From Herbiconiux solani NBRC 106740 (GTDB lineage: Bacteria > Actinomycetota > Actinomycetes > Actinomycetales > Microbacteriaceae): DNA of 64,000 nt. The stretch is taken from the NCBI RefSeq assembly GCF_001571005.1, contig NZ_BCST01000007.1, forward strand, positions 124,001-188,000, given 5' to 3'. The notes below the pieces were generated by a model. That model made no database searches, was not told where the DNA came from, and saw only the letters and a program-made list of their open reading frames with translations. Below, piece after piece: positions 1 to 64,000 of this stretch; position 1 is the stretch's first letter, and each line of letters opens with the position of its first letter. The position numbers were made by a program, and so were the translations under genes.

Positions 1-426
1 CGGCCGCAGCACGAGGGACAGGATCCGGCCTCGGTCGCCTTCCAGACCATCGAGCGGGCGAAGGCGAACGGCACCGAGATCGTGCTGATCGACACCGCCG
101 GCCGCCTGCAGACCAAGGGCGGGCTGATGGACGAGCTCGGCAAGATCCGCCGCGTGATCGAGAAGCAGGCGCCGGTCGCCGAGGTGCTGCTCGTGCTGGA
201 TGCGACGACCGGGCAGAACGGGCTCGCCCAGGCCGATGCGTTCATCCAGCACGCCGGGGTCACCGGACTCGTGATCACGAAGCTCGACGGCTCGGCGAAG
301 GCCGGGTTCGTGCTCGCGGTGCAGGAGAAGACCGGCATCCCGATCAAGCTCGTGGGTCAGGGTGAGGGCATCAACGATCTCACGGGTTTCACGCCGCACG
401 TCTTCGCGCAGAACCTCGTGGGGTAG
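1..426 (+). CDS. ftsY: Signal recognition particle receptor FtsY, C-terminal part (5' truncated by window edge)
   Basis: FtsY is the membrane-associated GTPase that docks SRP-bound ribosomes at the Sec translocon. The window holds the last 141 codons, open from base 1, ending at TAG 424-426. Visible SRP-GTPase motifs are DTAGR (G3), followed by the closing-loop sequence RLQTKGGLMDEL, then TKLDGSAKAG (G4) and GQGEGINDL (G5). TKLDGSAKAG and GQGEGINDLTGF separate FtsY from its paralogue Ffh, which is encoded about 4 kb downstream and carries TKLDGDARGG. The N-terminal A domain and the G1 motif lie outside the window. A long inverted repeat follows the stop. Confidence 0.96.
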   Translation, partial: RPQHEGQDPASVAFQTIERAKANGTEIVLIDTAGRLQTKGGLMDELGKIRRVIEKQAPVAEVLLVLDATTGQNGLAQADAFIQHAGVTGLVITKLDGSAKAGFVLAVQEKTGIPIKLVGQGEGINDLTGFTPHVFAQNLVG

Positions 427-452
427 CGGGGCACTTTCTCTCGTTCTCTCGC

Positions 453-508
453 CGAGAAGTCACCTTTACGTCCAAATCCGCTCGGGTGGACGTAAAAGTG
501 ACTTCTCG
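453..508. terminator. Long inverted repeat between convergent ftsY and hydrolase genes
   Basis: Two 22-base arms (453-474 and 487-508) are complementary with one mismatch around a 12-base loop. The arm core reads GAGAAGTCAC..TTTACGTCCA. It lies between two convergent stop codons, so it can fold in transcripts from either side, and most likely acts as a bidirectional terminator or 3'-end stabiliser. There is no clear run of T after the stem. Confidence 0.6.
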
Positions 509-531
509 ACGCGTGGGCGGGCGCCTCGGGG

Positions 532-1359
532 TCAGGGGTGGCGGGCGAGGAAGGTCTCGACCAGGGGGAGTACCTCGGGGTGCCTGGGGGTGTCGGCGTG
601 GTTCGCGCCCTCGACGATCCGCAGCTCGGCACCCGGCAGGAGTCCCGCCACGTGGTGGGCCGCCTCGAGCCGCGGGCGGTCGCGACTGCCGGCGACCAGC
701 AGCACCGGCATCGGGAAGGCGGCGATCGCCGCATCCGGAACCCGCGGCTGCCGCTCGGTCTCGCGCATGTACGCCGCGAGCGCGGCGCCGTCGTTCGCGA
801 GGAACGCCGCTCGGGTCATGGGGTCGACCGCGTTCCCGGATGCCTGCTCCCAGTCGGCGAGGAACGCCGGCATCCCGCCCCGCTCGAGCGCCGCGATGCT
901 GCCCGGGAAGAAGACGCGGTCGAACACCCCGACCCCGGTTCCGGGCGCGCCGGCGACACTCGTGAAGCTCGCCACCCGTCCGGGCGCCTCGGCGGCGAGC
1001 GAGAACCCGACCCGCGCCCCGAGCGAGTAGCCGAGGTAGTGCGCGCGCTCGAGCCCGAGCGCGTCGAGCACGGCGAGCACGTCGCCGACGAACAGCGGCA
1101 TCGCGTAGGAATGGTCGGCGTGCGGCTTGTCGCTCCGCCCGTGCCCACGGAGGTCGACCGTGATCACGGGCCGACCCGGCGACAACGCCTTGAGGTAGCC
1201 GAACCCGCGCCAGATCGCCTGCGAGAGCGCGGTCCCGTGCACGAGCACGATCGGCGTTGCCGACCCCGCCGCGGCCGTCGAGCCCTCCGCGCCGGCGGGC
1301 GGCGTGGTCACCCGGTAGGCGATGCGGATGCCGTCGGTCGGGTTGGTCGCGTAGTCCAC
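532..1359 (-). CDS. Alpha/beta-fold hydrolase
   Basis: A 275-residue serine hydrolase-type protein of unknown substrate. An HG oxyanion motif is at residues 41-42, a nucleophile elbow GYSLG puts Ser112 in the catalytic position, Asp237 (GSRDRP) is the likely acid, and His254 (GANHAD) completes the triad. Length and motif order fit the Abhydrolase_1/6 families. The start is GTG at 1359. A TAGCGT hexamer (minus strand 1371-1366) lies exactly six bases before it, which suggests a leaderless mRNA. The next minus-strand gene upstream ends nine bases away (1369). Confidence 0.85.
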   Translation of the reverse strand: MDYATNPTDGIRIAYRVTTPPAGAEGSTAAAGSATPIVLVHGTALSQAIWRGFGYLKALSPGRPVITVDLRGHGRSDKPHADHSYAMPLFVGDVLAVLDALGLERAHYLGYSLGARVGFSLAAEAPGRVASFTSVAGAPGTGVGVFDRVFFPGSIAALERGGMPAFLADWEQASGNAVDPMTRAAFLANDGAALAAYMRETERQPRVPDAAIAAFPMPVLLVAGSRDRPRLEAAHHVAGLLPGAELRIVEGANHADTPRHPEVLPLVETFLARHP

Positions 1360-1368
1360 GGCTCCACG

Positions 1369-2262
1369 CTACTCGCGACGGGATGCTGGGAAGCGGCTGG
1401 CCACCTCCTCGAGCACCGACTCCGAGCCGGTGTAGATGCCGTCGCGGCGCGGCCAGTGGCTGATGACGTCGGTGAAGCCCAGCTCCGCCGCCCGCCCCAC
1501 CATGTCGTCGAACGCCCCGACGCTCTCGAGCGAGTACACCGCGGCCGAGTCGAACGAGAGGTACCGGTCGAGTGACGCCCGCTCCCGTCCGGCCGCCTCC
1601 AGCGACTCGTCCAACCGGGCCGACAGCTCGGCCACGCCCTTCCACCAGTCCTCGCCGCCGGCCTCGCTCTTGCCGGTCGTGACCCAGCCCTGAGCCCGCT
1701 CGGCGACGAGCGCGAGACCCTTCGGGCCGTTCGCGGCGAGCACGAAGGGCATCCGCGGGCGCTGCGCCGGCGCCCCCACCATCCGCGCCTCGTGCGCCTG
1801 GAACCACTGCCCGTCGGCCGAGATCCCCTCCGACCCCGGAGGCTCGAACCGGAGCAGCTCGTCCAGCAGCGCCACGAACTCGACGAAACGCTCGTGCCGC
1901 TCGCGCGCGGTCAGCTCCGCCTGCCCGAGCACGAAGGCGTCGAACCCCGTCCCGCCCGATCCGACCCCGAGCAGGAATCGCCCGCCCGAGATCTCGTCCA
2001 CCGTCGCGAGCTCTTTGGCGAACGGAACGGGATGACGGAAGTTCGGCGACGCGACGAACGTGCCGAGCCGGATGCGGCTGGTCACCATCGCCGCCGCCGT
2101 CAGCGTCGGCAGGGTGGCCCCCCACGGCTCGCCGGCGAGCGAGCGCCAGGAGAGGTGGTCGTAGGTCCAGGCGTGGTCGAAGCCGAGCTCCTCGGCCCGT
2201 TGCCAGCGACGGCGGGCCTCGGGCCAGGGATCTTGGGGCAGGATGACGATTCCGTGGCGCAT
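1369..2262 (-). CDS. LLM class flavin-dependent oxidoreductase
   Basis: A 297-residue luciferase-like monooxygenase (bacterial luciferase / F420-dependent fold). It starts MRHGIVILPQ, continues with the usual AEELGFDHAWTYDH segment, and has a typical LGVGSGG turn after a central strand. The family uses FMN or F420 to oxidise small molecules; the substrate cannot be read from the sequence. A CAGAAT hexamer (minus strand 2274-2269) sits six bases before the ATG, so the mRNA may be leaderless. It may be co-transcribed with the downstream hydrolase. Confidence 0.85.
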   Translation of the reverse strand: MRHGIVILPQDPWPEARRRWQRAEELGFDHAWTYDHLSWRSLAGEPWGATLPTLTAAAMVTSRIRLGTFVASPNFRHPVPFAKELATVDEISGGRFLLGVGSGGTGFDAFVLGQAELTARERHERFVEFVALLDELLRFEPPGSEGISADGQWFQAHEARMVGAPAQRPRMPFVLAANGPKGLALVAERAQGWVTTGKSEAGGEDWWKGVAELSARLDESLEAAGRERASLDRYLSFDSAAVYSLESVGAFDDMVGRAAELGFTDVISHWPRRDGIYTGSESVLEEVASRFPASRRE

Positions 2263-2306
2263 GCCGACATTCTGGCACCGGCCTCGGACATCGCCCCGGA
2301 CAGGCC

Positions 2307-3722
2307 TCAGCTGCGCTCGGCCTCGACCTCGTCCAGCTCGAGATCCTCTTCGAGTTCCTCGTCCCGCTCCCGCGTCGCCTCGGCCTTCGACGCCGAAACC
2401 GCACCCGCCCCGCGCCCCCGCGCGACGGCGGAGAACGACCCGGTCGGCGTCACCGAGTCCGCCATCCGGTCACCTGCCCCGAACACCACCCGCAACCGCC
2501 GGTCCACCACCCGCAACCGTGCCGCGCGATACCGCACCAGCCAGAGCACACCGAGTCCGAACGCCACGAAGCCCGACACGGCCGCGACCCCGAGCCCCCA
2601 CCGCGGCCCGAAGGTGTTCGCGACGGCGCCGAGCAGCGGCGCACCGATCGGCGTGCCTCCCATGAACACGGCCATGTAGAGGGCCATCACGCGGCCGCGC
2701 ATCCGGGGGTCGGTCGTGGTCTGCACGGTGCCGTTCGCGGTCGTCATGAGGATCTGCCCCGCGAAGCCGATCAGCACCAGCGCCCCGGCGAACAGCCAGT
2801 ACGAGGGCGAGAGGGCTGCGAGCAGCGCGCTCACCCCGAACCCGGCCGAGGCCAGGAAGACCAGGCGCACCCGCGGCTTGTCCCGGCTCGCCGAGACCAG
2901 CGCGCCCGCCACCGACCCGATCGCCATGATCGAGGTCAGGATGCCGAAGCCCGCCGAGTCCAGGCCGAACTCCACGGTCGCCATGGTCGAGGTGAAGATC
3001 TGGTAGTTGAAGCCGAAGGTGCCGATGACGAAGACGATCAGGAACACGATGAGCAGATCCGGCCGCCCGCGCACGTACCGGAACCCCTCGAGCAGCTGCC
3101 CGCGCTCCCGGCTCGCCCGCGGCACGGGTACGAGCCGGGAGGGGCGGATGAACTTCAGCGACACCAGCACCGCCGCGAAGGTCAGCGCGTTGATGACGAA
3201 CACCCAGCCCGCGCCGACCGCGACCACCAGGAGGCCCGCGACCGCCGGCCCGATCGTGCGGGCGGTGTTGAACGAGGCCGAGTTGAGCGCCACCGCGTTG
3301 CCCACGTCCGAGCCAGTGACCAGCTCGGAGACGAAGGTCTGGCGCACCGGGGCGTCGATCGCGGAGGCGATGCCGAGCAGCAGGGCGAAGACGTACACGA
3401 TCCAGAGCTGCGCCACCCCGGAGAGCACGATCACGCCGAGACCGAGCCCCAGCAGGGCCATCGCGAGCTGCGTGGCCATCAGGGTGTGCCGCCGGTCGAA
3501 CCGGTCGGCGATCCACCCGGAGAAGGGCACGAGGAGCAGCTGCGGCCCTAGTTGCAGGGCGGTCGTGATGCCGAGCGCCACCGCGTCGTGGTCGCTGAGC
3601 TCGGTGAGCACGATCCAGTCCTGGGCCGTGCGCTGCATCCAGGTGCCGACGTTCGAGACGAGGGCGCCGGCGAACCAGATGCGGTAGTCGATGCTCGAGA
3701 GCGAGCGGAACATCGCGCTCAC
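2307..3722 (-). CDS. MFS transporter, EntS/multidrug-efflux type
   Basis: A 471-residue major facilitator with about 12 hydrophobic segments, beginning MSAMFRSLSSIDYRIWF and carrying GWIADRFDRR, the loop 2-3 signature, near residue 70. The architecture resembles EntS/MFS_3 exporters. The last ~60 residues form a charged cytosolic tail with an acidic run (EELEEDLELDE). The GTG start overlaps the stop of the upstream marR gene (GTGA), so translation is coupled. This points to a drug or metabolite exporter controlled by its neighbouring repressor. The substrate is unknown. Confidence 0.88.
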   Translation of the reverse strand: MSAMFRSLSSIDYRIWFAGALVSNVGTWMQRTAQDWIVLTELSDHDAVALGITTALQLGPQLLLVPFSGWIADRFDRRHTLMATQLAMALLGLGLGVIVLSGVAQLWIVYVFALLLGIASAIDAPVRQTFVSELVTGSDVGNAVALNSASFNTARTIGPAVAGLLVVAVGAGWVFVINALTFAAVLVSLKFIRPSRLVPVPRASRERGQLLEGFRYVRGRPDLLIVFLIVFVIGTFGFNYQIFTSTMATVEFGLDSAGFGILTSIMAIGSVAGALVSASRDKPRVRLVFLASAGFGVSALLAALSPSYWLFAGALVLIGFAGQILMTTANGTVQTTTDPRMRGRVMALYMAVFMGGTPIGAPLLGAVANTFGPRWGLGVAAVSGFVAFGLGVLWLVRYRAARLRVVDRRLRVVFGAGDRMADSVTPTGSFSAVARGRGAGAVSASKAEATRERDEELEEDLELDEVEAERS

Positions 3723-4207
3723 TCGGCCACCAACCGCTGCATGATCGCGGTGGCTGACGCGAGCGCCTCGCGGTCGGCGGGGGAGAGGGCGGCCAGCCGG
3801 CGCTCGAGCCAGGCGTCCCGCTGGCGCCGGGTGGCGATGACGACCTCGCGGCCCGCATCCGTGACGTCGACCAGCACCATCCGCCGGTCGGAGTCGCTCG
3901 GCGAGCGGGCGATGTACCCGGCGAGCTGCAGGGCGTTCAGCGTGCGGTTCATCGACGGCGGCGAAACGTGCTCGTAGACGCTGAGTTCGCCCGGCGTCGT
4001 CGCCCCCTTGCGCACCAGGTAGGCGAGCACCGCGCTCTGGCCGGGGCTCAGCTCGTCGTCCGCCCGCTCCTGACGGATGCGCCGCGCGAGGTGCAGGGTC
4101 GCCATGCGGAGGTCGGGGCTGAGCTCGGACGCGTCGGTGGTGGGGATTCCGCCCGCGGTCGTGGCCGCCGCTGGGGCCCCTGCCGTCTGCATCGCGTCGA
4201 CCGTCAT
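3719..4207 (-). CDS. MarR family transcriptional regulator
   Basis: A 162-residue winged-helix repressor. The MarR core is visible: SPGQSAVLAYLVRKGATT, then the recognition helix region HVSPPSMNRTLNALQLAGYI, and the wing SDSDRRMVLVDVT. The gene is first in a two-gene unit with the MFS exporter. A near-perfect AT-rich palindrome (4208-4229) touches its start codon and contains the probable -10 hexamer TATGAT, six bases before the ATG. Auto-repression and ligand-responsive control of the exporter follow by inference from the family. Confidence 0.9.
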   Translation of the reverse strand: MTVDAMQTAGAPAAATTAGGIPTTDASELSPDLRMATLHLARRIRQERADDELSPGQSAVLAYLVRKGATTPGELSVYEHVSPPSMNRTLNALQLAGYIARSPSDSDRRMVLVDVTDAGREVVIATRRQRDAWLERRLAALSPADREALASATAIMQRLVAE

Positions 4208-4229
4208 GTAATTATCATACGCTAATTAC
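4208..4229 (-). promoter_or_regulatory. Probable MarR operator overlapping a leaderless promoter
   Basis: Perfect 7-base arms GTAATTA (4208-4214) and TAATTAC (4223-4229) flank an 8-base spacer. The minus-strand -10 candidate TATGAT (4219-4214) lies inside the palindrome. The right-hand base pair is adjacent to the marR ATG. AT-rich palindromes of this size are typical MarR-family binding sites; binding here is inferred. This is one of the few AT-rich spots in the region. Confidence 0.65.
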
Positions 4230-4334
4230 CTTGGCTAACGACCTGTCCATCGCCTTCTCCCCAGCACCCCCTCTGGGCGCGTTCGCTCACAGCCCGCTCC
4301 GGCACCCCCGCCGACCGGTTAAACTGGCTGCACG

Positions 4335-5912
4335 ATGGCTACTTTTGGAACACTCTCGGACAGGCTCGCCGAAACCTTCAAGAACCTCCGCACGAAGGGC
4401 AAGCTGAGCCCTGCGGATGTGGACAGCACGGTCCGCGAGATCCGCCGCGCCCTGCTCGACGCCGACGTCGCGCTCGACGTCGTCAAGGAGTTCACGGGCA
4501 AGGTCCGCGAGCGTGCGCTCGGCGACGAGGTCAACCGTGCGCTGAACCCGGCCCAGCAGGTCGTGCAGATCGTCAACGAGGAGCTCGTGCAGATCCTCGG
4601 CGGCCAGCAGCGCCGCCTCGAGTTCGCGAAGCGCCCGCCGACCGTCATCATGCTCGCGGGTCTGCAGGGTGCGGGTAAGACGACCCTCGCCGGCAAGCTC
4701 GCGAAGTGGCTCGCGAAAGAGAACCACACCCCGATCCTGGTCGCGGCCGACCTCCAGCGCCCCAACGCCGTCAACCAGCTCCAGGTCGTCGGCAGCCAGG
4801 CGGGCGTCCCCGTCTTCGCCCCCGAGCCCGGCAATGGCGTCGGCAACCCGGTGCGCGTGGCGAAGGACTCGATCAAGTACGCCATCGACAAGCAGTACGA
4901 CACGGTCATCATCGACACCGCCGGACGCCTGGGTGTCGACGCCGACATGATGAAGCAGGCCGCCGACATCCGCAAGGCCACGAACCCCGACGAGGTGCTG
5001 TTCGTGATCGACGCGATGATCGGTCAGGATGCCGTCGCGACCGCCCGCGCCTTCCAGGAGGGCGTCGACTTCACGGGCGTCGTGCTCACGAAGCTCGACG
5101 GAGACGCTCGAGGCGGCGCCGCACTGTCGGTCGCATCCGTCACCGGCCGTCCGATCATCTTCGCCTCGACCGGTGAGACGCTGGACGACTTCGAGCCCTT
5201 CCACCCCGACCGGATGGCGAGCCGCATCCTCGACCTGGGTGACATCCTCACCCTGATCGAGCAGGCGCAGTCGGCCTTCGACGAAGACGAGGCGCGAAAG
5301 GTCGCGGAGAAGTTCGCGACCGACTCCTTCACGCTCGACGACTTCCTGAAGCAGATGCAGCAGCTGCGCAACGTCGGGTCGATCAAGAAGATGATGGGCA
5401 TGCTCCCGGGCGCCGGCGGTCTCAAGCAGCAGCTCGAGAACTTCGACGAGAAGGAGATCGTGCGCACCGAGGCGATCATCCAGTCGATGACCAAGGCCGA
5501 GCGCACGAATCCGAAGCTCCTGAACGGCTCGCGACGCCTGCGCATCGCGAAGGGTTCGGGCATGACCGTGACCGACGTGAACCAGCTGGTCCAGCGCTTC
5601 GAGCAGGCCTCGAAGATGATGAAGACGGTCGCCAAGGGCGGCGTGCCGAACGTGCCCGGAATGGGGCCGATCCCGGGCGCCGGCTTCGGCGGCGGGCGCG
5701 GCAAGCAGCAGGCCAAGAAGAAGAGCGGATCGCGCTCGGGCAACCCCGCCAAGCGGGCCGCCGAGAACGCGGCGCTCGCCTCGGGCGAGAAGGCCGCGGT
5801 CACGGCCGGGACGTCGGGGGGAGCGGGCTTCGGCCTCGGCTCGAAGGCCGTCGACGGCACGCCGAACCCGAGCCCGGAGGAGCTGGAAGCCCTGCAGCGC
5901 TTCTTGCGCTGA
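4335..5912 (+). CDS. ffh: Signal recognition particle protein Ffh
   Basis: The 525-residue SRP54 GTPase binds signal sequences and 4.5S RNA and hands nascent chains to FtsY. The N domain covers residues ~1-90. The G domain has GLQGAGKTT (G1, ~109-117), DTAGR (~194) and TKLDGDARGG (G4). The methionine-rich M domain follows (RNVGSIKKMMGMLPGAGG, later SGMTVTDVNQL). A basic, glycine-rich tail with KQQAKKKSGSRSG comes next, then an Ala/Gly-rich end, making it longer than many bacterial Ffh proteins. A TAAACT hexamer lies nine bases before the ATG. The 4.5S RNA gene is not in this window. Confidence 0.97.
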   Translation: MATFGTLSDRLAETFKNLRTKGKLSPADVDSTVREIRRALLDADVALDVVKEFTGKVRERALGDEVNRALNPAQQVVQIVNEELVQILGGQQRRLEFAKRPPTVIMLAGLQGAGKTTLAGKLAKWLAKENHTPILVAADLQRPNAVNQLQVVGSQAGVPVFAPEPGNGVGNPVRVAKDSIKYAIDKQYDTVIIDTAGRLGVDADMMKQAADIRKATNPDEVLFVIDAMIGQDAVATARAFQEGVDFTGVVLTKLDGDARGGAALSVASVTGRPIIFASTGETLDDFEPFHPDRMASRILDLGDILTLIEQAQSAFDEDEARKVAEKFATDSFTLDDFLKQMQQLRNVGSIKKMMGMLPGAGGLKQQLENFDEKEIVRTEAIIQSMTKAERTNPKLLNGSRRLRIAKGSGMTVTDVNQLVQRFEQASKMMKTVAKGGVPNVPGMGPIPGAGFGGGRGKQQAKKKSGSRSGNPAKRAAENAALASGEKAAVTAGTSGGAGFGLGSKAVDGTPNPSPEELEALQRFLR

Positions 5913-5914
5913 CA

Positions 5915-5933
5915 GGAGGTTAGGGTACCCTTC
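5915..5933 (+). promoter_or_regulatory. Candidate iron box (DtxR/IdeR-type) and promoter of the siderophore-interacting protein gene
   Basis: The 19 bases here match the published IdeR/DtxR consensus TTAGGTTAGGCTAACCTAA at 13 positions, including GGTTAGG. TACCCT (5926-5931) inside the site is placed as a -10 element seven bases before the GTG start, so a bound repressor would block polymerase. The match is by eye, and the gene's role in iron release supports it. A GGAGG-like stretch at its left end is too far (about 20 bases) from the start to be the ribosome site. Confidence 0.5.
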
Positions 5934-5938
5934 CCTGT

Positions 5939-6940
5939 GTGACCTCCTCCGTGCAGACCCTCGTTCAACCGTTCCGGCTCTTCGAGGTGCGGCTCACGGG
6001 GCGGAGGCCGCTGAGCGACAACTTCGTGCGCTTCACCTTCTCGGGCGCCGACCTCGACCGGTTCGCCGACAACGGGTACGACCAGCGGATCAAGCTGATC
6101 TTTCCGGTGGCGGGCGACGACTTCGGTGACGGCCTAGGCACGGGCTCGGGCGCCGGTGCCGACTCGGGTTGCGCTGCCCTGATGGGCTCCCAGGAGGACT
6201 GGTACACCGTCTGGCGCGACCTGCCCGACGAGACCCGCCCGCCCATCCGCACCTACACGATCCGCGCCGTGCGCCCCGAACAGGGCGAGATCGACGTCGA
6301 CATCGTGCTGCACGGACTCGTCGGCGTCGCCTCGACCTGGGCCTCCACCGCCCCGCTCGGCTCGTCGCTGATCATCTGCGGCCCCAATGCCGACCACGAC
6401 GGCGTGCACGGCGGCATCGACTTCCACCTCCCGGCGCGCACCGGCCGCATCCTCGTCGCCGGTGACGAGACGGCGCTCCCGGCGATCGCCAACATCCTCG
6501 AGAAGCTGCCGGCGGATGCACGGGGTTGCGCGCTCGTCGAGGTTCCGGATGCGGGCGACTCCGCCGCCCTCCCGTCCCACCCCGGCATCGAGGTGATCGT
6601 GGTCGGGCGCGGAGCCCGCGCCCACGGCGAGGCGCTGGTGCCGCTGGTGCGGGAGCACGCGGGGCGGCTGCTGGACGACGCGGCTGCGCCTGTCACTTTC
6701 TCGTCTGCGGCCTCTGCCGGTCCGGTTGCCCTCGACGACGTCGACGTCGACCACGACATGCTCTGGGAGGTTCCCGAGGAGGATCCGGAGGCCGCTGGAA
6801 CCCCGCTGTACGCCTGGCTCGCCGGAGAGGCCGGGGTCATCAAGCTCCTCCGCCGGCACCTCGTCGCCGAGCGTGGGATCGACCGGCGCAGCGTCGCGTT
6901 CATGGGCTACTGGCGGCACGGCAAGTCCGAAGGAGACTGA
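5939..6940 (+). CDS. Siderophore-interacting protein (flavin-dependent ferric-siderophore reductase)
   Basis: A 333-residue protein of the ViuB/SIP family, which reduces Fe3+ in siderophores in the cytosol to free the iron. The N-terminal FAD-binding domain holds the RTYTIR flavin motif near residue 105. The C-terminal NAD(P)H-binding lobe contains VAGDETALPAIANILE and ends with ELLRRHL-like and MGYWRHGKSEG segments typical of the family. The family usually runs 260-330 residues; this member has a Gly/Ala-rich insertion (GTGSGAGADSG) at about residue 70. Iron control is suggested by the box at 5915-5933. No siderophore biosynthesis or uptake genes are nearby. Confidence 0.9.
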   Translation: MTSSVQTLVQPFRLFEVRLTGRRPLSDNFVRFTFSGADLDRFADNGYDQRIKLIFPVAGDDFGDGLGTGSGAGADSGCAALMGSQEDWYTVWRDLPDETRPPIRTYTIRAVRPEQGEIDVDIVLHGLVGVASTWASTAPLGSSLIICGPNADHDGVHGGIDFHLPARTGRILVAGDETALPAIANILEKLPADARGCALVEVPDAGDSAALPSHPGIEVIVVGRGARAHGEALVPLVREHAGRLLDDAAAPVTFSSAASAGPVALDDVDVDHDMLWEVPEEDPEAAGTPLYAWLAGEAGVIKLLRRHLVAERGIDRRSVAFMGYWRHGKSEGD

Positions 6941-6987
6941 CGCCGGGAGTTCATCCCGGGCGCCAGGGGAGTGCCTAAGCTGAAAAC

Positions 6988-7791
6988 ATGACGACACCTC
7001 CCCGCCCTGTGCGCATCGGCGTGCAGATCGCTCCCCAGCACTCTTCGTACGCCACCATCCGCGACACCCTCGCCCAGCTCGAAGACCTCGGCGTCGACAT
7101 CGCCTTCAACTGGGACCACTTCTACCCGCTCTCGGGCGACCCGGACGGCACGCACTTCGAGGGCTGGACCATGCTGGCCGCGTGGGCGGAGCAGACCAGC
7201 CGCATCCAATTCGGCCCGCTCGTCACCTGCAACAGCTACCGAAACCCCGACCTGCTCGCCGACATGGCCCGCACCGTCGACCACATCAGCGCGAAGGACG
7301 GCGAGGGCCGCCTGGTCTTCGGCATCGGCTCGGGCTGGTTCGAGCGCGACTACGACGAGTACGGCTACGACTTCGGCACAGCAGGTCAGCGCCTCGACGC
7401 CCTCTCGGAGGCGCTGCCGCGGATCGAGGAGCGCTGGCGCAAGCTCAACCCGCGCCCCACGCGGGACATCCCCGTGCTGATCGGTGGCGGCGGCGAGAAG
7501 AAGACGCTCCGGATCGTCGCGCAGCACGCCGACATCTGGCACTCCTTCTCGGACACCGAGACGCTCGAGCGCAAGCTCGTCGTGCTCCGCGACTGGTGCG
7601 AGAAGGTCGACCGCGACTTCGGCGAGATCGAGATCTCGACCGGTGTGAGCGGTGCCGACGGCTCGCGCGCCCTCGCGCTCGACCGCCAGCTCGAGCTCGG
7701 CGTCACCCTCTTCACCCTCGGCATCACGGGTCCCGACCTCGACATGGATGCGGTGAAGAAGCTCGTGGCCTGGCGGGAGAGCGTGAGCTGA
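6988..7791 (+). CDS. LLM class F420-dependent oxidoreductase
   Basis: A 267-residue luciferase-like protein with the features of F420-dependent members: a short N-terminal strand (RIGVQIAPQH), FNWDHFYPL, FGPLVTCNSYRNPDLLADMARTVDHIS, and FGIGSGWFERDYDEYGYDFG. The family transfers hydride from reduced F420 (or FMN) to a small substrate; the substrate is unknown. TAAGCT lies exactly six bases before the ATG (6976-6981). It is not related closely enough to the LLM gene at 1369-2262 to look like a tandem copy. The gene converges on the YbdK-like gene across a repeat-filled gap. Confidence 0.85.
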   Translation: MTTPPRPVRIGVQIAPQHSSYATIRDTLAQLEDLGVDIAFNWDHFYPLSGDPDGTHFEGWTMLAAWAEQTSRIQFGPLVTCNSYRNPDLLADMARTVDHISAKDGEGRLVFGIGSGWFERDYDEYGYDFGTAGQRLDALSEALPRIEERWRKLNPRPTRDIPVLIGGGGEKKTLRIVAQHADIWHSFSDTETLERKLVVLRDWCEKVDRDFGEIEISTGVSGADGSRALALDRQLELGVTLFTLGITGPDLDMDAVKKLVAWRESVS

Positions 7792-7864
7792 GCTGAGGGT
7801 TCTGGGCCGGGCGGGGTGCGCGCTCGGCGCGAGGGTCTTGGGTGACGCTGTAGTCCTGCTGTGC

Positions 7865-7986
7865 TAGCTGCGGCGGGGCCCGTGCTTCGCGCGGGCTCCG
7901 CCGGTCGCGCCGGTCCCTGCCCGGCGCGACGCGACATGTTCGGCTGAGGTCGCTATCGCGGCCTCGGCCTCACCCTGGGTCGTCGA
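7865..7986 (+). repeat. Intergenic structured repeat, copy 1 (forward)
   Basis: First of five copies of a dispersed element. In order: TAGCTG; a long locus-specific hairpin (CGGCGG..CCGCCG type, 7871-7903); the shared hairpin GCGCCG-loop-CGGCGC; GCGACATGTTCGG; GGTCGCTATCGCGGCC; and TCACCCTGGGTCGTCGA. It begins about 73 bases after the stop of the F420 gene. The 465-base gap 7792-8256 has no credible gene and is mostly made of this copy, its inverted partner and about 140 bases of spacer (7987-8129) that includes TATCCCACCC, also found inverted in the 44.6 kb locus. Confidence 0.8.
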
Positions 7987-8129
7987 AAACTGCCTGTCAC
8001 GTTCGTATCCCACCCACTGCTTCGGTTCGAAAATGTGGCGCGACCGGTCCTCCTTGTCGGCCTGAATGGACCCTTGCGGTCATGCCCTGCCCTGAGCTCA
8101 GGCGGGAGACCGATCGCGACGGGCCGTAC

Positions 8130-8259
8130 TCGATGACCCAGGGTGAGCGCGCGGCCGCGATAGCGACCGCACGTGAACATGTCGCCCGCGCCGGGCAGGG
8201 ACCGGCGCGGTCCGGAGCAGCCGCGCGCAGCACGGCTGCTCCGGCAGCCAGCACGGCTA
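8130..8259 (-). repeat. Intergenic structured repeat, copy 2 (inverted)
   Basis: Minus-strand copy of the same element. Read on the minus strand it begins exactly at the TAG stop codon of the YbdK-like gene (8259-8257), has a long leading hairpin (CCGGAGCAGCCG..CGGCTGCTCCGG), then the shared GCGCCG..CGGCGC hairpin, GCGACATGTTCA, GGTCGCTATCGCGGCC and TCACCCTGGGTCATCGA. With copy 1 it forms an inverted pair with the ACCCTGGGT ends facing each other. Confidence 0.8.
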
Positions 8260-9390
8260 GCTGAGCCCGTGCCTCAGCTCCTTCGTAAGCGAGGCGACCA
8301 CGGCCCGGAGGCTGCCGCCGTTCGCCTCGGCGACGCGGAGCTGACGCTGGTAACTGGCGCCGTGGTCGAGGATCAGGTTCACCTGATCGAGTTCCGCCGC
8401 GCAGCCCAGCCGCTCGGCGACCGGCGCGAGGCGGACGAGTTCGCCGCGCACCGCATCCGTCACCAGCTGCTCGTCGCCGGCGGAGTTCAGGATGATCTCG
8501 GCCTCCATCCCGTATCGCGCCGCCCGCCACTTGTTCTCGCGCACGTACCAGGGCTGCATGGTCGGCAGCTCTTCGCCGTCGTCGAGGCGCTGCGACATGT
8601 CGTCGACGAGGCACTGGATGAGCGCGGCGACCGCGCCGATCTCCTCGGGGCTCGAGAGCCCGTCGCAGGCGCGCATCTCGACCGTGCCCCATTGCGGGCT
8701 GGGGCGGATGTCCCATCGCACCTCCGTGTGGTCACTGATCACGCCGGTGCGGATGAGGTCGTCGACGTACTCCTCGTAGTTCGCCCAGCTGCCGAACTGA
8801 TAGGGCAGACCCGCGGTGGGCAGCTGCTGGAACATCAGCGCGCGATTGCTCGCGTACCCCGTGTTCACCCCGCCCCAGAACGGGCTCGACGCACTGAGCG
8901 CCTGCAGGTGCGGGTAGTAGTTGAGCAGCGAGTTGACGATCGGCAGCGCCTTCTCGCTGTCGTCGATGCCGACGTGCACGTGGATTCCCCAGATCATCAT
9001 GTTGCGCCCCCACCACTGGGTGCGGTCGATGAGCTTGTGGTACCGCTCCTTGTCGGTGACGGTCTGGTCGAACCACTGGCCGAAGGGGTGCGACCCGGCG
9101 CACATCAGCTCGACGTCGAGCGGGTCGGTGATGGCGCGCACCTCGGCGAGCTGGGACTGCAGGTCGTCGACCGCATCCTTCACGTGGTGGTGCACCTTCG
9201 AGACGAGCTCGACCGTGTTGAGCAGCAGTTCGCCCGTGATCTGCGGATGCTCGGACCCGTCCGGGCCCTTCAATGACTCCAGCACCTCGGCCGCGACCGA
9301 GACGAGATCGCCCGAGCTCTGCTCGACGAGGGCGACCTCCCACTCGATCCCGAGGGTGGATCGCTCTGACGGCGCGAAGCTGATCTGCAT
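8257..9390 (-). CDS. YbdK-family carboxylate-amine ligase (glutamate-cysteine ligase-like)
   Basis: A 377-residue GCS2-family enzyme. The N-terminus has TLGIEWEVALVEQ (the metal/substrate-binding GxExE region of the family), followed by AGSHPFGQW, WWGRNMMIWGIHVHVGID and VEMRACD-type segments. Family members ligate an amine to a carboxylate with ATP; some make gamma-glutamylcysteine, but the substrate of YbdK-like proteins is mostly unknown. The ATG at 9390 has a GAGAGG ribosome site nine bases upstream. Its TAG stop coincides with the edge of repeat copy 2. It is divergent from rpsP. Confidence 0.88.
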   Translation of the reverse strand: MQISFAPSERSTLGIEWEVALVEQSSGDLVSVAAEVLESLKGPDGSEHPQITGELLLNTVELVSKVHHHVKDAVDDLQSQLAEVRAITDPLDVELMCAGSHPFGQWFDQTVTDKERYHKLIDRTQWWGRNMMIWGIHVHVGIDDSEKALPIVNSLLNYYPHLQALSASSPFWGGVNTGYASNRALMFQQLPTAGLPYQFGSWANYEEYVDDLIRTGVISDHTEVRWDIRPSPQWGTVEMRACDGLSSPEEIGAVAALIQCLVDDMSQRLDDGEELPTMQPWYVRENKWRAARYGMEAEIILNSAGDEQLVTDAVRGELVRLAPVAERLGCAAELDQVNLILDHGASYQRQLRVAEANGGSLRAVVASLTKELRHGLS

Positions 9391-9408
9391 GGACGACCTC
9401 TCGAGAAT

Positions 9409-9438
9409 TACCGCTTTGCCAGCAATATCTGTCAGAAT
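9409..9438 (+). promoter_or_regulatory. Candidate promoter for the rpsP operon
   Basis: TTACCG (9409-9414) and CAGAAT (9433-9438) are separated by 18 bases in the 176-base region between the divergent YbdK-like gene and rpsP. They would give a leader of about 120 bases with an ACAGGAGA ribosome site just before rpsP. The hexamers are weak matches, so the assignment is tentative. Confidence 0.3.
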
Positions 9439-9566
9439 AGCCAGTCGAGTCCGCCCTCGCCCGACCCTCTAATCAGGCGGCGCGGATTCTCTTAGAGCTT
9501 TTGCCGAGTGTGCCCCCACGCTCACGGCTGTCAGTTCGCCCACCTCGAAGATCACACAGGAGAATT

Positions 9567-10034
9567 GTGGCTGTCAAAATCCGTCTGAAGCGCCTCGGCA
9601 AGATCCGTGCGCCCTACTACCGCATCGTCGTCGCCGACTCGCGCACCAAGCGCGACGGTCGAGTGATCGAGGAGATCGGTCTGTACCACCCGACCGAGGA
9701 GCCCTCGGTCATCAAGGTCGACTCCGACCGCGCCCAGTACTGGCTCTCCGTCGGCGCGCAGCCGACCGAGCAGGTCACCGCGCTGCTGAAGCTCACCGGC
9801 GACTGGGGCAAGTTCAAGGGCGACGCGGATGCCGTGTCGACCGTCCGCGTCAAGGGCGAGAAGGAAGCCTACGTCGCCGACGAGAAGAAGAAGCCCGTCC
9901 TCAAGCCCAAGGCCGAGAAGCCCGCCGTCGTCGAGGCCGAGGCCGCTGCTGACGCCGAGGCTGCTGCCGAGACCGACACCGAGGCCAACGAGGTCGCGGT
10001 CGAGGCTGCCGAAGACGCTGCGGACAAGGCCTGA
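9567..10034 (+). CDS. rpsP: 30S ribosomal protein S16
   Basis: S16 is a small-subunit assembly protein. The start is GTG 9567 with ACAGGAGA six bases before it; the protein opens [22 protein letters not shown] and contains [14 protein letters not shown]. The canonical domain ends near residue 85. The remaining ~70 residues form a Lys/Ala/Glu tail ([18 protein letters not shown]), common in Actinobacteria but not needed for the fold. An upstream in-frame GTG at 9501 would add 22 Arg/Pro-rich residues and has no support. First gene of the rpsP–khpA–rimM unit. Confidence 0.96.
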
Positions 10035-10036
10035 CC

Positions 10037-10273
10037 TTGCTCGCTCCCGCTCTCGAGCACCTCGTCAAGGGGATCGTCGACAACCCCGGTGAGGTACACG
10101 TCGTCACGAAGAGCTCGCCTCGCGGCGAGGTCCTCGAGGTGCGTGTGCACCCGGACGACCTGGGTCGCGTGATCGGCCGATCGGGGCGCACCGCGAAGGC
10201 GCTGCGCACGCTCGTCACCGCTCTTGCCGATGGCAAGCGCGTTCGCGTGGACGTGGTGGACACCGATTACTGA
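10037..10273 (+). CDS. khpA: KH-domain RNA-binding protein KhpA
   Basis: A 78-residue single KH domain with the GxxG loop VIGRSGRTAKALR and the C-terminal VRVDVVDTDY. KhpA partners KhpB in other Gram-positives to bind RNA and affect cell-wall growth, and is standardly encoded between rpsP and rimM. The start is TTG at 10037, two bases after the rpsP stop, so translation is probably coupled. KhpB is not in the window. Confidence 0.92.
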   Translation: MLAPALEHLVKGIVDNPGEVHVVTKSSPRGEVLEVRVHPDDLGRVIGRSGRTAKALRTLVTALADGKRVRVDVVDTDY

Positions 10274-10289
10274 GAACAACAGCACCCAG

Positions 10290-10868
10290 TTGCGGGTCGG
10301 CCGGCTCACGAAGGCCCACGGGCTGAAGGGCGCGATCAAGCTGGAGATGTTCACCGATGACCCGGAACGGCGTTTTGTTCCGGGCGCGGTGTTCACCCTC
10401 CAGGTGCCGACCTCGTCGCCGTGGCACGGCAAGACCCTCGAACTGACCGAGCTGCGCTGGTACAACGGGCATCCGGTCGGCTTCTTCAAGGGCGTCTCTG
10501 ACCGCACGGCGGCCGAGGGCCTGGTCAAGGCGATCCTCTGGATCGACCTCGACGAGGCCGAAGCCTCCGACGAGGAGGACGCGTGGTACGACCACCAGCT
10601 GGTGGGCCTGCGCGTGGTCCGCGACGGTGAGCAGGTCGGAACCGTGCGGCTCGTCGAGCACCTGCCGGCGCAGGACCTGCTGATCGTCAAGACGCCGTCG
10701 GGCGAGGTGATGGTGCCGTTCGTGAAGGCGATCGTGCCGTCGGTCGATCTCGAGGCGGGCGTGGTCACGGTCACGCCGCCGGCGGGCCTCTTCGAGGACC
10801 TGCCGGAGGAGCCTTCGGACGCGGCTGACGCCGCTTCCGAGCCTCCGGGCGAGGGCGTAGCCGAGTAA
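10290..10868 (+). CDS. rimM: 16S rRNA processing/30S maturation protein RimM (start uncertain)
   Basis: RimM binds S19 and helps mature the 30S head. The N-terminal RimM domain begins LRVGRLTKAHGLKGAIKLEM with TDDPERRFVPG; the PRC-barrel domain follows (DAWYDHQLVGLRV, LIVKTPSGEVMVPFVKAIVPSVDLEAG). The last ~30 residues are an acidic/Ala tail. The start is ambiguous. TTG 10290 gives a protein like the short actinobacterial RimMs. ATG 10230 lies inside khpA and would add a Trp-rich leader. An ATT at 10263, which overlaps the khpA stop and would give MTENNSTQ, is also plausible. Confidence 0.9.
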   Translation: MRVGRLTKAHGLKGAIKLEMFTDDPERRFVPGAVFTLQVPTSSPWHGKTLELTELRWYNGHPVGFFKGVSDRTAAEGLVKAILWIDLDEAEASDEEDAWYDHQLVGLRVVRDGEQVGTVRLVEHLPAQDLLIVKTPSGEVMVPFVKAIVPSVDLEAGVVTVTPPAGLFEDLPEEPSDAADAASEPPGEGVAE

Positions 10869-10870
10869 GT

Positions 10871-10924
10871 CTGCAAATAACGAGGACCGATGCCAAATAC
10901 GGCATCGGTCCTCGTTATTTGCAG
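10871..10924. terminator. Perfect 24-bp inverted repeat after rimM
   Basis: Arms 10871-10894 and 10901-10924 are perfectly complementary around a six-base loop (AAATAC). The arm begins CTGCAAATAACGAGGACCGA. It starts two bases after the rimM stop and ends 28 bases before the next start. Such a stem should terminate transcription or block 3' exonucleases, separating rimM from the DUF559 gene. There is no long T run, only GTTATTT within the right arm. Confidence 0.7.
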
Positions 10925-10951
10925 GGAAACTCCGTCCGCCATAATCTGAGC

Positions 10952-11875
10952 ATGACTCAGGTGCTCGAGATGGTGTCCCGGCTCGGCGGGATCGCGTCCG
11001 TGGCGGCGCTGAATTCGCGCGGAATCCCCTCCGGGCTCATCCATGGCGCGGTCGAGCGAGGGCAGCTCGAACGGGTCCGTCGCGGATGGGTCGCACTGCC
11101 GGATGCGCCGGTGGACGCCGTTCGGGCCGTGCGCGTGGGCGGACGGGTGTCCTGCTTGTCCGTGCTGAAGTCCGAGAAGATCTGGTGCGCCCGCGACTCC
11201 CGCCTACATATCCGCGTGCCGGCCCGCGTCTCCGAACTCTCCTCCCCCCACGACCGCCGCATCCCCCTCGGCCGCCCCGAGCGGTTCGGCATCACGGTGC
11301 ACCGCTCGCTCCGCGCTTCGGGCCTCGCCGAACCAGAGGGCCCCGTCGACTCCTTCACCTGGGCGCTGCTGCACTCGATCGTCTGCCAGTCGAAGACCGA
11401 CGCGATCGTCACCCTCGACTCCGCACTGTCGCAGCGACGCATCAGCCGCACCGAGCTCGAGTTCCTGGTCGCCGAGCTCCCCACGCTCTACCGCGGATAC
11501 CTCGATCTCACCGACCCCGGTGCCGCATCCGGCCTCGAGACGAAGGCGCGGCTCGGACTCCACCGCTACAACATCCCGTACCGCAGCCAGGTGCCCATCC
11601 CCGGCGCCGGCTTCGTCGACCTGCTCATCGGCGACCGCCTCGTGCTCGAACTCGACGGCCGCGAGTGGCACTCGAGCGACGCCGCCTTCACCGAGGACCG
11701 CCGCCGCGACCTCACCCTCGCCGAGCTCGGCTGCCTGGTGCTCCGCCTCAGCTACGACCAGGTGATGGGGGAGTGGAGCCGGGTGATCGCGGTCATCCGC
11801 GCCCTCGTCGCGCGCGGCGAGCACCGCTGGTCGGCCCGGCACCGCCGAGACGGGCTGGCGGTGCGATTCGGCTGA
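10952..11875 (+). CDS. AbiEi-like/DUF559 protein (winged helix plus Vsr-like nuclease fold)
   Basis: 307 residues. The N-terminal ~80 residues resemble the AbiEi antitoxin-type winged helix (LGGIASVAALNSRGIPSGLI.. RVRRGWVAL). The C-terminal ~110 residues match DUF559, related to very-short-patch-repair endonucleases: E196, VDLLIGDRLVLELDGREWH (D213, E223, D225, H230), then a DRRRDL helix and LRLSYDQV. The role is unknown; no partner toxin gene adjoins. CATAAT six bases before the ATG (10940-10945) gives it its own leaderless-type promoter. It splits the usual rimM–trmD junction, which suggests later insertion. Confidence 0.75.
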   Translation: MTQVLEMVSRLGGIASVAALNSRGIPSGLIHGAVERGQLERVRRGWVALPDAPVDAVRAVRVGGRVSCLSVLKSEKIWCARDSRLHIRVPARVSELSSPHDRRIPLGRPERFGITVHRSLRASGLAEPEGPVDSFTWALLHSIVCQSKTDAIVTLDSALSQRRISRTELEFLVAELPTLYRGYLDLTDPGAASGLETKARLGLHRYNIPYRSQVPIPGAGFVDLLIGDRLVLELDGREWHSSDAAFTEDRRRDLTLAELGCLVLRLSYDQVMGEWSRVIAVIRALVARGEHRWSARHRRDGLAVRFG

Positions 11876-11898
11876 GGGCCCGCCGTTAGGCTTTGGGG

Positions 11899-12606
11899 AT
11901 GCGCATCGACGTCGTCACGATCTTCCCCGAGTTCTTCGACGTGCTCGACATCTCGCTGCTGGGGCGGGCGCGGCAGACGGGGATCCTCGACGTGCGGGCG
12001 CACAACCTCCGCGACTTCACGCACGATCGTCATCGCACGGTCGACGACACCCCCTACGGTGGCGGAGCCGGCATGGTCATGAAGCCCGAGCCGTGGGGCG
12101 AGGCGCTTGACGCCGTCCTCGGCGAGGGGAAGCCTGGCGAGCTGGCATCCGCCCCCGTCGTCATCTTCCCCTCGCCCGCAGGCACCGTCTTCACCCAGAA
12201 GATGGCGCGTGAGCTCGCCGGCCGCGAGCACCTGGTCTTCGGATGCGGGCGGTACGAAGGCATCGACCAGCGCGTCTTCGAGCACACGGCCGAGCGCGCC
12301 GAGGTGCGCCTGGTCAGTCTCGGCGACTACGTGCTGAACGGCGGCGAGGTCGCCGTCATGGCGATGATCGAGGCGATCGGCCGGCTCATCCCCGGCGTCG
12401 TCGGCAACCCGGAGAGCCTCGTCGAGGAGTCGCACGAGGACGGGTTGCTCGAGTATCCGAGCTACACCAAGCCCGCGACCTGGCGGGGGCTCGAGGTGCC
12501 GCCGATCCTGCTGAGCGGCAACCACGGCGCGATCGAGCGCTGGCGCCACGAGCAGCAGGTCGAGCGCACGCGGCGGGTGCGGCCGGACCTGCTGCCGCCG
12601 GAGTAG
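11899..12606 (+). CDS. trmD: tRNA (guanine-N1-)-methyltransferase
   Basis: TrmD makes m1G37 in tRNAs with a G36 anticodon, preventing frameshifting. The 235-residue protein begins [24 protein letters not shown] and carries the knotted SAM-binding motifs [34 protein letters not shown] and [14 protein letters not shown]. The ATG at 11899 is preferred over an in-frame TTG six bases earlier. TAGGCT at 11887-11892 leaves a six-base gap, so the mRNA is probably leaderless and independent of rimM. Confidence 0.96.
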
Positions 12607-12627
12607 CGCGCGCGTTCGCGACCGTGA

Positions 12628-12652
12628 GGCCCCGTGACCAACGCGCGGGGCC
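12628..12652. terminator. Hairpin between convergent trmD and map
   Basis: A 7-bp GC stem (GGCCCCG at 12628-12634, CGGGGCC at 12646-12652) with an 11-base loop, located between the stops of trmD (+) and map (-). No T run follows, so termination activity is only inferred. Confidence 0.45.
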
Positions 12653-12673
12653 GCCGCGCGCATCCAGGTCGGG

Positions 12674-13444
12674 TCAGCCCCGGTCGGTCAGAACCAGCGG
12701 CCCGTCCGCGGTGATCGCGATCGTGTGCTCCATGTGCGCCCCGATCGACCCATCGGCCGATCGCAGGGTCCACCCATCCTTGTCGGTGAAGATCTTTTCG
12801 GTCGTCTCGAGGAACCACGGCTCGATCGCGATCACGAGCCCCTCGCGCAGCGGCAGCCCCCGGCCGGCGCGCCCCTGGTTCGGCACGTGCGGGTCGCCGT
12901 GCATCGTGCGCCCCACGCCGTGGCCGCCGAAGTCGGTGTTGACGCCGTAGCCTGCCTCGGTCGCGACGGCTCCGATGGCGGCCGAGATGTCGCCGAGCCG
13001 GTTGCCCGGGCGTGCGGCGTCGATGCCGGCGGCGAGGGCGGCGGTGGTGACCTCGATCAGCCGCGTGTCCTCGGTCGAACGGGGCGTGCCGACGACCACG
13101 GTCAGCGCCGAGTCGGCGACCCAGCCGTCGACGGAAGCCGCGAAGTCCAGGCTCAGCACGTCCCCGTCTCGCAGCGCGTAGTCGAAGGGCAGCCCGTGCA
13201 GCACCGCGTCGTTGACGCTCGTGCAGAGCACCTTGCCGAAGGGCGAGGCCCCGAACGACGGGTGGTAGTCGATGTAGCAGCTCTCGGCACCGCGGGCCTT
13301 GATCATGTCGTGGGCGATGCGGTCGAGCTTCAGCAGGTTCACGCCGACGGCCGTGCGCGCGGCGAGCTCGGTCAGGACCTCGGCGACGAACGCACCCGCC
13401 GGCCGCATCTGCTCGATCTCGGCGGGGGTCTTCAGTTCGATCAT
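12674..13444 (-). CDS. map: Methionine aminopeptidase, type I
   Basis: This enzyme removes the initiator Met from nascent proteins. The 256-residue length is the simple type I form without an N-terminal extension. The five metal ligands are all visible: D100 and D111 (LSLDFAASVDGWVADSA), H175 (GGHGVGRTMHG), E208 (IAIEPW) and E239 (AHMEHT). The leader is about 50 bases long and has GGAAGGA before the ATG; TAGGGT (minus strand, about 13509) is the candidate -10. It is isolated here on the minus strand, not next to secY–adk. Confidence 0.96.
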   Translation of the reverse strand: MIELKTPAEIEQMRPAGAFVAEVLTELAARTAVGVNLLKLDRIAHDMIKARGAESCYIDYHPSFGASPFGKVLCTSVNDAVLHGLPFDYALRDGDVLSLDFAASVDGWVADSALTVVVGTPRSTEDTRLIEVTTAALAAGIDAARPGNRLGDISAAIGAVATEAGYGVNTDFGGHGVGRTMHGDPHVPNQGRAGRGLPLREGLVIAIEPWFLETTEKIFTDKDGWTLRSADGSIGAHMEHTIAITADGPLVLTDRG

Positions 13445-13556
13445 GACGAGTCCTTCCAGGCGTGCGAGGGCGATCAGAGGGGGATCGAAGCGCCCATGTA
13501 GACCCTACCCACCCGGATCACAGCGAACATCCGGAGTAGCTGCATACTCTGAAGGG

Positions 13557-14054
13557 GTGTTCATCCGACGGGCCTTCTTCTACTGGCAGTTCCCCGCTGC
13601 GGTGATCCTCCCCGCGTGGATCCTGGTCGGCTGGGGCGTCTTCGCCGCCACCGGCTGGCAGATCATCGGCCTGATCGTCGGCGTCATGATGCTCACGCTC
13701 GGGATGCTGGCGACCGCCGGCCTCATCTTCGCGCGCAAAGACGTGCGGGCCGAGCGGGCGGTGTCGTGGCTGGATGCTGCGCTGCTGACGGTGCTGCACG
13801 GCCTGATCATCGCGGTCGGCTTCTTCACCCCTGCAACGGCGCTGCTCAGCACGCTGGTCGTCGTGGCGGTCATCGCCCTGTTCTGGTCGGGCGTCGTGCA
13901 GCTGATCGTCGAGACGCGCCGCCGGGTGCGCGCGGTCGTCGAGAACTTCGAGGCGCAGGCGGCCCGGGTCACCGGGGCCCCGCAAGCGCCGCGGGTCGAC
14001 GGCGAGTACATCGTCATCCAGAGCACCGAGCGCACGATCCCGCCGCGGATCTGA
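13557..14054 (+). CDS. Actinobacterial four-helix membrane protein, function unknown
   Basis: 165 residues. Hydrophobic helices occur around residues 7-27, 32-52, 68-90 and 92-110, followed by a basic stretch (ETRRRVRAVVENFEAQA) and a short polar tail (DGEYIVIQSTERTI). There is no recognised catalytic motif. The GTG start at 13557 is chosen because TACTCT (13545-13550) lies exactly six bases upstream. The gene sits between map and rplS; the context gives no functional hint. Confidence 0.75.
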   Translation: MFIRRAFFYWQFPAAVILPAWILVGWGVFAATGWQIIGLIVGVMMLTLGMLATAGLIFARKDVRAERAVSWLDAALLTVLHGLIIAVGFFTPATALLSTLVVVAVIALFWSGVVQLIVETRRRVRAVVENFEAQAARVTGAPQAPRVDGEYIVIQSTERTIPPRI

Positions 14055-14125
14055 CCGTCCGACGCATCTGCGTTGCCTTTTCTGGCGTCGCAAGAACTTC
14101 GTCCTGACGGTGCGATCGGCGCCTT

Positions 14126-14272
14126 TTGCGCCGCCTCCGCGATCTATGGCACAATTGACCCTTGTGCCGCGGCCCGGCTCTGCCACAGGGGAGCCAGCAA
14201 TCATCGGGCACATCCTCTTACTGACATCGAAGCCGTAGTCGACCTGTGGCGGGTACAGATTGCGAACACACC
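14126..14272 (+). promoter_or_regulatory. rplS promoter and structured mRNA leader
   Basis: TTGCGC (14126-14131) and CACAAT (14150-14155) with an 18-base spacer form a plausible promoter, giving a leader of roughly 110 bases. The leader can fold: TGTGCC near its start pairs with GGCACA at about 14200, enclosing a GGCTC..GAGCC hairpin. Ribosomal protein leaders of this kind often mediate autogenous control; whether L19 binds here is inference. Confidence 0.45.
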
Positions 14273-14620
14273 ATGCACATCCTCGACTCAGTCGATGCAA
14301 CGTCGCTCCGCAGCGACATCCCCGACTTCCGTGCCGGCGACACCGTCAAGGTGCACGTGAACATCGTCGAAGGTACGCGCTCGCGTATCCAGGTCTTCCA
14401 GGGCGTCGTCATCGCCCGCAAGAACGAGGGCGTCCGCGAGACCTTCACGGTCCGCAAGGTCAGCTTCCAGGTGGGCGTCGAGCGTACCTTCCCGGTGCAC
14501 TCCCCAGTGATCGACCACATCGAGGTCGTCACCCGCGGTGACGTGCGTCGCGCGAAGCTCTACTACCTCCGCAACCTGCGCGGCAAGAAGGCCAAGATCA
14601 AGGAGAAGCGCGACGCGTAG
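14273..14620 (+). CDS. rplS: 50S ribosomal protein L19
   Basis: L19 sits at the subunit interface. The 115-residue protein begins [25 protein letters not shown] and contains the family signature around [18 protein letters not shown] and [18 protein letters not shown]. An upstream in-frame start would add nine residues with no support. It normally follows trmD directly; here map and a membrane-protein gene intervene, and rplS has its own promoter. Confidence 0.97.
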
Positions 14621-14661
14621 TCTCCGAATTCGCCCGAAGCGGCCCTGCCGCTGAGAGTCAT

Positions 14662-14700
14662 CCTGAGCTCCCGACCACTACAGTGGTTCGGGAGCTCAGG
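14662..14700. terminator. Hairpin between rplS and lepB
   Basis: CCTGAGCTCCCGACCAC (14662-14678) pairs with a right arm ending 14700, with one bulged base and a four-base loop. It starts 41 bases after the rplS stop and ends seven bases before the lepB ATG. It is a strong stem without a T run and probably limits read-through into lepB. Confidence 0.5.
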
Positions 14701-14707
14701 CGGTTAA

Positions 14708-15607
14708 ATGACAGAAACATCCGTGCCGGCGCACGAGAGCAGCGAAGACAGCTCGAACGATCGACGTTCGAAGCGTTCGCGCAGTGCGTGGCTGTTCGCC
14801 CGCGACCTCTTGATCATCTTCGTGATCGCGCTCCTCGCGTCGGTCTTGATCAAGACGTTCCTGGTGCGATCGTTCTACATCCCCTCGGGGTCGATGCAGA
14901 ACACGCTGCAGATCAACGACCGCATCCTGGTCAACCAGCTCGTTCCGGGCGTCGTGCCGCTCGAGCGGGGTGACGTGGTCGTGTTCAAAGATCCGGGGGG
15001 CTGGCTCACGCCGACCGTCGAGCAGCCGAAGAACCCCGTCACCGCCGCCCTCGACTGGGTGCTCCAGGGTGTCGGGCTCGCGCCGGACGACGCCGATGAC
15101 CACCTGATCAAGCGCGTCATCGGCCTGCCGGGCGATCACGTCGAGTGCTGCAACGCCCTCGGCCAGATGTCGGTGAACGGCGTCCCGCTCGACGAGGCGG
15201 CCTACACGAAGCTGCCGGACGGTGTGTCTTCGGTGTCGCAGAACCCGTTCGACGTCACGGTGCCGGCCGACTCGCTCTGGGTGATGGGCGACAACCGCTA
15301 CAACTCGGCCGACTCGCGGTTCAACCAGGATCAGCCGGGCAAGGGCTTCGTGCCGATCGGCAACGTCGTCGGGCGGGCCGTGGTCGTGACCTGGCCGCTG
15401 GATCACTGGGCGTGGCTCGACAACTACGGCAGCGTGTTCAGCGGGATCCCGGATCCGACGTCGACTCCGGCGGCTCTGTCGTCTGCGCCGGTCGCTCCTG
15501 CGGGGTTGCCTGCCGGACAGTCGTTCGACAGCGTCTTCGACCCCCGATCCGCGCTGACGGATGCGGCGGGCTCGGCCCCCGAGACCGGTTCCGGAGCCCT
15601 CTGGTGA
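14708..15607 (+). CDS. lepB: Signal peptidase I
   Basis: This membrane serine protease cleaves Sec/Tat signal peptides on the outer face. A cytosolic N-terminus of ~28 residues precedes one membrane anchor (residues ~33-50). The Ser/Lys dyad is clear: Ser62 in FYIPSGSMQNT and Lys135 in HLIKRVIGLPGD; MGDNRYNSADSRF is the conserved box near residue 203. The protein has 299 residues with a ~60-residue Ala/Pro/Ser tail. Its stop overlaps the GTG of rnhB. Confidence 0.96.
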   Translation: MTETSVPAHESSEDSSNDRRSKRSRSAWLFARDLLIIFVIALLASVLIKTFLVRSFYIPSGSMQNTLQINDRILVNQLVPGVVPLERGDVVVFKDPGGWLTPTVEQPKNPVTAALDWVLQGVGLAPDDADDHLIKRVIGLPGDHVECCNALGQMSVNGVPLDEAAYTKLPDGVSSVSQNPFDVTVPADSLWVMGDNRYNSADSRFNQDQPGKGFVPIGNVVGRAVVVTWPLDHWAWLDNYGSVFSGIPDPTSTPAALSSAPVAPAGLPAGQSFDSVFDPRSALTDAAGSAPETGSGALW

Positions 15608-16572
15608 CTCCCGTCGCCGACCCCACGCTCCGGCTCGAGCGCTCGCTCGTGGCCGAGCGCGGCGGCCTGATCATCGGGTGTGATGAGGTCGGGCGCGGTG
15701 CGCTCGCGGGCCCCGTCGCCGTGGGCGTCTGCGTGGTCGAGGTGAAGCGTTCGACGCGCGTTCCGGCGGGTCTGCGCGATTCCAAGATGCTGTCCGAGCT
15801 GCGCCGTGAGCAGCTGGCGCCGGTGGCGATGTCGTGGGGAGTCGCCCACGCGGTCGGCTACGCCTCGGCGGCCGAGATCGACGAGATCGGGATCACGGCG
15901 TGCCTGGGACTCGCGGGGTGGCGTGCGATGGCGGAGCTGGCTTTGGGCGGCGTCGATCTCGGCGCCGCGACCGTCGTGCTCGACGGGCATTTCGACTGGT
16001 TGACGCGGACGTTCGATTCGTCGATCGCGACGATGGCTTCGTTCGACTCCTCAGGCTCCGCGGGCGGTGCCGGATTCGGATCTGGTGCTGGAGCCGCCGC
16101 GGTTCGCAGCGCAAGTGCTCTCGCCGGGCTGTCGGCGCTGCCGATGGTGCGCACGCGCATCAAGGCCGACCGTGACTGCGCGTCGGTGGCGGCCGCATCC
16201 GTGATCTCGAAGGTCGCCCGCGACCGGATGATGATCGAGCACCACGACGACTTCCCCGACTACGGCTGGGCGCGCAACAAGGGGTATGGCAGCGAGGAGC
16301 ATCGCGACGCGATCCTCACGCGCGGTGCGACGGATCTGCACCGGCACACCTGGCTCTCGGGCATCCTGGCCGGCGAGACGGCCGTGGCTCTGGACGGGTT
16401 CGAGGCTGTGGACGAGCCGGATCCTGTGGACGCGTTCGTGCTGTCGCAGGCCTCAGCGCTGTCGCAAGCATCCGGGCCGTCGCCGGTGCCGACGGCGGGT
16501 ACCGCTGCCGCATCCGGGGCCGGGGATGCCGCATCCGCCCCTCGGCGCATGGACGACGGCTCCGCGGCCTAG
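15604..16572 (+). CDS. rnhB: Ribonuclease HII with internal insertion and long tail
   Basis: RNase HII nicks DNA 5' of ribonucleotides. The catalytic acidic residues are present: D27 and E28 (IIGCDEVGRGALAGP), D127 (VVLDGH) and D189 (IKADRDCASVAAASVISK). At 322 residues it is about 100 longer than usual. A Gly/Ser/Ala-rich insertion occupies residues ~138-180, and a low-complexity Ala/Ser/Pro tail covers ~255-322. The GTG start overlaps the lepB stop (GTGA), implying coupled translation. Confidence 0.93.
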   Translation: MTPVADPTLRLERSLVAERGGLIIGCDEVGRGALAGPVAVGVCVVEVKRSTRVPAGLRDSKMLSELRREQLAPVAMSWGVAHAVGYASAAEIDEIGITACLGLAGWRAMAELALGGVDLGAATVVLDGHFDWLTRTFDSSIATMASFDSSGSAGGAGFGSGAGAAAVRSASALAGLSALPMVRTRIKADRDCASVAAASVISKVARDRMMIEHHDDFPDYGWARNKGYGSEEHRDAILTRGATDLHRHTWLSGILAGETAVALDGFEAVDEPDPVDAFVLSQASALSQASGPSPVPTAGTAAASGAGDAASAPRRMDDGSAA

Positions 16573-16584
16573 ACTGGTCCCACG

Positions 16585-16908
16585 ATGGACGAAGACGAAT
16601 TCGAGGACTACGACCGCGAGGTCGAGCTGGCCCTCTACCGCGAGTACCGGGACGTGGTCTCGCAGTTCAAGTACGTGATCGAGACCGAGCGCCGCTTCTA
16701 CCTGGCGAACGAGGTCGAGCTCGCCCGGCGCGACACCGAGCACGACTTCTACTTCGAGCTGACGATGAACGATGTGTGGGTGTGGGACGTGTACCGTTCC
16801 GACCGCTTCGTGAAGTCGGTGCGGGTGCTGACCTTCAAAGACGTCAACGTCGAGGAGCTCTCGAGCAAGGACTTCGAGCTGCCCAAGGAGCTCGCGCTCG
16901 ACGAGTAG
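16585..16908 (+). CDS. DUF2469 family protein
   Basis: A 107-residue acidic protein strongly conserved in Actinobacteria, beginning MDEDEFEDYDREVELALYRE and containing FKYVIETERRFYLANEVEL and DVWVWDVYRSDRFVKSV. The function is unknown. In many actinobacteria it lies, as here, between rnhB and yraN. TAGACT (16570-16575) is nine bases before the ATG. Confidence 0.93.
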   Translation: MDEDEFEDYDREVELALYREYRDVVSQFKYVIETERRFYLANEVELARRDTEHDFYFELTMNDVWVWDVYRSDRFVKSVRVLTFKDVNVEELSSKDFELPKELALDE

Positions 16909-17093
16909 GTCGTTGCGCTCTGTCTGCAGCCTCTAGCTCTTAGCTCGTCCTGCGGTTTCTGGCTTTCTGCCTTCTTGCTTTTCTGGCTTCCTCGCTTTCT
17001 GCACAGCCCGGTCGTCCGTGGCCGTTCTCCACAGATCTCTTCTCGCGGCTCCTCCGCCTCCGCCCTCCCGGCACCCTTGTCGCGGAGGTACTG

Positions 17094-17453
17094 ATGAGAC
17101 CGAAAGACGAACTGGGCCGGCGCGGCGAAGACCTCGCCGCTGAGCACCTGACGGGGGCGGGCCTGACGCTCGTCGAGCGCAACTGGCGATGTCCGGCGGG
17201 CGAGATCGACATCGTCGCCGTCGACGGCGGCACCCTCGTGCTCGTCGAGGTGAAGACGCGGACGAGCACGGCCTACGGGCATCCGTTCGAGGCGATCACC
17301 CCAGGCAAGCTGAGGCGGCTGCATCTGCTCGCGGGGTCGTGGTTCGAGGTGCGTGAGGCCGGTCGAAGGCGTCCGTTCCGTGTCGATGTGGTGGGGATCA
17401 TCTGGCCGACGCTCGGAGATCCGAACGTGCAGCATCTGCGCGGGGTGTCGTGA
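17094..17453 (+). CDS. YraN/UPF0102 family nuclease-like protein
   Basis: A 119-residue protein with the restriction-endonuclease-like core: GRRGEDLAAEHL, ERNWRCPAGEIDIVAVDGGTLVLVEVKTRT. The D, E-x-K arrangement is the PD-(D/E)xK type. The role is unproven, though its constant association with rnhB, comM and dprA suggests DNA metabolism. The 185-base gap before it (16909-17093) holds no gene, only a pyrimidine-rich stretch. Confidence 0.92.
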   Translation: MRPKDELGRRGEDLAAEHLTGAGLTLVERNWRCPAGEIDIVAVDGGTLVLVEVKTRTSTAYGHPFEAITPGKLRRLHLLAGSWFEVREAGRRRPFRVDVVGIIWPTLGDPNVQHLRGVS

Positions 17454-17490
17454 TGGGGCCGAGGTGCTCCCGTCCCGCCGCTGCGCTTGC

Positions 17491-17535
17491 TCCGTCGGTT
17501 TCGTCGGTTCCGTCTGTCCCGTCTGTCTCGTCAGG
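17491..17535 (+). repeat. Imperfect 9-bp tandem repeat
   Basis: About five degenerate 9-base units of the type TCCGTCGGT/TCCGTCTGT lie in the 91-base gap between the yraN-like gene and the ComM-like gene, ending ten bases before the latter's ATG. The array is short and may vary in length between strains. Confidence 0.5.
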
Positions 17536-17544
17536 GGTGCGCTG

Positions 17545-19077
17545 ATGGTGGCGCGAACGCTCTCGGTCGCCCTGCTCGGCATGAGCGGTGCGGTCGTCGA
17601 GGTCGAGGCGCACATCGCCGACGCGATCCCCGGCTTCCAGCTGATCGGGTTGCCGGATGCCGCGCTCTCCGACGCGAAAGACCGCGTCCGGGCTGCGGCC
17701 GCGAACGACGGATGCCCGCTGCCGGCCAAAAAGATCGTCGTCAACCTCTCGCCGGCGGCGCTTCCGAAGCAAGGCTCGACCTACGACCTGGCGATCGCTG
17801 TCGCGGTCCTCTCGGCGGAGGGGCTCGTCGCTGCCGAGGCGATCGCGTCGGTGGTCCATCTGGGCGAGTTGAGTCTCGACGGCCGGGTGCGCCCGATGCA
17901 GGGAGTCCTGCCCGCGATCGTGGCGGCGCGGGCGGCCGGGTACACGCGGTTCGTGGTGCCGCGCGGCAACGAGGCCGAGGCGATGCTGGTGCCGGACGTC
18001 GAGATCACGACGGTCTCCTCGCTCCGCGACACCCTCATCCGGCACGGCGCCGAGCTCGACCCCGAGCCGGTTGAGCCGATCACGCTCCCGGTTCCGGATG
18101 CGGTCCCCGTCGACTCCGGCGACCTCGCCGATGTCGTCGGCAATCCGGATGCGGTGGAGGCCCTCGTCGTCGCTGCCGCAGGTGGGCATCACCTCCTCAT
18201 GCTCGGCCCGCCCGGTGCGGGCAAGACGATGTTGGCCCACCGCCTCCCCGCGCTGCTGCCGGATCTCGACCCGGAGCAGTCCCTTGTCGTCACCTCCCTG
18301 TCGTCCCTGGCGGGTCAGCCGCTCACCGGCCTGATCACACGGCCCCCGATCGAGAGTCCGCACCACACCTCGTCGGCGGCCGCTCTCGTCGGTGGCGGTT
18401 CGCGGGTGATCCGCCCCGGTGCGGCGGCGCGTGCTGCGCACGGCGTCCTGTTCCTCGACGAGGCGCCCGAGTTCCCGACCTCCGTGCTCGACTCCTTGCG
18501 GCAGCCGCTCGAGTCCGGAACCATCTCGATCCACCGAGCCAACGCCGTCGCGCACTTTCCTGGCCGCTTCCAACTCGTGCTCGCCGCGAACCCGTGTCCC
18601 TGCGGTCAGTACGGCACGTCTGACATCCCGTGCACCTGCACGCCCATCGGCCGACGACGTTATCTGGCCCGGCTGTCCGGCCCCTTGCTCGACCGTGTCG
18701 ACCTGCAGCTGCGGGTGAACCGCGTCACGTCGTCGGCAGTCCGTTTGCGGGGCGAGGGAGCCGCTCACACCACCACTGCTATCGCCCGCTCGCGAGTCGT
18801 CGCGGCCCGTGCGGTCGCGCGCGAGCGCCTCTCAGCGACCCCCTGGAAGACGAACGCCGAAGTCCCCGGCGCCTGGTTCCGAGCGCCGGCCCGACGTCTC
18901 GCACCCGCGGTGACCGCGCCGATCGATCGCGCCCTCGAGCGCGGAACCCTCACCATGCGCGGCTACGACCGCGTCCTCCGCGTCGCGTGGACCCTCGCCG
19001 ACCTCGACGCCGCGTCCGCCCCGACCGCCGAGCACCTCGGGTGGGCCCTTTACCTCCGGAAGTCGGTGGCCGCATGA
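17545..19077 (+). CDS. YifB/ComM family Mg-chelatase-like AAA+ ATPase
   Basis: A 510-residue AAA+ protein related to ComM, a hexameric helicase that promotes branch migration during natural transformation. The N-terminal domain begins VARTLSVALLGMSGAVVEVE with PGFQLIGLPDAALSDAKDRVRAA and the NLSPAALPKQG motif. Walker A is GPPGAGKTM, Walker B is LFLDEAPEF, and ANPCPCGQYG plus the cysteine cluster CTCTP follow. The stop overlaps the dprA start (ATGA), tying it to DNA-uptake and recombination functions. Confidence 0.94.
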   Translation: MVARTLSVALLGMSGAVVEVEAHIADAIPGFQLIGLPDAALSDAKDRVRAAAANDGCPLPAKKIVVNLSPAALPKQGSTYDLAIAVAVLSAEGLVAAEAIASVVHLGELSLDGRVRPMQGVLPAIVAARAAGYTRFVVPRGNEAEAMLVPDVEITTVSSLRDTLIRHGAELDPEPVEPITLPVPDAVPVDSGDLADVVGNPDAVEALVVAAAGGHHLLMLGPPGAGKTMLAHRLPALLPDLDPEQSLVVTSLSSLAGQPLTGLITRPPIESPHHTSSAAALVGGGSRVIRPGAAARAAHGVLFLDEAPEFPTSVLDSLRQPLESGTISIHRANAVAHFPGRFQLVLAANPCPCGQYGTSDIPCTCTPIGRRRYLARLSGPLLDRVDLQLRVNRVTSSAVRLRGEGAAHTTTAIARSRVVAARAVARERLSATPWKTNAEVPGAWFRAPARRLAPAVTAPIDRALERGTLTMRGYDRVLRVAWTLADLDAASAPTAEHLGWALYLRKSVAA

Positions 19078-20711
19078 CCCTCCTCTACCAACTCGACAGC
19101 GCCCTGGTCCGCTCCCTCGTAGAGGCGGTCACGATAACGCCCGCATCACCGGCGATCGGTGCGCTCGCGAAGCAGCGAGCCGAACCTGACACGGCACCGC
19201 ACCGGTCGCCAGACGTTCAACCCGACGACGGCGCAAACGCGACTACGGGTGTGCCCGCGAGTAACGACATCGGCGCAGACAGCGAAATCGCTGTGAGGCA
19301 GAGCACGATTTCGGATGTCGGCACTGACTCCGACACGAGCGCAGACTCTGCGGCGCGGCTTCGGCTGGGAGCGGAAGCGGTGGAGGGCGGGGCGGAGCTC
19401 GACGACGGGCGGGTGGCGCGGCTGTTCGCGGCGGCGGGGTGGTCGACGATCGCGGAGCCCGGCGACGCGATCGCCGGGTTGGTCGTGCTCGCACTCGGCG
19501 CCGACAGGTCGCTCACCATGCTGATCGAGCGGCGCACTGCGGGGGAGTGGCTGGCGGTGATGCCCGAGGCGGTCGGCGAGGTGCTGTCCGAGTCCGACCT
19601 CGAGGCGGCGATCGAGCGGTGGACTCCACGGCTCGCGTCGAGGCTCGTCGTGGCCGCCTTGCGAGCGGCGGCGAAGGTCGGGGCGACGCTGCTCGTTCCG
19701 GGTGATCCGCAGTGGCCCACCGGGTTCGACGCGCTGGGTGTCCATGCGCCGCTCGCGCTCTGGGTTCGAGGTGACCCGAGTGCGCTCGAGCCGCCCGGCG
19801 GTGCGATCGCGATCGTCGGCTCGCGTGACGCCACGAACTACGGGGAGCACATGGCGATGGACCTCGCCTCGGGCCTCTCCGACCGCGGCTTCACCGTCGT
19901 CTCGGGGGCCGCGTACGGCATCGACGGGATGGCGCACCGTGCGACCCTCGCCAGTCGCGGAACGACGGTCGCGTACCTCGCAGGTGGGGTCGACCGGCTC
20001 TATCCCACCGCGCACCACGACCTCCTCCTGCGCGTGGCGCACACCGGGGCGGTCGCGTCCGAGCTGCCGTGCGGTGCCGCACCCACCCGCTGGCGTTTTC
20101 TCCAACGCAACCGCTTGATCGCGGCCGCCAGCCAGGCGACGGTGGTCGTGGAGGCGGGGCACCGTTCCGGTTCCCTCAACACGGCGGGCCATGCAGCATC
20201 GATGGGACGACCCCTCGGGGCCGTGCCCGGTCCCGTCACAAGTGCGAGTTCGGCCGGCTGTCACCGTCTCCTCCGTGAGTACGACGCCGTCTGCGTCACG
20301 TCCGCCGCCGACGTCGTCGAGCTGGTCCTCGGCCCGCCCGACCCGAACTCCCCGCCGCTTCCGTCCAGCCCGCCTGATCCGCCCCCTCCGCCATCACCTC
20401 CGACGTCGCCGATGGGATCCTCGAAGCCGCGATCTGCGCCCGCCCCCTCAGCGACGCCGAGGCGGTGGCTCCCGTCGATCGACCCGAACGCGGACGGCGA
20501 GAAAGACAGGGCCCGTCGAGTCGCGACTTCGCGGGAGCGCACCGCCGATGCGACCCGAGTCCTCGACGCCATGAGCCATCGCTCCGCCCGCGGGGTGGAC
20601 GACCTGGCGCGACGCACCGGTATGTCGCCCCGATCGGTCTCGGTGAACCTAGGAGTCCTCACGCTGGAATCCGCGGTCCACGAAACCCCGGGCGGCTGGC
20701 TGCGCACCTAG
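19074..20711 (+). CDS. dprA: DNA-processing protein DprA with large N-terminal insertion
   Basis: DprA loads RecA on incoming single-stranded DNA. The Rossmann domain spans residues ~215-430: AIAIVGSRDATNYGE, VVSGAAYGIDGMAHR, LAGGVDRLYP, RNRLIAAASQATVVVEA, GSLNTAGHA and GRPLGAVPGPVTSASS. A C-terminal winged helix (DDLARRTGMSPRSVSVNLGVL) follows a Pro-rich linker (PPDPPPPPSPP). At 545 residues it is long. A polar segment of ~80 residues (about 22-105) is inserted after LVEAVTITP and is visibly less GC-biased than the flanks. Confidence 0.93.
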   Translation: MTLLYQLDSALVRSLVEAVTITPASPAIGALAKQRAEPDTAPHRSPDVQPDDGANATTGVPASNDIGADSEIAVRQSTISDVGTDSDTSADSAARLRLGAEAVEGGAELDDGRVARLFAAAGWSTIAEPGDAIAGLVVLALGADRSLTMLIERRTAGEWLAVMPEAVGEVLSESDLEAAIERWTPRLASRLVVAALRAAAKVGATLLVPGDPQWPTGFDALGVHAPLALWVRGDPSALEPPGGAIAIVGSRDATNYGEHMAMDLASGLSDRGFTVVSGAAYGIDGMAHRATLASRGTTVAYLAGGVDRLYPTAHHDLLLRVAHTGAVASELPCGAAPTRWRFLQRNRLIAAASQATVVVEAGHRSGSLNTAGHAASMGRPLGAVPGPVTSASSAGCHRLLREYDAVCVTSAADVVELVLGPPDPNSPPLPSSPPDPPPPPSPPTSPMGSSKPRSAPAPSATPRRWLPSIDPNADGEKDRARRVATSRERTADATRVLDAMSHRSARGVDDLARRTGMSPRSVSVNLGVLTLESAVHETPGGWLRT

Positions 20712-20909
20712 CCCTGCGCTGGACCGATGGCTCGCCCGCCTGGACGCACCGGCACCAGTCCCGCTACCTCGCCACGCAACGTCGTGGCGCCAGCGACGGG
20801 GTGGGGCGAGGCGGGCAGCGCGATGGGCGGGGCGAGGGTTCGGCGGGTGTTGGGGTGGGGTTCAGGCAGGGAAGGGAGGAGGGACGGCGGGGTCTGCGAG
20901 ACTGGGGGC

Positions 20910-21806
20910 ATGTCTCAGTACGGGGAGCCGTTGCACACGATCGTCCACATCAGCGACACGCATTTCCTGGCGGGGGAGAAGCCGCTGTACGGCACCGTCG
21001 ACACGGATGCGACGCTCACGCAGGCGCTCGTGCAGCTCGAGCGGTCTGGGATCCGGCCCGAGCTGCTCGTGTTCACGGGGGACATCGCCGACCTGGGTGA
21101 AGACGACGCATACCGGCGCATCCGGGGCATCGTCGAGCCGGCCGCCGAACGGCTCGGGGCGCGGGTGCTGTGGGTCATGGGCAACCACGACGACCGCGCG
21201 CGGCTCCGCGCCGAACTGCTCGACGAGGAGCCGGTCACCGAGCCGGTCGTCACGAGCATCCGGCTCGGCGGTCTCAGGGTGATCGCCCTGGACACGAGCG
21301 TTCCGGGCTACCACCACGGCGAGCTATCGGAGGAGCAGCTGCTCTGGCTCCGCGCCGAGCTCGCCCAGCCGGCACCCGAGGGCACGATCGTGGCGCTGCA
21401 TCACCCGCCGATCCCGACGACGATCCCGCTGATGCCGATCCTCGAACTGCAGCGCCAGCACGAACTCGCCGCGGCGATCGAGGGCACCGACGTCCGCGCG
21501 ATCCTGGGCGGGCACCTGCACTACTCGACGACGAGCATGTTCGCCGGCGTCCCCGTGTCGGTGGCCGCGGCCACGTGCTACACGATGGATGTCGCGGCGG
21601 TCCGCGGTCGCCTCACCGGCCTGGGCGGAGGACAGGCGTTCTCGCTCGTGCACGTCTACGGCGATCGCGTGGTGCACTCGACGGTGCCGATCGGCGACTT
21701 CCCGATCGTCTCGGGCTTCGACAACGAGTTCGTCGACCGCGTCTACGCCCTCCCCGAACCTGAACAGCGCGAGGCCTTCTCCCGCCACGTCACCCCGCAG
21801 ACCTAG
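20910..21806 (+). CDS. Calcineurin-like phosphodiesterase (CpdA/Icc-like)
   Basis: A 298-residue class III-type metallophosphoesterase. All metal motifs are visible: SDTHF (D-x-H), GDIAD, GNHDD, LHHPPI and GGHLHYS. Relatives hydrolyse cAMP or other phosphodiesters; the substrate here is not determined. ATG 20910 is chosen over upstream in-frame codons because conserved sequence begins there (TIVHISDTHF) and GAGACT lies six bases before it. The 198 bases before it hold no other recognisable feature. Confidence 0.88.
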   Translation: MSQYGEPLHTIVHISDTHFLAGEKPLYGTVDTDATLTQALVQLERSGIRPELLVFTGDIADLGEDDAYRRIRGIVEPAAERLGARVLWVMGNHDDRARLRAELLDEEPVTEPVVTSIRLGGLRVIALDTSVPGYHHGELSEEQLLWLRAELAQPAPEGTIVALHHPPIPTTIPLMPILELQRQHELAAAIEGTDVRAILGGHLHYSTTSMFAGVPVSVAAATCYTMDVAAVRGRLTGLGGGQAFSLVHVYGDRVVHSTVPIGDFPIVSGFDNEFVDRVYALPEPEQREAFSRHVTPQT

Positions 21807-21842
21807 CGGAGCCCTGCGCAGAGCCGAATCCTGGCGGCAAGG

Positions 21843-21937
21843 CCTGAGCGCATGCGCCCGAGCCATGCGGGCGACGCCTGAGCGCATGCGCCCGAGCCGA
21901 ATCCAGGCCGCGAGACCCAGGCGCATGCGCCCGAGTC
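21843..21937. repeat. Three repeats of a GCGCATGCGC palindrome upstream of xerC
   Basis: Two identical 22-base units (21843-21864 and 21877-21898, CCTGAGCGCATGCGCCCGAG-type) and one close variant (21916-21937) each centre on GCGCATGCGC. Centre-to-centre spacings are 34 and 39 bases. They occupy the gap between the phosphodiesterase and xerC (start 22029). They could be binding sites or a small expanding repeat. They do not look like dif. Confidence 0.7.
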
Positions 21938-21938
21938 A

Positions 21939-23549
21939 TCAGCAGTGGTCGAGACGCAGTGTGGGCACCCGAGCCCCTCTCACGGCGGGGCACCTCGGTG
22001 AGGCGCCCCGACGAGGCATGCTGGGGGGATGAAGCTGGCGGAGGCGCGCGCGGGGTACGAGCGGTACCTGCGGCTCGAGCGCGGGTACTCCGCGAACACC
22101 GTGCGCAGCTACGGCGCCGACCTCGCCGACCTCGAACGGTTCGCGGCCGAGCGGGGCGCGAGCGACGTCGAGGCACTCGATCTCGCCCTGTACCGCGACT
22201 GGCTCTGGGAGGCGTCTCAGCGCGAGCTCGCCAAGTCGACGCTCGCGCGGCGAGCCGCGACCGCGAAGACGTTCTCGGCATGGTTGCGGCGGAGCGGGGC
22301 GCTCGAGACGGATCCGGCCGTGCGACTCCGCGCGCCGAAGCCCGACCGGTCGCTGCCGCGCGTGCTCTCCGGAGATTCGATGGACGAACTTCTGGGCTGG
22401 CTCAAGACCGCCGCCGCGGAGGGGGAGCCGGGCGCGCTGCGCGATCTGGCCGTCGTGGAGCTGCTGTACGCATCCGCTCTTCGCGTCAGCGAACTCGTGG
22501 GCATCGACCTCGACGACCTCGACCTCGATCGGCGCACCGTTCGCGTGGTGGGCAAGGGCTCGAAGGAGCGGATCGTGCCATTCGGACGGCCCGCGCAACT
22601 CGCCGTCACGGACTACCTCGGGCGGGGGCGCTCGGCACTGCTCGCGCGGTCCGAGAGCGGGCGGGCGGCTCGCGCCCTCTTCGTCGGCACCCGCGGCGGC
22701 AGGCTCGGCACCCGCGCGGTCTACCAGTTCGTCGCGCGGCTGCTCGAGAGCATCCCGGGCAGCGGCCCGGCCGGCCCCCACGCCCTGCGGCACACCGCCG
22801 CCACGCACCTGCTCGACGGCGGCGCCGACCTGCGCGCCGTGCAGGAGATGCTCGGCCATGCGAGCCTCGGCACCACCCAGATCTACACGCACGTCACGGT
22901 CGAGCGGCTCCGTGCCTCGTACCAGGCGGCCCATCCCAGGGCCTGACCGCCCGAGGCCTGACCGCTCGGGCAGCTCGCCCACCGGCAGCAGCCGAGCCCG
23001 CGGGATCCCGCCGATCAGCGCCCGCGGGTTCACATACTCCCCGTCGAGCCGCACCCCGAGGTGCAGGCACCCCGCCCCGCAATGCCCTCCCGACGCCACG
23101 GCCCCGATCGACTGCCCCCGGGTCACCGCCGCCCCCACCACGACGGATGCGGTGACCGGCTCCACGCTCGACCGGTAGCCCCCCGGATGCTCGATCGCCA
23201 CGACGGGCCGGCCACCCACCGAGCCCGCGAACGCGACCACCCCGCCCGCCGGCGCAAGCACCTCGGTGCCCGTGACGACCGCGAGATCGGCACCCCGATG
23301 ACCGGGCCCGTACCGGGAGGCCGGCGCCCGGTACTCGGCGATCACGACCGACGGAGAGACCGGCCACATCCAGCGCGCGCCGCCGCTCGGGCCGGCATCG
23401 GTCGCGGCCAGGCCCAGGCACGCCGACGAGCACATCCCGAGGCACAGCGCCGAGCACAGAAACGACCGCACCAACGGCCACCTCAAAGACCACACCACCC
23501 CGACCACAACACCCCACGACCCGCCGACGAGAACCATCCCCCCACCCAA
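21939..23549 (-). CDS. M23 family metallopeptidase-like secreted protein, reading frame runs on antisense through xerC
   Basis: The conserved part is 22990-23549: a secretory signal (LVRSFLCSALCLGMCSSACLG), a Trp/Pro linker (WMWPVSPSVVIAEY), and a LytM-like domain with H-x3-D (GHRGADLA) and the closing GHCGAGCLHLGVRLDGEYVNPRALIGG. These enzymes cut peptidoglycan stems or act as regulators. The usual HxH is CxH here, so the first histidine is missing. Homologues stop soon after a segment like IPRARLLP, but this frame stays open to TGA 21941-21939, adding over 330 Arg/Gly-rich residues opposite xerC. The start is also uncertain, with several possible GTG/ATG codons. Confidence 0.65.
   Translation of the reverse strand: MGGGMVLVGGSWGVVVGVVWSLRWPLVRSFLCSALCLGMCSSACLGLAATDAGPSGGARWMWPVSPSVVIAEYRAPASRYGPGHRGADLAVVTGTEVLAPAGGVVAFAGSVGGRPVVAIEHPGGYRSSVEPVTASVVVGAAVTRGQSIGAVASGGHCGAGCLHLGVRLDGEYVNPRALIGGIPRARLLPVGELPERSGLGRSGPGMGRLVRGTEPLDRDVRVDLGGAEARMAEHLLHGAQVGAAVEQVRGGGVPQGVGAGRAAARDALEQPRDELVDRAGAEPAAAGADEEGASRPPALGPREQCRAPPPEVVRDGELRGPSEWHDPLLRALAHHANGAPIEVEVVEVDAHEFADAKSGCVQQLHDGQIAQRARLPLRGGGLEPAQKFVHRISGEHARQRPVGLRRAESHGRIRLERPAPPQPCRERLRGRGSPRERRLGELALRRLPEPVAVQGEIECLDVARAPLGREPFEVGEVGAVAAHGVRGVPALEPQVPLVPRARLRQLHPPSMPRRGASPRCPAVRGARVPTLRLDHC
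22029..22946 (+). CDS. xerC: Tyrosine recombinase XerC
   Basis: XerC acts with XerD at dif to resolve chromosome dimers. At 305 residues it is standard length. The N-terminal core-binding domain is ~1-105. The catalytic set is complete: R152 (LRVSELVGI), K176 or K179 (VGKGSKE), H251 and R254 (HALRHTAATH), H277 (LGHASLG) and Y286 (TQIYTHV). CATGCT lies six bases before the ATG, with a G run between. A triple palindrome lies upstream and an M23 peptidase converges on its 3' end. Confidence 0.94.
   Translation: MKLAEARAGYERYLRLERGYSANTVRSYGADLADLERFAAERGASDVEALDLALYRDWLWEASQRELAKSTLARRAATAKTFSAWLRRSGALETDPAVRLRAPKPDRSLPRVLSGDSMDELLGWLKTAAAEGEPGALRDLAVVELLYASALRVSELVGIDLDDLDLDRRTVRVVGKGSKERIVPFGRPAQLAVTDYLGRGRSALLARSESGRAARALFVGTRGGRLGTRAVYQFVARLLESIPGSGPAGPHALRHTAATHLLDGGADLRAVQEMLGHASLGTTQIYTHVTVERLRASYQAAHPRA
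22950..22972. terminator. Hairpin after xerC
   Basis: GCCCGA (22950-22955) pairs with TCGGGC (22967-22972) around an 11-base loop, three bases after the xerC stop. It would sit at the expected end of the converging M23 gene. Confidence 0.4.
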
Positions 23550-23672
23550 CCCGCGAAGACCGCCGAGAAACCGCCCAAAGGCACACTTGTGGATGATCCG
23601 TGCCAGGATCGATGCTGTGGGGGAACGGCCGATGATGTCCGCACACCCCGAGATCCGGCAAAGGAGTCCGTC

Positions 23673-25154
23673 ATGACGACGCAGGAAACACGCACCTCGA
23701 GCCAGCTCCGGCGGAAGGTCATAGCCCTCTCGATCGCCGCCGCCCTCGGCGGCTTCCTCTTCGGCTTCGACTCCTCTGTGATCAACGGTGCCGTCAAGGC
23801 CATCGATGACGACTTCGCCCTCGGCGACCTCCCGCTGCTGTCGGGCTTCGTGGTCGCCTGCGCCCTCCTCGGCTGCGCGGTCGGCGCCTACTTCGCCGGG
23901 CGACTCGCCGACCGGATCGGCCGCATCCCGGTCATGCTCATCGGCGCCGGCCTCTTCCTCGTCTCCTCGATCGGCTCCGGCCTCGCGTTCGCGGTCTGGG
24001 ACCTGATCGCCTGGCGCGTGATCGGCGGCCTCGGCATCGGCATCGCGAGCGTCATCGCACCGGCCTACATCGCCGAGATCGCGCCGAAGGCTGTGCGCGG
24101 GTCCCTCGCCAGCCTCCAGCAGCTCGCCATCACACTCGGAATCTTCGCCGCCCTGCTCTCCGACACCCTCCTGCAGGGCGCGGCCGGCGGAGCGAACGAA
24201 CCCCTCTGGTTCGGCGCCGACGCCTGGCGCTGGATGTTCATCGCCTGCGCCATCCCGGCCCTCGTCTACGGCTTCCTGGCCTGGCGGCTCCCCGAATCCC
24301 CGCGCTATCTCGCCGGCAAGGACCGGCGCGACGACGCCCGCAAGGTGCTCGCGAGCGTCATCCCCGAGAGCGAGGTCGACGACGCCCTCGGCGACATCGA
24401 GAAGAGCCTCCGCGAAGACCGCGAGAACTCCCGCACCGCGAGCCTCCGCGGCAAGATGTTCGGTCTGCTGCCGGTGGTCTGGGTCGGCATCCTGCTGTCG
24501 ATGTTCCAGCAGCTGGTCGGCATCAATGTGATCTTCTACTACTCCACCAGCCTCTGGAGCTCGGTCGGCTTCGACACCACGAACTCGGGCACGAGCTTCA
24601 CGATCTCGGTCGTGACGAGCGTCATCAACGTGCTGGTCACCTTCGTCGCCATCTTCTTCGTGGACAAGATCGGCCGCCGGCCGCTGCTGCTCACCGGATC
24701 CGCGGGCATGGTCGTGTCGCTCGGCCTGATGGCCGTCGCCTTCTCGCAGGCCGTGGTGACGGATGGCGGCACCCCGCAGCTCCCCGGCGCGTGGGGCCCG
24801 CTGGCCCTGGTCGGTGCGAACCTCTTCGTGATCTTCTTCGGCGCCACCTGGGGTCCGATCGTCTGGGTGCTGCTCGGCGAGATCTTCCCGAACCGGATCC
24901 GCGGCAAGGCGCTCGGTATCGCGGCCGCGGCCCAGTGGCTGACGAACTTCGCCATCACCGAGACCTTCCCGGCCCTGTCGAGTTTCTCGCTCGCCTTCAC
25001 CTACGGGCTGTACACGTTCTTCGCCCTGGTGTCGTTCTTCTTCGTCTTCTTCGCGGTTCCGGAGACGAAGGGGCGTTCGTTGGAGAGCATGGACAGTCTC
25101 AAGGTGGTGCGGCGCGGCAGCAAGGCCGCCGTCGACGAGAAGGCCGCCGCCTAG
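23673..25154 (+). CDS. MFS sugar porter (sugar:H+ symporter)
   Basis: A 493-residue sugar-porter family member with 12 predicted helices. Signatures are FGFDSSVINGAV (helix 1), GRLADRIGRIP (loop 2-3), WRLPESPRYL (after helix 6), QQLVGINVIFYYS (helix 7), FVDKIGRRPLLL (loop 8-9) and VPETKGRSLE at the C-terminus. It probably imports a hexose or pentose. AAGGAG lies six bases before ATG 23673. There are no sugar-metabolism neighbours to fix the substrate. Confidence 0.93.
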   Translation: MTTQETRTSSQLRRKVIALSIAAALGGFLFGFDSSVINGAVKAIDDDFALGDLPLLSGFVVACALLGCAVGAYFAGRLADRIGRIPVMLIGAGLFLVSSIGSGLAFAVWDLIAWRVIGGLGIGIASVIAPAYIAEIAPKAVRGSLASLQQLAITLGIFAALLSDTLLQGAAGGANEPLWFGADAWRWMFIACAIPALVYGFLAWRLPESPRYLAGKDRRDDARKVLASVIPESEVDDALGDIEKSLREDRENSRTASLRGKMFGLLPVVWVGILLSMFQQLVGINVIFYYSTSLWSSVGFDTTNSGTSFTISVVTSVINVLVTFVAIFFVDKIGRRPLLLTGSAGMVVSLGLMAVAFSQAVVTDGGTPQLPGAWGPLALVGANLFVIFFGATWGPIVWVLLGEIFPNRIRGKALGIAAAAQWLTNFAITETFPALSSFSLAFTYGLYTFFALVSFFFVFFAVPETKGRSLESMDSLKVVRRGSKAAVDEKAAA

Positions 25155-25180
25155 CGCGAAGGCTGCCGCCTAGCGCGAAG
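25146..25180 (+). repeat. 19-bp tandem duplication at the sugar porter stop codon
   Basis: GCCGCCTAGCGCGAAG occurs at 25146-25161 and again at 25165-25180, a 19-base period. The first copy contains the TAG stop of the sugar porter. It looks like a recent slippage duplication. Confidence 0.7.
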
Positions 25181-25239
25181 CGGCCGGCAGCACCCGAGCG
25201 CGGGCAGCTCCAGGCGAGCGCGAACCCCCGCCCACTCGG

Positions 25240-25412
25240 TGTTATGATTCTCGGAGCACCCCGCATGTCGGGGTGACTTCGCGTGCCCATCAGGCTGCAG
25301 CATCCACTCGGTCCCTCTCCGACGACAAGTCGGAACTGGCCGGATGCGCGCCGGGCACCAGGCTCCGCGGCCACCGTCGCGGAATCCAACCGAGAACAGA
25401 AGGAGTACGGCC
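25240..25412 (+). promoter_or_regulatory. rpsB promoter and structured leader
   Basis: An extended -10 TGTTATGAT (25240-25248) is followed by about 158 bases of leader. Two perfect hairpins are visible: CACCCCG/CGGGGTG (25257-25275, loop CATGT) and TCCGAC/GTCGGA (25318-25334, loop GACAA). An AGAAGGAG ribosome site precedes the ATG. The layout suits autogenous or growth-rate control of rpsB–tsf, which is inference. No gene lies in 25155-25412. Confidence 0.5.
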
Positions 25413-26438
25413 ATGGCCGTCGTCACCATCCGCCAGCTGCTCGACAGCGGCGTTCACTTCGGGCACCAGACCCGCCGTTGGAACCCGAAGATGAAGCGCT
25501 TCATCTTCACCGAGCGTTCCGGCATCTACATCATCGACCTGCAGCAGTCGCTGGGCTACATCGACAAGGCGTACGACTTCGTCAAGGAGACGGTCGCCCA
25601 CGGTGGCACCATCCTCTTCGTCGGCACCAAGAAGCAGGCGCAGGAGTCCATCGCCGAGCAGGCGACCCGCGTCGGCCAGCCCTACGTCAACCAGCGCTGG
25701 CTCGGTGGCCTCCTCACCAACTTCCAGACGGTGTCGAAGCGACTCGCCCGCATGAAGGAGCTCGAGGAGCTCGACTTCGAGGACACCGCGAAGAGCGGCT
25801 TCACGAAGAAGGAACTGCTGATCAAGAAGCGCGAGCTCGACAAGCTGCACAAGTCGCTCGGCGGTATCCGCAACCTGACGAAGACCCCGAGCGCGCTCTG
25901 GGTCGTCGACACCAAGAAGGAGCACCTCGCGATCGACGAGGCCAAGAAGCTGGGCATCCCGGTCATCGGCATCCTCGACACGAACTGCGACCCCGACGAG
26001 GTCACCTACCCGATCCCGGGTAACGACGACGCCATCCGCTCCGTCGCGCTCCTCACCCGCATCGTCGCCGACGCCGCGGCCGAGGGCCTGATCCAGCGCC
26101 ACCAGAAGCCGGAAGAGGGCGACGCCCCCGCCGAGCCGCTGGCCGAGTGGGAGCGCGAGCTCCTCCAGGCGTCCGAGACCCCCACCAGCGAGGCCGAGAA
26201 GATCGAGGCCGTCGACGGTCTCGTCACCGGTCCGGAGGATGTCGCGGCCGTCGTCGAGGCGATCGACGTGCAGGCTCCCACCGAGGAGAACGACGCCGAC
26301 GCCGAGGCCGCTGCCGACCTCGCCGAGATCACCGACCCGAGCCTCGTGGTCGAGCACCACGTCGAGTCCGACGCCGAGACCGAGGCGAAGATCGAGGCCG
26401 AGGCCACCGACGCCGAGAAGCGTCCCGCCGCCGAGTAG
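25413..26438 (+). CDS. rpsB: 30S ribosomal protein S2
   Basis: The 341-residue protein begins [25 protein letters not shown] and contains [30 protein letters not shown], and the second signature [28 protein letters not shown]. The canonical fold ends near residue 235. The last ~100 residues are an acidic Ala/Glu-rich tail, longer than in most phyla but usual in Actinobacteria. ATG 25413 is chosen from AAGGAG seven bases before it. It is followed by tsf. Confidence 0.97.
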
Positions 26439-26489
26439 TCGCCCCCGGGCACCGACGAAAAACCCATCTCTCAAGGAGTTTGAACACAC

Positions 26490-27317
26490 ATGGCAACAAT
26501 CAGCCTGGCTGATGTCAAGGCGCTGCGCGAGCAGCTCGGCACCGGCATGGTCGACACCAAGAACGCCCTCGTCGAAGCCGACGGCGACATGGAGAAGGCC
26601 GTCGAGATCCTGCGACTCAAGGGTGCGAAGGGCAACGCGAAGCGTGCCGACCGCTCCACGAGCGAGGGCCTCGTCGCCGCCACGCAGGCCGACGGCGCCG
26701 CGACGATGATCGAGCTCGCCTGCGAGACCGACTTCGTCGCGAAGGGCGAGAAGTTCATCGCCCTGGCCGACAAGGTGCTGGCCGCGACCGCTGCCGCCGG
26801 CGCGTCGACCGTCGAGGAGGCGCTCGCCGCCCCCGCCGACGGCAAGACCGTCGCCGACGTCATCAACGACGAGGCCGCGATCCTCGGTGAGAAGATCGAG
26901 CTCCGCCGCATCGTCCGTCTCACGGGCGACGCGTTCGAGATCTACCTGCACAAGACCTCGAAGGACCTGCCCCCGCAGGTCGGCGTGGTCGTGGCGTACA
27001 CGGGCTCGGACGCCGAGACCGCCCGCTCCATCGCGCAGCACATCTCGTTCGCCGACCCGCAGTACCTCTCCCGCGACGACGTGCCCTCCGAGGCCGTCGA
27101 GAAGGAGCGCGCGATCGTCACCGAGATCTCGAAGAACGAGGGCAAGCCCGAAGCGGCTCTGCCCAAGATCGTCGAGGGCCGCGTGCAGGCCTTCTTCAAG
27201 CAGGTCGCCCTGCTCGAGCAGGACTACGCGAAGGACAACAAGCTGTCCGTCTCCAAGGTGCTGGCCGACGCCGGCCTGACCGTGACCGGCTTCGCCCGGT
27301 TCAAGGTCGGCGCGTAA
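26490..27317 (+). CDS. tsf: Elongation factor Ts
   Basis: EF-Ts recycles EF-Tu-GDP. At 275 residues it has the signature LREQLGTGMVDTKNALVEADGDMEKAVEILRLKG, then GLVAATQADGAATMIELACETDFVAK and the core domain repeat ending KLSVSKVLADAGLTVTGFARFKVG. AAGGAG lies upstream of the ATG. It is 51 bases after rpsB and probably co-transcribed, with a terminator-like hairpin after it. Confidence 0.97.
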   Translation: MATISLADVKALREQLGTGMVDTKNALVEADGDMEKAVEILRLKGAKGNAKRADRSTSEGLVAATQADGAATMIELACETDFVAKGEKFIALADKVLAATAAAGASTVEEALAAPADGKTVADVINDEAAILGEKIELRRIVRLTGDAFEIYLHKTSKDLPPQVGVVVAYTGSDAETARSIAQHISFADPQYLSRDDVPSEAVEKERAIVTEISKNEGKPEAALPKIVEGRVQAFFKQVALLEQDYAKDNKLSVSKVLADAGLTVTGFARFKVGA

Positions 27318-27347
27318 CAGCCGCCCGACGGCACGAAGAACACAATC

Positions 27348-27386
27348 GAGGATGGGCTCGGGTCGACAGACCCGGGCCCATTCCTC
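27348..27386. terminator. Hairpin between tsf and pyrH
   Basis: A left arm at 27348-27364 (GAGGATGGGCTCGGGTC) pairs with a right arm at 27369-27386 around a GACA loop, with one mismatch and one bulge. The stem is strong and ends in TTCCTCTG. It probably terminates or attenuates the rpsB–tsf transcript. A TAGCCT hexamer at 27416-27421 could restart transcription for pyrH. Confidence 0.6.
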
Positions 27387-27454
27387 TGCCCGGACGCGGT
27401 CGGCGCCCGGGGACGATAGCCTGAACCAGGGCACGACGAAGGGATGCACGACGG

Positions 27455-28177
27455 ATGTCAGAGCCGGTCGCCAAGCGCAGAGTACTTCTCAAACTTTCCG
27501 GTGAGGCGTTCGGGGGCGGAGCCCTCGGTGTGAACCCCGACGTGGTCAGCGGCCTCGCTCGCGAGATCGCGGAGGCGGCCAAGGAGGTCGAGGTCGCGAT
27601 CGTCGTCGGCGGAGGCAACTTCTTCCGGGGAGCCGAGCTCTCCCAGCGCGGGATGGACCGTGGCCGCGCCGACTACATGGGCATGCTGGGCACGGTCATG
27701 AACGCCCTGGCCCTGCAGGACTTCCTCGAGCAGGCCGGCGCCGAGACGCGCGTCCAGTCCGCCATCTCGATGACCCAGGTCGCCGAGCCCTACATCCCGC
27801 GCCGCGCCATCCGGCACCTCGAGAAGGGCCGCGTCGTGATCTTCGGCGCCGGTGCGGGCCTGCCCTACTTCTCGACCGACACGGTCTCCGCGCAGCGCGC
27901 CCTCGAGATCCACGCCGACGAGGTGCTGGTCGCGAAGAACGGCGTCGACGGCGTCTACTCGGCCGACCCGCGCCACGACCCGGGTGCGGTCAAGCTCGAC
28001 CGCCTCACCTACAACGACGCCCTCGTTCAGGGCCTCAAGGTCGTCGACTCGACGGCGTTCAGCCTCTGCATGGACAACGGGATGCCGATGCACGTGTTCG
28101 GCATGGAGCCGGCCGGCAACGTGGCCAAGGCGATCCGCGGCGAGCGGATCGGCACCCTGGTCGCCAACGCGCACTGA
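27455..28177 (+). CDS. pyrH: UMP kinase
   Basis: PyrH phosphorylates UMP to UDP in pyrimidine synthesis. The 240-residue protein of the amino-acid-kinase fold begins [15 protein letters not shown], with [37 protein letters not shown] and [19 protein letters not shown]. The conserved C-terminal [15 protein letters not shown] is present. The likely promoter is TAGCCT about 34 bases upstream. Confidence 0.97.
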
Positions 28178-28225
28178 ACTCGCCCGGAAAAACCGCACCG
28201 TCACGCGCCCGGAAACGCGCACTGA
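28166..28225 (+). repeat. Imperfect direct repeat around the pyrH stop codon
   Basis: AACGCGCACTGA occurs at 28166-28177 (including the pyrH stop TGA) and again at 28214-28225. CGCCCGGAAA occurs at 28181-28190 and 28206-28215. The copies look like a local duplication in the pyrH–frr gap. Confidence 0.5.
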
Positions 28226-28263
28226 CTAGAATTGACCACACTGATCCACCGAAGGAGTAGCCC

Positions 28264-28818
28264 GTGATTGCGGATGTACTGACCGATGCGACCGAGCGGA
28301 TGAACAAGGCCGTCGAGGTGACCAAGGACGACTTCTCGTCGGTGCGGACGGGCCGGGCCAACCCCGCCCTGTTCCAGAAGATCATGGTTCCGTACTACGG
28401 GACGCCGACGCCCCTGGAGCAGCTCGCCTCGCTGCAGAACCAGGAGGCGCGCACCCTGATCGTCACGCCCTACGACAAGAGCGCGCTCCGCGACATCGAG
28501 CAGGCCATCCGCGACGTGCCGAACCTCGGCGCCAACCCGACCAACGACGGCAACATCGTGCGCGTCACCCTCCCCGACCTGACGGAGGAGCGCCGCAAGG
28601 AGTACGTCAAGATCGTCCGCACGAAGGCGGAGGACGGCAAGGTCTCGGTCCGCAACATCCGTCGCAAGGCGAAGGACGACCTCGACGCCCTGAAGAGCGA
28701 GGTCGGCGACGACGACGTGGCTCGCGGCGAGAAGGAGCTCGAGCAGGTCACCAAGGCGCACATCGACGCGATCGACGACGCCCTGAAGCGCAAGGAAGCC
28801 GAGCTCCTCGAGGTCTGA
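28264..28818 (+). CDS. frr: Ribosome recycling factor
   Basis: RRF works with EF-G to split post-termination ribosomes. The 184-residue protein has [53 protein letters not shown], and the domain I return [14 protein letters not shown]. The GTG start has AAGGAG nine bases upstream. TAGAAT (28227-28232) is a candidate promoter within the pyrH–frr gap, so frr may be both co-transcribed with pyrH and independently expressed. Confidence 0.97.
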
Positions 28819-28834
28819 CCTCGACAGGCCATCC

Positions 28835-29791
28835 ATGAGCGACGACCCGAGGCCCGCCGGCCCTCCGCCCAGCCGGCGTGGGCGGCCGCTCTCGCGCGCC
28901 GACATCCAGGCCCAGGTCCGTGCTCGTAAAGAGCAGTTCGACGAGGCGAACGAGAAGATCACCGCGCGCTCCGGGCGCAATCTCGTCTCCGCCATCCTGA
29001 TCGGCGTCGTGCTCGCCGGTGTGATGGTGCTGAGCCTGGTGGTCTTCAAGCAGATCTTCATGGTGCTGGCGGTCGTGCTGGTCGCCTTCGGCACGCTCGA
29101 GTTGGCGACGGCCCTCCGGCACGCGGGCATCCACGTGCCGCGGGTCGCGAGCATGATCGCCGGCGTGGCCCTGGTGCCCGCCTCCTACTACCTGGGGGCG
29201 CCCGGCCAGTGGCTGGTGGCGCTCGGTGGGATGCTGCTGGTCGCGCTCTGGCGCCTGGTCGAGGCGGCCGTCTCCCGGCCTCGGCCGACCGCCCGTGCCC
29301 TCCTCCGGGACATCGGGGCCGGCACCTTCGTGCAGGTCTACGTCTCGTTCCTCGGCAGCATCGCGGTCTTCCTGGTCGCCAAGGACGGCGGCCAGTGGTG
29401 GGTGCTCTCCTTCATCGTCACCGTGGTGCTGGTGGATGTCGGGGCGTACGCCAGCGGGCTCAACTTCGGCAAGCATCCGATGGCCCCCACGATCAGCCCC
29501 AAGAAGACCTGGGAGGGGCTCGCCGGCGCCGCCCTCGCGGCGCTCATCGGGGGAGTGCTCCTGGCGATCTTCGCCCTGCACCAGCCCTGGTGGGTGGGCC
29601 TCATCTTCGGCGCGGTAATCACCTTCACGGCGACCGTCGGCGACCTCTGCGAATCGCTGCTCAAACGCGACATCGGCATCAAGGACATGAGCACCTGGCT
29701 CCCCGGCCACGGCGGCTTCCTCGACCGGCTCGACTCGATCCTGCCCTCGGCCGCCGCCGCGTACGTGCTCTGGGTGATCTTCGCCAGCTGA
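28835..29791 (+). CDS. cdsA: Phosphatidate cytidylyltransferase
   Basis: CdsA makes CDP-diacylglycerol for phospholipid synthesis in the membrane. The 318-residue protein has a cytosolic basic start and about seven to eight membrane helices. The family signature lies near the C-terminus: LLKRDIGIKDMSTWLPGHGGFLDRLDS. It starts 16 bases after frr, the usual gene order. Confidence 0.94.
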   Translation: MSDDPRPAGPPPSRRGRPLSRADIQAQVRARKEQFDEANEKITARSGRNLVSAILIGVVLAGVMVLSLVVFKQIFMVLAVVLVAFGTLELATALRHAGIHVPRVASMIAGVALVPASYYLGAPGQWLVALGGMLLVALWRLVEAAVSRPRPTARALLRDIGAGTFVQVYVSFLGSIAVFLVAKDGGQWWVLSFIVTVVLVDVGAYASGLNFGKHPMAPTISPKKTWEGLAGAALAALIGGVLLAIFALHQPWWVGLIFGAVITFTATVGDLCESLLKRDIGIKDMSTWLPGHGGFLDRLDSILPSAAAAYVLWVIFAS

Positions 29792-29813
29792 GGGCGGATG
29801 GCACAATAGAGCC

Positions 29814-30371
29814 GTGAGCGCACCTTTCCCCCGCACCCGCACCTCCACGCTCGGCTACGACGTCGAGGAGGTCGACGACTTCCTCGCGAAGGCGCGGCTG
29901 GCCTACGACGAGCGGCTGGCCTCCACGGGCGGCTACGCCCTGACCAGCGAGATGGTGCGGAACACCGCCTTCGGGATGCAGAAGGGCGGCTACTACGCGC
30001 CGGCCGTCGACGCGGCCCTCGAGCGCCTCGAAGACGCCTTCGCGCTGCGTGAGCGCGACCGTGCCTACCAGGCCGCCGGAGACGAGGCCTGGTACGCCGA
30101 GGCACGCCGGAGGGCGGGGGAGATCCTCGCCCGCCTGGAGCGGCCGGCCGGCCAGAAGTTCGCTCGCGCGGGCTTCCTGCGCGTCGGCTACCACCCGAAG
30201 GACGTCGACGCGTTCACCCAGTACCTGATCGAGTACTTCCGCTCCGGTGCCGACGTCACGGTGACGGATGTGCGCACCGTCGTGTTCCGCTCCCGCCGGG
30301 GCGGTTACAGCGAGGCCCAGGTGGATGCGGTGCTCGACGCGGTCGTCGACGTCATGCTCGCGGTCCGCTAG
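29814..30371 (+). CDS. DivIVA-domain protein with four repeat motifs
   Basis: A 185-residue protein with four related GY/GG-x-x-x-x-VD motifs: LGYDVEEVDDFL (~13-24), GGYYAPAVDAALERLEDAF (~58-76), VGYHPKDVDAFTQYL (~124-138) and GGYSEAQVDAVLDAV (~163-177). These match the DivI1A lipid-contacting motif, paired in two halves. It lacks the long coiled coil of true DivIVA/Wag31, so a polar-growth role is only a possibility. The GTG start has CACAAT six bases upstream (29802-29807). Confidence 0.75.
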   Translation: MSAPFPRTRTSTLGYDVEEVDDFLAKARLAYDERLASTGGYALTSEMVRNTAFGMQKGGYYAPAVDAALERLEDAFALRERDRAYQAAGDEAWYAEARRRAGEILARLERPAGQKFARAGFLRVGYHPKDVDAFTQYLIEYFRSGADVTVTDVRTVVFRSRRGGYSEAQVDAVLDAVVDVMLAVR

Positions 30372-30645
30372 CGAGCAACGCGGCGACAAAGAACGCCAGC
30401 GCCGACGCCAACGGCCGGACCCTGCATACGCAGCACGCAACATCCTTCCGATCGGGCGCGGATTACCGTCGACCGGTGTCGAATTCGTGCGTCCAGGTTT
30501 CGATCTCGTAAAGAAACCTCACCGACGGGCACCCCCGTTTGGGAAGAAGCCCCTTCGTTGTGTTAGCTATACCCACAGCTCACGCGGACTGGGCGCGCAA
30601 TGGCGCCTGCCCGCCTCGCACCAATCAGGAAGAGGTCATCCGGAT
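30372..30645 (+). promoter_or_regulatory. Leader/promoter region before the peptide ABC importer
   Basis: 274 bases without a gene. A 7-bp hairpin AGGTTTC/GAAACCT (30495-30519) and a TAGCTATAC -10-like segment at about 30560-30570 are visible. An AGGAAGAGG ribosome site lies 11 bases before the substrate-binding protein ATG. The region is AT-richer than its flanks. No riboswitch is recognised. Confidence 0.4.
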
Positions 30646-32274
30646 ATGACGTCCGCATCCCCATTCACCCGGCGCACTCTGGCGATCGTCGCCGGTAGCG
30701 CCGTGTTCACGCTCGCGCTGGCCGGCTGCTCCGCCGGTGGCTCGAACGACGCCTCGACGAGCACCGGCGAGGCGATCATCGTCGGCACCACCGACAAGGT
30801 CACCACCCTCGACCCGGCCGGCTCGTACGACAACGGCTCGTTCGCCGTGATGAACCAGGTGTTCCCCTTCCTGATGAACACCCCCTACGGCAGCCCGGAC
30901 GTGGAGCCGGACATCGCCGAGAGCGCCGAGTTCACCGCGCCCACCGAGTACACCGTGAAGCTCAAGGAGGGCCTGACCTTCGCGAACGGCCACGCTCTGA
31001 CCTCCTCGGACGTGAAGTTCAGCTTCGACCGCGACCTCGCGATCGCCGACCCGAACGGCCCGAGCTCGCTGCTCTACAACCTCGACAGCGTCGACGCGCC
31101 GGACGACCTCACGGTGGTCTTCAACCTGAAGAGCCCCGACGACCAGGTCTTCCCGCAGATCCTCTCCAGCCCCGCCGGCCCGATCGTCGACGAAGAGGTC
31201 TTCTCGGCCGACTCGATCACGTCCGACGCCGACATCGTCGCCGGTAAGGCCTTCGCCGGCCAGTACACGATCGCCAGCTACGACTTCAACAACCTGATCT
31301 CGTACGAGCCCTTCGCCGACTACAAGGGCGTCCTGCCCCCCGCCGAGTCGCCGATCAACGCGAAGTACTACGCCGACTCCTCGAACCTCAAGCTCGACGT
31401 GCAGGAGGGCAACATCGACGTGGCGTTCCGCAGCCTCTCGGCCACCGACGTCGACGACCTGTCCTCGAACGACAAGGTGAAGGTCTACGACGGCCCCGGC
31501 GGCGAGATCCGCTACATCACCTTCAACTTCGACACCCAGCCCTTCGGTGCCACGACCCCGGATGCGGATGCGGCCAAGGCCACGGCCGTCCGCCAGGCCG
31601 TCGCCGACCTGATCGACCGCCAGGAGATCGCCGACCAGGTCTACAAGGGCACCTACACCCCGCTGTACTCCTTCGTGCCCGCGGGCCTCACCGGCGCCAC
31701 CGAGGTGCTCAAGGAGACCTACGGCGACGGTTCGGGCGGCCCCTCGGTCGAGAAGGCCACGTCGACGCTCGCCGCTGCCGGCATCACCACGCCGATCGAG
31801 CTGAACCTGCAGTACAGCCCCGACCACTACGGCCCCTCCTCGGGTGACGAGTACGCGCTGATCAAGAGCCAGCTCGAGACCTCGGGCCTGTTCACGGTCA
31901 ACCTGCAGTCGACCGAGTGGGTCCAGTACGCGAAGGACCGCACCGCCGACCTGTACCCGGCCTACCAGCTCGGCTGGTTCCCGGACTACTCGGACGCGGA
32001 CAACTACCTGACGCCGTTCTTCCTCAAGGAGAACTTCCTCGCGAACCACTACGACAACCCTGAGGTCAACGACCTGATCCTCCAGCAGGCGTCGACGGCC
32101 GACCCGGCCGCCCGCACCGCGCTGATCGAGGAGATCCAGGCCAAGGTGGCCGCCGACCTGTCGACGGTGCCGTACCTGCAGGGCGCCCAGGTGGCTGTTG
32201 CCGGAACCGACGTGAGCGGGATCACCCTCGACGCGTCGTTCAAGTTCCGCTACGCTCCGCTGACCAAGGGCTAG
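30646..32274 (+). CDS. ABC transporter substrate-binding lipoprotein, family 5 (peptide/nickel type)
   Basis: A 542-residue extracellular binding protein. A basic start (TRRTLAIVAGSA) leads to a lipobox LAGC with Cys28 as the lipidation site. The SBP_bac_5 body shows TTLDPAGSYDNGSFAVMNQV, YTVKLKEGLTFANGHALTSSDVKFSFDR and, near the end, AYQLGWFPDYSDADNYLTPF. It is likely to bind oligopeptides, though nickel or opines are possible. ATG 30646 fits the signal peptide and has a ribosome site. It is first in an SBP–permease–permease–ATPase operon. Confidence 0.93.
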   Translation: MTSASPFTRRTLAIVAGSAVFTLALAGCSAGGSNDASTSTGEAIIVGTTDKVTTLDPAGSYDNGSFAVMNQVFPFLMNTPYGSPDVEPDIAESAEFTAPTEYTVKLKEGLTFANGHALTSSDVKFSFDRDLAIADPNGPSSLLYNLDSVDAPDDLTVVFNLKSPDDQVFPQILSSPAGPIVDEEVFSADSITSDADIVAGKAFAGQYTIASYDFNNLISYEPFADYKGVLPPAESPINAKYYADSSNLKLDVQEGNIDVAFRSLSATDVDDLSSNDKVKVYDGPGGEIRYITFNFDTQPFGATTPDADAAKATAVRQAVADLIDRQEIADQVYKGTYTPLYSFVPAGLTGATEVLKETYGDGSGGPSVEKATSTLAAAGITTPIELNLQYSPDHYGPSSGDEYALIKSQLETSGLFTVNLQSTEWVQYAKDRTADLYPAYQLGWFPDYSDADNYLTPFFLKENFLANHYDNPEVNDLILQQASTADPAARTALIEEIQAKVAADLSTVPYLQGAQVAVAGTDVSGITLDASFKFRYAPLTKG

Positions 32275-32283
32275 AACACATCC

Positions 32284-32339
32284 GAGCCGGGTTCCTCCCG
32301 GTTCATCCCACGGGGGCGGCCGGTCGACACCGGTCGCCC
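32284..32339. terminator. Two hairpins between the binding-protein and permease genes
   Basis: GAGCCGGG/CCCGGTTC (32284-32304) and GGGCGGCCGGT/ACCGGTCGCCC (32314-32339, four-base loop) lie just after the binding-protein stop. Stems in this place often attenuate read-through, leaving more binding protein than permease. CCTTC follows the second stem. Confidence 0.6.
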
Positions 32340-32372
32340 TTCGTGCGGAACGGCTCCGACTGATAGGCAACG

Positions 32373-33458
32373 ATGACGACAAGTCTGCTTCCGACCGACG
32401 CACCGTCGGTGGTCGCTCCGAAACCCAAGAGCGCGGGCGGGGGCCTCGGCCGCTACCTGCTCATCCGGTTCCTCCTGATCTTCCCGACCATCTTCATCCT
32501 GGTCACGCTGGTGTTCCTGTTGATGCGCACGATCGGCGACCCGATCACTGCGGCGCAGGGCGGGCGGCTCACCGCCGACCAGCTCGCCGAGCGCATCCAC
32601 GCCGCCGGCTACGACCGCCCGGTGCTGGTGCAGTACTTCGAGTACCTCGGCCAGGTCTTCACGGGCAACTTCGGCAACACGATCAGCGACAACCGCCCGG
32701 TCACCGAGGTGCTCGTGACCTACGGCGGCGCCACCCTCGAGCTCGCGTTCTACGCGCTCATCGTCGCCTTCATCGTCGGCATCCCGCTCGGGATGCTGGC
32801 GGCCTACTTCCGCGACCGCTTCCCGGACGCGGTGCTCCGCATCTTCGCCATCCTCTGCTACGCCACCCCGGTGTTCTTCGCCGGTCTGCTGCTGAAGCTG
32901 ATCTTCTCGGTCTGGCTGCAGTGGCTCCCCGTCGCGGGCCGGGCGTCGACCCGCACCGAGCTGAACATGCAGTCGCTGCCCAACAAGACGGGCATCTACC
33001 TGATCGACGCGATCTCGCTCGGCAGCCCGGCCGCGATCGGCGATGTCCTCGCACACGCGGTGCTGCCCGGCATCGCGCTCGGGCTCCTCACCGCCGGGGT
33101 CTTCCTCCGGCTGGTGCGCACCAACGTCATCGGCACGCTCGGCACCGACTACGTCGACGCCGCCCGCTCGCGCGGGGTGAGCGAGTTCAGGCTGGTGCGG
33201 AAGCACGCCTACAAGCCCGCCCTCATCCCGATCATCACGGTCATCGGCCTGCAGATCGCATTGCTGCTCGGCGGGGCCGTGCTGACCGAGACCACCTTCG
33301 AGTGGAAGGGGCTCGGCTTCCAGCTCGCCGCCTACCTCGGGGCCCGCGACTTCGTGGCCGTGCAGGGCATCGTCGCCCTGCTCGCCGTCTTCGTCGCCGT
33401 CACGAACTTCGTCGTCGACGTGATCGCGGCGCTCATCGACCCGCGAGTGAGGTACTGA
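32373..33458 (+). CDS. ABC transporter permease, DppB/OppB type
   Basis: A 361-residue inner-membrane permease with about six helices. The N-terminus has the DppB-like GRYLLIRFLLIFPTIFILVTLVFLLMR, and the coupling loop shows GTDYVDAARSRGVSEFRLVRKHAYKPALIPIITV. It forms the channel heterodimer with the next gene and imports substrate delivered by the lipoprotein encoded upstream. Confidence 0.93.
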   Translation: MTTSLLPTDAPSVVAPKPKSAGGGLGRYLLIRFLLIFPTIFILVTLVFLLMRTIGDPITAAQGGRLTADQLAERIHAAGYDRPVLVQYFEYLGQVFTGNFGNTISDNRPVTEVLVTYGGATLELAFYALIVAFIVGIPLGMLAAYFRDRFPDAVLRIFAILCYATPVFFAGLLLKLIFSVWLQWLPVAGRASTRTELNMQSLPNKTGIYLIDAISLGSPAAIGDVLAHAVLPGIALGLLTAGVFLRLVRTNVIGTLGTDYVDAARSRGVSEFRLVRKHAYKPALIPIITVIGLQIALLLGGAVLTETTFEWKGLGFQLAAYLGARDFVAVQGIVALLAVFVAVTNFVVDVIAALIDPRVRY

Positions 33459-33460
33459 TC

Positions 33461-34498
33461 ATGAGTGCGGACACCGCCCCCCTCTCCTCCCTGCCGCCCG
33501 TCAAGGGCAACTTCCTCGGCCGCCTGCCGGTGCTGAAGCAGCTCCGGCAGAGCGTCGGACTCCAGCGCGGGATGCTCGTGACCGGCCTGGTCATCACCGC
33601 CCTCTTCCTGCTGGTCGCGCTCTTCGCCCCGGTGATCGCGCCCTACGGCTTCGCGCAGCTGCGCGACGACTCCGGTGCCTTCGGAGCCCAGCAGCCGCCG
33701 AGCGCCCAGCACATCATGGGCACGACCGTCGGCGGCTACGACGTGTTCTCCCGGGTGATCTGGGGTGCGCAGACGGCCGTGATGGTGATCGTCTTCGCGG
33801 TCGTCTTCTCGATCATCGCCGGCATCCTGCTCGGCCTGGTCTCGGGTTACCTCGGCGGCTGGCTCGACCGGGTGCTCGTCGTCATCGGCGACGCCATCTA
33901 CGCCTTCCCGTCGCTGCTGCTCGCGATCGTGCTCTCGATCGTGATCAGCGGTGGCCAGTCGAACCTCTGGGGCGGGATCATCGCCGCGGCGCTGTCGATC
34001 ACGGTCGTGTTCATCCCGCAGTACTACCGGGTGATCCGTGCCGAGACGATCCGGATCAAGGCCGAGCCCTACGTGGAGTCGGCCAAGATGCTCGGCGCCT
34101 CGACCTCGCGGATCATGTTCCGGCACGTGCTGCGCAACGCGACCCGCACCCTGCCGATCATCTTCACGCTCAACTCGTCCGAGGCGATCCTGACCCTGGC
34201 GGGCCTCGGCTTCCTCGGCTTCGGCATCGAGCCGACCGCCGCGGCCGAGTGGGGCTACGACCTCAACAAGGCGCTGTCGGACGTCACGAGCGGCATCTGG
34301 TGGACCGCGCTCTTCCCGGGGCTCGCGATCGTGCTCTCGGTGCTTGGCATCACCCTCGTCGGCGAGAGCCTGAACGACCTCGCCGACCCGCGCCTGCGCG
34401 GCCGCAAGCGGGTCAAGGTCAAGTCCGGTGCGGTGTCGGAGACCTCGGTCGACCGCACGCTGCCCTCGGACGAGGACATCCTGGAGGAGAACGCATGA
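33461..34498 (+). CDS. ABC transporter permease, DppC/OppC type
   Basis: A 345-residue partner permease with a cytosolic N-terminus, helix 1 near residues 37-58, a typical DppC periplasmic stretch (HIMGTTVGGYDVFSRVIWGAQTA) and coupling-loop sequence ESAKMLGASTSRIMFRHVLRNATRTL. ATG 33461 lies two bases after the preceding stop. The stop overlaps the ATPase start (ATGA). Confidence 0.93.
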   Translation: MSADTAPLSSLPPVKGNFLGRLPVLKQLRQSVGLQRGMLVTGLVITALFLLVALFAPVIAPYGFAQLRDDSGAFGAQQPPSAQHIMGTTVGGYDVFSRVIWGAQTAVMVIVFAVVFSIIAGILLGLVSGYLGGWLDRVLVVIGDAIYAFPSLLLAIVLSIVISGGQSNLWGGIIAAALSITVVFIPQYYRVIRAETIRIKAEPYVESAKMLGASTSRIMFRHVLRNATRTLPIIFTLNSSEAILTLAGLGFLGFGIEPTAAAEWGYDLNKALSDVTSGIWWTALFPGLAIVLSVLGITLVGESLNDLADPRLRGRKRVKVKSGAVSETSVDRTLPSDEDILEENA

Positions 34499-36219
34499 AG
34501 CCCGTGGTGGAGATCACCGACCTCTCGATCTCGTTCGCGACCGACGGCGGCGCCGTCAAGGCGGTCGACGGGGTGAGCCTCACGGTCAATCGCGGCGAGG
34601 TGCTCGCGATCGTGGGTGAGAGCGGCAGCGGCAAGACCGTGACCGCGAAGACCATCCTCGGTCTGCTGCCCGACACCGCGACCACGGGTGGAGCCGTCGT
34701 GCTGACGAACCGTGCCGGCACGGGCGAGTCGGATGTCGTCACGCTGTCGAAGAAAGAGCTCCGCGAGGTGCGGGGCACCGACGTCTCGATGGTCTTCCAG
34801 GAGCCGTCGACCGCGCTCAACCCCGTCTACACGGTCGGCTGGCAGATCGCGGAGGGCATCCGCGCCCACCGCAAGCTCTCCCGCGCCGAGGCCAAGCGCG
34901 AGGCGATCGAGATCCTCCGCAAGGTCGGCATCCCCGACCCGGAGGTGCGGGTCAACTACTACCCTCACCAGTTCTCCGGCGGCCAGAAGCAGCGCGTCGT
35001 GATCGCCTCGGCGCTCGTGCTGAACCCGGGCCTGATCGTGGCGGACGAGCCGACGACCGCCCTCGACGTCACGGTGCAGGCCGAGATCCTCGAGCTGCTG
35101 CGCCGGCTCCGCGACGAGTTCGGCACGGCCATCGTGCTGATCACCCACAACATGGGCGTGGTCGCCGACCTCGCCGACCGCGTCGCGGTGATGTACCAGG
35201 GCAAGGTCGTGGAGGAGGCGGATGCGAAGACCCTCTTCGCGAACCCGCAGGCTCCTTACACGAAGCAGCTGCTCGACGCCGTGCCGCGGATCGGCCAGGG
35301 CCGCATCCAGACCACGGAGCGTCTCGCCCTCCGCGACGCGGGGATCGCCTCGCGCGCCGCCGAGGGCCGCACCGACAAGCCCGTCGTGGTCGCCGAGAAC
35401 CTCGTCATCGAGTACCCAGGGCGGCTCGGCCAGAAGGGCTTCCGCGCGGTCGACGACGTGTCGTTCCGCATCCAGCCCGGCGAGGTGCTGGGCCTGGTCG
35501 GCGAGAGCGGATCGGGCAAGACCACGATCGGCCGCGCCATCGGCGGCCTGACCCGGGCCACCGGCGGATCGCTGCGGGTGCTCGACTTCGAGATGGTCGG
35601 CTTCTCCGAGCGGAAGTTCAAGCCGCTCCGCGCCGACATCGGGTTCGTGTTCCAGGATCCGGCGGCGAGCTTCAACCCGCTGCTCACGATCGCGGACGCG
35701 GTGGCCGAACCGCTCGTCATCCACGGTCGCGCATCCTCGCCGGCGGACGCCCGGAAGCGGGTCGACGAGCTGCTCGAGGCGGTGCAGCTGCCCAAGAGCT
35801 ACGGCGACCGGTTCCCGCACGAGCTGAGTGGTGGCCAGCGCCAGCGCGCCAGCCTCGCCCGCGGTCTCGCGCTCGAACCGAAGCTGCTGATCGCCGACGA
35901 GCCGACCTCGGCGCTCGACGTCTCGGTGCAGGCGAGGGTGCTCGAGCTCTTCGCCGAGCTGCAGGCCGAGTTCGGCTTCGCCGCCCTGTTCATCAGTCAC
36001 GACCTCGCGGTCGTCGACCTGCTGGCCGACCGGATCGCGGTGCTGTACCACGGCAAGCTCGTCGAAGAGGGGACGGGGGCCGATGTCCTCGACCATCCGA
36101 AAGACCCGTACACCCGCCGGCTGCTGGCCTCGCTGCCCGTTCCTGATCCGGTCGAGCAGGCCGCGCGCCGGACGGTTCTGGCCGAACTGCAGAGTTCACC
36201 TGGAGACAATCCGGCTTGA
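34495..36219 (+). CDS. Fused dual-domain ABC ATPase (DppD-DppF type)
   Basis: A 574-residue protein with two complete nucleotide-binding domains. Domain 1 (~1-280): GESGSGKTVTAK, FSGGQKQRVVIASAL, VADEPTTALDV. Domain 2 (~300-565): GESGSGKTTIGR, LSGGQRQRASLARGL, IADEPTSALDV. Each is followed by the oligopeptide-ABC C-terminal extension (PYTKQLLDAVP, PYTRRLLASLP). It energises the two permeases. DppD and DppF are often separate genes; here they are fused. Confidence 0.94.
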   Translation: MKPVVEITDLSISFATDGGAVKAVDGVSLTVNRGEVLAIVGESGSGKTVTAKTILGLLPDTATTGGAVVLTNRAGTGESDVVTLSKKELREVRGTDVSMVFQEPSTALNPVYTVGWQIAEGIRAHRKLSRAEAKREAIEILRKVGIPDPEVRVNYYPHQFSGGQKQRVVIASALVLNPGLIVADEPTTALDVTVQAEILELLRRLRDEFGTAIVLITHNMGVVADLADRVAVMYQGKVVEEADAKTLFANPQAPYTKQLLDAVPRIGQGRIQTTERLALRDAGIASRAAEGRTDKPVVVAENLVIEYPGRLGQKGFRAVDDVSFRIQPGEVLGLVGESGSGKTTIGRAIGGLTRATGGSLRVLDFEMVGFSERKFKPLRADIGFVFQDPAASFNPLLTIADAVAEPLVIHGRASSPADARKRVDELLEAVQLPKSYGDRFPHELSGGQRQRASLARGLALEPKLLIADEPTSALDVSVQARVLELFAELQAEFGFAALFISHDLAVVDLLADRIAVLYHGKLVEEGTGADVLDHPKDPYTRRLLASLPVPDPVEQAARRTVLAELQSSPGDNPA

Positions 36220-36240
36220 TGGGCTAAAATCGGTCGAATC

Positions 36241-36921
36241 GTGTCCAAGCACCTCGAGGTCTCCACCCGCCCCGCCCCCCGAACCCGGGCCAGGGGCGTC
36301 GGTCGGCGAACCACCCGCATCGGCCGGGCGACACTTCAGCTCGCGGGTCTCGCGGCCGTCGGCGCCACCGCGTTCGTCACGGTGGTCGCTCCGAACCTCG
36401 GTGCTCCGCCCGCGTCGGCGACGTTCCAGGGCAGCTTCGCGCAGGGTTCCGTGGGCTCGCAGAGCCTCGAGGTGTCGGGATCGGTCGCGGCTTCGGTCTT
36501 CCGCGACGGCTACACCGCGAAAGAGGCCCCGAAGCCCGAGCCGGTCATCATCCAGGCGGCCACGCCCGCGAAGGCCGCCGACTCCGGATGCCCGGATCCG
36601 TCGGCCGCGGTCGCCGATGCCGCCACAGCACAAGCCGTCGCCCTCGACCTCGCCGCCCAGCGCGGCTGGACCGGGGAGCAGTACGACGCCCTGATCGCCC
36701 TGTGGAGCCGGGAATCCGGATGGCGGGTGAACGCGCTCAACAAGTCGAGCTGCGCCTACGGCATCCCGCAGGCCCTGCCCGGCTCGAAGATGGCCTCGGT
36801 CGGCGACGACTGGCTGACCAACCCGGCGACGCAGATCACCTGGGGGCTCAACTACATCCAGGGCCGCTACGGCGACCCGGTCGCGGCCCTCGCCCACTCC
36901 GACGCGAACCACTGGTACTGA
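36241..36921 (+). CDS. Secreted transglycosylase-like protein, tandem copy 1
   Basis: 226 residues. A basic N-terminus with one membrane/signal helix (~33-52) leads to a linker and a lysozyme-fold (SLT-like) domain. E158 in LWSRESGWRVNALN is the likely catalytic acid, followed by AYGIPQALPGSKM and WGLNYIQGRYGDP. It may cut glycan strands or serve as a cell-wall remodelling factor. TAAAAT (36225-36230) lies ten bases before the GTG start. It shares a linker motif (QSLEVSGSVAASVFRDGYT) with the following gene, and its stop overlaps that gene's ATG. Confidence 0.85.
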   Translation: MSKHLEVSTRPAPRTRARGVGRRTTRIGRATLQLAGLAAVGATAFVTVVAPNLGAPPASATFQGSFAQGSVGSQSLEVSGSVAASVFRDGYTAKEAPKPEPVIIQAATPAKAADSGCPDPSAAVADAATAQAVALDLAAQRGWTGEQYDALIALWSRESGWRVNALNKSSCAYGIPQALPGSKMASVGDDWLTNPATQITWGLNYIQGRYGDPVAALAHSDANHWY

Positions 36922-37580
36922 TGCAGATGTCCACCGCGCGCGCCTCCACGAACCCCGTCGTCCGCACGGGGCTCCAGGTGATGGCGTTCGGCGTCGCCGT
37001 GGCGTTCATGCTCCTGTTCGCGGTCGACCCGCACTCGGTCGGGGCGAACGCCTCCCAGAGCTTCGCGCCGAACATCGTGCCCACCGACGGCCGCGTGCAG
37101 TCCCTCGCGGTCAGCGGGGGAGCCGCGCAGTCCGTGTCGCGCGACGGGTACACGATCACCGCCCCGCCGCCCCCGCCGCCCGCTCCCGAGCCGGTCGCCG
37201 TGCCGGTGTCGGCCGCTGCGGCCAAGACCGCCGCGGCCCCGGCCGACTGCAACGCCAACGTGGTGCCCACACCCGGGCCTCCGGAGGCCGGATCACTGCA
37301 GGACATCGCGTACCAGGCGGTCATGGGCTACGGCTGGGGCGAGCAGAACTACTACTACCTGCTCGCGCTCTGGAACCGGGAGTCCGGCTGGAACCCCGAG
37401 GCCCACAACGCGTCCTCGGGCGCCCACGGCATCCCGCAGGCGCTGCCGGGTTCGAAGATGGGGCCGGGCTGGGAGTCCGACCCGAACGTGCAGATCAACT
37501 GGGGCCTGCAGTACATCGCGGGCGTGTACGGCACTCCGTGCGAGGCCTGGGCCTCGTCGGAGGACCGCGGCTGGTACTGA
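36921..37580 (+). CDS. Secreted transglycosylase-like protein, tandem copy 2
   Basis: 219 residues, paralogous to the preceding gene and coupled to it by TGATG. It has a membrane anchor (~17-36), the shared linker QSLAVSGGAAQSVSRDGYT, a Pro-rich stretch (APPPPPPAPEP), and the SLT-like domain with E144 (LWNRESGWNPEAHN), GAHGIPQALPGSKM and WGLQYIAGVYG. C-terminal RGWY mirrors NHWY of copy 1. Unlike copy 1 it keeps a pair of cysteines (C110 and one near residue 207). Confidence 0.85.
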   Translation: MQMSTARASTNPVVRTGLQVMAFGVAVAFMLLFAVDPHSVGANASQSFAPNIVPTDGRVQSLAVSGGAAQSVSRDGYTITAPPPPPPAPEPVAVPVSAAAAKTAAAPADCNANVVPTPGPPEAGSLQDIAYQAVMGYGWGEQNYYYLLALWNRESGWNPEAHNASSGAHGIPQALPGSKMGPGWESDPNVQINWGLQYIAGVYGTPCEAWASSEDRGWY

Positions 37581-37674
37581 TCGGCTCGGCGCTCCACCGG
37601 GCGTGCATCCGCTGTTCGTGACCTGCGGCGCGCTCCGCTGCGATCGCGCCACGCCTGTTCAGTAGGCTGAGCGC

Positions 37675-39327
37675 ATGAGGCCGGAGATCATCGCGGTGGT
37701 CTGTCTGATCATCATCGTCGGAGTCTCGGCGCTCTCACCGAAGCTGCGGCTCGCGACCCCCATCGTGCTGGTCGTGATCGGGATCGGGGTCTCTCTCATC
37801 CCCGGTGTGCCGCCGGTGCACGTGCCGTCGGAGATCATCCTCGCCGTGGTGCTGCCGCCGCTGCTCTACTCGTCGGCGATCAACCTGCCGCTGGTCGACT
37901 TCCGTAAGAACTTCGGCTCGATCTCGGTGTTGTCGGTGCTGCTCGTGATCGTGAGCGCCGTCGTCACGGGGTTCGTGCTGTTCATGATCCTGCCGGATCT
38001 CAACCTCGCCGCCGCCATCGCGCTGGGCGCCGTGATCAGCCCGACGGATGCAGTGGCCGCGACCTCGATCGGCAAGAAGCTGGGCCTGCCGCCGCGGCTG
38101 ATCGCCGTGCTCGAGGGCGAGAGCCTCGTGAACGACGCGTCGGCGCTGGTGCTCCTCCGCACCGCGGTCGCCGCCTCGGCGGGCACCATCGCGCTCGGCG
38201 GGTTCGGGGGAGTGACGATCGACTTCGCCTACTCGTCGATCATCGCGATCGGGGTCGGCATCGTCGTCGGCTTCGTGACCGTCTTCTTCCGTTCCAAGCT
38301 CACCGACCCGGTGCTGACCACGGCCGTCTCGTTCGTCATCCCCTTCATCGCCTACATCCCCGCCGAGGCGGTCGGAGCATCCGGAGTTCTCAGCGTCGTC
38401 GTCGCCGGCCTCTACACCGGGCACATGGGGGCGCAGCACTTCTCGGCGTCGACACGGATCAGCGAGCGGCTGAACTGGCGCACGATCCAGTTCCTGCTCG
38501 AGAACGGCGTCTTCCTCCTGATGGGCCTCGAGCTCAAGGACATCTTCCTCGGCGCGATCACCCGCAGCACCGAGAACGACAACCTCAACGCGATCGGCGC
38601 GGTGCTGCTCGGCATCGGGGCCGCCGCCGCGCTGTTCCTCATCCGTTTCCTCTTCGTCGGCCCCCTGCTCACGATCCAGCGTGCCCGCGCCCGGCGGCGC
38701 GACCCCTCGGGGCAGGACGCCGCCGAAGCGCTCGGCTGGCGTGGCGGCCTCGTGCTGACCTGGGCCGGGATGCGCGGCGTGGTCACGGTCGCGGCCGCCC
38801 AGTCGCTGCCGGAGTCGACGCCGTACCGCAGCCAGCTCATCCTGATCGCGTTCACGGTCTCGATCGTCACGCTGGTCGGCCAGGGCGGCACGCTGCCCTG
38901 GATCATCCGGATGACGCGACTCCGCGGCGTCGACGAGTCGGCCGACCATGCCGAGTTCGCGACCCTCGTCGACGAGCTGCGGGTCGCGGGGCTCGAGGTG
39001 CTCGAGGTGCCGTCGCTCAGCCTGCCGGGCGGCGAGGAGGTCGACGAGAGCGTCGTCGACCGGGTCAGGAGCGACGCCGACCTGCGGAGCGAATCCGCTT
39101 GGGAGCGGGCACACGCGGCGGAGACCGGGGATCCGGGCGCGGTGGGCAGCGCCCCGCACCGCCAGTACCGCATGCTGCGGCTGGAGGTGCTGAGAGCCGA
39201 GCGGACCGCGCTCCTGGATGCCCGTGGCCGCGGGGCGTACAGCTCGCGCATCCTGGTACGGGCGCAGCTGATGCTCGACCAGGAGGAGTCGCGGCTGCAG
39301 CAGATGGACGGCTCGGACACGCACTGA
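37675..39327 (+). CDS. Na+/H+ antiporter (CPA1/NhaP type)
   Basis: A 550-residue cation/proton antiporter with about 12 membrane helices and a ~140-residue cytosolic tail. The ion-binding motif is GESLVNDASALVLLR; SPTDAVAATSIGKKLGLP lies just before it and TWAGMRGVVTVAAAQSLP later. It exports Na+ (or K+) for pH and salt homeostasis. TAGGCT (37663-37668) is exactly six bases before the ATG. Monocistronic by context. Confidence 0.92.
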   Translation: MRPEIIAVVCLIIIVGVSALSPKLRLATPIVLVVIGIGVSLIPGVPPVHVPSEIILAVVLPPLLYSSAINLPLVDFRKNFGSISVLSVLLVIVSAVVTGFVLFMILPDLNLAAAIALGAVISPTDAVAATSIGKKLGLPPRLIAVLEGESLVNDASALVLLRTAVAASAGTIALGGFGGVTIDFAYSSIIAIGVGIVVGFVTVFFRSKLTDPVLTTAVSFVIPFIAYIPAEAVGASGVLSVVVAGLYTGHMGAQHFSASTRISERLNWRTIQFLLENGVFLLMGLELKDIFLGAITRSTENDNLNAIGAVLLGIGAAAALFLIRFLFVGPLLTIQRARARRRDPSGQDAAEALGWRGGLVLTWAGMRGVVTVAAAQSLPESTPYRSQLILIAFTVSIVTLVGQGGTLPWIIRMTRLRGVDESADHAEFATLVDELRVAGLEVLEVPSLSLPGGEEVDESVVDRVRSDADLRSESAWERAHAAETGDPGAVGSAPHRQYRMLRLEVLRAERTALLDARGRGAYSSRILVRAQLMLDQEESRLQQMDGSDTH

Positions 39328-39430
39328 GCTGCGGAGCGACGGTGGCTGCGCGGGTCGCTGTGCGCTCGGCTGCCGAGCTGCGGTGCTGCCGGCCGCCACG
39401 CACCGACCGGCGGCTCGTAGACTTGTCGGC

Positions 39431-39733
39431 ATGCCCCGCAGCAACCGACCCCGCCGCCGCGCGGGCGGAGGCGGAGAGGACGACGATCCGGGCCTGGACC
39501 GGCTGATGGCCGGTTGGCGCCGGGTCGAGCACCGGCGGAGCGGCGACTGGAACGTGCAGCCCGTCTCAGCCGCGTCCGCCGTCAAGGACTACTCGTGCCC
39601 GGGCTGCGGCCTCACGGTGGCCCAGGGCACCGCGCACCTTGTGACCTGGCGCGCCGACGGCGTGCTCGGCGACGCGAGCGACCTCGCCGCCCGCCGCCAC
39701 TGGCACACCCACTGCTGGAGAATCGGAGCCTGA
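39431..39733 (+). CDS. Small zinc-ribbon-like protein, function unknown
   Basis: 100 residues. A basic N-terminus (PRSNRPRRRAGGGGEDDD) precedes a compact domain with CPGCG (two cysteines), then HLVTWRADG and a closing HWHTHCW. The Cys-x2-Cys plus His/Cys arrangement could hold one zinc. Similar small proteins occur in related actinobacteria ahead of hydrolase genes. TAGACT is seven bases before the ATG. It is spaced two bases from the next gene. Confidence 0.75.
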   Translation: MPRSNRPRRRAGGGGEDDDPGLDRLMAGWRRVEHRRSGDWNVQPVSAASAVKDYSCPGCGLTVAQGTAHLVTWRADGVLGDASDLAARRHWHTHCWRIGA

Positions 39734-39735
39734 CC

Positions 39736-40455
39736 ATGACGTCGATCGAGATCCGCTCCGGTACCGAGCTGCCCGCGCGCCGTGAGGACGTCGAGCTGCA
39801 CACGGCCGACGGGCTGACCCTGGTGGGCGAGCTCGCGACGCCGCTCTCGGGTGACCCGGTGGCCACGCTCGTCACCCTGCATCCGCTGCCCACCCACGGC
39901 GGGTTCATGGACTCGCACATCTTCCGCAAGGCGGCGGCCCGGCTGCCGGCGCTCGCCGACCTGGCGGTGCTGCGGTTCAACCTGCGCGGGGTGTCGTCGC
40001 CGCGCGGCACGAGCGAGGGCGCCTTCGACGAGGGCGAGGGGGAACGGTTCGACGTGCAGGCGGCGATGGAGTTCGTGGCCGAGCAGGGGCTGCCGCATCC
40101 GTGGCTCGTCGGCTGGTCGTTCGGCACCGAGCTCGCGCTGCGTTACGGGGCGCAGTACCCGATCGATGGCGCCATCCTGCTCTCGCCGCCGCTGCACCGG
40201 GCGAGCGACGCCGAGGTCGCGGCGTGGGAGGGCAACGGCAAGAGCCTCGTGGCCCTGGTACCCGAGCTCGACGACTTCCTGCGGCCCGCCGAGGCGCGGG
40301 CCCGGTTCGCGAGCGTGCCGAGCCTCGACTTCGTCGAGGTCGAGGGCGGCAAGCACCTGTGGGTGGGGGAGCAGCAGACCCGCCGGGTGCTGAACGAGAT
40401 CGTGGCCCGCGTCAACGCGGCGGCCTACCCGCTGCCGACGACCTACGAAACCTGA
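39736..40455 (+). CDS. Alpha/beta hydrolase
   Basis: A 239-residue hydrolase of the small dienelactone/YpfH-like group. HPLPTHGG is near the oxyanion region, LRFNLRGVSSPRG follows, the nucleophile elbow is GWSFG, and GGKHLWVGE supplies the likely catalytic His. The substrate is unknown. It is encoded immediately after the small CxxC protein and converges on an exporter gene. Confidence 0.83.
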   Translation: MTSIEIRSGTELPARREDVELHTADGLTLVGELATPLSGDPVATLVTLHPLPTHGGFMDSHIFRKAAARLPALADLAVLRFNLRGVSSPRGTSEGAFDEGEGERFDVQAAMEFVAEQGLPHPWLVGWSFGTELALRYGAQYPIDGAILLSPPLHRASDAEVAAWEGNGKSLVALVPELDDFLRPAEARARFASVPSLDFVEVEGGKHLWVGEQQTRRVLNEIVARVNAAAYPLPTTYET

Positions 40456-40456
40456 C

Positions 40457-40532
40457 CCGAGTGAGCGCAGCTCACTCGGAACGGTGACGCGGCGCCGGTC
40501 CACCGGACCGTCGCTTCCAGCGATCACCGTTC
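40457..40532. terminator. Nested hairpins between convergent hydrolase and AI-2E exporter genes
   Basis: A perfect 10-bp stem CCGAGTGAGC/GCTCACTCGG (40457-40479, loop GCA) is followed by a second palindrome GAACGGTGA (40479-40487) / TCACCGTTC (40524-40532) enclosing GGTCC-ACC-GGACC. The right arm contains the stop codon of the exporter. It probably terminates transcription from both sides. Confidence 0.6.
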
Positions 40533-41579
40533 ATTCTGGATGGGGATGACGACCTGCTTGATGATGAGCAGGATCGACGCCGCGATCGGGATCGCCACGA
40601 GCGCCCCGAGCACACCGAGCAGAGTGCCGCCCGCGAGCGCCGCGATCACGACGATCGACCCGGGCACCGACACCGCGCGGTTCATGATCTTCGGGCTGAG
40701 CAGATAGGCCTCGACCTGCATGTAGACGATGTAGTAGATCGCAGCCACCAGAGCGGTCAGTGGTGAGCCGAGGCCCGGGATCAGGCAGACCAGCACGATG
40801 ATCGTCGAGCCGGAGATGGTTCCGACCAGCGGGATGAGGGACAGCATCCCGGCGAGGAAGGCGAGCACCGCCGAGAACGGCGCCTGGATGATCGACAGGA
40901 AGATGAAGCTCAGGATGCCGTTGCAGAGCGCGAGGCTGATCTGCCCGACGACGTACCGCCCCACCGCGCCCGTCACCTGCTCGCTGAGGTCGGCGAAGCG
41001 CTCGCGCTTGGAGGCCGGCACCAGGCGGTAGACCGCCCGCTTCATCCCGTTCAGCGACGCGGTGAAGTACAGCGTCAGGATGAGCACGATGATCGCGCCG
41101 AAGAAGCCGCTCGCGATGCCGATGCCGACCTGCAGGGCGCCGCCGGCGAGCGCGGTGACGTTGCCCGCATCCTGGAAGTAGCTGATCACCGCGTTGTAGA
41201 TCTCGTTGACGTCGAGGAAACCGCCGAGCTGTTCGGTGACGGTGTCGCGCCACTGCTGGTCGAGCACGCGGTTGACGAGATCCGGGATGATCCCGATCAG
41301 CTGGGTGGTCTGCTCGACGATGATGGGCACGACCGCGAACACCAGGCCGGTGAAGATGCCGAGGACCGCGACCAGCACGGTGAGGATCGCGAGCCAACGC
41401 GGCCAGTGCTTGCGCTCGAGCCAGCTGATGATCGGGTCGAGCCCGAGGGCGATGAAGATCGCGACGCCGATGTAGGTCAGGATCGTCGCCAGCGAGGCCA
41501 CCGCACCGAGGATGCCGATGCCCACTCCGACACCGAGTGTCGCGACGATGCCGAGCGTGAACGCGTTCTGGATCTTCAC
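40524..41579 (-). CDS. AI-2E family transporter
   Basis: A 351-residue membrane protein of the AI-2E/UPF0118 (TqsA/YdiK) family with about eight helices. It shows IALGLDPIISWLERKHWPRWLAIL, a long amphipathic loop, FLAGMLSLIPLVGTISG and LSPKIMNRAVSVPG. Relatives export the quorum signal AI-2 or act as Na+/H+ antiporters; the substrate is not known here. The GTG start has GAGGGAG upstream. Confidence 0.88.
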   Translation of the reverse strand: MKIQNAFTLGIVATLGVGVGIGILGAVASLATILTYIGVAIFIALGLDPIISWLERKHWPRWLAILTVLVAVLGIFTGLVFAVVPIIVEQTTQLIGIIPDLVNRVLDQQWRDTVTEQLGGFLDVNEIYNAVISYFQDAGNVTALAGGALQVGIGIASGFFGAIIVLILTLYFTASLNGMKRAVYRLVPASKRERFADLSEQVTGAVGRYVVGQISLALCNGILSFIFLSIIQAPFSAVLAFLAGMLSLIPLVGTISGSTIIVLVCLIPGLGSPLTALVAAIYYIVYMQVEAYLLSPKIMNRAVSVPGSIVVIAALAGGTLLGVLGALVAIPIAASILLIIKQVVIPIQNER

Positions 41580-41702
41580 GGGGTCTCCCTCGAGTGCGGC
41601 GTCCTGAGCGGGGCGTTGGTCAATCCTATGGTCGTCTGAACGTTGCCTGTGCGCGACTCCAGGGGGATCGGCTATCTTTTAATGTCTTTGTCAGGAGTCT
41701 TC

Positions 41703-43508
41703 GTGCGCTTTATCTTCGCCATCTTCGCCTTCATCATCGCGACCGCGCTGATCGGCGCCGGTGTCGCGCAGCGAACCGTCTTCCTTCCGCCGGACACGGT
41801 GTCCGCCTCGGTCATCACCGACGGCACCGCGCCGTACGTGATGATCGACTCCGACACGCTGCTCACGCATGACGGGAAGCAGTCGCTCGTCATCTCCGGC
41901 AGCTCGACGGTCTTCGCCGCCTACGGCCGCACGTCGGACGTCGAGGCGTGGCTGGACGGCTCCGACTACGAGCGCATCGGGTACGACGACAGCAGCCGCG
42001 AACTGACCGCGGAGAACGTCTCGGCCAACCCCGACGCCGCCGAGAACGTGGCGAGCGGGTCGGCGAACCCCGCCGGCAGCGACCTCTGGCTCGAGCAGTA
42101 CACGGCCGAAGACGCGATGTACCGCACGGTCAACCTCCCCGCCGGGTACTCGGTGATCGTCGCGGCCGACGGCACGTCGCCCGCCCCCACCTCGATCTCG
42201 ATCTCCTGGCCGATCCCGAACGCGACGCCGTGGGTCGGGCCGTTGCTCGTCGCCGGTGTGGTGTTCCTGTTCGCCGGGCTGGTCCTCCTCGTCCTCGGCC
42301 TCCTGCACATGCGCCGCTCCCAGCGTCCGCGGCGGAAGCCGCCCGCACTGCCCAAGGGCAAGCGGTTCTCACCCTCGCGCACGAACGCCATCGAGTCCGG
42401 GATGAAGCGGGGCCGGCGTTCGATCGCATCCTTCGTCGCGGCTCCCGTGGCCCTCGTCTCCGTGCTCGCGTTCAGCGGCTGCTCCTCCGACTACTGGCCC
42501 CAGGCGGCGGCGCCCACCCCGGTGGCCTCGGATGCGGCGACGACCGCGGCGACCCCCGACCCGACACCGACTCCGGGCGAGCCCGTGGAGACCGTCGACG
42601 ACGGCACCCCGATGCCCGCGGTCACCCAGGCGCAGCTCGAGGGCATCGTCTCCTCGATCTCCACTGTCGCCGCCGAGGGCGACGCCGCCTCCAGCGCCGA
42701 CGCCCTGAGCCCCCGCTTCACCGGCCCGGCGCTCGACCTGCGGAAGACGACCTACGCGATCCGCGGCGGCTTCCCGGAGTACGCGGCCCCGCAGCCCATC
42801 CCGGCCGGCCCGCTCGAGGTCGTGCTGCCGCAGGCGAGCAACAGCTGGCCGAAGACGGTCTTCACGGTCGTGCAGGGCGCTGACACCACGGTGCCGCCGG
42901 TCGCGCTCATGCTCGAGCAGGAGACCGCGCGGTCGAACTACAAGGTCTACTACGCGATCACGCTCGAGCCCGACACCAGCCTGCCCTCCGTGGCCGCGGC
43001 GAGCGTCGGCACGACGCGCCTCGCGCCCGAGACGAAGCTGCTGACGATGACCCCGGAGCAGCTGAAGACGGCGTACGCCGACATCCTGCAGTTCGGCGAT
43101 GCCAGCGGCTACATCGGCGATGTCGATCCGACGGGCGACACGCTCCGCACCCAGGTCGGCGTCGACTACAAGAACTCGGCGAAGGCTGCGCTCGCCTCGA
43201 CCGCCAGCATGGAGTTCGCGACGGTTCCGGCCCCGGGTCAGAACATCGCCCTGGCGACGACCGAGTCCGGCGCGCTGGTCGCCGTCAACCTGCGTGAGTC
43301 GCAGACGGTGAAGCCGGCCGAGTCCGGCGCCACCGTGAGCCCCACGGGAGCGGTGAAGGCCCTCTCGGGAGTCAATGAGAGCTCGAAGGGCACCGAGGCG
43401 ATCTTCGACTACCAGCTGCTGTTCTACATCCCGCCGTCGGGAGACACCACCAAAGCCGAGCTCCTCGGATTCACGCAGGGGCTCGTCCAAGCGAAGGAGT
43501 TGCCGTGA
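41703..43508 (+). CDS. Membrane/lipoprotein-like protein of unknown function
   Basis: 601 residues from GTG 41703, preferred because AGGAG lies five bases before it; ATG 41682 would add seven. Helix 1 is residues 2-22, an extracellular domain follows, helix 2 is ~168-192, then a basic loop (RRSQRPRRKPPALPKGK). At residue 214 a second, signal-like segment starts (MKRGRRSIASF..) and ends in a lipobox-like AFSGC at Cys240, followed by a Thr/Pro/Ala linker and a ~350-residue soluble region. No known catalytic motif. It is coupled to the thioredoxin-fold gene downstream. Confidence 0.75.
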   Translation: MRFIFAIFAFIIATALIGAGVAQRTVFLPPDTVSASVITDGTAPYVMIDSDTLLTHDGKQSLVISGSSTVFAAYGRTSDVEAWLDGSDYERIGYDDSSRELTAENVSANPDAAENVASGSANPAGSDLWLEQYTAEDAMYRTVNLPAGYSVIVAADGTSPAPTSISISWPIPNATPWVGPLLVAGVVFLFAGLVLLVLGLLHMRRSQRPRRKPPALPKGKRFSPSRTNAIESGMKRGRRSIASFVAAPVALVSVLAFSGCSSDYWPQAAAPTPVASDAATTAATPDPTPTPGEPVETVDDGTPMPAVTQAQLEGIVSSISTVAAEGDAASSADALSPRFTGPALDLRKTTYAIRGGFPEYAAPQPIPAGPLEVVLPQASNSWPKTVFTVVQGADTTVPPVALMLEQETARSNYKVYYAITLEPDTSLPSVAAASVGTTRLAPETKLLTMTPEQLKTAYADILQFGDASGYIGDVDPTGDTLRTQVGVDYKNSAKAALASTASMEFATVPAPGQNIALATTESGALVAVNLRESQTVKPAESGATVSPTGAVKALSGVNESSKGTEAIFDYQLLFYIPPSGDTTKAELLGFTQGLVQAKELP

Positions 43509-44518
43509 GCATCCCCCCGCCCTCCGCCGGCAACCTGCGCGGAGCCGTCGACCTGTCCTCGCTCGTGAACCGGGCCCGCTCGGGTTCGGCCGGGGGTCCC
43601 GGTGCGCCTTCGGCGCCGGGTGCTCCGACCATCGCGGGTTCCGCCGCCGGCCAGCCCTCGGCCACCGGCGGCAGCGTCGCGGGCGTGGTTCCCTCGCTCG
43701 TGCTCGAGGGCAACGACGCGAACTTCACGGAGATCATCGAGCTCTCGAACACCGTCCCGGTGATCGTCGACCTCAAGGCCGACTGGGCCGAGGCGAGCAA
43801 GGAGCTCACCGCGGTGCTGACGAAGGTGGTGCGCGAGTACGCCGGCCGCTTCGTGCTGGTCGGGGTCGACGCCGAGTCGAGCCCGCAGCTGGCGCAGGCG
43901 TTCCAGGCGCAGTCCGTGCCCACGGTCGCCGCGATCGTCGGCGGACGGCCGGTGTCGCTGTTCCAGGGCGCGTACCCCGAGTCCGAGGTGCGGGCCGTGC
44001 TCGAGCAGGTGCTCCAGCTCGCCGCGCAGAACGGCGTGACCGGCACGGTCGTGGCCGAGGGCGCCGACCCCGACGCCGCGCCCGCCGAGCCCGTCGAGGA
44101 GCCGCTGCCCCCGCACCACGCCGAGGCCTACGACGCGATCGCGAACGGCGACTACGCCACCGCCATCCAGGAGTACCAGACGGCGATCGCCCAGAACCCG
44201 CGCGACGCCCTCGCCGTGGCCGGGCTCGCGCAGGTGAGCCTGCTGGCGCGCCTGCAGGACAAGTCGCTCGACGAGATCCGCTCGGCCGCCGCGGCCGGCC
44301 CCGACGACCTGGACGCCCAGCTCGCCGTCGCCGACCTCGACGTCTCCGGCGGTCACCTCGAGGACGCCTTCGACCGCCTGCTCACCCTCTTCCCGAAGCA
44401 GGACCCCGACGGCAAGACCGCCATCCGCACCCGCCTCCTCGAGTACTTCGAGGTCGCGGGGGCCGAGGACCCGAGGGTGGTGGCGGCGCGCCGGCGCCTC
44501 ACTGGTTTGCTGTATTAG
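43505..44518 (+). CDS. Thioredoxin-fold TPR co-chaperone (YbbN/CnoX-like), no CxxC
   Basis: 337 residues. A Gly/Pro/Ala-rich linker (~1-60) precedes a thioredoxin fold (~62-175): VPVIVDLKADWAEASKEL, FVLVGVDAESSPQLAQAFQAQSVPTV. The usual CxxC position is AEAS (95-98), so it is redox-inactive. A TPR-like helical region follows (AYDAIANGDYATAIQEYQTAIAQNP). CnoX proteins hold unfolded clients for GroEL/EF-Tu. The GTG overlaps the preceding stop. Its TAG stop marks the start of repeat copy 3. Confidence 0.87.
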   Translation: MSIPPPSAGNLRGAVDLSSLVNRARSGSAGGPGAPSAPGAPTIAGSAAGQPSATGGSVAGVVPSLVLEGNDANFTEIIELSNTVPVIVDLKADWAEASKELTAVLTKVVREYAGRFVLVGVDAESSPQLAQAFQAQSVPTVAAIVGGRPVSLFQGAYPESEVRAVLEQVLQLAAQNGVTGTVVAEGADPDAAPAEPVEEPLPPHHAEAYDAIANGDYATAIQEYQTAIAQNPRDALAVAGLAQVSLLARLQDKSLDEIRSAAAAGPDDLDAQLAVADLDVSGGHLEDAFDRLLTLFPKQDPDGKTAIRTRLLEYFEVAGAEDPRVVAARRRLTGLLY

Positions 44519-44640
44519 CTGCCGGGATGCGCGTGCTTCGCGCGCGTATCCCGGGCTGCGCCGGTCCCTGCCCGGCGCAGCGCGACATGTTCGGCTTCGG
44601 TCGCTAGCGCGGCCGAGGCCTCACCCTGGGTCATCGAGAA
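44516..44640 (+). repeat. Intergenic structured repeat, copy 3 (forward)
   Basis: It begins with the TAG stop of the thioredoxin-fold gene (TAGCTG), then a locus-specific hairpin (CCGGGATGCGCG..CGCGTATCCCGG), the shared hairpin GCGCCG..CGGCGC, GCGACATGTTCGG, GGTCGCTAGCGCGGCC and TCACCCTGGGTCATCGA. It leads directly into the terminator stem at 44639. Confidence 0.8.
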
Positions 44641-44705
44641 AGGCCCGCAGCTTACGTTTCCGTCCCGATAGTTCTGGGTGGGATAGGGAGCTGCGGGCCT
44701 TTTTT
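44639..44705. terminator. Strong bidirectional terminator inside the repeat pair
   Basis: AAAGGCCCGCAGCT-type arms (44639-44652 and 44689-44702) are perfectly complementary over 14 bp, with a T run at 44700-44705 on the plus strand and an A-rich run (GAGAAA) on the other side. The 36-base loop can form a small stem of its own. This is the clearest intrinsic terminator in the window and serves the convergent thioredoxin-fold and glgB genes. Confidence 0.85.
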
Positions 44706-44808
44706 CGACGACCCAGGGTGAGCGCGGCGCCGGGAGGTGCGACCGAAGGCCGCGCCTCCCGACGGCACGCGAACATGTCGCCCGCGCCGCAGAGGCGGCG
44801 GCGCGGCA
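44706..44808 (-). repeat. Intergenic structured repeat, copy 4 (inverted, divergent sequence)
   Basis: Minus-strand copy abutting the glgB stop. The shared hairpin keeps its GCGCCG..CGGCGC ends but has a different interior (GCGCCGC-loop-GCGGCGC), so pairing is kept while sequence changes. GCGACATGTTCG and TCACCCTGGGTCGTCGA are conserved; the middle is a GGGAGGCGCGG..CCTCCC hairpin. It shows no separate leading hairpin, unlike the other copies. With copy 3 it forms an inverted pair around the terminator. Confidence 0.75.
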
Positions 44809-44809
44809 A

Positions 44810-47029
44810 TCAAGCCCTATGGGGCTTGAGGTACAGGGCCGCCAGCGGGGGGAGGGTGAGCTCGACCGAGGCGGGACGACCGGACCAGGGGACGTACTCG
44901 GCCTCGACCGAGCCGTAGTTGCCGACGCCCGAGCCGCCGTACTCGACCGCATCCGTGTTGACGAGCTCGTCCCAGCGGCCGCCGAAGGGTAGGCCGACCC
45001 GGTAGGGCCCCACGGGAGCGCCCGAGAAGTTCATCAGCACCGCGATCGGGTTGCCCTCGGAGTCCCAGCGGAGGAACGACACGAGGTTCTGCGACGACGA
45101 GCCGCCGTCGATCCACTCGAAGCCCGCGGGCTCGTTGTCGAGCGCCCACAGCGCCGGGTTCTCCTTGTAGACCGTGTTCAGCCGCGCCACGAGGCCGAGG
45201 AGCTGCTGGTGCACGGGCTGGTCGAGGATCCACCAGTCGAGCCCGCGCTCCTCGCTCCACTCGGACGGCTGCCCGAACTCCTGGCCCATGAACAGCAGCT
45301 GCTTGCCCGGATGCGCCCACATGAATCCGAGGTACGACCGCAGGTTCGCGAGCTTCTGCCAGTGGTCACCCGGCATCTTGCTGAGCAGCGACCCCTTGCC
45401 GTGCACGACCTCGTCGTGCGAGATCGGCAGCATGAAGTTCTCACTGAAGGCGTAGAGGAACGAGAAGGTGATCTCGCCGTGGTGGTACGACCGGTACATC
45501 GGGTCCTGCTCGATGTAGTTGAGCGAGTCGTGCATCCACCCCATGTTCCATTTCATGCCGAAGCCGAGGCCGCCGCGATCGGTCGCGTGCGTGACGCCGG
45601 GCCACGAGGTGGACTCCTCGGCGATCATGACGATCCCGGGGCTGGTCTTGTAGGCGGTCGCCGTGACCTCCTGCAGCAGGCTGATCGCCTCGAGGTTCTC
45701 GCGGCCCCCGTACTGGTTCGGGATCCACTCGCCCTCCTTGCGGGAGTAGTCGAGGTAGAGCATGCTCGCCACCGCATCGACCCGCAGGCCGTCGATGTGG
45801 AACTCCTGCAGCCAGTACAGCGCGTTCGCGACCAGGAAGTTGCGCACCATCCGGTTGCCGAAGTCGAAGACCAGGGTTCCCCAGTCGGGCTGCTCGCCGC
45901 GGCGGGGGTCGGGATGCTCGTACAGCGCCTCGCCGTCGAACCGCGCGAGCGCCCATTCGTCCTTGGGGAAGTGGCCGGGCACCCAGTCCATCAGCACGCC
46001 GAACCCGGCCTGGTGCAGCCGGTCGATCAGGTAGCGCAGGTCGTCGGGGTGGCCGAAGCGGGAGGTCGGGGCGTAGTAGCTGGTGACCTGGTAGCCCCAT
46101 GACCCGCCGAACGGATGCTCGGCGAGCGGCATGAACTCCACGTGCGTGAACCCGAGGTTCTCGAGGTAGGGGATCAGCTCGTCGGCCAGCGACCGGTAGT
46201 CGAGCCCCGGCTTCCACGACCCGAGGTGCATCTCGTAGACGCTCATCGGCTGGGTGTGTGGGTTGACGGCGGCACGCTTGGTCATCCAGGCGTCGTCCTG
46301 CCACTCGTAGCGGCTGGTGCCGATGACGGAGGCGGTGAGCGGCGGGACCTCGGTGTACCGGGCCATCGGGTCGGCGCGGCTGACCCACTGCCCGTACTGA
46401 GTGAGGATCTCGTACTTGTAGTTGCCGCCGTCGGTCAGCCCCGGGATGAACAGCTCCCACACGCCGGTGCCGCCGAGGCTCCGCATCGAGTGGCGCACGC
46501 CGTCCCAGCCGTTGAAGTCGCCGATCACCCGGACGGCCTTGGCGTGCGGCGCCCAGACCGCGAACGCGGTTCCCGCGGTCGCGGCATCCACACCCCACGC
46601 CTCTTCGACGCGGGAGCCGAGGACCTCCCAGAGCTTCTCGTGCCGGCCCTCGCCGATCAGGTGCAGGTCGAGCTCGCCGAGCGTGGGCGCGAAGCGGTAC
46701 GGGTCGTCGGCGGTCCAGACGCTGCCGTCGTCGTAGCGCGCCTCGACCAGGTAGTCGTTGAGTCCGGTGAGCGTGAAGCCCTGCCAGATGCCGCCGTACA
46801 GGTGGGTCAGCTCGACGCGGGCGCCGTTGGACAGCACCGCGCTGACCTCGGTCGCCAGCGGGCGAAGGGTGCGGATGACCGTCACGGGATCGGAGACCCC
46901 GTCGGCCTCGACCAGGTGCTGGCCGAGCACCGCGTGCGGGTTGTAGTACGACCCGGCCGCGACCTGCTGGAGCACCTCCAGCGGGAAGTCGGGGAGGGTG
47001 AGGGCGGTTGCGCCGTCGGGGGAGGGCAT
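44810..47029 (-). CDS. glgB: 1,4-alpha-glucan branching enzyme
   Basis: GlgB introduces alpha-1,6 branches in glycogen. The 739-residue GH13 enzyme has two N-terminal CBM48-like domains (~1-240). In the catalytic domain, D418 (IDGLRVDAV) is the nucleophile and E471 (MIAEEST) the acid/base, with [15 protein letters not shown] further on. Its ATG overlaps the glgE stop, so the two are translated together: GlgE extends chains and GlgB branches them. Confidence 0.96.
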
Positions 47030-49242
47030 CAGGGGGTGCCGCCTTCGCTGTCGGGATCGGTCTCGTGGATCAGGTGCAGGATGTGCGCGGGTGCGGAGAA
47101 CGCATCCAGCCGCACGTAGTTGTGGGCCGACCACTGCCAGGCGTTGCCGGTCAGCAGGTCGACCACGGGGAAGGTGGCGTCGGCGGGGAGGCCGAACTCG
47201 GTGAGGTCGAGGTGCACGGTCGTCTCGCGCACCGAGTGCGGGTCGGTGTTCACGACCACGATCACGGTGTCCGAGACACCGTCGGGCGTGAACTCGGCGG
47301 CGAGGTGCTTGGAGTAGACGACGATCGCGTCGTCGTCGCTGCCGTGCACCCTGAGGTTCCGCAGCTGGCCGAGCGCCGGGTGGGTGCGGCGGATGGCGTT
47401 CAGCCGCGTGATGTCCTCGGCGATCGAGTGGCCCTCGGCCTCGGCGGCCGTGAAGTCGCGCGGCTTGTACTCGTACTTCTCGTTGTCGATGTTCTCCTCG
47501 GAGCCCGGGCGCGCGACGTTCTCGATCAGCTCGTAGCCGGAGTACACGCCCCAGGTCGGAGCCCCCGTCGCAGCGAGCACGGCGCGGATCTTGTAGGCCG
47601 GCATGCCGCCGAACTGCAGGTACTCGGTGAGGATGTCCGGGGTGTTGACGAACAGGTTGGGGCGGAAGAAGGCATCCGTCTCCTGGGCGAGCGAGGTGAA
47701 GAACTCCTCGATCTCGGTCTTGGTGTTGCGCCAGGTGAAGTACGTGTACGACTGCTGGAAGCCCACCTTGGCGAGTGCCTGCATCGGCGCCGGGCGCGTG
47801 AACGCCTCGGCCAGGAAGATCACCTCGGGGTGCGCGGTGTTCACCTCGTGGATGACCCACTCCCAGAAGTTCAGCGGCTTGGTGTGCGGGTTGTCGACGC
47901 GGAAGATGTGGACGCCGAGCCCGATCCAGTACTCCAGCACCCGCAGCGCCTCGGCCCGGATGCCCTCGGGATCGTTGTCGAAGTTGATCGGGTAGATGTC
48001 CTGATACTTCTTCGGCGGGTTCTCGGCGTAGGCGATCGAGCCGTCGGGCAGGGTCGTGAACCACTCCGGATGCTTGGTGACCCACGGGTGGTCCGGCGAC
48101 GCCTGGAGGGCGAAGTCGAGCGCGATCTCGAGGCCCGACTCGGTGGCCGCGGCCACGAAGGCCGTGAAGTCGTCCACGGTTCCGAGATCAGGATGCACGG
48201 CGTCGTGTCCGCCGGCCGCACCGCCGATGGCCCACGGCGAGCCCGGGTCGCCCGGCTTGGGGTCGAGGGTGTTGTTGCGGCCCTTGCGGTAGGCCTCGCC
48301 GATCGGGTGGATGGGCGGCAGGTAGAGCACGTCGAAGCCCATGGCCGCGACCTCGGGGAGCCGCGCGGTCGCGGACTGGAAGGTTCCGCTCGTCCACTCG
48401 CCCTCGGCATCCCGCACCGCGCCGATCGAGCGCGGGAAGAACTCGTACCAGGCGCCGGAACCGGCCCGGGTGCGCTCGACCCGGAGAGGCTGCCACTCGG
48501 AGTGGGTGACGAGGCTCTGGGCGGGACGCACCTCGAGGGCGTCGTGCACGGCGCGCGAATAAGCGCCGGCCAGGCGGTCGGGGATGGGCCCGGCGGTCTC
48601 GCCGAGCGAGGCGGCGACCTCCGAGAAGAGCGTGCGCTCGGCCTCGGGCCGGTCGGCCTCTGAGGCGAGGCGGCCGAACAGCTGGGCGCCGATCGCGAAC
48701 ATCAGCTCGACGTCGATGCCGGCGGCGATCTTGACGCTCGCGTTGTGCTCCCAAGTGGCGTAGTCGTCGGAGTAGGCGCGGATGCGGAACCGCCAGTCGC
48801 CCTGGACGTCGACCTGCGCGAGACCCCGCCACTCGTCGTCCCAGCTGTGGGTGCGGTGGAGCGGGCGGTCGATCATGGTGCCGTCGGGTCGCTCGAGCTC
48901 GACGTGCGCGCCGACCGCGTCGTGGCCCTCGCGGAAGACGGTCGCGCCGAACGGGATGACCTCGCCGGCGTAGCCCTTGGCGGGCCAGCGGCCGCCGTCG
49001 ACCTGCGGGAAGATCCCGAGGATCGGGATGCGGCCGGCCGAGGGGGTGAAGGGGGTCGCGGTCGGCGTCGCGGCGGCGTCGGTCGGCGCAGGTGCCCCCG
49101 GGGTCGTCGCCGCAGCAGACTCGGCAGGCACCGCGGCGGTCGGTTCGACCGCCGCCGGTGGCGCCTCCTCGCTCGCGGGAGGGGCGGCTTTCCGTGCAGC
49201 GGAAGCCTTCGGCGATGCGGGTCGTTTACGTGTAGCAGCCAC
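47029..49242 (-). CDS. glgE: Alpha-1,4-glucan:maltose-1-phosphate maltosyltransferase
   Basis: GlgE adds maltosyl units from maltose-1-phosphate to alpha-glucan. The 737-residue GH13_3 protein has a low-complexity Ala/Pro/Thr N-terminus (~1-65), domain N ([21 protein letters not shown]), and the catalytic barrel with D450 ([15 protein letters not shown]) and E479 (VIFLAEAF). TAGGGT lies exactly six bases before the GTG start (minus strand 49254-49249), implying leaderless glgE–glgB mRNA. TreS, Pep2 and GlgM, which could supply maltose-1-phosphate, are not in the window. Confidence 0.95.
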
Positions 49243-49401
49243 ACTCAGACCCTACCGAGAAAGGGTTCGTGCACAAGGGCGGTCGCCGCGGCGGCCGGCG
49301 CGGCACGCACCGCGGAGTTCGCCCCCGCGTTCCCCGCGGGGAAACCCGCTGGCCTAGGCTGGCCGAGTTGGCCGGACCACCGTCGCAGAAGGGCTCATCG
49401 C

Positions 49402-51996
49402 GTGAAGGCGATTCGCAAGTTCACCGTCCGTTCCGTGCTGCCCGAGTCGCTGAGTGCGCTCGGCGAGCTCGCAGCGAACCTCCGCTGGGCCTGGGACCAG
49501 CCGACGCAGCAGATCTTCTCCCACATCTCGCCCGACGAGTGGCGCGCGACGCTCGGCGATCCGGTCGCCCTGCTGGGCGCTGTGAGCCCCGAGCGTCTGG
49601 AGCAGCTCGCCGGCGACGCCGGGTTCGTGGCGTGGGCGAACAGCCTTCGCGACCAGCTGCACGCCTACCTCGAGGAACCGCGCTGGTACCAGCACCTCGA
49701 GGGCCCCCGGCCCCGCTCGATCGGGTACTTCTCACCCGAGTTCGGCATCGCCGCCGCCTTGCCGCAGTATTCGGGAGGTCTCGGCATCCTGGCCGGCGAC
49801 CACCTGAAGGCCGCCTCGGACCTCGGTGTGCCCATCATCGGCGTGGGCCTGTTCTACCGGGCGGGCTACTTCTCGCAGGCCATCTCGCGTGACGGCTGGC
49901 AGGAGGAGAGCTACCCGGTGCTCGACCCCGACGGCCTCCCGCTGTCGGTGCTGCGCCAGGCCGACGGCACCCCGGCGCAGATCGTGCTGGCGCTGCCGGC
50001 CGATCGGGCGCTGCACGCCCGCATCTGGCAGGCGCAGGTCGGCCGGGTGCGGCTGTTGATGCTCGACACCGACATCCCGGACAACGACGACGACCTGCGC
50101 AGCGTGACCGACCGCCTCTACGGCGGCGGCAGCGAGCACCGCCTGCTGCAGGAGCTGCTGCTCGGCATCGGCGGCGTGCGCGCCCTCGAGGTGCTGGCCG
50201 AGCTGACCGACCAGGCGATGCCGGAGGTCTATCACACCAACGAGGGGCACGCCGGCTTCCTCGGGCTCGAGCGCATCTCGAACCTGATCGGCGGCGGGCT
50301 GAGCTTCGACCAGGCACTGCAGGTCGTGCGCGCCGGCACCGTCTTCACGACCCACACCCCGGTGCCCGCGGGCATCGACCGGTTCGAGCGCACCCTCATG
50401 GAGCGGTACTTCTCGACCGACATGCTGCCGGGCCTGGACGCCTCGGAAGTGCTCGCACTCGGCGCCGAGGACTACGAGGGCGGTTCGCCGGACGTGTTCA
50501 ACATGGCCGTGATGGGGATGCGGCTCGCCCAGCGCGCCAACGGCGTCTCGGTGCTGCACGGCGCGGTCAGCCGGGGCATGTTCGCGGGCCTCTGGCCGGG
50601 GTTCGACCGCGACGACGTGCCGATCACCTCGGTGACGAACGGGGTGCACGCCCCCACCTGGACCGATCCGCTGCTGCAGGAGCTCTCCCGCTCGAAGCTC
50701 GGCACCGGTGACACGACCACGGCCGACTGGGCGTCGGAAGCGGTGACGGATGCCGAGATCTGGGCGGTCCGTGGCGACATGCGGCGGCAGCTGGTGCACG
50801 ACGCCCGGCGCCGTGTGACCGAGGCCTGGCGCGAGCAGAACCCCGATTCCATCGCACCGAGCTGGTTCCAGAAGCTGCTCGACCCCGAGGTGCTGACGAT
50901 CGGCTTCGCCCGGCGCGTGCCGACCTACAAGCGGCTCACGCTGATGCTGCACGACCCCGCCCGGCTGAAGTCGATCCTGCTGAACCCCGAGCGGCCCGTG
51001 CAGTTCGTGATCGCGGGCAAGTCGCATCCGGCCGACGAGGAAGGCAAGCGGCTCATCCAGAAGCTCGTGCAGTTCGCCTCGGACCCGGAGGTGCGCCAGC
51101 GCATCGTGTTCCTGCCGAACTACGACATCGGCATGGCGCAGCTGCTCTACCCGGGCACGGACGTGTGGCTCAACAACCCGCTCCGCCCGCTCGAGGCCTG
51201 CGGCACGTCGGGCATGAAGGCGGCGCTGAACGGCGGGCTCAACCTCTCGATCCTCGACGGCTGGTGGAACGAGTACTTCGACGGCGAGAACGGCTGGGCC
51301 ATTCCCACGGCCGACTCCGCGGGCGACGCCGAGGAGCGGGACACGCTCGAGGCGGAGGCCCTCTACGACCTGCTCGAGAACCAGGTGGCGCCGCGGTTCT
51401 ACGATCGCGACGCCGACGGCATCCCCGAGCACTGGATGCAGTCCATCCGCCACACGCTCGCCACCCTGTCGCCCGAGCTGAGCGCCGAGCGGATGGTGCG
51501 CGAGTACGTGCAGCGCCTGTACGTGCCGGCCGCCGAGGCGGAGCGCGCGATGACCGTCGACGACCACGAGGCCGCCCGTGAGCTGGCCGAGTGGAAGGAG
51601 CGGGTACGCGCGGCCTGGCCGGGTGTCGCCGTCGTGCACGTCGAGTCCGGCGGGCTGGACGACACCCCGCAGGTGGGCGACGAACTGCATGTGCGGGCGC
51701 ACGTGCAGCTGGGCGGCCTGACACCGGAGGACGTCGCCGTGGAGGTCGTCTACGGGCACGCGGCGCACGGCGACGAGCTCACCGACGTGGCCGTCGCGGA
51801 GCTCGAGCGGCCGCACCGGTCGGGCTCGAACGGCGAGGCGGTCGGTGAGGCGGAGGCTTCCGGCGGCGAGCTCGTGTACTCGGGCACGCTGTCGCTCTCG
51901 CGGGCGGGGTCGTTCGGGTACACCGTGCGGATCGTGCCGAAGCACGCGAACTTCGCGTCGCCGGCCGAGCTCGGGCTGATCGCCTCGGCGCACTAG
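49402..51996 (+). CDS. glgP: Glycogen/alpha-glucan phosphorylase (GlgP family)
   Basis: This enzyme phosphorolytically releases glucose-1-phosphate from glycogen ends. The 864-residue protein is the actinobacterial type with an N-terminal DUF3417-like segment (ESLSALGELAANLRWAWDQPTQQIF). PLP is held by Lys606 in CGTSGMKAALNGG; HTNEGHAGF, FTTHTPVPAG and FARRVPTYKRLTL line the active site. The GTG start has AGAAGG upstream and TAGGCT at 49355-49360. It is divergent from glgE–glgB, pairing breakdown with synthesis across a 159-base region. Confidence 0.95.
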   Translation: MKAIRKFTVRSVLPESLSALGELAANLRWAWDQPTQQIFSHISPDEWRATLGDPVALLGAVSPERLEQLAGDAGFVAWANSLRDQLHAYLEEPRWYQHLEGPRPRSIGYFSPEFGIAAALPQYSGGLGILAGDHLKAASDLGVPIIGVGLFYRAGYFSQAISRDGWQEESYPVLDPDGLPLSVLRQADGTPAQIVLALPADRALHARIWQAQVGRVRLLMLDTDIPDNDDDLRSVTDRLYGGGSEHRLLQELLLGIGGVRALEVLAELTDQAMPEVYHTNEGHAGFLGLERISNLIGGGLSFDQALQVVRAGTVFTTHTPVPAGIDRFERTLMERYFSTDMLPGLDASEVLALGAEDYEGGSPDVFNMAVMGMRLAQRANGVSVLHGAVSRGMFAGLWPGFDRDDVPITSVTNGVHAPTWTDPLLQELSRSKLGTGDTTTADWASEAVTDAEIWAVRGDMRRQLVHDARRRVTEAWREQNPDSIAPSWFQKLLDPEVLTIGFARRVPTYKRLTLMLHDPARLKSILLNPERPVQFVIAGKSHPADEEGKRLIQKLVQFASDPEVRQRIVFLPNYDIGMAQLLYPGTDVWLNNPLRPLEACGTSGMKAALNGGLNLSILDGWWNEYFDGENGWAIPTADSAGDAEERDTLEAEALYDLLENQVAPRFYDRDADGIPEHWMQSIRHTLATLSPELSAERMVREYVQRLYVPAAEAERAMTVDDHEAARELAEWKERVRAAWPGVAVVHVESGGLDDTPQVGDELHVRAHVQLGGLTPEDVAVEVVYGHAAHGDELTDVAVAELERPHRSGSNGEAVGEAEASGGELVYSGTLSLSRAGSFGYTVRIVPKHANFASPAELGLIASAH

Positions 51997-52101
51997 CGGG
52001 GCAGCGGCGGCGCGCCCGTGGACGCGGCGACGGAGTACCCGCGGTGCAACGGCGCCGCACCAGCGGCGCGATCGGCCGCCGCGGGCCTGTAGCCTGATCC
52101 C

Positions 52102-53619
52102 GTGGTCGGGGGGATCACGCTCGCGAAGGGGCCACGGATGAGCGCACGACGGGTACCCACGGCCCTGGCCATCGTCGCGGCCTCGCTGCCGGTGTTCATG
52201 GGCACGCTCGACAACCTCGTCGTGACCAGCGCGCTCCCGGTGATCGGCCGCGACCTGCACGCCTCGATCGAGCAGCTGCAGTGGTTCGTCAACGCGTTCA
52301 CGCTCAGCTTCGCGACGTTCATGCTGCTGGCGGTCTCGCTCGGCGACCGTTACGGCCGCCGCCGCGTGTTCCTCATCGGCATCGTGGTCTTCACCCTGTC
52401 CTCCGCCGCCTGCGCGCTCAGCACGTCGCCCGAGATGCTGATCGTCTCGCGCGCGATCGAGGGGGCGGGGGCGGCGGCGATCATGCCGCTGTCGTTGACC
52501 CTGCTCGTCGGCTCGGTTCCGGCGACGGCCCGCAACCTGGCGATCGGCATCTGGGGTGGCGTCTCAGGGCTCGGCGTCGCGCTCGGTCCGTTGATCGGCG
52601 GCGCCGTGCTGGTCGGCTGGGACTGGGATGCGATCTTCTGGATCAACGTGCCCGTCGGCATCGTCGCCGTGCCGCTCGCGCTGTACGCGCTGCCCGACTC
52701 GGTGGGCGTACGGCTCCGCGCCGACGTGCTGGGCGTCGTGCTCGCCGGGCTCGGCATCCTCGGAGTCGTCTACGGCATCGTGAACGGCAACAGCGCGGGC
52801 TGGACGAGCCCGGGCGTGCTCGTGCCGCTCGTGGCGGGGGCCGCGCTGCTGGTGGCGTTCGTGTTCTGCGAATCGCGGGTGCGGGATCCGCTGCTGCCGC
52901 TCCGGCTGTTCCGCGACCGCAGCTTCAGCGTCGCCAACATCGTGGGCCTGACCTTCAGCTTCGGGATGTTCGGGGCCGTGTTCATCCTGATCCAGTACCT
53001 CCAGATCGTGGCCGGGGTCGATGCCCTCGGGGCGGGCCTCATGACGATGCCGTGGACCCTCTCGCCGCTGTTCATCGCGCCGCTCACGGGCATCCTGTCG
53101 CCCCGCGTCGGGACCCGGGTGCTGATCGTCGTCGGCTGCCTGCTGCAGGCGGCCGCGGTGGGCTGGCTGGCACTCACGATGACCCAGGAGCTGCACTACG
53201 CCCTGATGCTGCCCGGGTTCATCGCCGGAGGGATCGGCATGGGACTGGTCTTCGCGCCGATCTCGACCGCGGTGCTCGCGAACATGGCGCCGGAGGACAA
53301 CGCGAAGGCCTCGGGTGCGAACTCGACCATCCGCGAGATCGGTGTGGCCCTCGGCATCGCGGTCGTGACCACGGTCTTCGTCGGTCTCGGCGGCCGCTTC
53401 ACCCCGACGGGCTACATCGAGGCCGCGGTCCCCGCCGTCGGCATCGGCGCGCTCGTCCTCCTCCTGGCGGCGATCGCCGCCCTCGCCCTCCCGTCCGGCA
53501 AGGGCCACGGCGCCGCCGCCGCACCCGCCGTCCCCACCCACGACCGAGCCGGAGCCGCCGCCGGCCTCAGCACCGCAGTAACCCACGCCCTCCGCCGCCC
53601 CCGAACTCCCACCCCGTAG
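52102..53619 (+). CDS. MFS transporter, DHA2 (EmrB/QacA) family
   Basis: A 505-residue, 14-helix drug:H+ antiporter-type protein. It shows FMGTLDNLVVTSALPVIGRDL (motif D1 region), GDRYGRRRVFLIGIVVF (motif A), WRL-less motif C region GVSGLGVALGPLIGGAVLVGWDW, and a Pro/Ala-rich C-terminus. It probably exports drugs or lipophilic compounds. GTG 52102 is chosen because TAGCCT (52090-52095) is six bases upstream; ATG 52138 is an alternative. It lies between glgP and glgX but has no evident role in glycogen metabolism. Confidence 0.88.
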   Translation: MVGGITLAKGPRMSARRVPTALAIVAASLPVFMGTLDNLVVTSALPVIGRDLHASIEQLQWFVNAFTLSFATFMLLAVSLGDRYGRRRVFLIGIVVFTLSSAACALSTSPEMLIVSRAIEGAGAAAIMPLSLTLLVGSVPATARNLAIGIWGGVSGLGVALGPLIGGAVLVGWDWDAIFWINVPVGIVAVPLALYALPDSVGVRLRADVLGVVLAGLGILGVVYGIVNGNSAGWTSPGVLVPLVAGAALLVAFVFCESRVRDPLLPLRLFRDRSFSVANIVGLTFSFGMFGAVFILIQYLQIVAGVDALGAGLMTMPWTLSPLFIAPLTGILSPRVGTRVLIVVGCLLQAAAVGWLALTMTQELHYALMLPGFIAGGIGMGLVFAPISTAVLANMAPEDNAKASGANSTIREIGVALGIAVVTTVFVGLGGRFTPTGYIEAAVPAVGIGALVLLLAAIAALALPSGKGHGAAAAPAVPTHDRAGAAAGLSTAVTHALRRPRTPTP

Positions 53620-53690
53620 GCGATCCGGCGCCGACGCCGTAGGCGAGGCAGCAAGCGCTCGCGGCGATCGAAAGCCGCAGGCCGCGCCCA

Positions 53691-53830
53691 CTCAACCCAA
53701 GGTGAGGGCGCGGCCGCGAAGCGACCGCACCCGAACATGTCGCGTCGCGCCGGGCAGGGACCGGCGCGACCGCGCGAGCGCCCCTCGCCGCAGGCGAGAG
53801 GTGCCCGCGCGCAGCCAAACAGCGCAGCTA
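53691..53830 (-). repeat. Intergenic structured repeat, copy 5 (single, inverted)
   Basis: Read on the minus strand it begins at the TAG stop of glgX (TAGCTGCGC), has a locus-specific hairpin (CACCTCTCGCC..GGCGAGGGG), the shared GCGCCG..CGGCGC hairpin, GCGACATGTTCGG, GGTCGCTTCGCGGCC and TCACCTTGGGTTGAG. It has no inverted partner on the other side of the gap (53620-53690), unlike the other two loci. The junction is again convergent. Confidence 0.78.
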
Positions 53831-55888
53831 GACAGCCCGATAGAGCTGTAAAGATGCCGCCGCGACCTCGATCGTGTCCCCCGGCGCGAAGCGGGGGAGC
53901 GGGGCGTCGTGGTGGTGGGGGGCTGGGGCGTCCTCCGCCGAGTCCCAGAGGAGCTCGTAGGCCTCGACGCCGTCGTGCTCGGGCAGGGTCACCGTCTCGG
54001 GGGCCTCGACGCCGTGGATGACGGTGAGGATGCGGTTGAACGGCTCCTGCTCGGGCGTGGACGCGGCCACGTAGACGAGCGTGCGGTACTCGGGCGAGTT
54101 CCAGTCGGCGACCGACATCGACCCGCCGCGGATGTCGTACCAGTCGAGCTGGCTGGCGCCCGGTGTGCGCTCGCCGAAGACGCCGAAGTGCTGCGGCCGG
54201 AGCGCCGGATTCTCGCGCCGCACTCGCAGCAGGTGCTGGGTCGTGCGCCAGAGGTCCTTCTGCCAGGTGCGCCGGTCCCAGCTGATCCAGGTCAGCTCGC
54301 TGTCGTGGCAGTAGGCGTTGTTGTTGCCCTTCTGGCTGCGCCCGAACTCGTCGCCCGCCGTGATCATCGGCACGCCGGCCGAGAGCAGCAGCGTGCCCAT
54401 CAGGTTGCGCATCGCCCGGCGCCGCGACTGCTCGATCGCCCGGCTCGAGGTGGGCCCCTCGATGCCGTGGTTGTACGACATGTTGTTGTCGGTCCCGTCG
54501 CGGTTCGACTCGCCGTTGCCCACGTTGTGCTTCACGTTGTAGGCGGTGAGGTCGGCGAGCGTGAACCCGTCGTGCGCGGTGACGAAGTTGACCGAGGCGA
54601 GCGGGCCGCGGGCCTGGGAGAAGGTGTTGGAGGATCCCGCGATGCGCGTGGCGAGCATCCCGACGCCGTCGCCCGGGTTGCCGTTCTCGCGGATCGACTT
54701 GATGTCGCGCAGCCAGAACTTGCGCATCCGGTCGCGGAAGCGGTCGTTCCACTCCGACCAGGGTGCCGGGAAGTTGCCGGTCTGCCAGCCGCCCATCCCC
54801 ACGTCCCACGGCTCGGCGATCATCTTGACGCCGGCGAGCTCGGGGTCGTCGACGAGCGCGGTGAGCAGCGGATGCTGGGGGTCGTAGTAGTGGTCGGCGT
54901 TCCGGCCCAGGGTGGCCGCCAGGTCGAACCGGAACCCGTCGATCTGCACCTCGTTCGCCCAGTACTTGACCGAGTCGAGGATCATCCGCGCCGCGGCCGG
55001 GGTGCTGGTGTTTATCGAGTTGCCGCATCCCGTCACGTCGACGTAGTCGCCGCGCGAGGTCTGGCGGTAGTACCCCGCGTTGTCGATGCCGCGGAAGCTC
55101 GTGGTCGGCCCGAGCCGGCCCTCCTCGGCCGTGTGGTTGTAGACCACGTCGAGGATGACCTCGAGCCCCGCCTCGTGCAGCAGCTTGACCATGCCCTTGA
55201 ACTCGCGGAGCACGGCGCCCGGCCCCTCGCCCTGCGCGGCCCGCGAGGCGTAGAGGCTGTGCGGCGCGAAGAAGCCGAGGGTGTTGTAGCCCCAGTAGTT
55301 CGACAGCCCCTGCTTCTGCAGCCGCTGCTCGGAGACGAAGGCGTGCACCGGCAGCAGCTCGACAGCGGTGACGCCGAGGCTCTTGAGGTAGCCGATGCTC
55401 GACTCGTGCGCGAGGCCCGCGTAGGTGCCGCGGAGGTTCTCCGGGATGCGCGGATTGAGCTTGGAGATGCCCTTGACGTGCGCTTCGTAGATCACGGTGC
55501 GGTCGAGCGGGGTGGCCGGTTTCGTGACGCCGTTCCAGTTGAACTCCTCGTCGACGACGACGCTCCGGAACTGCTCACGTCCCGAGCGCACCAGTCCGCG
55601 CGCGTAGGGGTCGAGCAGCGCGAGCGAGGGGTCGAAGGCGTTCGTCGGCGCCGCGGGCCCGTCGACGCGCAGGCTGTAGCGGCGTCCGGGGGCGAGGCTT
55701 CGCGAGCGGCCCGACCAGACGCCGTCCGCATCCCGGGTCAGCGGCACCGTCTTGAACACCCAGTTCGGGTCTTTCTGGTCGTAGAGGCAGACCTCGATGC
55801 TGGTCGCGTTCTCGGACCAGACGCGGATCTCTCCGCCGTGCGAGGTCTGGCGGACGCCCATTCGGGCAAGGGGGTCGGCCGAAGTCAT
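53828..55888 (-). CDS. glgX: Glycogen debranching enzyme GlgX (isoamylase type)
   Basis: GlgX hydrolyses alpha-1,6 branches left after phosphorolysis. The 686-residue GH13_11 protein has an N-terminal CBM48 domain (MGVRQTSHGGEIRVWSEN), LDVVYNHTAEEG, the nucleophile region IDGFRFDLAATLGR, the acid IAEPWDVG, and FVTAHDGFTLADLTAYNVKHN. ATG 55888 is preceded by TACTCT at seven bases (minus strand 55901-55896). The reading frame is open further upstream, but conserved sequence starts here and the upstream part lies opposite the cysteine desulfurase gene. Confidence 0.95.
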   Translation of the reverse strand: MTSADPLARMGVRQTSHGGEIRVWSENATSIEVCLYDQKDPNWVFKTVPLTRDADGVWSGRSRSLAPGRRYSLRVDGPAAPTNAFDPSLALLDPYARGLVRSGREQFRSVVVDEEFNWNGVTKPATPLDRTVIYEAHVKGISKLNPRIPENLRGTYAGLAHESSIGYLKSLGVTAVELLPVHAFVSEQRLQKQGLSNYWGYNTLGFFAPHSLYASRAAQGEGPGAVLREFKGMVKLLHEAGLEVILDVVYNHTAEEGRLGPTTSFRGIDNAGYYRQTSRGDYVDVTGCGNSINTSTPAAARMILDSVKYWANEVQIDGFRFDLAATLGRNADHYYDPQHPLLTALVDDPELAGVKMIAEPWDVGMGGWQTGNFPAPWSEWNDRFRDRMRKFWLRDIKSIRENGNPGDGVGMLATRIAGSSNTFSQARGPLASVNFVTAHDGFTLADLTAYNVKHNVGNGESNRDGTDNNMSYNHGIEGPTSSRAIEQSRRRAMRNLMGTLLLSAGVPMITAGDEFGRSQKGNNNAYCHDSELTWISWDRRTWQKDLWRTTQHLLRVRRENPALRPQHFGVFGERTPGASQLDWYDIRGGSMSVADWNSPEYRTLVYVAASTPEQEPFNRILTVIHGVEAPETVTLPEHDGVEAYELLWDSAEDAPAPHHHDAPLPRFAPGDTIEVAAASLQLYRAV

Positions 55889-55909
55889 GGGACTTAGAGT
55901 AGTGGTGCC
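55889..55909. promoter_or_regulatory. Overlapping divergent promoters of glgX and the cysteine desulfurase gene
   Basis: Only 21 bases separate the two ATGs. TAGAGT (55895-55900, plus) and TACTCT (55901-55896, minus) overlap in one TAGAGTA block and are nine and seven bases before their start codons. Both mRNAs should be leaderless, and the two -10 elements cannot be occupied together. Confidence 0.6.
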
Positions 55910-57094
55910 ATGCCCGTCTACCTCGACCACGCGGCGACCACGCCGATGCTCCCCGCGGCCCGCTCGGCCTACGTCGACGCACTGGGCCTGGTGGGCAATC
56001 CGTCGTCCATCCACAGCCAGGGGCAGGATGCGAAACGGCTGCTCGAGGAGGCCCGCGAGGTCGTCGCCGCGTCGGTCGGCGCCGAGCCGATCGAGGTCAT
56101 CTTCACCTCGGGCGGCACCGAGTCGGTGAACCTCGGCGTCAAGGGCCTGTACTGGAAGCGGCAGCAGGATGCGCCGCGCCCGGTCCTCCTGGTCGCGTCG
56201 GGCGAGCACCACGCCACCGTCGACGCGGTCGACTGGCTCGTCGCGCACGAGGGTGCCCAGGTGCACTGGCTGCCGGTGGACGGGGTCGGGCGGCTGCAGC
56301 CCGCCGTGCTGGAGGCGGCGCTCGCCGAGCACGGCGCATCCGTCGCCCTGGTCTCGGTGCTGTGGGCCAGCAACGAGGTCGGCACCGTGCAGCCCGTCGA
56401 GGAGCTCGTGGCGCTCGCCACCGCGGCCGGCGTGCCTGTGCACCTGGACGCGGTGGCCGCCTACGGCTACCTGCCGATCGCGTTCGACGCCCTCGGAGCT
56501 GCCGCGCTCAGTATCTCGGCCCACAAGATCGGCGGCCCGGTCGGGATCGGGGCGCTCGTGCTCTCGCGCGCCTGGGAGGTCGAGGCGCTGATCCACGGCG
56601 GCAACCAGCAGCGGGTGCGCTCGGGCACGCAGGACGTCGCCGGCGCTGTGGCCTTCGCGGCGGCCGCCCGGGAGTCGCTCGACCCCGCCGAGTCTGCCGA
56701 GTTCGTCGGCGGGCTCAGGATGCTGCGCGACCGCCTGATCGACGGCGTGCGGGCCGCGGTGCCCGAGGCCGTGCTGCGCGGCGACCCGACGCCCGAGGGG
56801 CGTCTGCCGGGCAACGCGCACTTCACGTTCCCGGGCGCGGAGGGCGACTCGCTCCTGTTCCTCCTCGACATGGCGGGGTTCTCGGTCTCGACCGGATCGG
56901 CCTGCCAGGCGGGGGTGCCCGAGGTCTCGCACGTGCTGACGGCGATGGGGCTGCCGGAGGACGAGGCGCGCGGGGCGCTGCGGTTCACGCTGGGGCACGG
57001 GACGACGGAGGCCGAGGTCGACGCGCTCGTCGCTGCGCTGCCGGCCGCGTACGCGGCGGCGCGGAAGGCCGGGTTCGCGTCGCGATTGGTGTGA
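55910..57094 (+). CDS. Cysteine desulfurase (NifS/IscS-like)
   Basis: A 394-residue PLP enzyme that moves sulfur from cysteine to acceptors. PLP Lys206 is in SISAHKIGGP, and Cys332 in STGSACQAG carries the persulfide. The start MPVYLDHAATTPM is typical. The neighbouring mnmA needs such a sulfur donor for tRNA 2-thiolation, so the pair probably works together. There is no iscU or suf gene nearby. Confidence 0.93.
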   Translation: MPVYLDHAATTPMLPAARSAYVDALGLVGNPSSIHSQGQDAKRLLEEAREVVAASVGAEPIEVIFTSGGTESVNLGVKGLYWKRQQDAPRPVLLVASGEHHATVDAVDWLVAHEGAQVHWLPVDGVGRLQPAVLEAALAEHGASVALVSVLWASNEVGTVQPVEELVALATAAGVPVHLDAVAAYGYLPIAFDALGAAALSISAHKIGGPVGIGALVLSRAWEVEALIHGGNQQRVRSGTQDVAGAVAFAAAARESLDPAESAEFVGGLRMLRDRLIDGVRAAVPEAVLRGDPTPEGRLPGNAHFTFPGAEGDSLLFLLDMAGFSVSTGSACQAGVPEVSHVLTAMGLPEDEARGALRFTLGHGTTEAEVDALVAALPAAYAAARKAGFASRLV

Positions 57095-57173
57095 GCGGCG
57101 GTCGACGGGCCGGCCCGGGTCGCCGCCTGGGCTGTCTCGCCTCGGCTGTGCGGCCTCGGCTCGATCGGCCGGC

Positions 57174-58154
57174 CTAGAGGTTGAGGGTCGTGATGATGGC
57201 GAGGTGGTCGGAGCCGCCGGCCGTCATCGTGCGGTTCGAGGTGACCTCCATGCCGCGCTGCAGCAGGTGGTCGAGCCGGGTCGCGGGGGAGGCGGCCGGC
57301 CAGGTGAAGCCGAACCCGCCGTCGGTCTGGTTGGCCTCGCTCAGCTGATCCGTGAGCCCCGCCAGGTTGCGGTCGTCGGAGCCGGCGTTGAAGTCGCCGA
57401 CCATGAACAGGCGCTCGTTCTCGTCGCGGGGCACGTAGTCGGAGAGGTTCGCGAGCATCTCGTCGCGCGCCGCGTGGTCGTCGGGCCGGGCGGATGCCGC
57501 GTGCACGACGTAGATGCTCACCAGTCCCGCCGGGGTCGCGAGGTCGGCGGCGAGGCCCCGCTGCCAGCCGAGGCCGAGGTCGAGCGCCTGCGCGTTCTCG
57601 ATCGGGTAGCTGCTCCAGACGCCGACCGTGCCGATGCCGTAGCTGTAGGGGTAGGCGGCGTCGAGCACGCCCGCAGCCTCGTCTCGAGCATCCGAGTCCA
57701 TCTCCTGCAGCGCGATCACCTGGGCGCCGGTGGCCGCGAGGGCGGTGGCGGAGGCGGCGGCCGTGCCCGAGTCGGCCTCGATGTTCTGGCTCGCGACGGT
57801 CAGCGTGTTCGAGCTGGGGGCCGGGGCGCTCCAGGAGAGCGGCACGATGCCGGGAACGAACATGACGCCCCAGACGAGTGCGGGCACGAGAGCCGCGCCG
57901 ATCGCGCCCTTGCTGCGGCTGAACAGACCGATCACCAGGAGGACGGGGACGAGGAGCCCGAACCAGGGGAGCGCCGACTCGAACAGGAGGGCGACCCCGA
58001 ACACCTCGGGAACGAAGGCGTGCAGCGCGAGTGCTGCGGCGAGCAGCAGCGAGAGCACGACGACGACGACGCCGAGGCCCGGACGGGTTCGCGATCGGCG
58101 TCGGGACGGGGTGGGCCGCGCGGTGTCGCGAGGTGCCTCGAGCAGTGCTGACAT
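57174..58154 (-). CDS. Endonuclease/exonuclease/phosphatase family membrane protein
   Basis: 326 residues. A basic N-terminus (~1-22) and three membrane helices (~24-45, 48-70, 75-95) precede an EEP domain: TVASQNIEAD, VIALQEMDSDA (catalytic Glu), VHAASARPDDH, MVGDFNAGSDDRN and a final GGSDHLAIITTL. The active site probably faces outward. The substrate could be a nucleic acid, phospholipid or other phosphoester. ATG 58154 is preferred over TTG 58163. It lies opposite in direction to its flanking genes and separates the cysteine desulfurase gene from mnmA. Confidence 0.85.
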   Translation of the reverse strand: MSALLEAPRDTARPTPSRRRSRTRPGLGVVVVVLSLLLAAALALHAFVPEVFGVALLFESALPWFGLLVPVLLVIGLFSRSKGAIGAALVPALVWGVMFVPGIVPLSWSAPAPSSNTLTVASQNIEADSGTAAASATALAATGAQVIALQEMDSDARDEAAGVLDAAYPYSYGIGTVGVWSSYPIENAQALDLGLGWQRGLAADLATPAGLVSIYVVHAASARPDDHAARDEMLANLSDYVPRDENERLFMVGDFNAGSDDRNLAGLTDQLSEANQTDGGFGFTWPAASPATRLDHLLQRGMEVTSNRTMTAGGSDHLAIITTLNL

Positions 58155-58206
58155 CGATCCCAATTCTGCACCGCGAGACTGGAGATTGACCCAGCCGCGC
58201 GTGTGA

Positions 58207-61899
<3,693 letters not shown>

Positions 61900-61939
61900 A
61901 ATTCCCCCACACCCTTCGCGAACAGAACACCGGAGCACC

Positions 61940-62239
61940 ATGTCCGAAATCACCCAGGAGCAGGTCGCGCATCTCGCGAACCTCGCCCGGATCGCCCTGA
62001 CACCTCAGGAGATCGCAAGCCTCACGACCGAGCTCGGCTCGATCGTCGACAACGTCGCGAAGGTGTCCGAGGTGGCCACGGCCGACGTCCCGGCCACCAG
62101 CCACCCGATCCCGCTGCAGAACGTCTACCGGCCCGACGTGCCGGGCACGACGCTCACCACCGAGCAGGCCCTGGCGGGCGCTCCCGACCACGACGGCTCG
62201 CGCTTCCGCGTGACCGCGATCCTGGGGGAAGAGCAGTGA
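61940..62239 (+). CDS. gatC: Aspartyl/glutamyl-tRNA amidotransferase subunit C
   Basis: GatC (99 residues) stabilises GatA in the GatCAB complex, which converts Glu-tRNA(Gln) and Asp-tRNA(Asn). It begins [20 protein letters not shown] and has the conserved middle [15 protein letters not shown] and [13 protein letters not shown] lies six bases before the ATG. TAGAAT near 61897-61902, at the end of ligA, may serve as its promoter. The stop overlaps the gatA start. Confidence 0.95.
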
Positions 62240-63780
62240 CGAACCACGACCACGAACTGATCAGGATGCCCGCCTCGGCCCTGGCCGAGAAGCTCACCTC
62301 CGGCGAGGTCTCGAGCGTCGAGGCGACCCGCGCCCACCTCGACCGCATTGGCGCCGTCGACGGCGAGGTGCACGCGTTCCTGCACACCGACCCCGCGCTC
62401 AGCCTGCGGGCGGCGGAGTCGATCGACGAGCGCCGCGCGGCCGGTGAGTCGCTGCATCCCCTCGCCGGCGTGCCGATCGCGATCAAGGACGTCATCGTCA
62501 CGAACGACATGCCGACCACCAGCGGCTCGAAGATCCTCGAGGGCTGGGTTCCGCCCTACGACGCCACGGTCATGCAGAAGCTCCGCGCCGCCGGCCTCGT
62601 GCCGATCGGCAAGACGAACATGGACGAGTTCGCGATGGGCTCCTCCACCGAGCACTCCGCCTACGGCCCCACGCACAACCCGTGGGACCTCGAGCGCATC
62701 CCCGGCGGCTCCGGCGGCGGTTCGGCCGCGGCGGTCGCGAGCTTCGAGGCGCCGCTGGCCCTCGGCAGCGACACCGGCGGCTCCATCCGCCAGCCCGCGC
62801 ACGTCACGGGAACGGTCGGCGTGAAGCCGACCTACGGCGGGGTCAGCCGTTACGGCGCGATCGCCCTGGCCTCGAGCCTGGACCAGATCGGCCCGGTCAG
62901 CCGAACCGTGCTCGACTCGGCGCTGCTCCACGACGTCATCGGCGGCCACGATCCGCGTGACTCCACCTCGCTCACCGACGAGTGGCCGAGCATGGCCGAG
63001 GCCGTGCGCCGCGCCGATGTGAAGGGCCTGAAGATCGGCGTCATCACCGAGCTCGACGGTGACGGCTTCCAGCCGGGCCTGCTCGAGCGCTTCCGCGAGG
63101 CGCTCGACCTGCTCGCCGCCGCCGGCGCCGAGATCGTCGACGTCAGCTTGCCGAGCCTCGAGTACGCCATCTCGGCCTACTACCTGATCATGCCCGCGGA
63201 GGCCTCGTCCAACCTCGCCAAGTTCGACTCGGTGCGCTTCGGCCTCCGCGTCAACCCGCCCGGTGGCGGCACGGTCGAAGACGTCATGGCGGCGACCCGC
63301 GAGGTCGGCTTCGGCGCCGAGGCGAAGCGCCGCATCATCCTCGGCACCTATGCCCTCAGCGCCGGCTACTACGACGCGTACTACGGCAGCGCCCAGAAGG
63401 TGCGCACGCTCGTGCAGCGCGACTTCGCGGCCGCGTTCGCCGGGGTCGACGTGCTCGTCTCGCCGACCGCGCCGACCACGGCATTCAAGCTCGGCCAGAA
63501 CGACGGCGACCCGATGGCGATGTACCTCAACGACATCGCGACGATCCCCGCGAACCTCGCCGGCATCCCGGGCATCTCGCTGCCCGTCGGGCTGGCGACG
63601 GAGGACGGGCTGCCCGTCGGCATCCAGTTCCTCGCCCCGGCCCGCGAAGACGCCCGACTCTACGGGGTCGGCGGCGCGCTCGAGCGACTGCTCGAGGAGA
63701 AGTGGGGTCACACCCTGATCAGCCAGGCACCCGATCTCGCCCCCGGCGAGATGAACGCCGCAGAAGAAGGGGCCGTCTGA
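62236..63780 (+). CDS. gatA: Aspartyl/glutamyl-tRNA amidotransferase subunit A
   Basis: GatA releases ammonia from glutamine for transamidation. The 514-residue amidase-signature protein has the Ser-cisSer-Lys triad Lys84 (IAIKDV), Ser159 (PGGSGGGSA) and Ser183 ([12 protein letters not shown]). The GTG overlaps the gatC stop and its own stop overlaps the gatB ATG, so all three are coupled. Its presence implies indirect Gln-tRNA formation; a glnS gene would argue otherwise, but none is visible here. Confidence 0.97.
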
Positions 63781-64000
63781 TGGCCAAGGCGCAGTTGATG
63801 GACTTCGACAAGGCGCTCGAGCTGTTCGAGCCCGTCCTCGGTTTCGAGGTGCACGTCGAGCTGAACACGAAGACCAAGATGTTCTCGGATGCCCCGAACT
63901 ACTTCGGCGGCGAGCCCAACACGAACATCACCCCGGTCGACCTGGGCCTCCCGGGCTCGCTCCCGGTGGTCAACGGCGAAGCGGTGCGCTACAGCATCAG
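63780..64000 (+). CDS. gatB: Aspartyl/glutamyl-tRNA amidotransferase subunit B, N-terminal part (cut by window edge)
   Basis: The first 73 codons run to the window end. The start [21 protein letters not shown] leads to the signature [22 protein letters not shown] and the [12 protein letters not shown] segment, which distinguish GatB. ATG 63780 overlaps the gatA stop (TGATG). GatB binds the tRNA and activates the Glu/Asp carboxylate. Confidence 0.96.

Follow-up and report, generated by a model that had tools for sequence, protein, structure and literature searches.

Three convergent gene junctions in a 64,000-nt stretch of the Herbiconiux solani NBRC 106740 genome (the window in what follows) carry five copies of a structured intergenic repeat, and the question is what kind of element this is. 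A preliminary description of the window had proposed either a class of 3'-end elements for convergent genes or a small non-autonomous mobile element, with selection acting on RNA structure rather than on a protein. The observation is genuine and larger than that description said.

Results

A three-hairpin unit at three convergent junctions

The repeat unit is about 140 nt long as modelled and is made up of as many as three imperfect hairpins, H1, H2 and H3, set one after another. On the strand of the upstream gene, the order from 5' to 3' is an optional H1, H2, GCGACATG, H3 and a CC(C/T)TGGGTCRTCGAGTANGGCCYG tail. A covariance model (R1; 140 positions, 36 pairs) was derived from 12 copies found in this genome. 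In a covariance search of the genome, its matches in the window are exactly the five reported copies, and sequence and model together bear out their places and block order. Genes were predicted with our own codon-usage caller, trained on the window, and carry Pfam names; the calls confirm that all three junctions are convergent (7009-7791/8257-9390, 43505-44518/44810-47029 and 52102-53619/53828-55861). The features are the following.

7857-7996, + strand: copy 1, whole covariance-model span
About 7871-7903 (H1), 7904-7930 (H2), 7931-7937 (GCGACAT), 7938-7973 (H3) and 7974-7996 (tail), + strand: parts of copy 1, from a single-copy fold and anchoring
8120-8258, - strand: copy 2, model span; faces copy 1 tail to tail
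8143-8178 (H3), 8186-8210 (H2) and 8212-8244 (H1), - strand: parts of copy 2, from its own fold
8257-8259: TAG stop of the GCS2 gene, at the 5' edge of copy 2 (gene call)
44508-44647, + strand: copy 3, model span
44522-44554 (H1), 44555-44581 (H2) and 44589-44624 (H3), + strand: parts of copy 3, by analogy with the folded copies
44516-44518: TAG stop of the thioredoxin/TPR gene, inside the 5' end of copy 3 (gene call)
44695-44835, - strand: copy 4, model span; partner of copy 3
44782-44806 (H2) and 44718-44774 (long H3), - strand: parts of copy 4, from its own fold; no standard H1
About 44810-44829: short leading hairpin of copy 4, from the fold; overlaps the TGA (44810-44812) of the GlgB-like gene
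44634-44708, both strands: terminator-like hairpin (A-run, T-run, long loop) between the tails of copy 3 and copy 4
53678-53824, - strand: copy 5, model span; no facing partner among the model matches
53702-53736 (H3), 53744-53770 (H2) and about 53771-53812 (long H1), - strand: parts of copy 5, by analogy with the folded copies
53828-53830: TAG stop of the CBM48/alpha-amylase gene, just before copy 5 (gene call)

Three of the five window copies and one further copy of the same genome, folded on their own, give z-scores of -5.0 to -6.5 against shuffles, and the hairpin at 44634-44708 folds at -47.8 and -40.3 kcal/mol on the two strands (z -7.7 and -6.7). Simple terminator scans (loops of 3-8 only) and promoter scans of the three window junctions returned nothing. 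Some details of the preliminary description need correction. The copy at 44706-44808 had been said to lack a leading hairpin, which is wrong: a short TCAAGCCC-CATA-GGGCTTGA hairpin is present, unlike those of the other four copies. The common tail holds as part of the block order, but that of the copy at 53691 has diverged (TCACCTTGGGTTGAG). Elsewhere in the window, at 21821-21939, a 46-nt repeat occurs as three imperfect copies, with spacings of 34 and 39 nt, directly behind a gene ending at 21806 (TAG); it bears no obvious resemblance to the hairpin element.

The family in the genome and in the genus

Sixteen Herbiconiux genomes (G000-G015) were compared, G000 being the one that contains the window. 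There, the R1 search finds 47 matches at E-values up to 0.1, 43 of them full length with E-values from 2.6e-49 to 1e-8, the 12 model-building copies matching by construction. Fold z-scores and E-values together exclude a chance origin of the five window copies. At an E-value of 0.01, 15 of the 16 genomes have a match and the counts, drawn from at most 150 scored candidates each, range from 0 to 91 per genome: 45, 91, 30, 0, 1 (a weak match), 75, 7 and 42 for G000 to G007, and 27, 31, 26, 15, 1, 50, 41 and 17 for G008 to G015. In a tree of two genes and 15 genomes (G008, where one gene is missing, is left out), the genomes with 0-1 matches, G003, G004 and G012, form one clade nested in the genus, a position that points to loss of the repeat or to its failure to expand there.

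An exact pattern of the repeat occurs in 88 stretches of a species-genome collection; among the 80 matches listed, 79 are genus-level (Herbiconiux plus the assemblies B27 and 3FA27C10, taken as genus members G008 and G010) and one is gammaproteobacterial. The same pattern has no match in viral_contigs, which lends no support to a viral origin. At an E-value of 0.001, R1 matches at least 22 of 299 Microbacteriaceae genomes, six of them Herbiconiux and 16 others with weak matches (best 44.5 bits), in a search that took the best 10 candidates per genome under strict filters and under-counts weak relatives outside the genus. We did not meet this repeat family before in the literature or the Rfam release searched. 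Rfam 15 has no match above the gathering score in the window, and at 7800-8320 yields, up to an E-value of 5, only low scorers far under their cut-offs, mostly microRNA families. The portions of the literature returned by our searches describe no such repeats for Microbacteriaceae, and the excerpts of the Herbiconiux pangenome paper (PMC10011130) make no mention of them.

Variants of the unit

We assembled 178 unique copies, an uneven sample with 44 from G000, 38 from G005 and 1-14 from each of the others. H1, about 33 nt long, is optional; its lower stem varies from copy to copy and its usual apex is GTGC-TTC-GCGC. By eye, the copies fall into type A, with H1, and type B, without a standard H1, in which H2 mostly lies a few bases past the stop codon and the loop of H3 is often long and extended. 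H2, CGCCG(G/C)..(C/G)CGGCG, has a small loop and a near-invariant stem that contains a pyrimidine-pyrimidine mismatch (by eye). The stem of H3 has up to 16 positions, two of them mismatched in most copies, and ends in GGTCGC..GCGGCC; overall, the model stems have 10 to 16 pairs, and CGTC sits in the tail, several bases past H3. A 5' motif is found in 93 of the 178 copies (CTAG in 35, CTGG in 19, TTAG in 13), GTAG being outside the 12 commonest. Single folds had suggested a closing helix of GCTGTGCT at the 5' end with AGTACGGC in the tail; we reject it for want of covariation (471 of 702 cells paired vs 475 in shuffles, 78 copies).

Two further observations concern the 5' side. A 37-nt unit (about GTGCCGGCAGGTGAAGGCGGCTTAGACGGTCTTTTTC) stands once to about four times in tandem between stop codon and element at L013 (1407-1484) and L015 (1360-1491) of the window's own genome and, by eye, also at L017, L021 and L026. 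At L028, L047, L061 and L068 a called ORF enters the element, takes its last residues from the 5' part and stops inside H1.

Compensatory change in the stems

For covariation, 132 distinct copies were aligned to R1, an alignment that favours R1 for 36 of the 40 pairs scored, which are the 36 model pairs plus four outer pairs of H3. Paired cells amount to 93.3%, against 34-50% in slid controls, and cells with double changes number 898, against 91-147; 31 of the 40 pairs show double changes, and none of 500 shuffles matches any of five covariation measures. The four added H3 pairs contribute little, the outermost two being nearly constant and the inner two unpaired in 87 copies. Checks that do not use the model agree. 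For H3, arms were paired outward from ACAT and CCNTGGG; 25 of the 178 copies lack an anchor and the remaining 153 reduce to 82 distinct arm pairs, in which 994 of 1312 positions are Watson-Crick, against 792 ± 9 and at most 824 in 1000 shuffles. For H1, paired outward from an apex anchor present in 77 of 178 copies, there are 52 distinct arm pairs; 513 of their 572 positions are Watson-Crick, where shuffles give 329 ± 8 and at most 358.

Because compensatory double changes far exceed the controls, the fold is established: compensatory change keeps the hairpins paired apart from a small number of fixed irregularities. In H3 these are a T-G at position 13 (81 of 82 arm pairs) and at position 8 (58 of 82), and the mismatches T-C at position 3 (48 of 82) and C-T at position 4 (50 of 82). 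Neither a lack of further copies nor a lack of covariation, named earlier as outcomes that would count against the family, was found.

The wobble pairs bear on which strand, and which nucleic acid, is folded. When all positions are counted on the gene-sense strand, G-T outnumbers A-C by 33 to 6 in H1 and by 150 to 48 in H3, as would fit folding of that strand; the six A-C in H1 are far under the 34 of shuffles. Without positions 4-5 of H1, G-T and A-C stand at 3 vs 4, and at positions 2-7 and 9 of H3 at 8 vs 13; position 10 of H3 is C-A in 31 of 82 arm pairs, a wobble on the other strand only. The G-T excess is confined to a few fixed positions, and the data therefore fit RNA or single-stranded DNA alike. 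Of the proposed selection on RNA structure, the folded single strand stands, but the G-T and A-C counts do not single out RNA.

Placement beside stop codons and in facing pairs

Neighbouring genes were analysed for 168 copies, the 10 of 178 that had no gene call on one side being dropped. In 137, the element follows a stop codon in sense, at a convergent junction in 93 and with a co-directional next gene in 44; 25 lie antisense before a gene start and six between divergent genes. As background, 7 of the 52 gene junctions in the window are convergent. In 90 of the 137 copies, 90 nt or less separate the stop from ACATG (farthest, 520 nt), and no called ORF contains the core of any of the 178. 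The element's head (the H1/H2 end) is mostly near an ORF end and tends to face the stop or start of that ORF. A 3'-end element of convergent genes, as first proposed, describes the 93 convergent copies of 168 but is too narrow, because 25 copies are antisense before a start and, in all, 31 of 168 are not in sense after a stop. The stops upstream of the copies are TAG in 81, TGA in 47 and TAA in 9; those of the window genes are TAG in 19, TGA in 31 and TAA in 2.

Within the fetched stretches, neighbouring copies up to 600 bp apart are arranged tail to tail in 30 cases, in tandem in three and head to head in none. The facing pairs are separated by spacers of 28-283 bp, and five of the 30 have an A-run before GGCC in both tails (by eye). 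At L009 and L011, two different loci, the pairs have an almost identical central spacer with a terminator-like hairpin, and such a pair may have been copied as a whole. We rejected the idea that partners avoid matching H3 arms (mean identity 0.717 vs 0.728 in the null, for the 25 of 30 pairs with both anchors); the identity of pair tails, 0.582 vs 0.555 ± 0.016 in 30 pairs, is too weak for a claim of co-evolution.

Filled and empty junctions

The junction between the thioredoxin-TPR and GlgB genes holds one or two copies in 9 of the 16 genomes (G000, G001, G002, G005, G007, G009, G011, G014 and G015, by eye) and is empty in G003, G004, G006, G012 and G013; in G010 the neighbour is another gene, and in G008 a match lies beside the thioredoxin-TPR gene at a contig end. 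The thioredoxin-TPR gene stops with TAG in the filled G000, G001, G002, G005, G009, G011 and G015, and also in G010, and with TGA in the filled G007 and G014 and in all five empty genomes. At the GCS2 junction, among the 15 genomes that have the gene, copies are found in G000, G002, G005, G010, G013, G014 and G015, seven genomes are empty, and G007 has a remnant of a pair that is whole in G014. In this remnant (L234) a deletion has fused the two H1 hairpins of the former pair at a short GC stretch common to both (by eye). Judging from it, part of the presence/absence pattern is loss.

For 94 of the 178 copies the closest copy by alignment belongs to the same genome, against a mean of 24 and a maximum of 44 with shuffled labels. 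Of the 31 copies from the pairs G007/G014 and G011/G015, 16 have their closest copy in the sister genome and 4 in their own; sister species have copies in common, and movement is therefore not fast. Gene conversion could also produce the higher likeness within genomes. Filled and empty junctions, this likeness and the nearly copy-free nested clade together look like the habit of a dispersed mobile repeat. The earlier suggestion of a small non-autonomous mobile element is the one best supported, by the filled and empty orthologous sites and the within-genome likeness, but no mobiliser was found.

Candidate mobilisers

The Y1 transposase of the RAYT kind (PF01797) is detected in only one of the 16 genomes, G004, which has one weak element match, with 5 of 14 controls positive. 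The reverse transcriptase RVT_1 (PF00078) is found in three of 16 (G003, G004 and G008, two of them copy-poor) and in none of G000, G001, G005 and G013. IS110 (PF01548) is found in G006, with G007 below the cut-off, and in none of these four copy-rich genomes. The presence of these enzymes does not track copy number, and they are unsupported as drivers. The search for a Y2 transposase had no positive control genome and is uninformative. By eye, no transposase near the copies and no recurrent neighbour gene that might drive them was recognised among the 25 largest protein groups from 778 called neighbour proteins, and the ORFs of one 1.5-kb stretch between two copies include no recognised transposase.

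The H2 core outside Herbiconiux

The 19-base H2 core occurs in 30 of the 299 family genomes. Besides Herbiconiux, these represent 10 of 84 other genera, several of them with a single copy; the reversed core, as a control, gives 0 in every genome listed. The ten genera g5, g8, g16, g28, g43, g45, g48, g53, g57 and g72 have exactly the same core. Of 37 sites outside Herbiconiux (one counted twice, as L078 and L259 are one place; L265 and L285 are excluded), 20 follow a stop in sense (13 of them at 12 nt or less), 11 are before the start of a divergent gene and six have no call. At the sites fetched, the repeats of other genera that bear H2 often occupy the same place close to an ORF end, but H1 and the 3' module are different or missing and some form tandem arrays. 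The g53 copy L074, a weak model match (26.8 bits), also has a following hairpin and CCTTGGG...CACGGCCCG. At L261/L285 (G163) and L279 (G071), H2 is repeated in tandem, the periods being 44 and 102 bp. Genus g45 has a different repeat, of TCGAGTAG...CGTATCGAGACC type, in several clustered copies (L086 1879-2260, L070 2539-2815). L070, L071, L072, L086, L098 and L099, being from other genera, fragments or duplicates, were left out of the copy set.

It is possible, though we put it forward tentatively, that these repeats form a mobile hairpin-repeat class across the Microbacteriaceae, in which H2 would be the common head, joined to genus-specific modules and moved by a single-strand-specific enzyme new to REPs, the Herbiconiux form being a three-hairpin 3'-end element with a two-way terminator variant.

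Discussion

Folded single-strand hairpins are the recognised form of IS200/IS605-type elements, and the Herbiconiux repeat would be like them in this respect; it differs in that Y1 transposase is absent outside G004 and no pair of left and right ends is recognised. REPs and BIMEs offer further likenesses. They are palindromes with irregular stems, scattered through extragenic DNA and for the most part downstream of coding regions, which occur singly or as inverted dimers in very variable copy number (PMC3733652, in excerpt). The Herbiconiux family is likewise a many-copy extragenic palindromic repeat with inverted dimers, the 30 facing pairs. It differs from them in that a unit can string together as many as three hairpins, where a REP is a single 20-40 bp palindrome, in its tag (CTAG, CTGG or TTAG, not GTAG) and in that no copy-rich Herbiconiux genome has a Y1 transposase. 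Tagged REPs are listed for Proteobacteria and several other phyla, the GTAG class being tied to Y1 transposases, and Actinobacteria are not among the phyla given for GTAG repeats in the excerpts of PMC3733652. The nearest precedent is the CGTC-tagged REPs, which are said to lack a dedicated transposase and form dimers; they have stems of 8-9 bp with CGTC at one end and are listed there for five phyla, not including Actinobacteria (PMC3733652, in excerpt). Here, in contrast, CGTC is in the tail and not at a hairpin end, and the stems have 10 to 16 pairs. Untagged REP-like families, which have no conserved end motifs, are also mentioned for other bacteria, among them the actinobacterium M. tuberculosis (PMC3733652, in excerpt). 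The preliminary description did not recognise the repeat as REP/BIME, ERIC or an insertion sequence; there is indeed no Rfam match and no accompanying REP transposase, but the behaviour is REP/BIME-like, because the copies are extragenic, close to stop codons, arranged in inverted pairs and built of hairpins with fixed irregularities.

Based on the above data, we propose that the repeats are probably (at a probability of about 0.6) a REP/BIME-like family of short non-autonomous dispersed elements, whose mobiliser was not found. Copies would spread by transposition or copying, with a host or mobile enzyme that recognises their folded single strand in the way TnpA-REP recognises REPs. Copies in coding or promoter DNA would be lost, so that those beside stop codons remain, and a preference for (C/T)TAG-like sites would perhaps add to this placement. 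Resident copies would fold into strong hairpins at the 3' ends of mRNAs, with the paired tails giving a two-way terminator in some cases; a role at 3' ends is putative. An effect on the upstream gene is plausible by analogy: ribosome stalling has been reported for REPs that lie no more than 15 nt from a stop (PMC12306157, in excerpt).

The alternative that fares best treats the repeat as a cis-acting RNA element of mRNA 3' ends, selected on the transcript for 3'-exonuclease protection, termination or translation-coupled control, its spread being incidental. The sense position of 137 of 168 copies behind a gene and the strong covariation suit it, as do the two-way terminator-like fold of the pair centre at 44634-44708, the A-runs before GGCC in both tails of 5 of 30 pairs (by eye) and the excess of G-T over A-C on the gene-sense strand when all positions are counted. 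That excess, however, sits at a few fixed positions, G-T being no commoner than A-C elsewhere, and position 10 of H3 wobbles on the other strand only. Moreover, 31 of the 168 copies are found between divergent genes or, in antisense, ahead of a start, and G003, G004 and G012 manage with 0-1 matches. At the thioredoxin-TPR/GlgB junction these three empty genomes bear a terminator-like hairpin instead, whereas the filled G001, G002, G005 and G009 retain a long inverted repeat downstream of the element (both by eye). We regard this explanation as rather unlikely.

The 30 facing pairs with spacers of 28-283 bp and the central spacer common to L009 and L011 could also be read as a MITE of a DDE transposon, in which the tail-to-tail pair would be the unit and its two copies the long terminal inverted repeats. 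This is improbable: for most copies no partner faces them at 600 bp or less (the 178 copies include 30 such pairs, a count that misses partners below threshold or beyond the fetched stretch), and no transposase was recognised among the neighbours. The setting for comparing ends and duplications between filled and empty sites is one of relatives that differ by at least 5% at the two genes compared. Template-switch correction of quasi-palindromes in replication copies one arm into the other and would give paired changes as a by-product, not through selection on the fold, but this origin is very improbable because correction should erase irregularities that in fact persist genus-wide, such as the T-G at position 13 and the mismatches at positions 3 and 4 of H3.

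A REP/BIME-like family of this kind is of interest on several counts. It is large and strongly covarying, it belongs to an actinobacterial genus, and none of the mobilisers that could be tested is present in its copy-rich genomes. With genomes of 0-91 matches, pairs of close relatives among them, the spread of transposase-less REPs becomes testable by comparison of strains. The family also supplies natural stem variants for probing the roles of hairpins at mRNA 3' ends.
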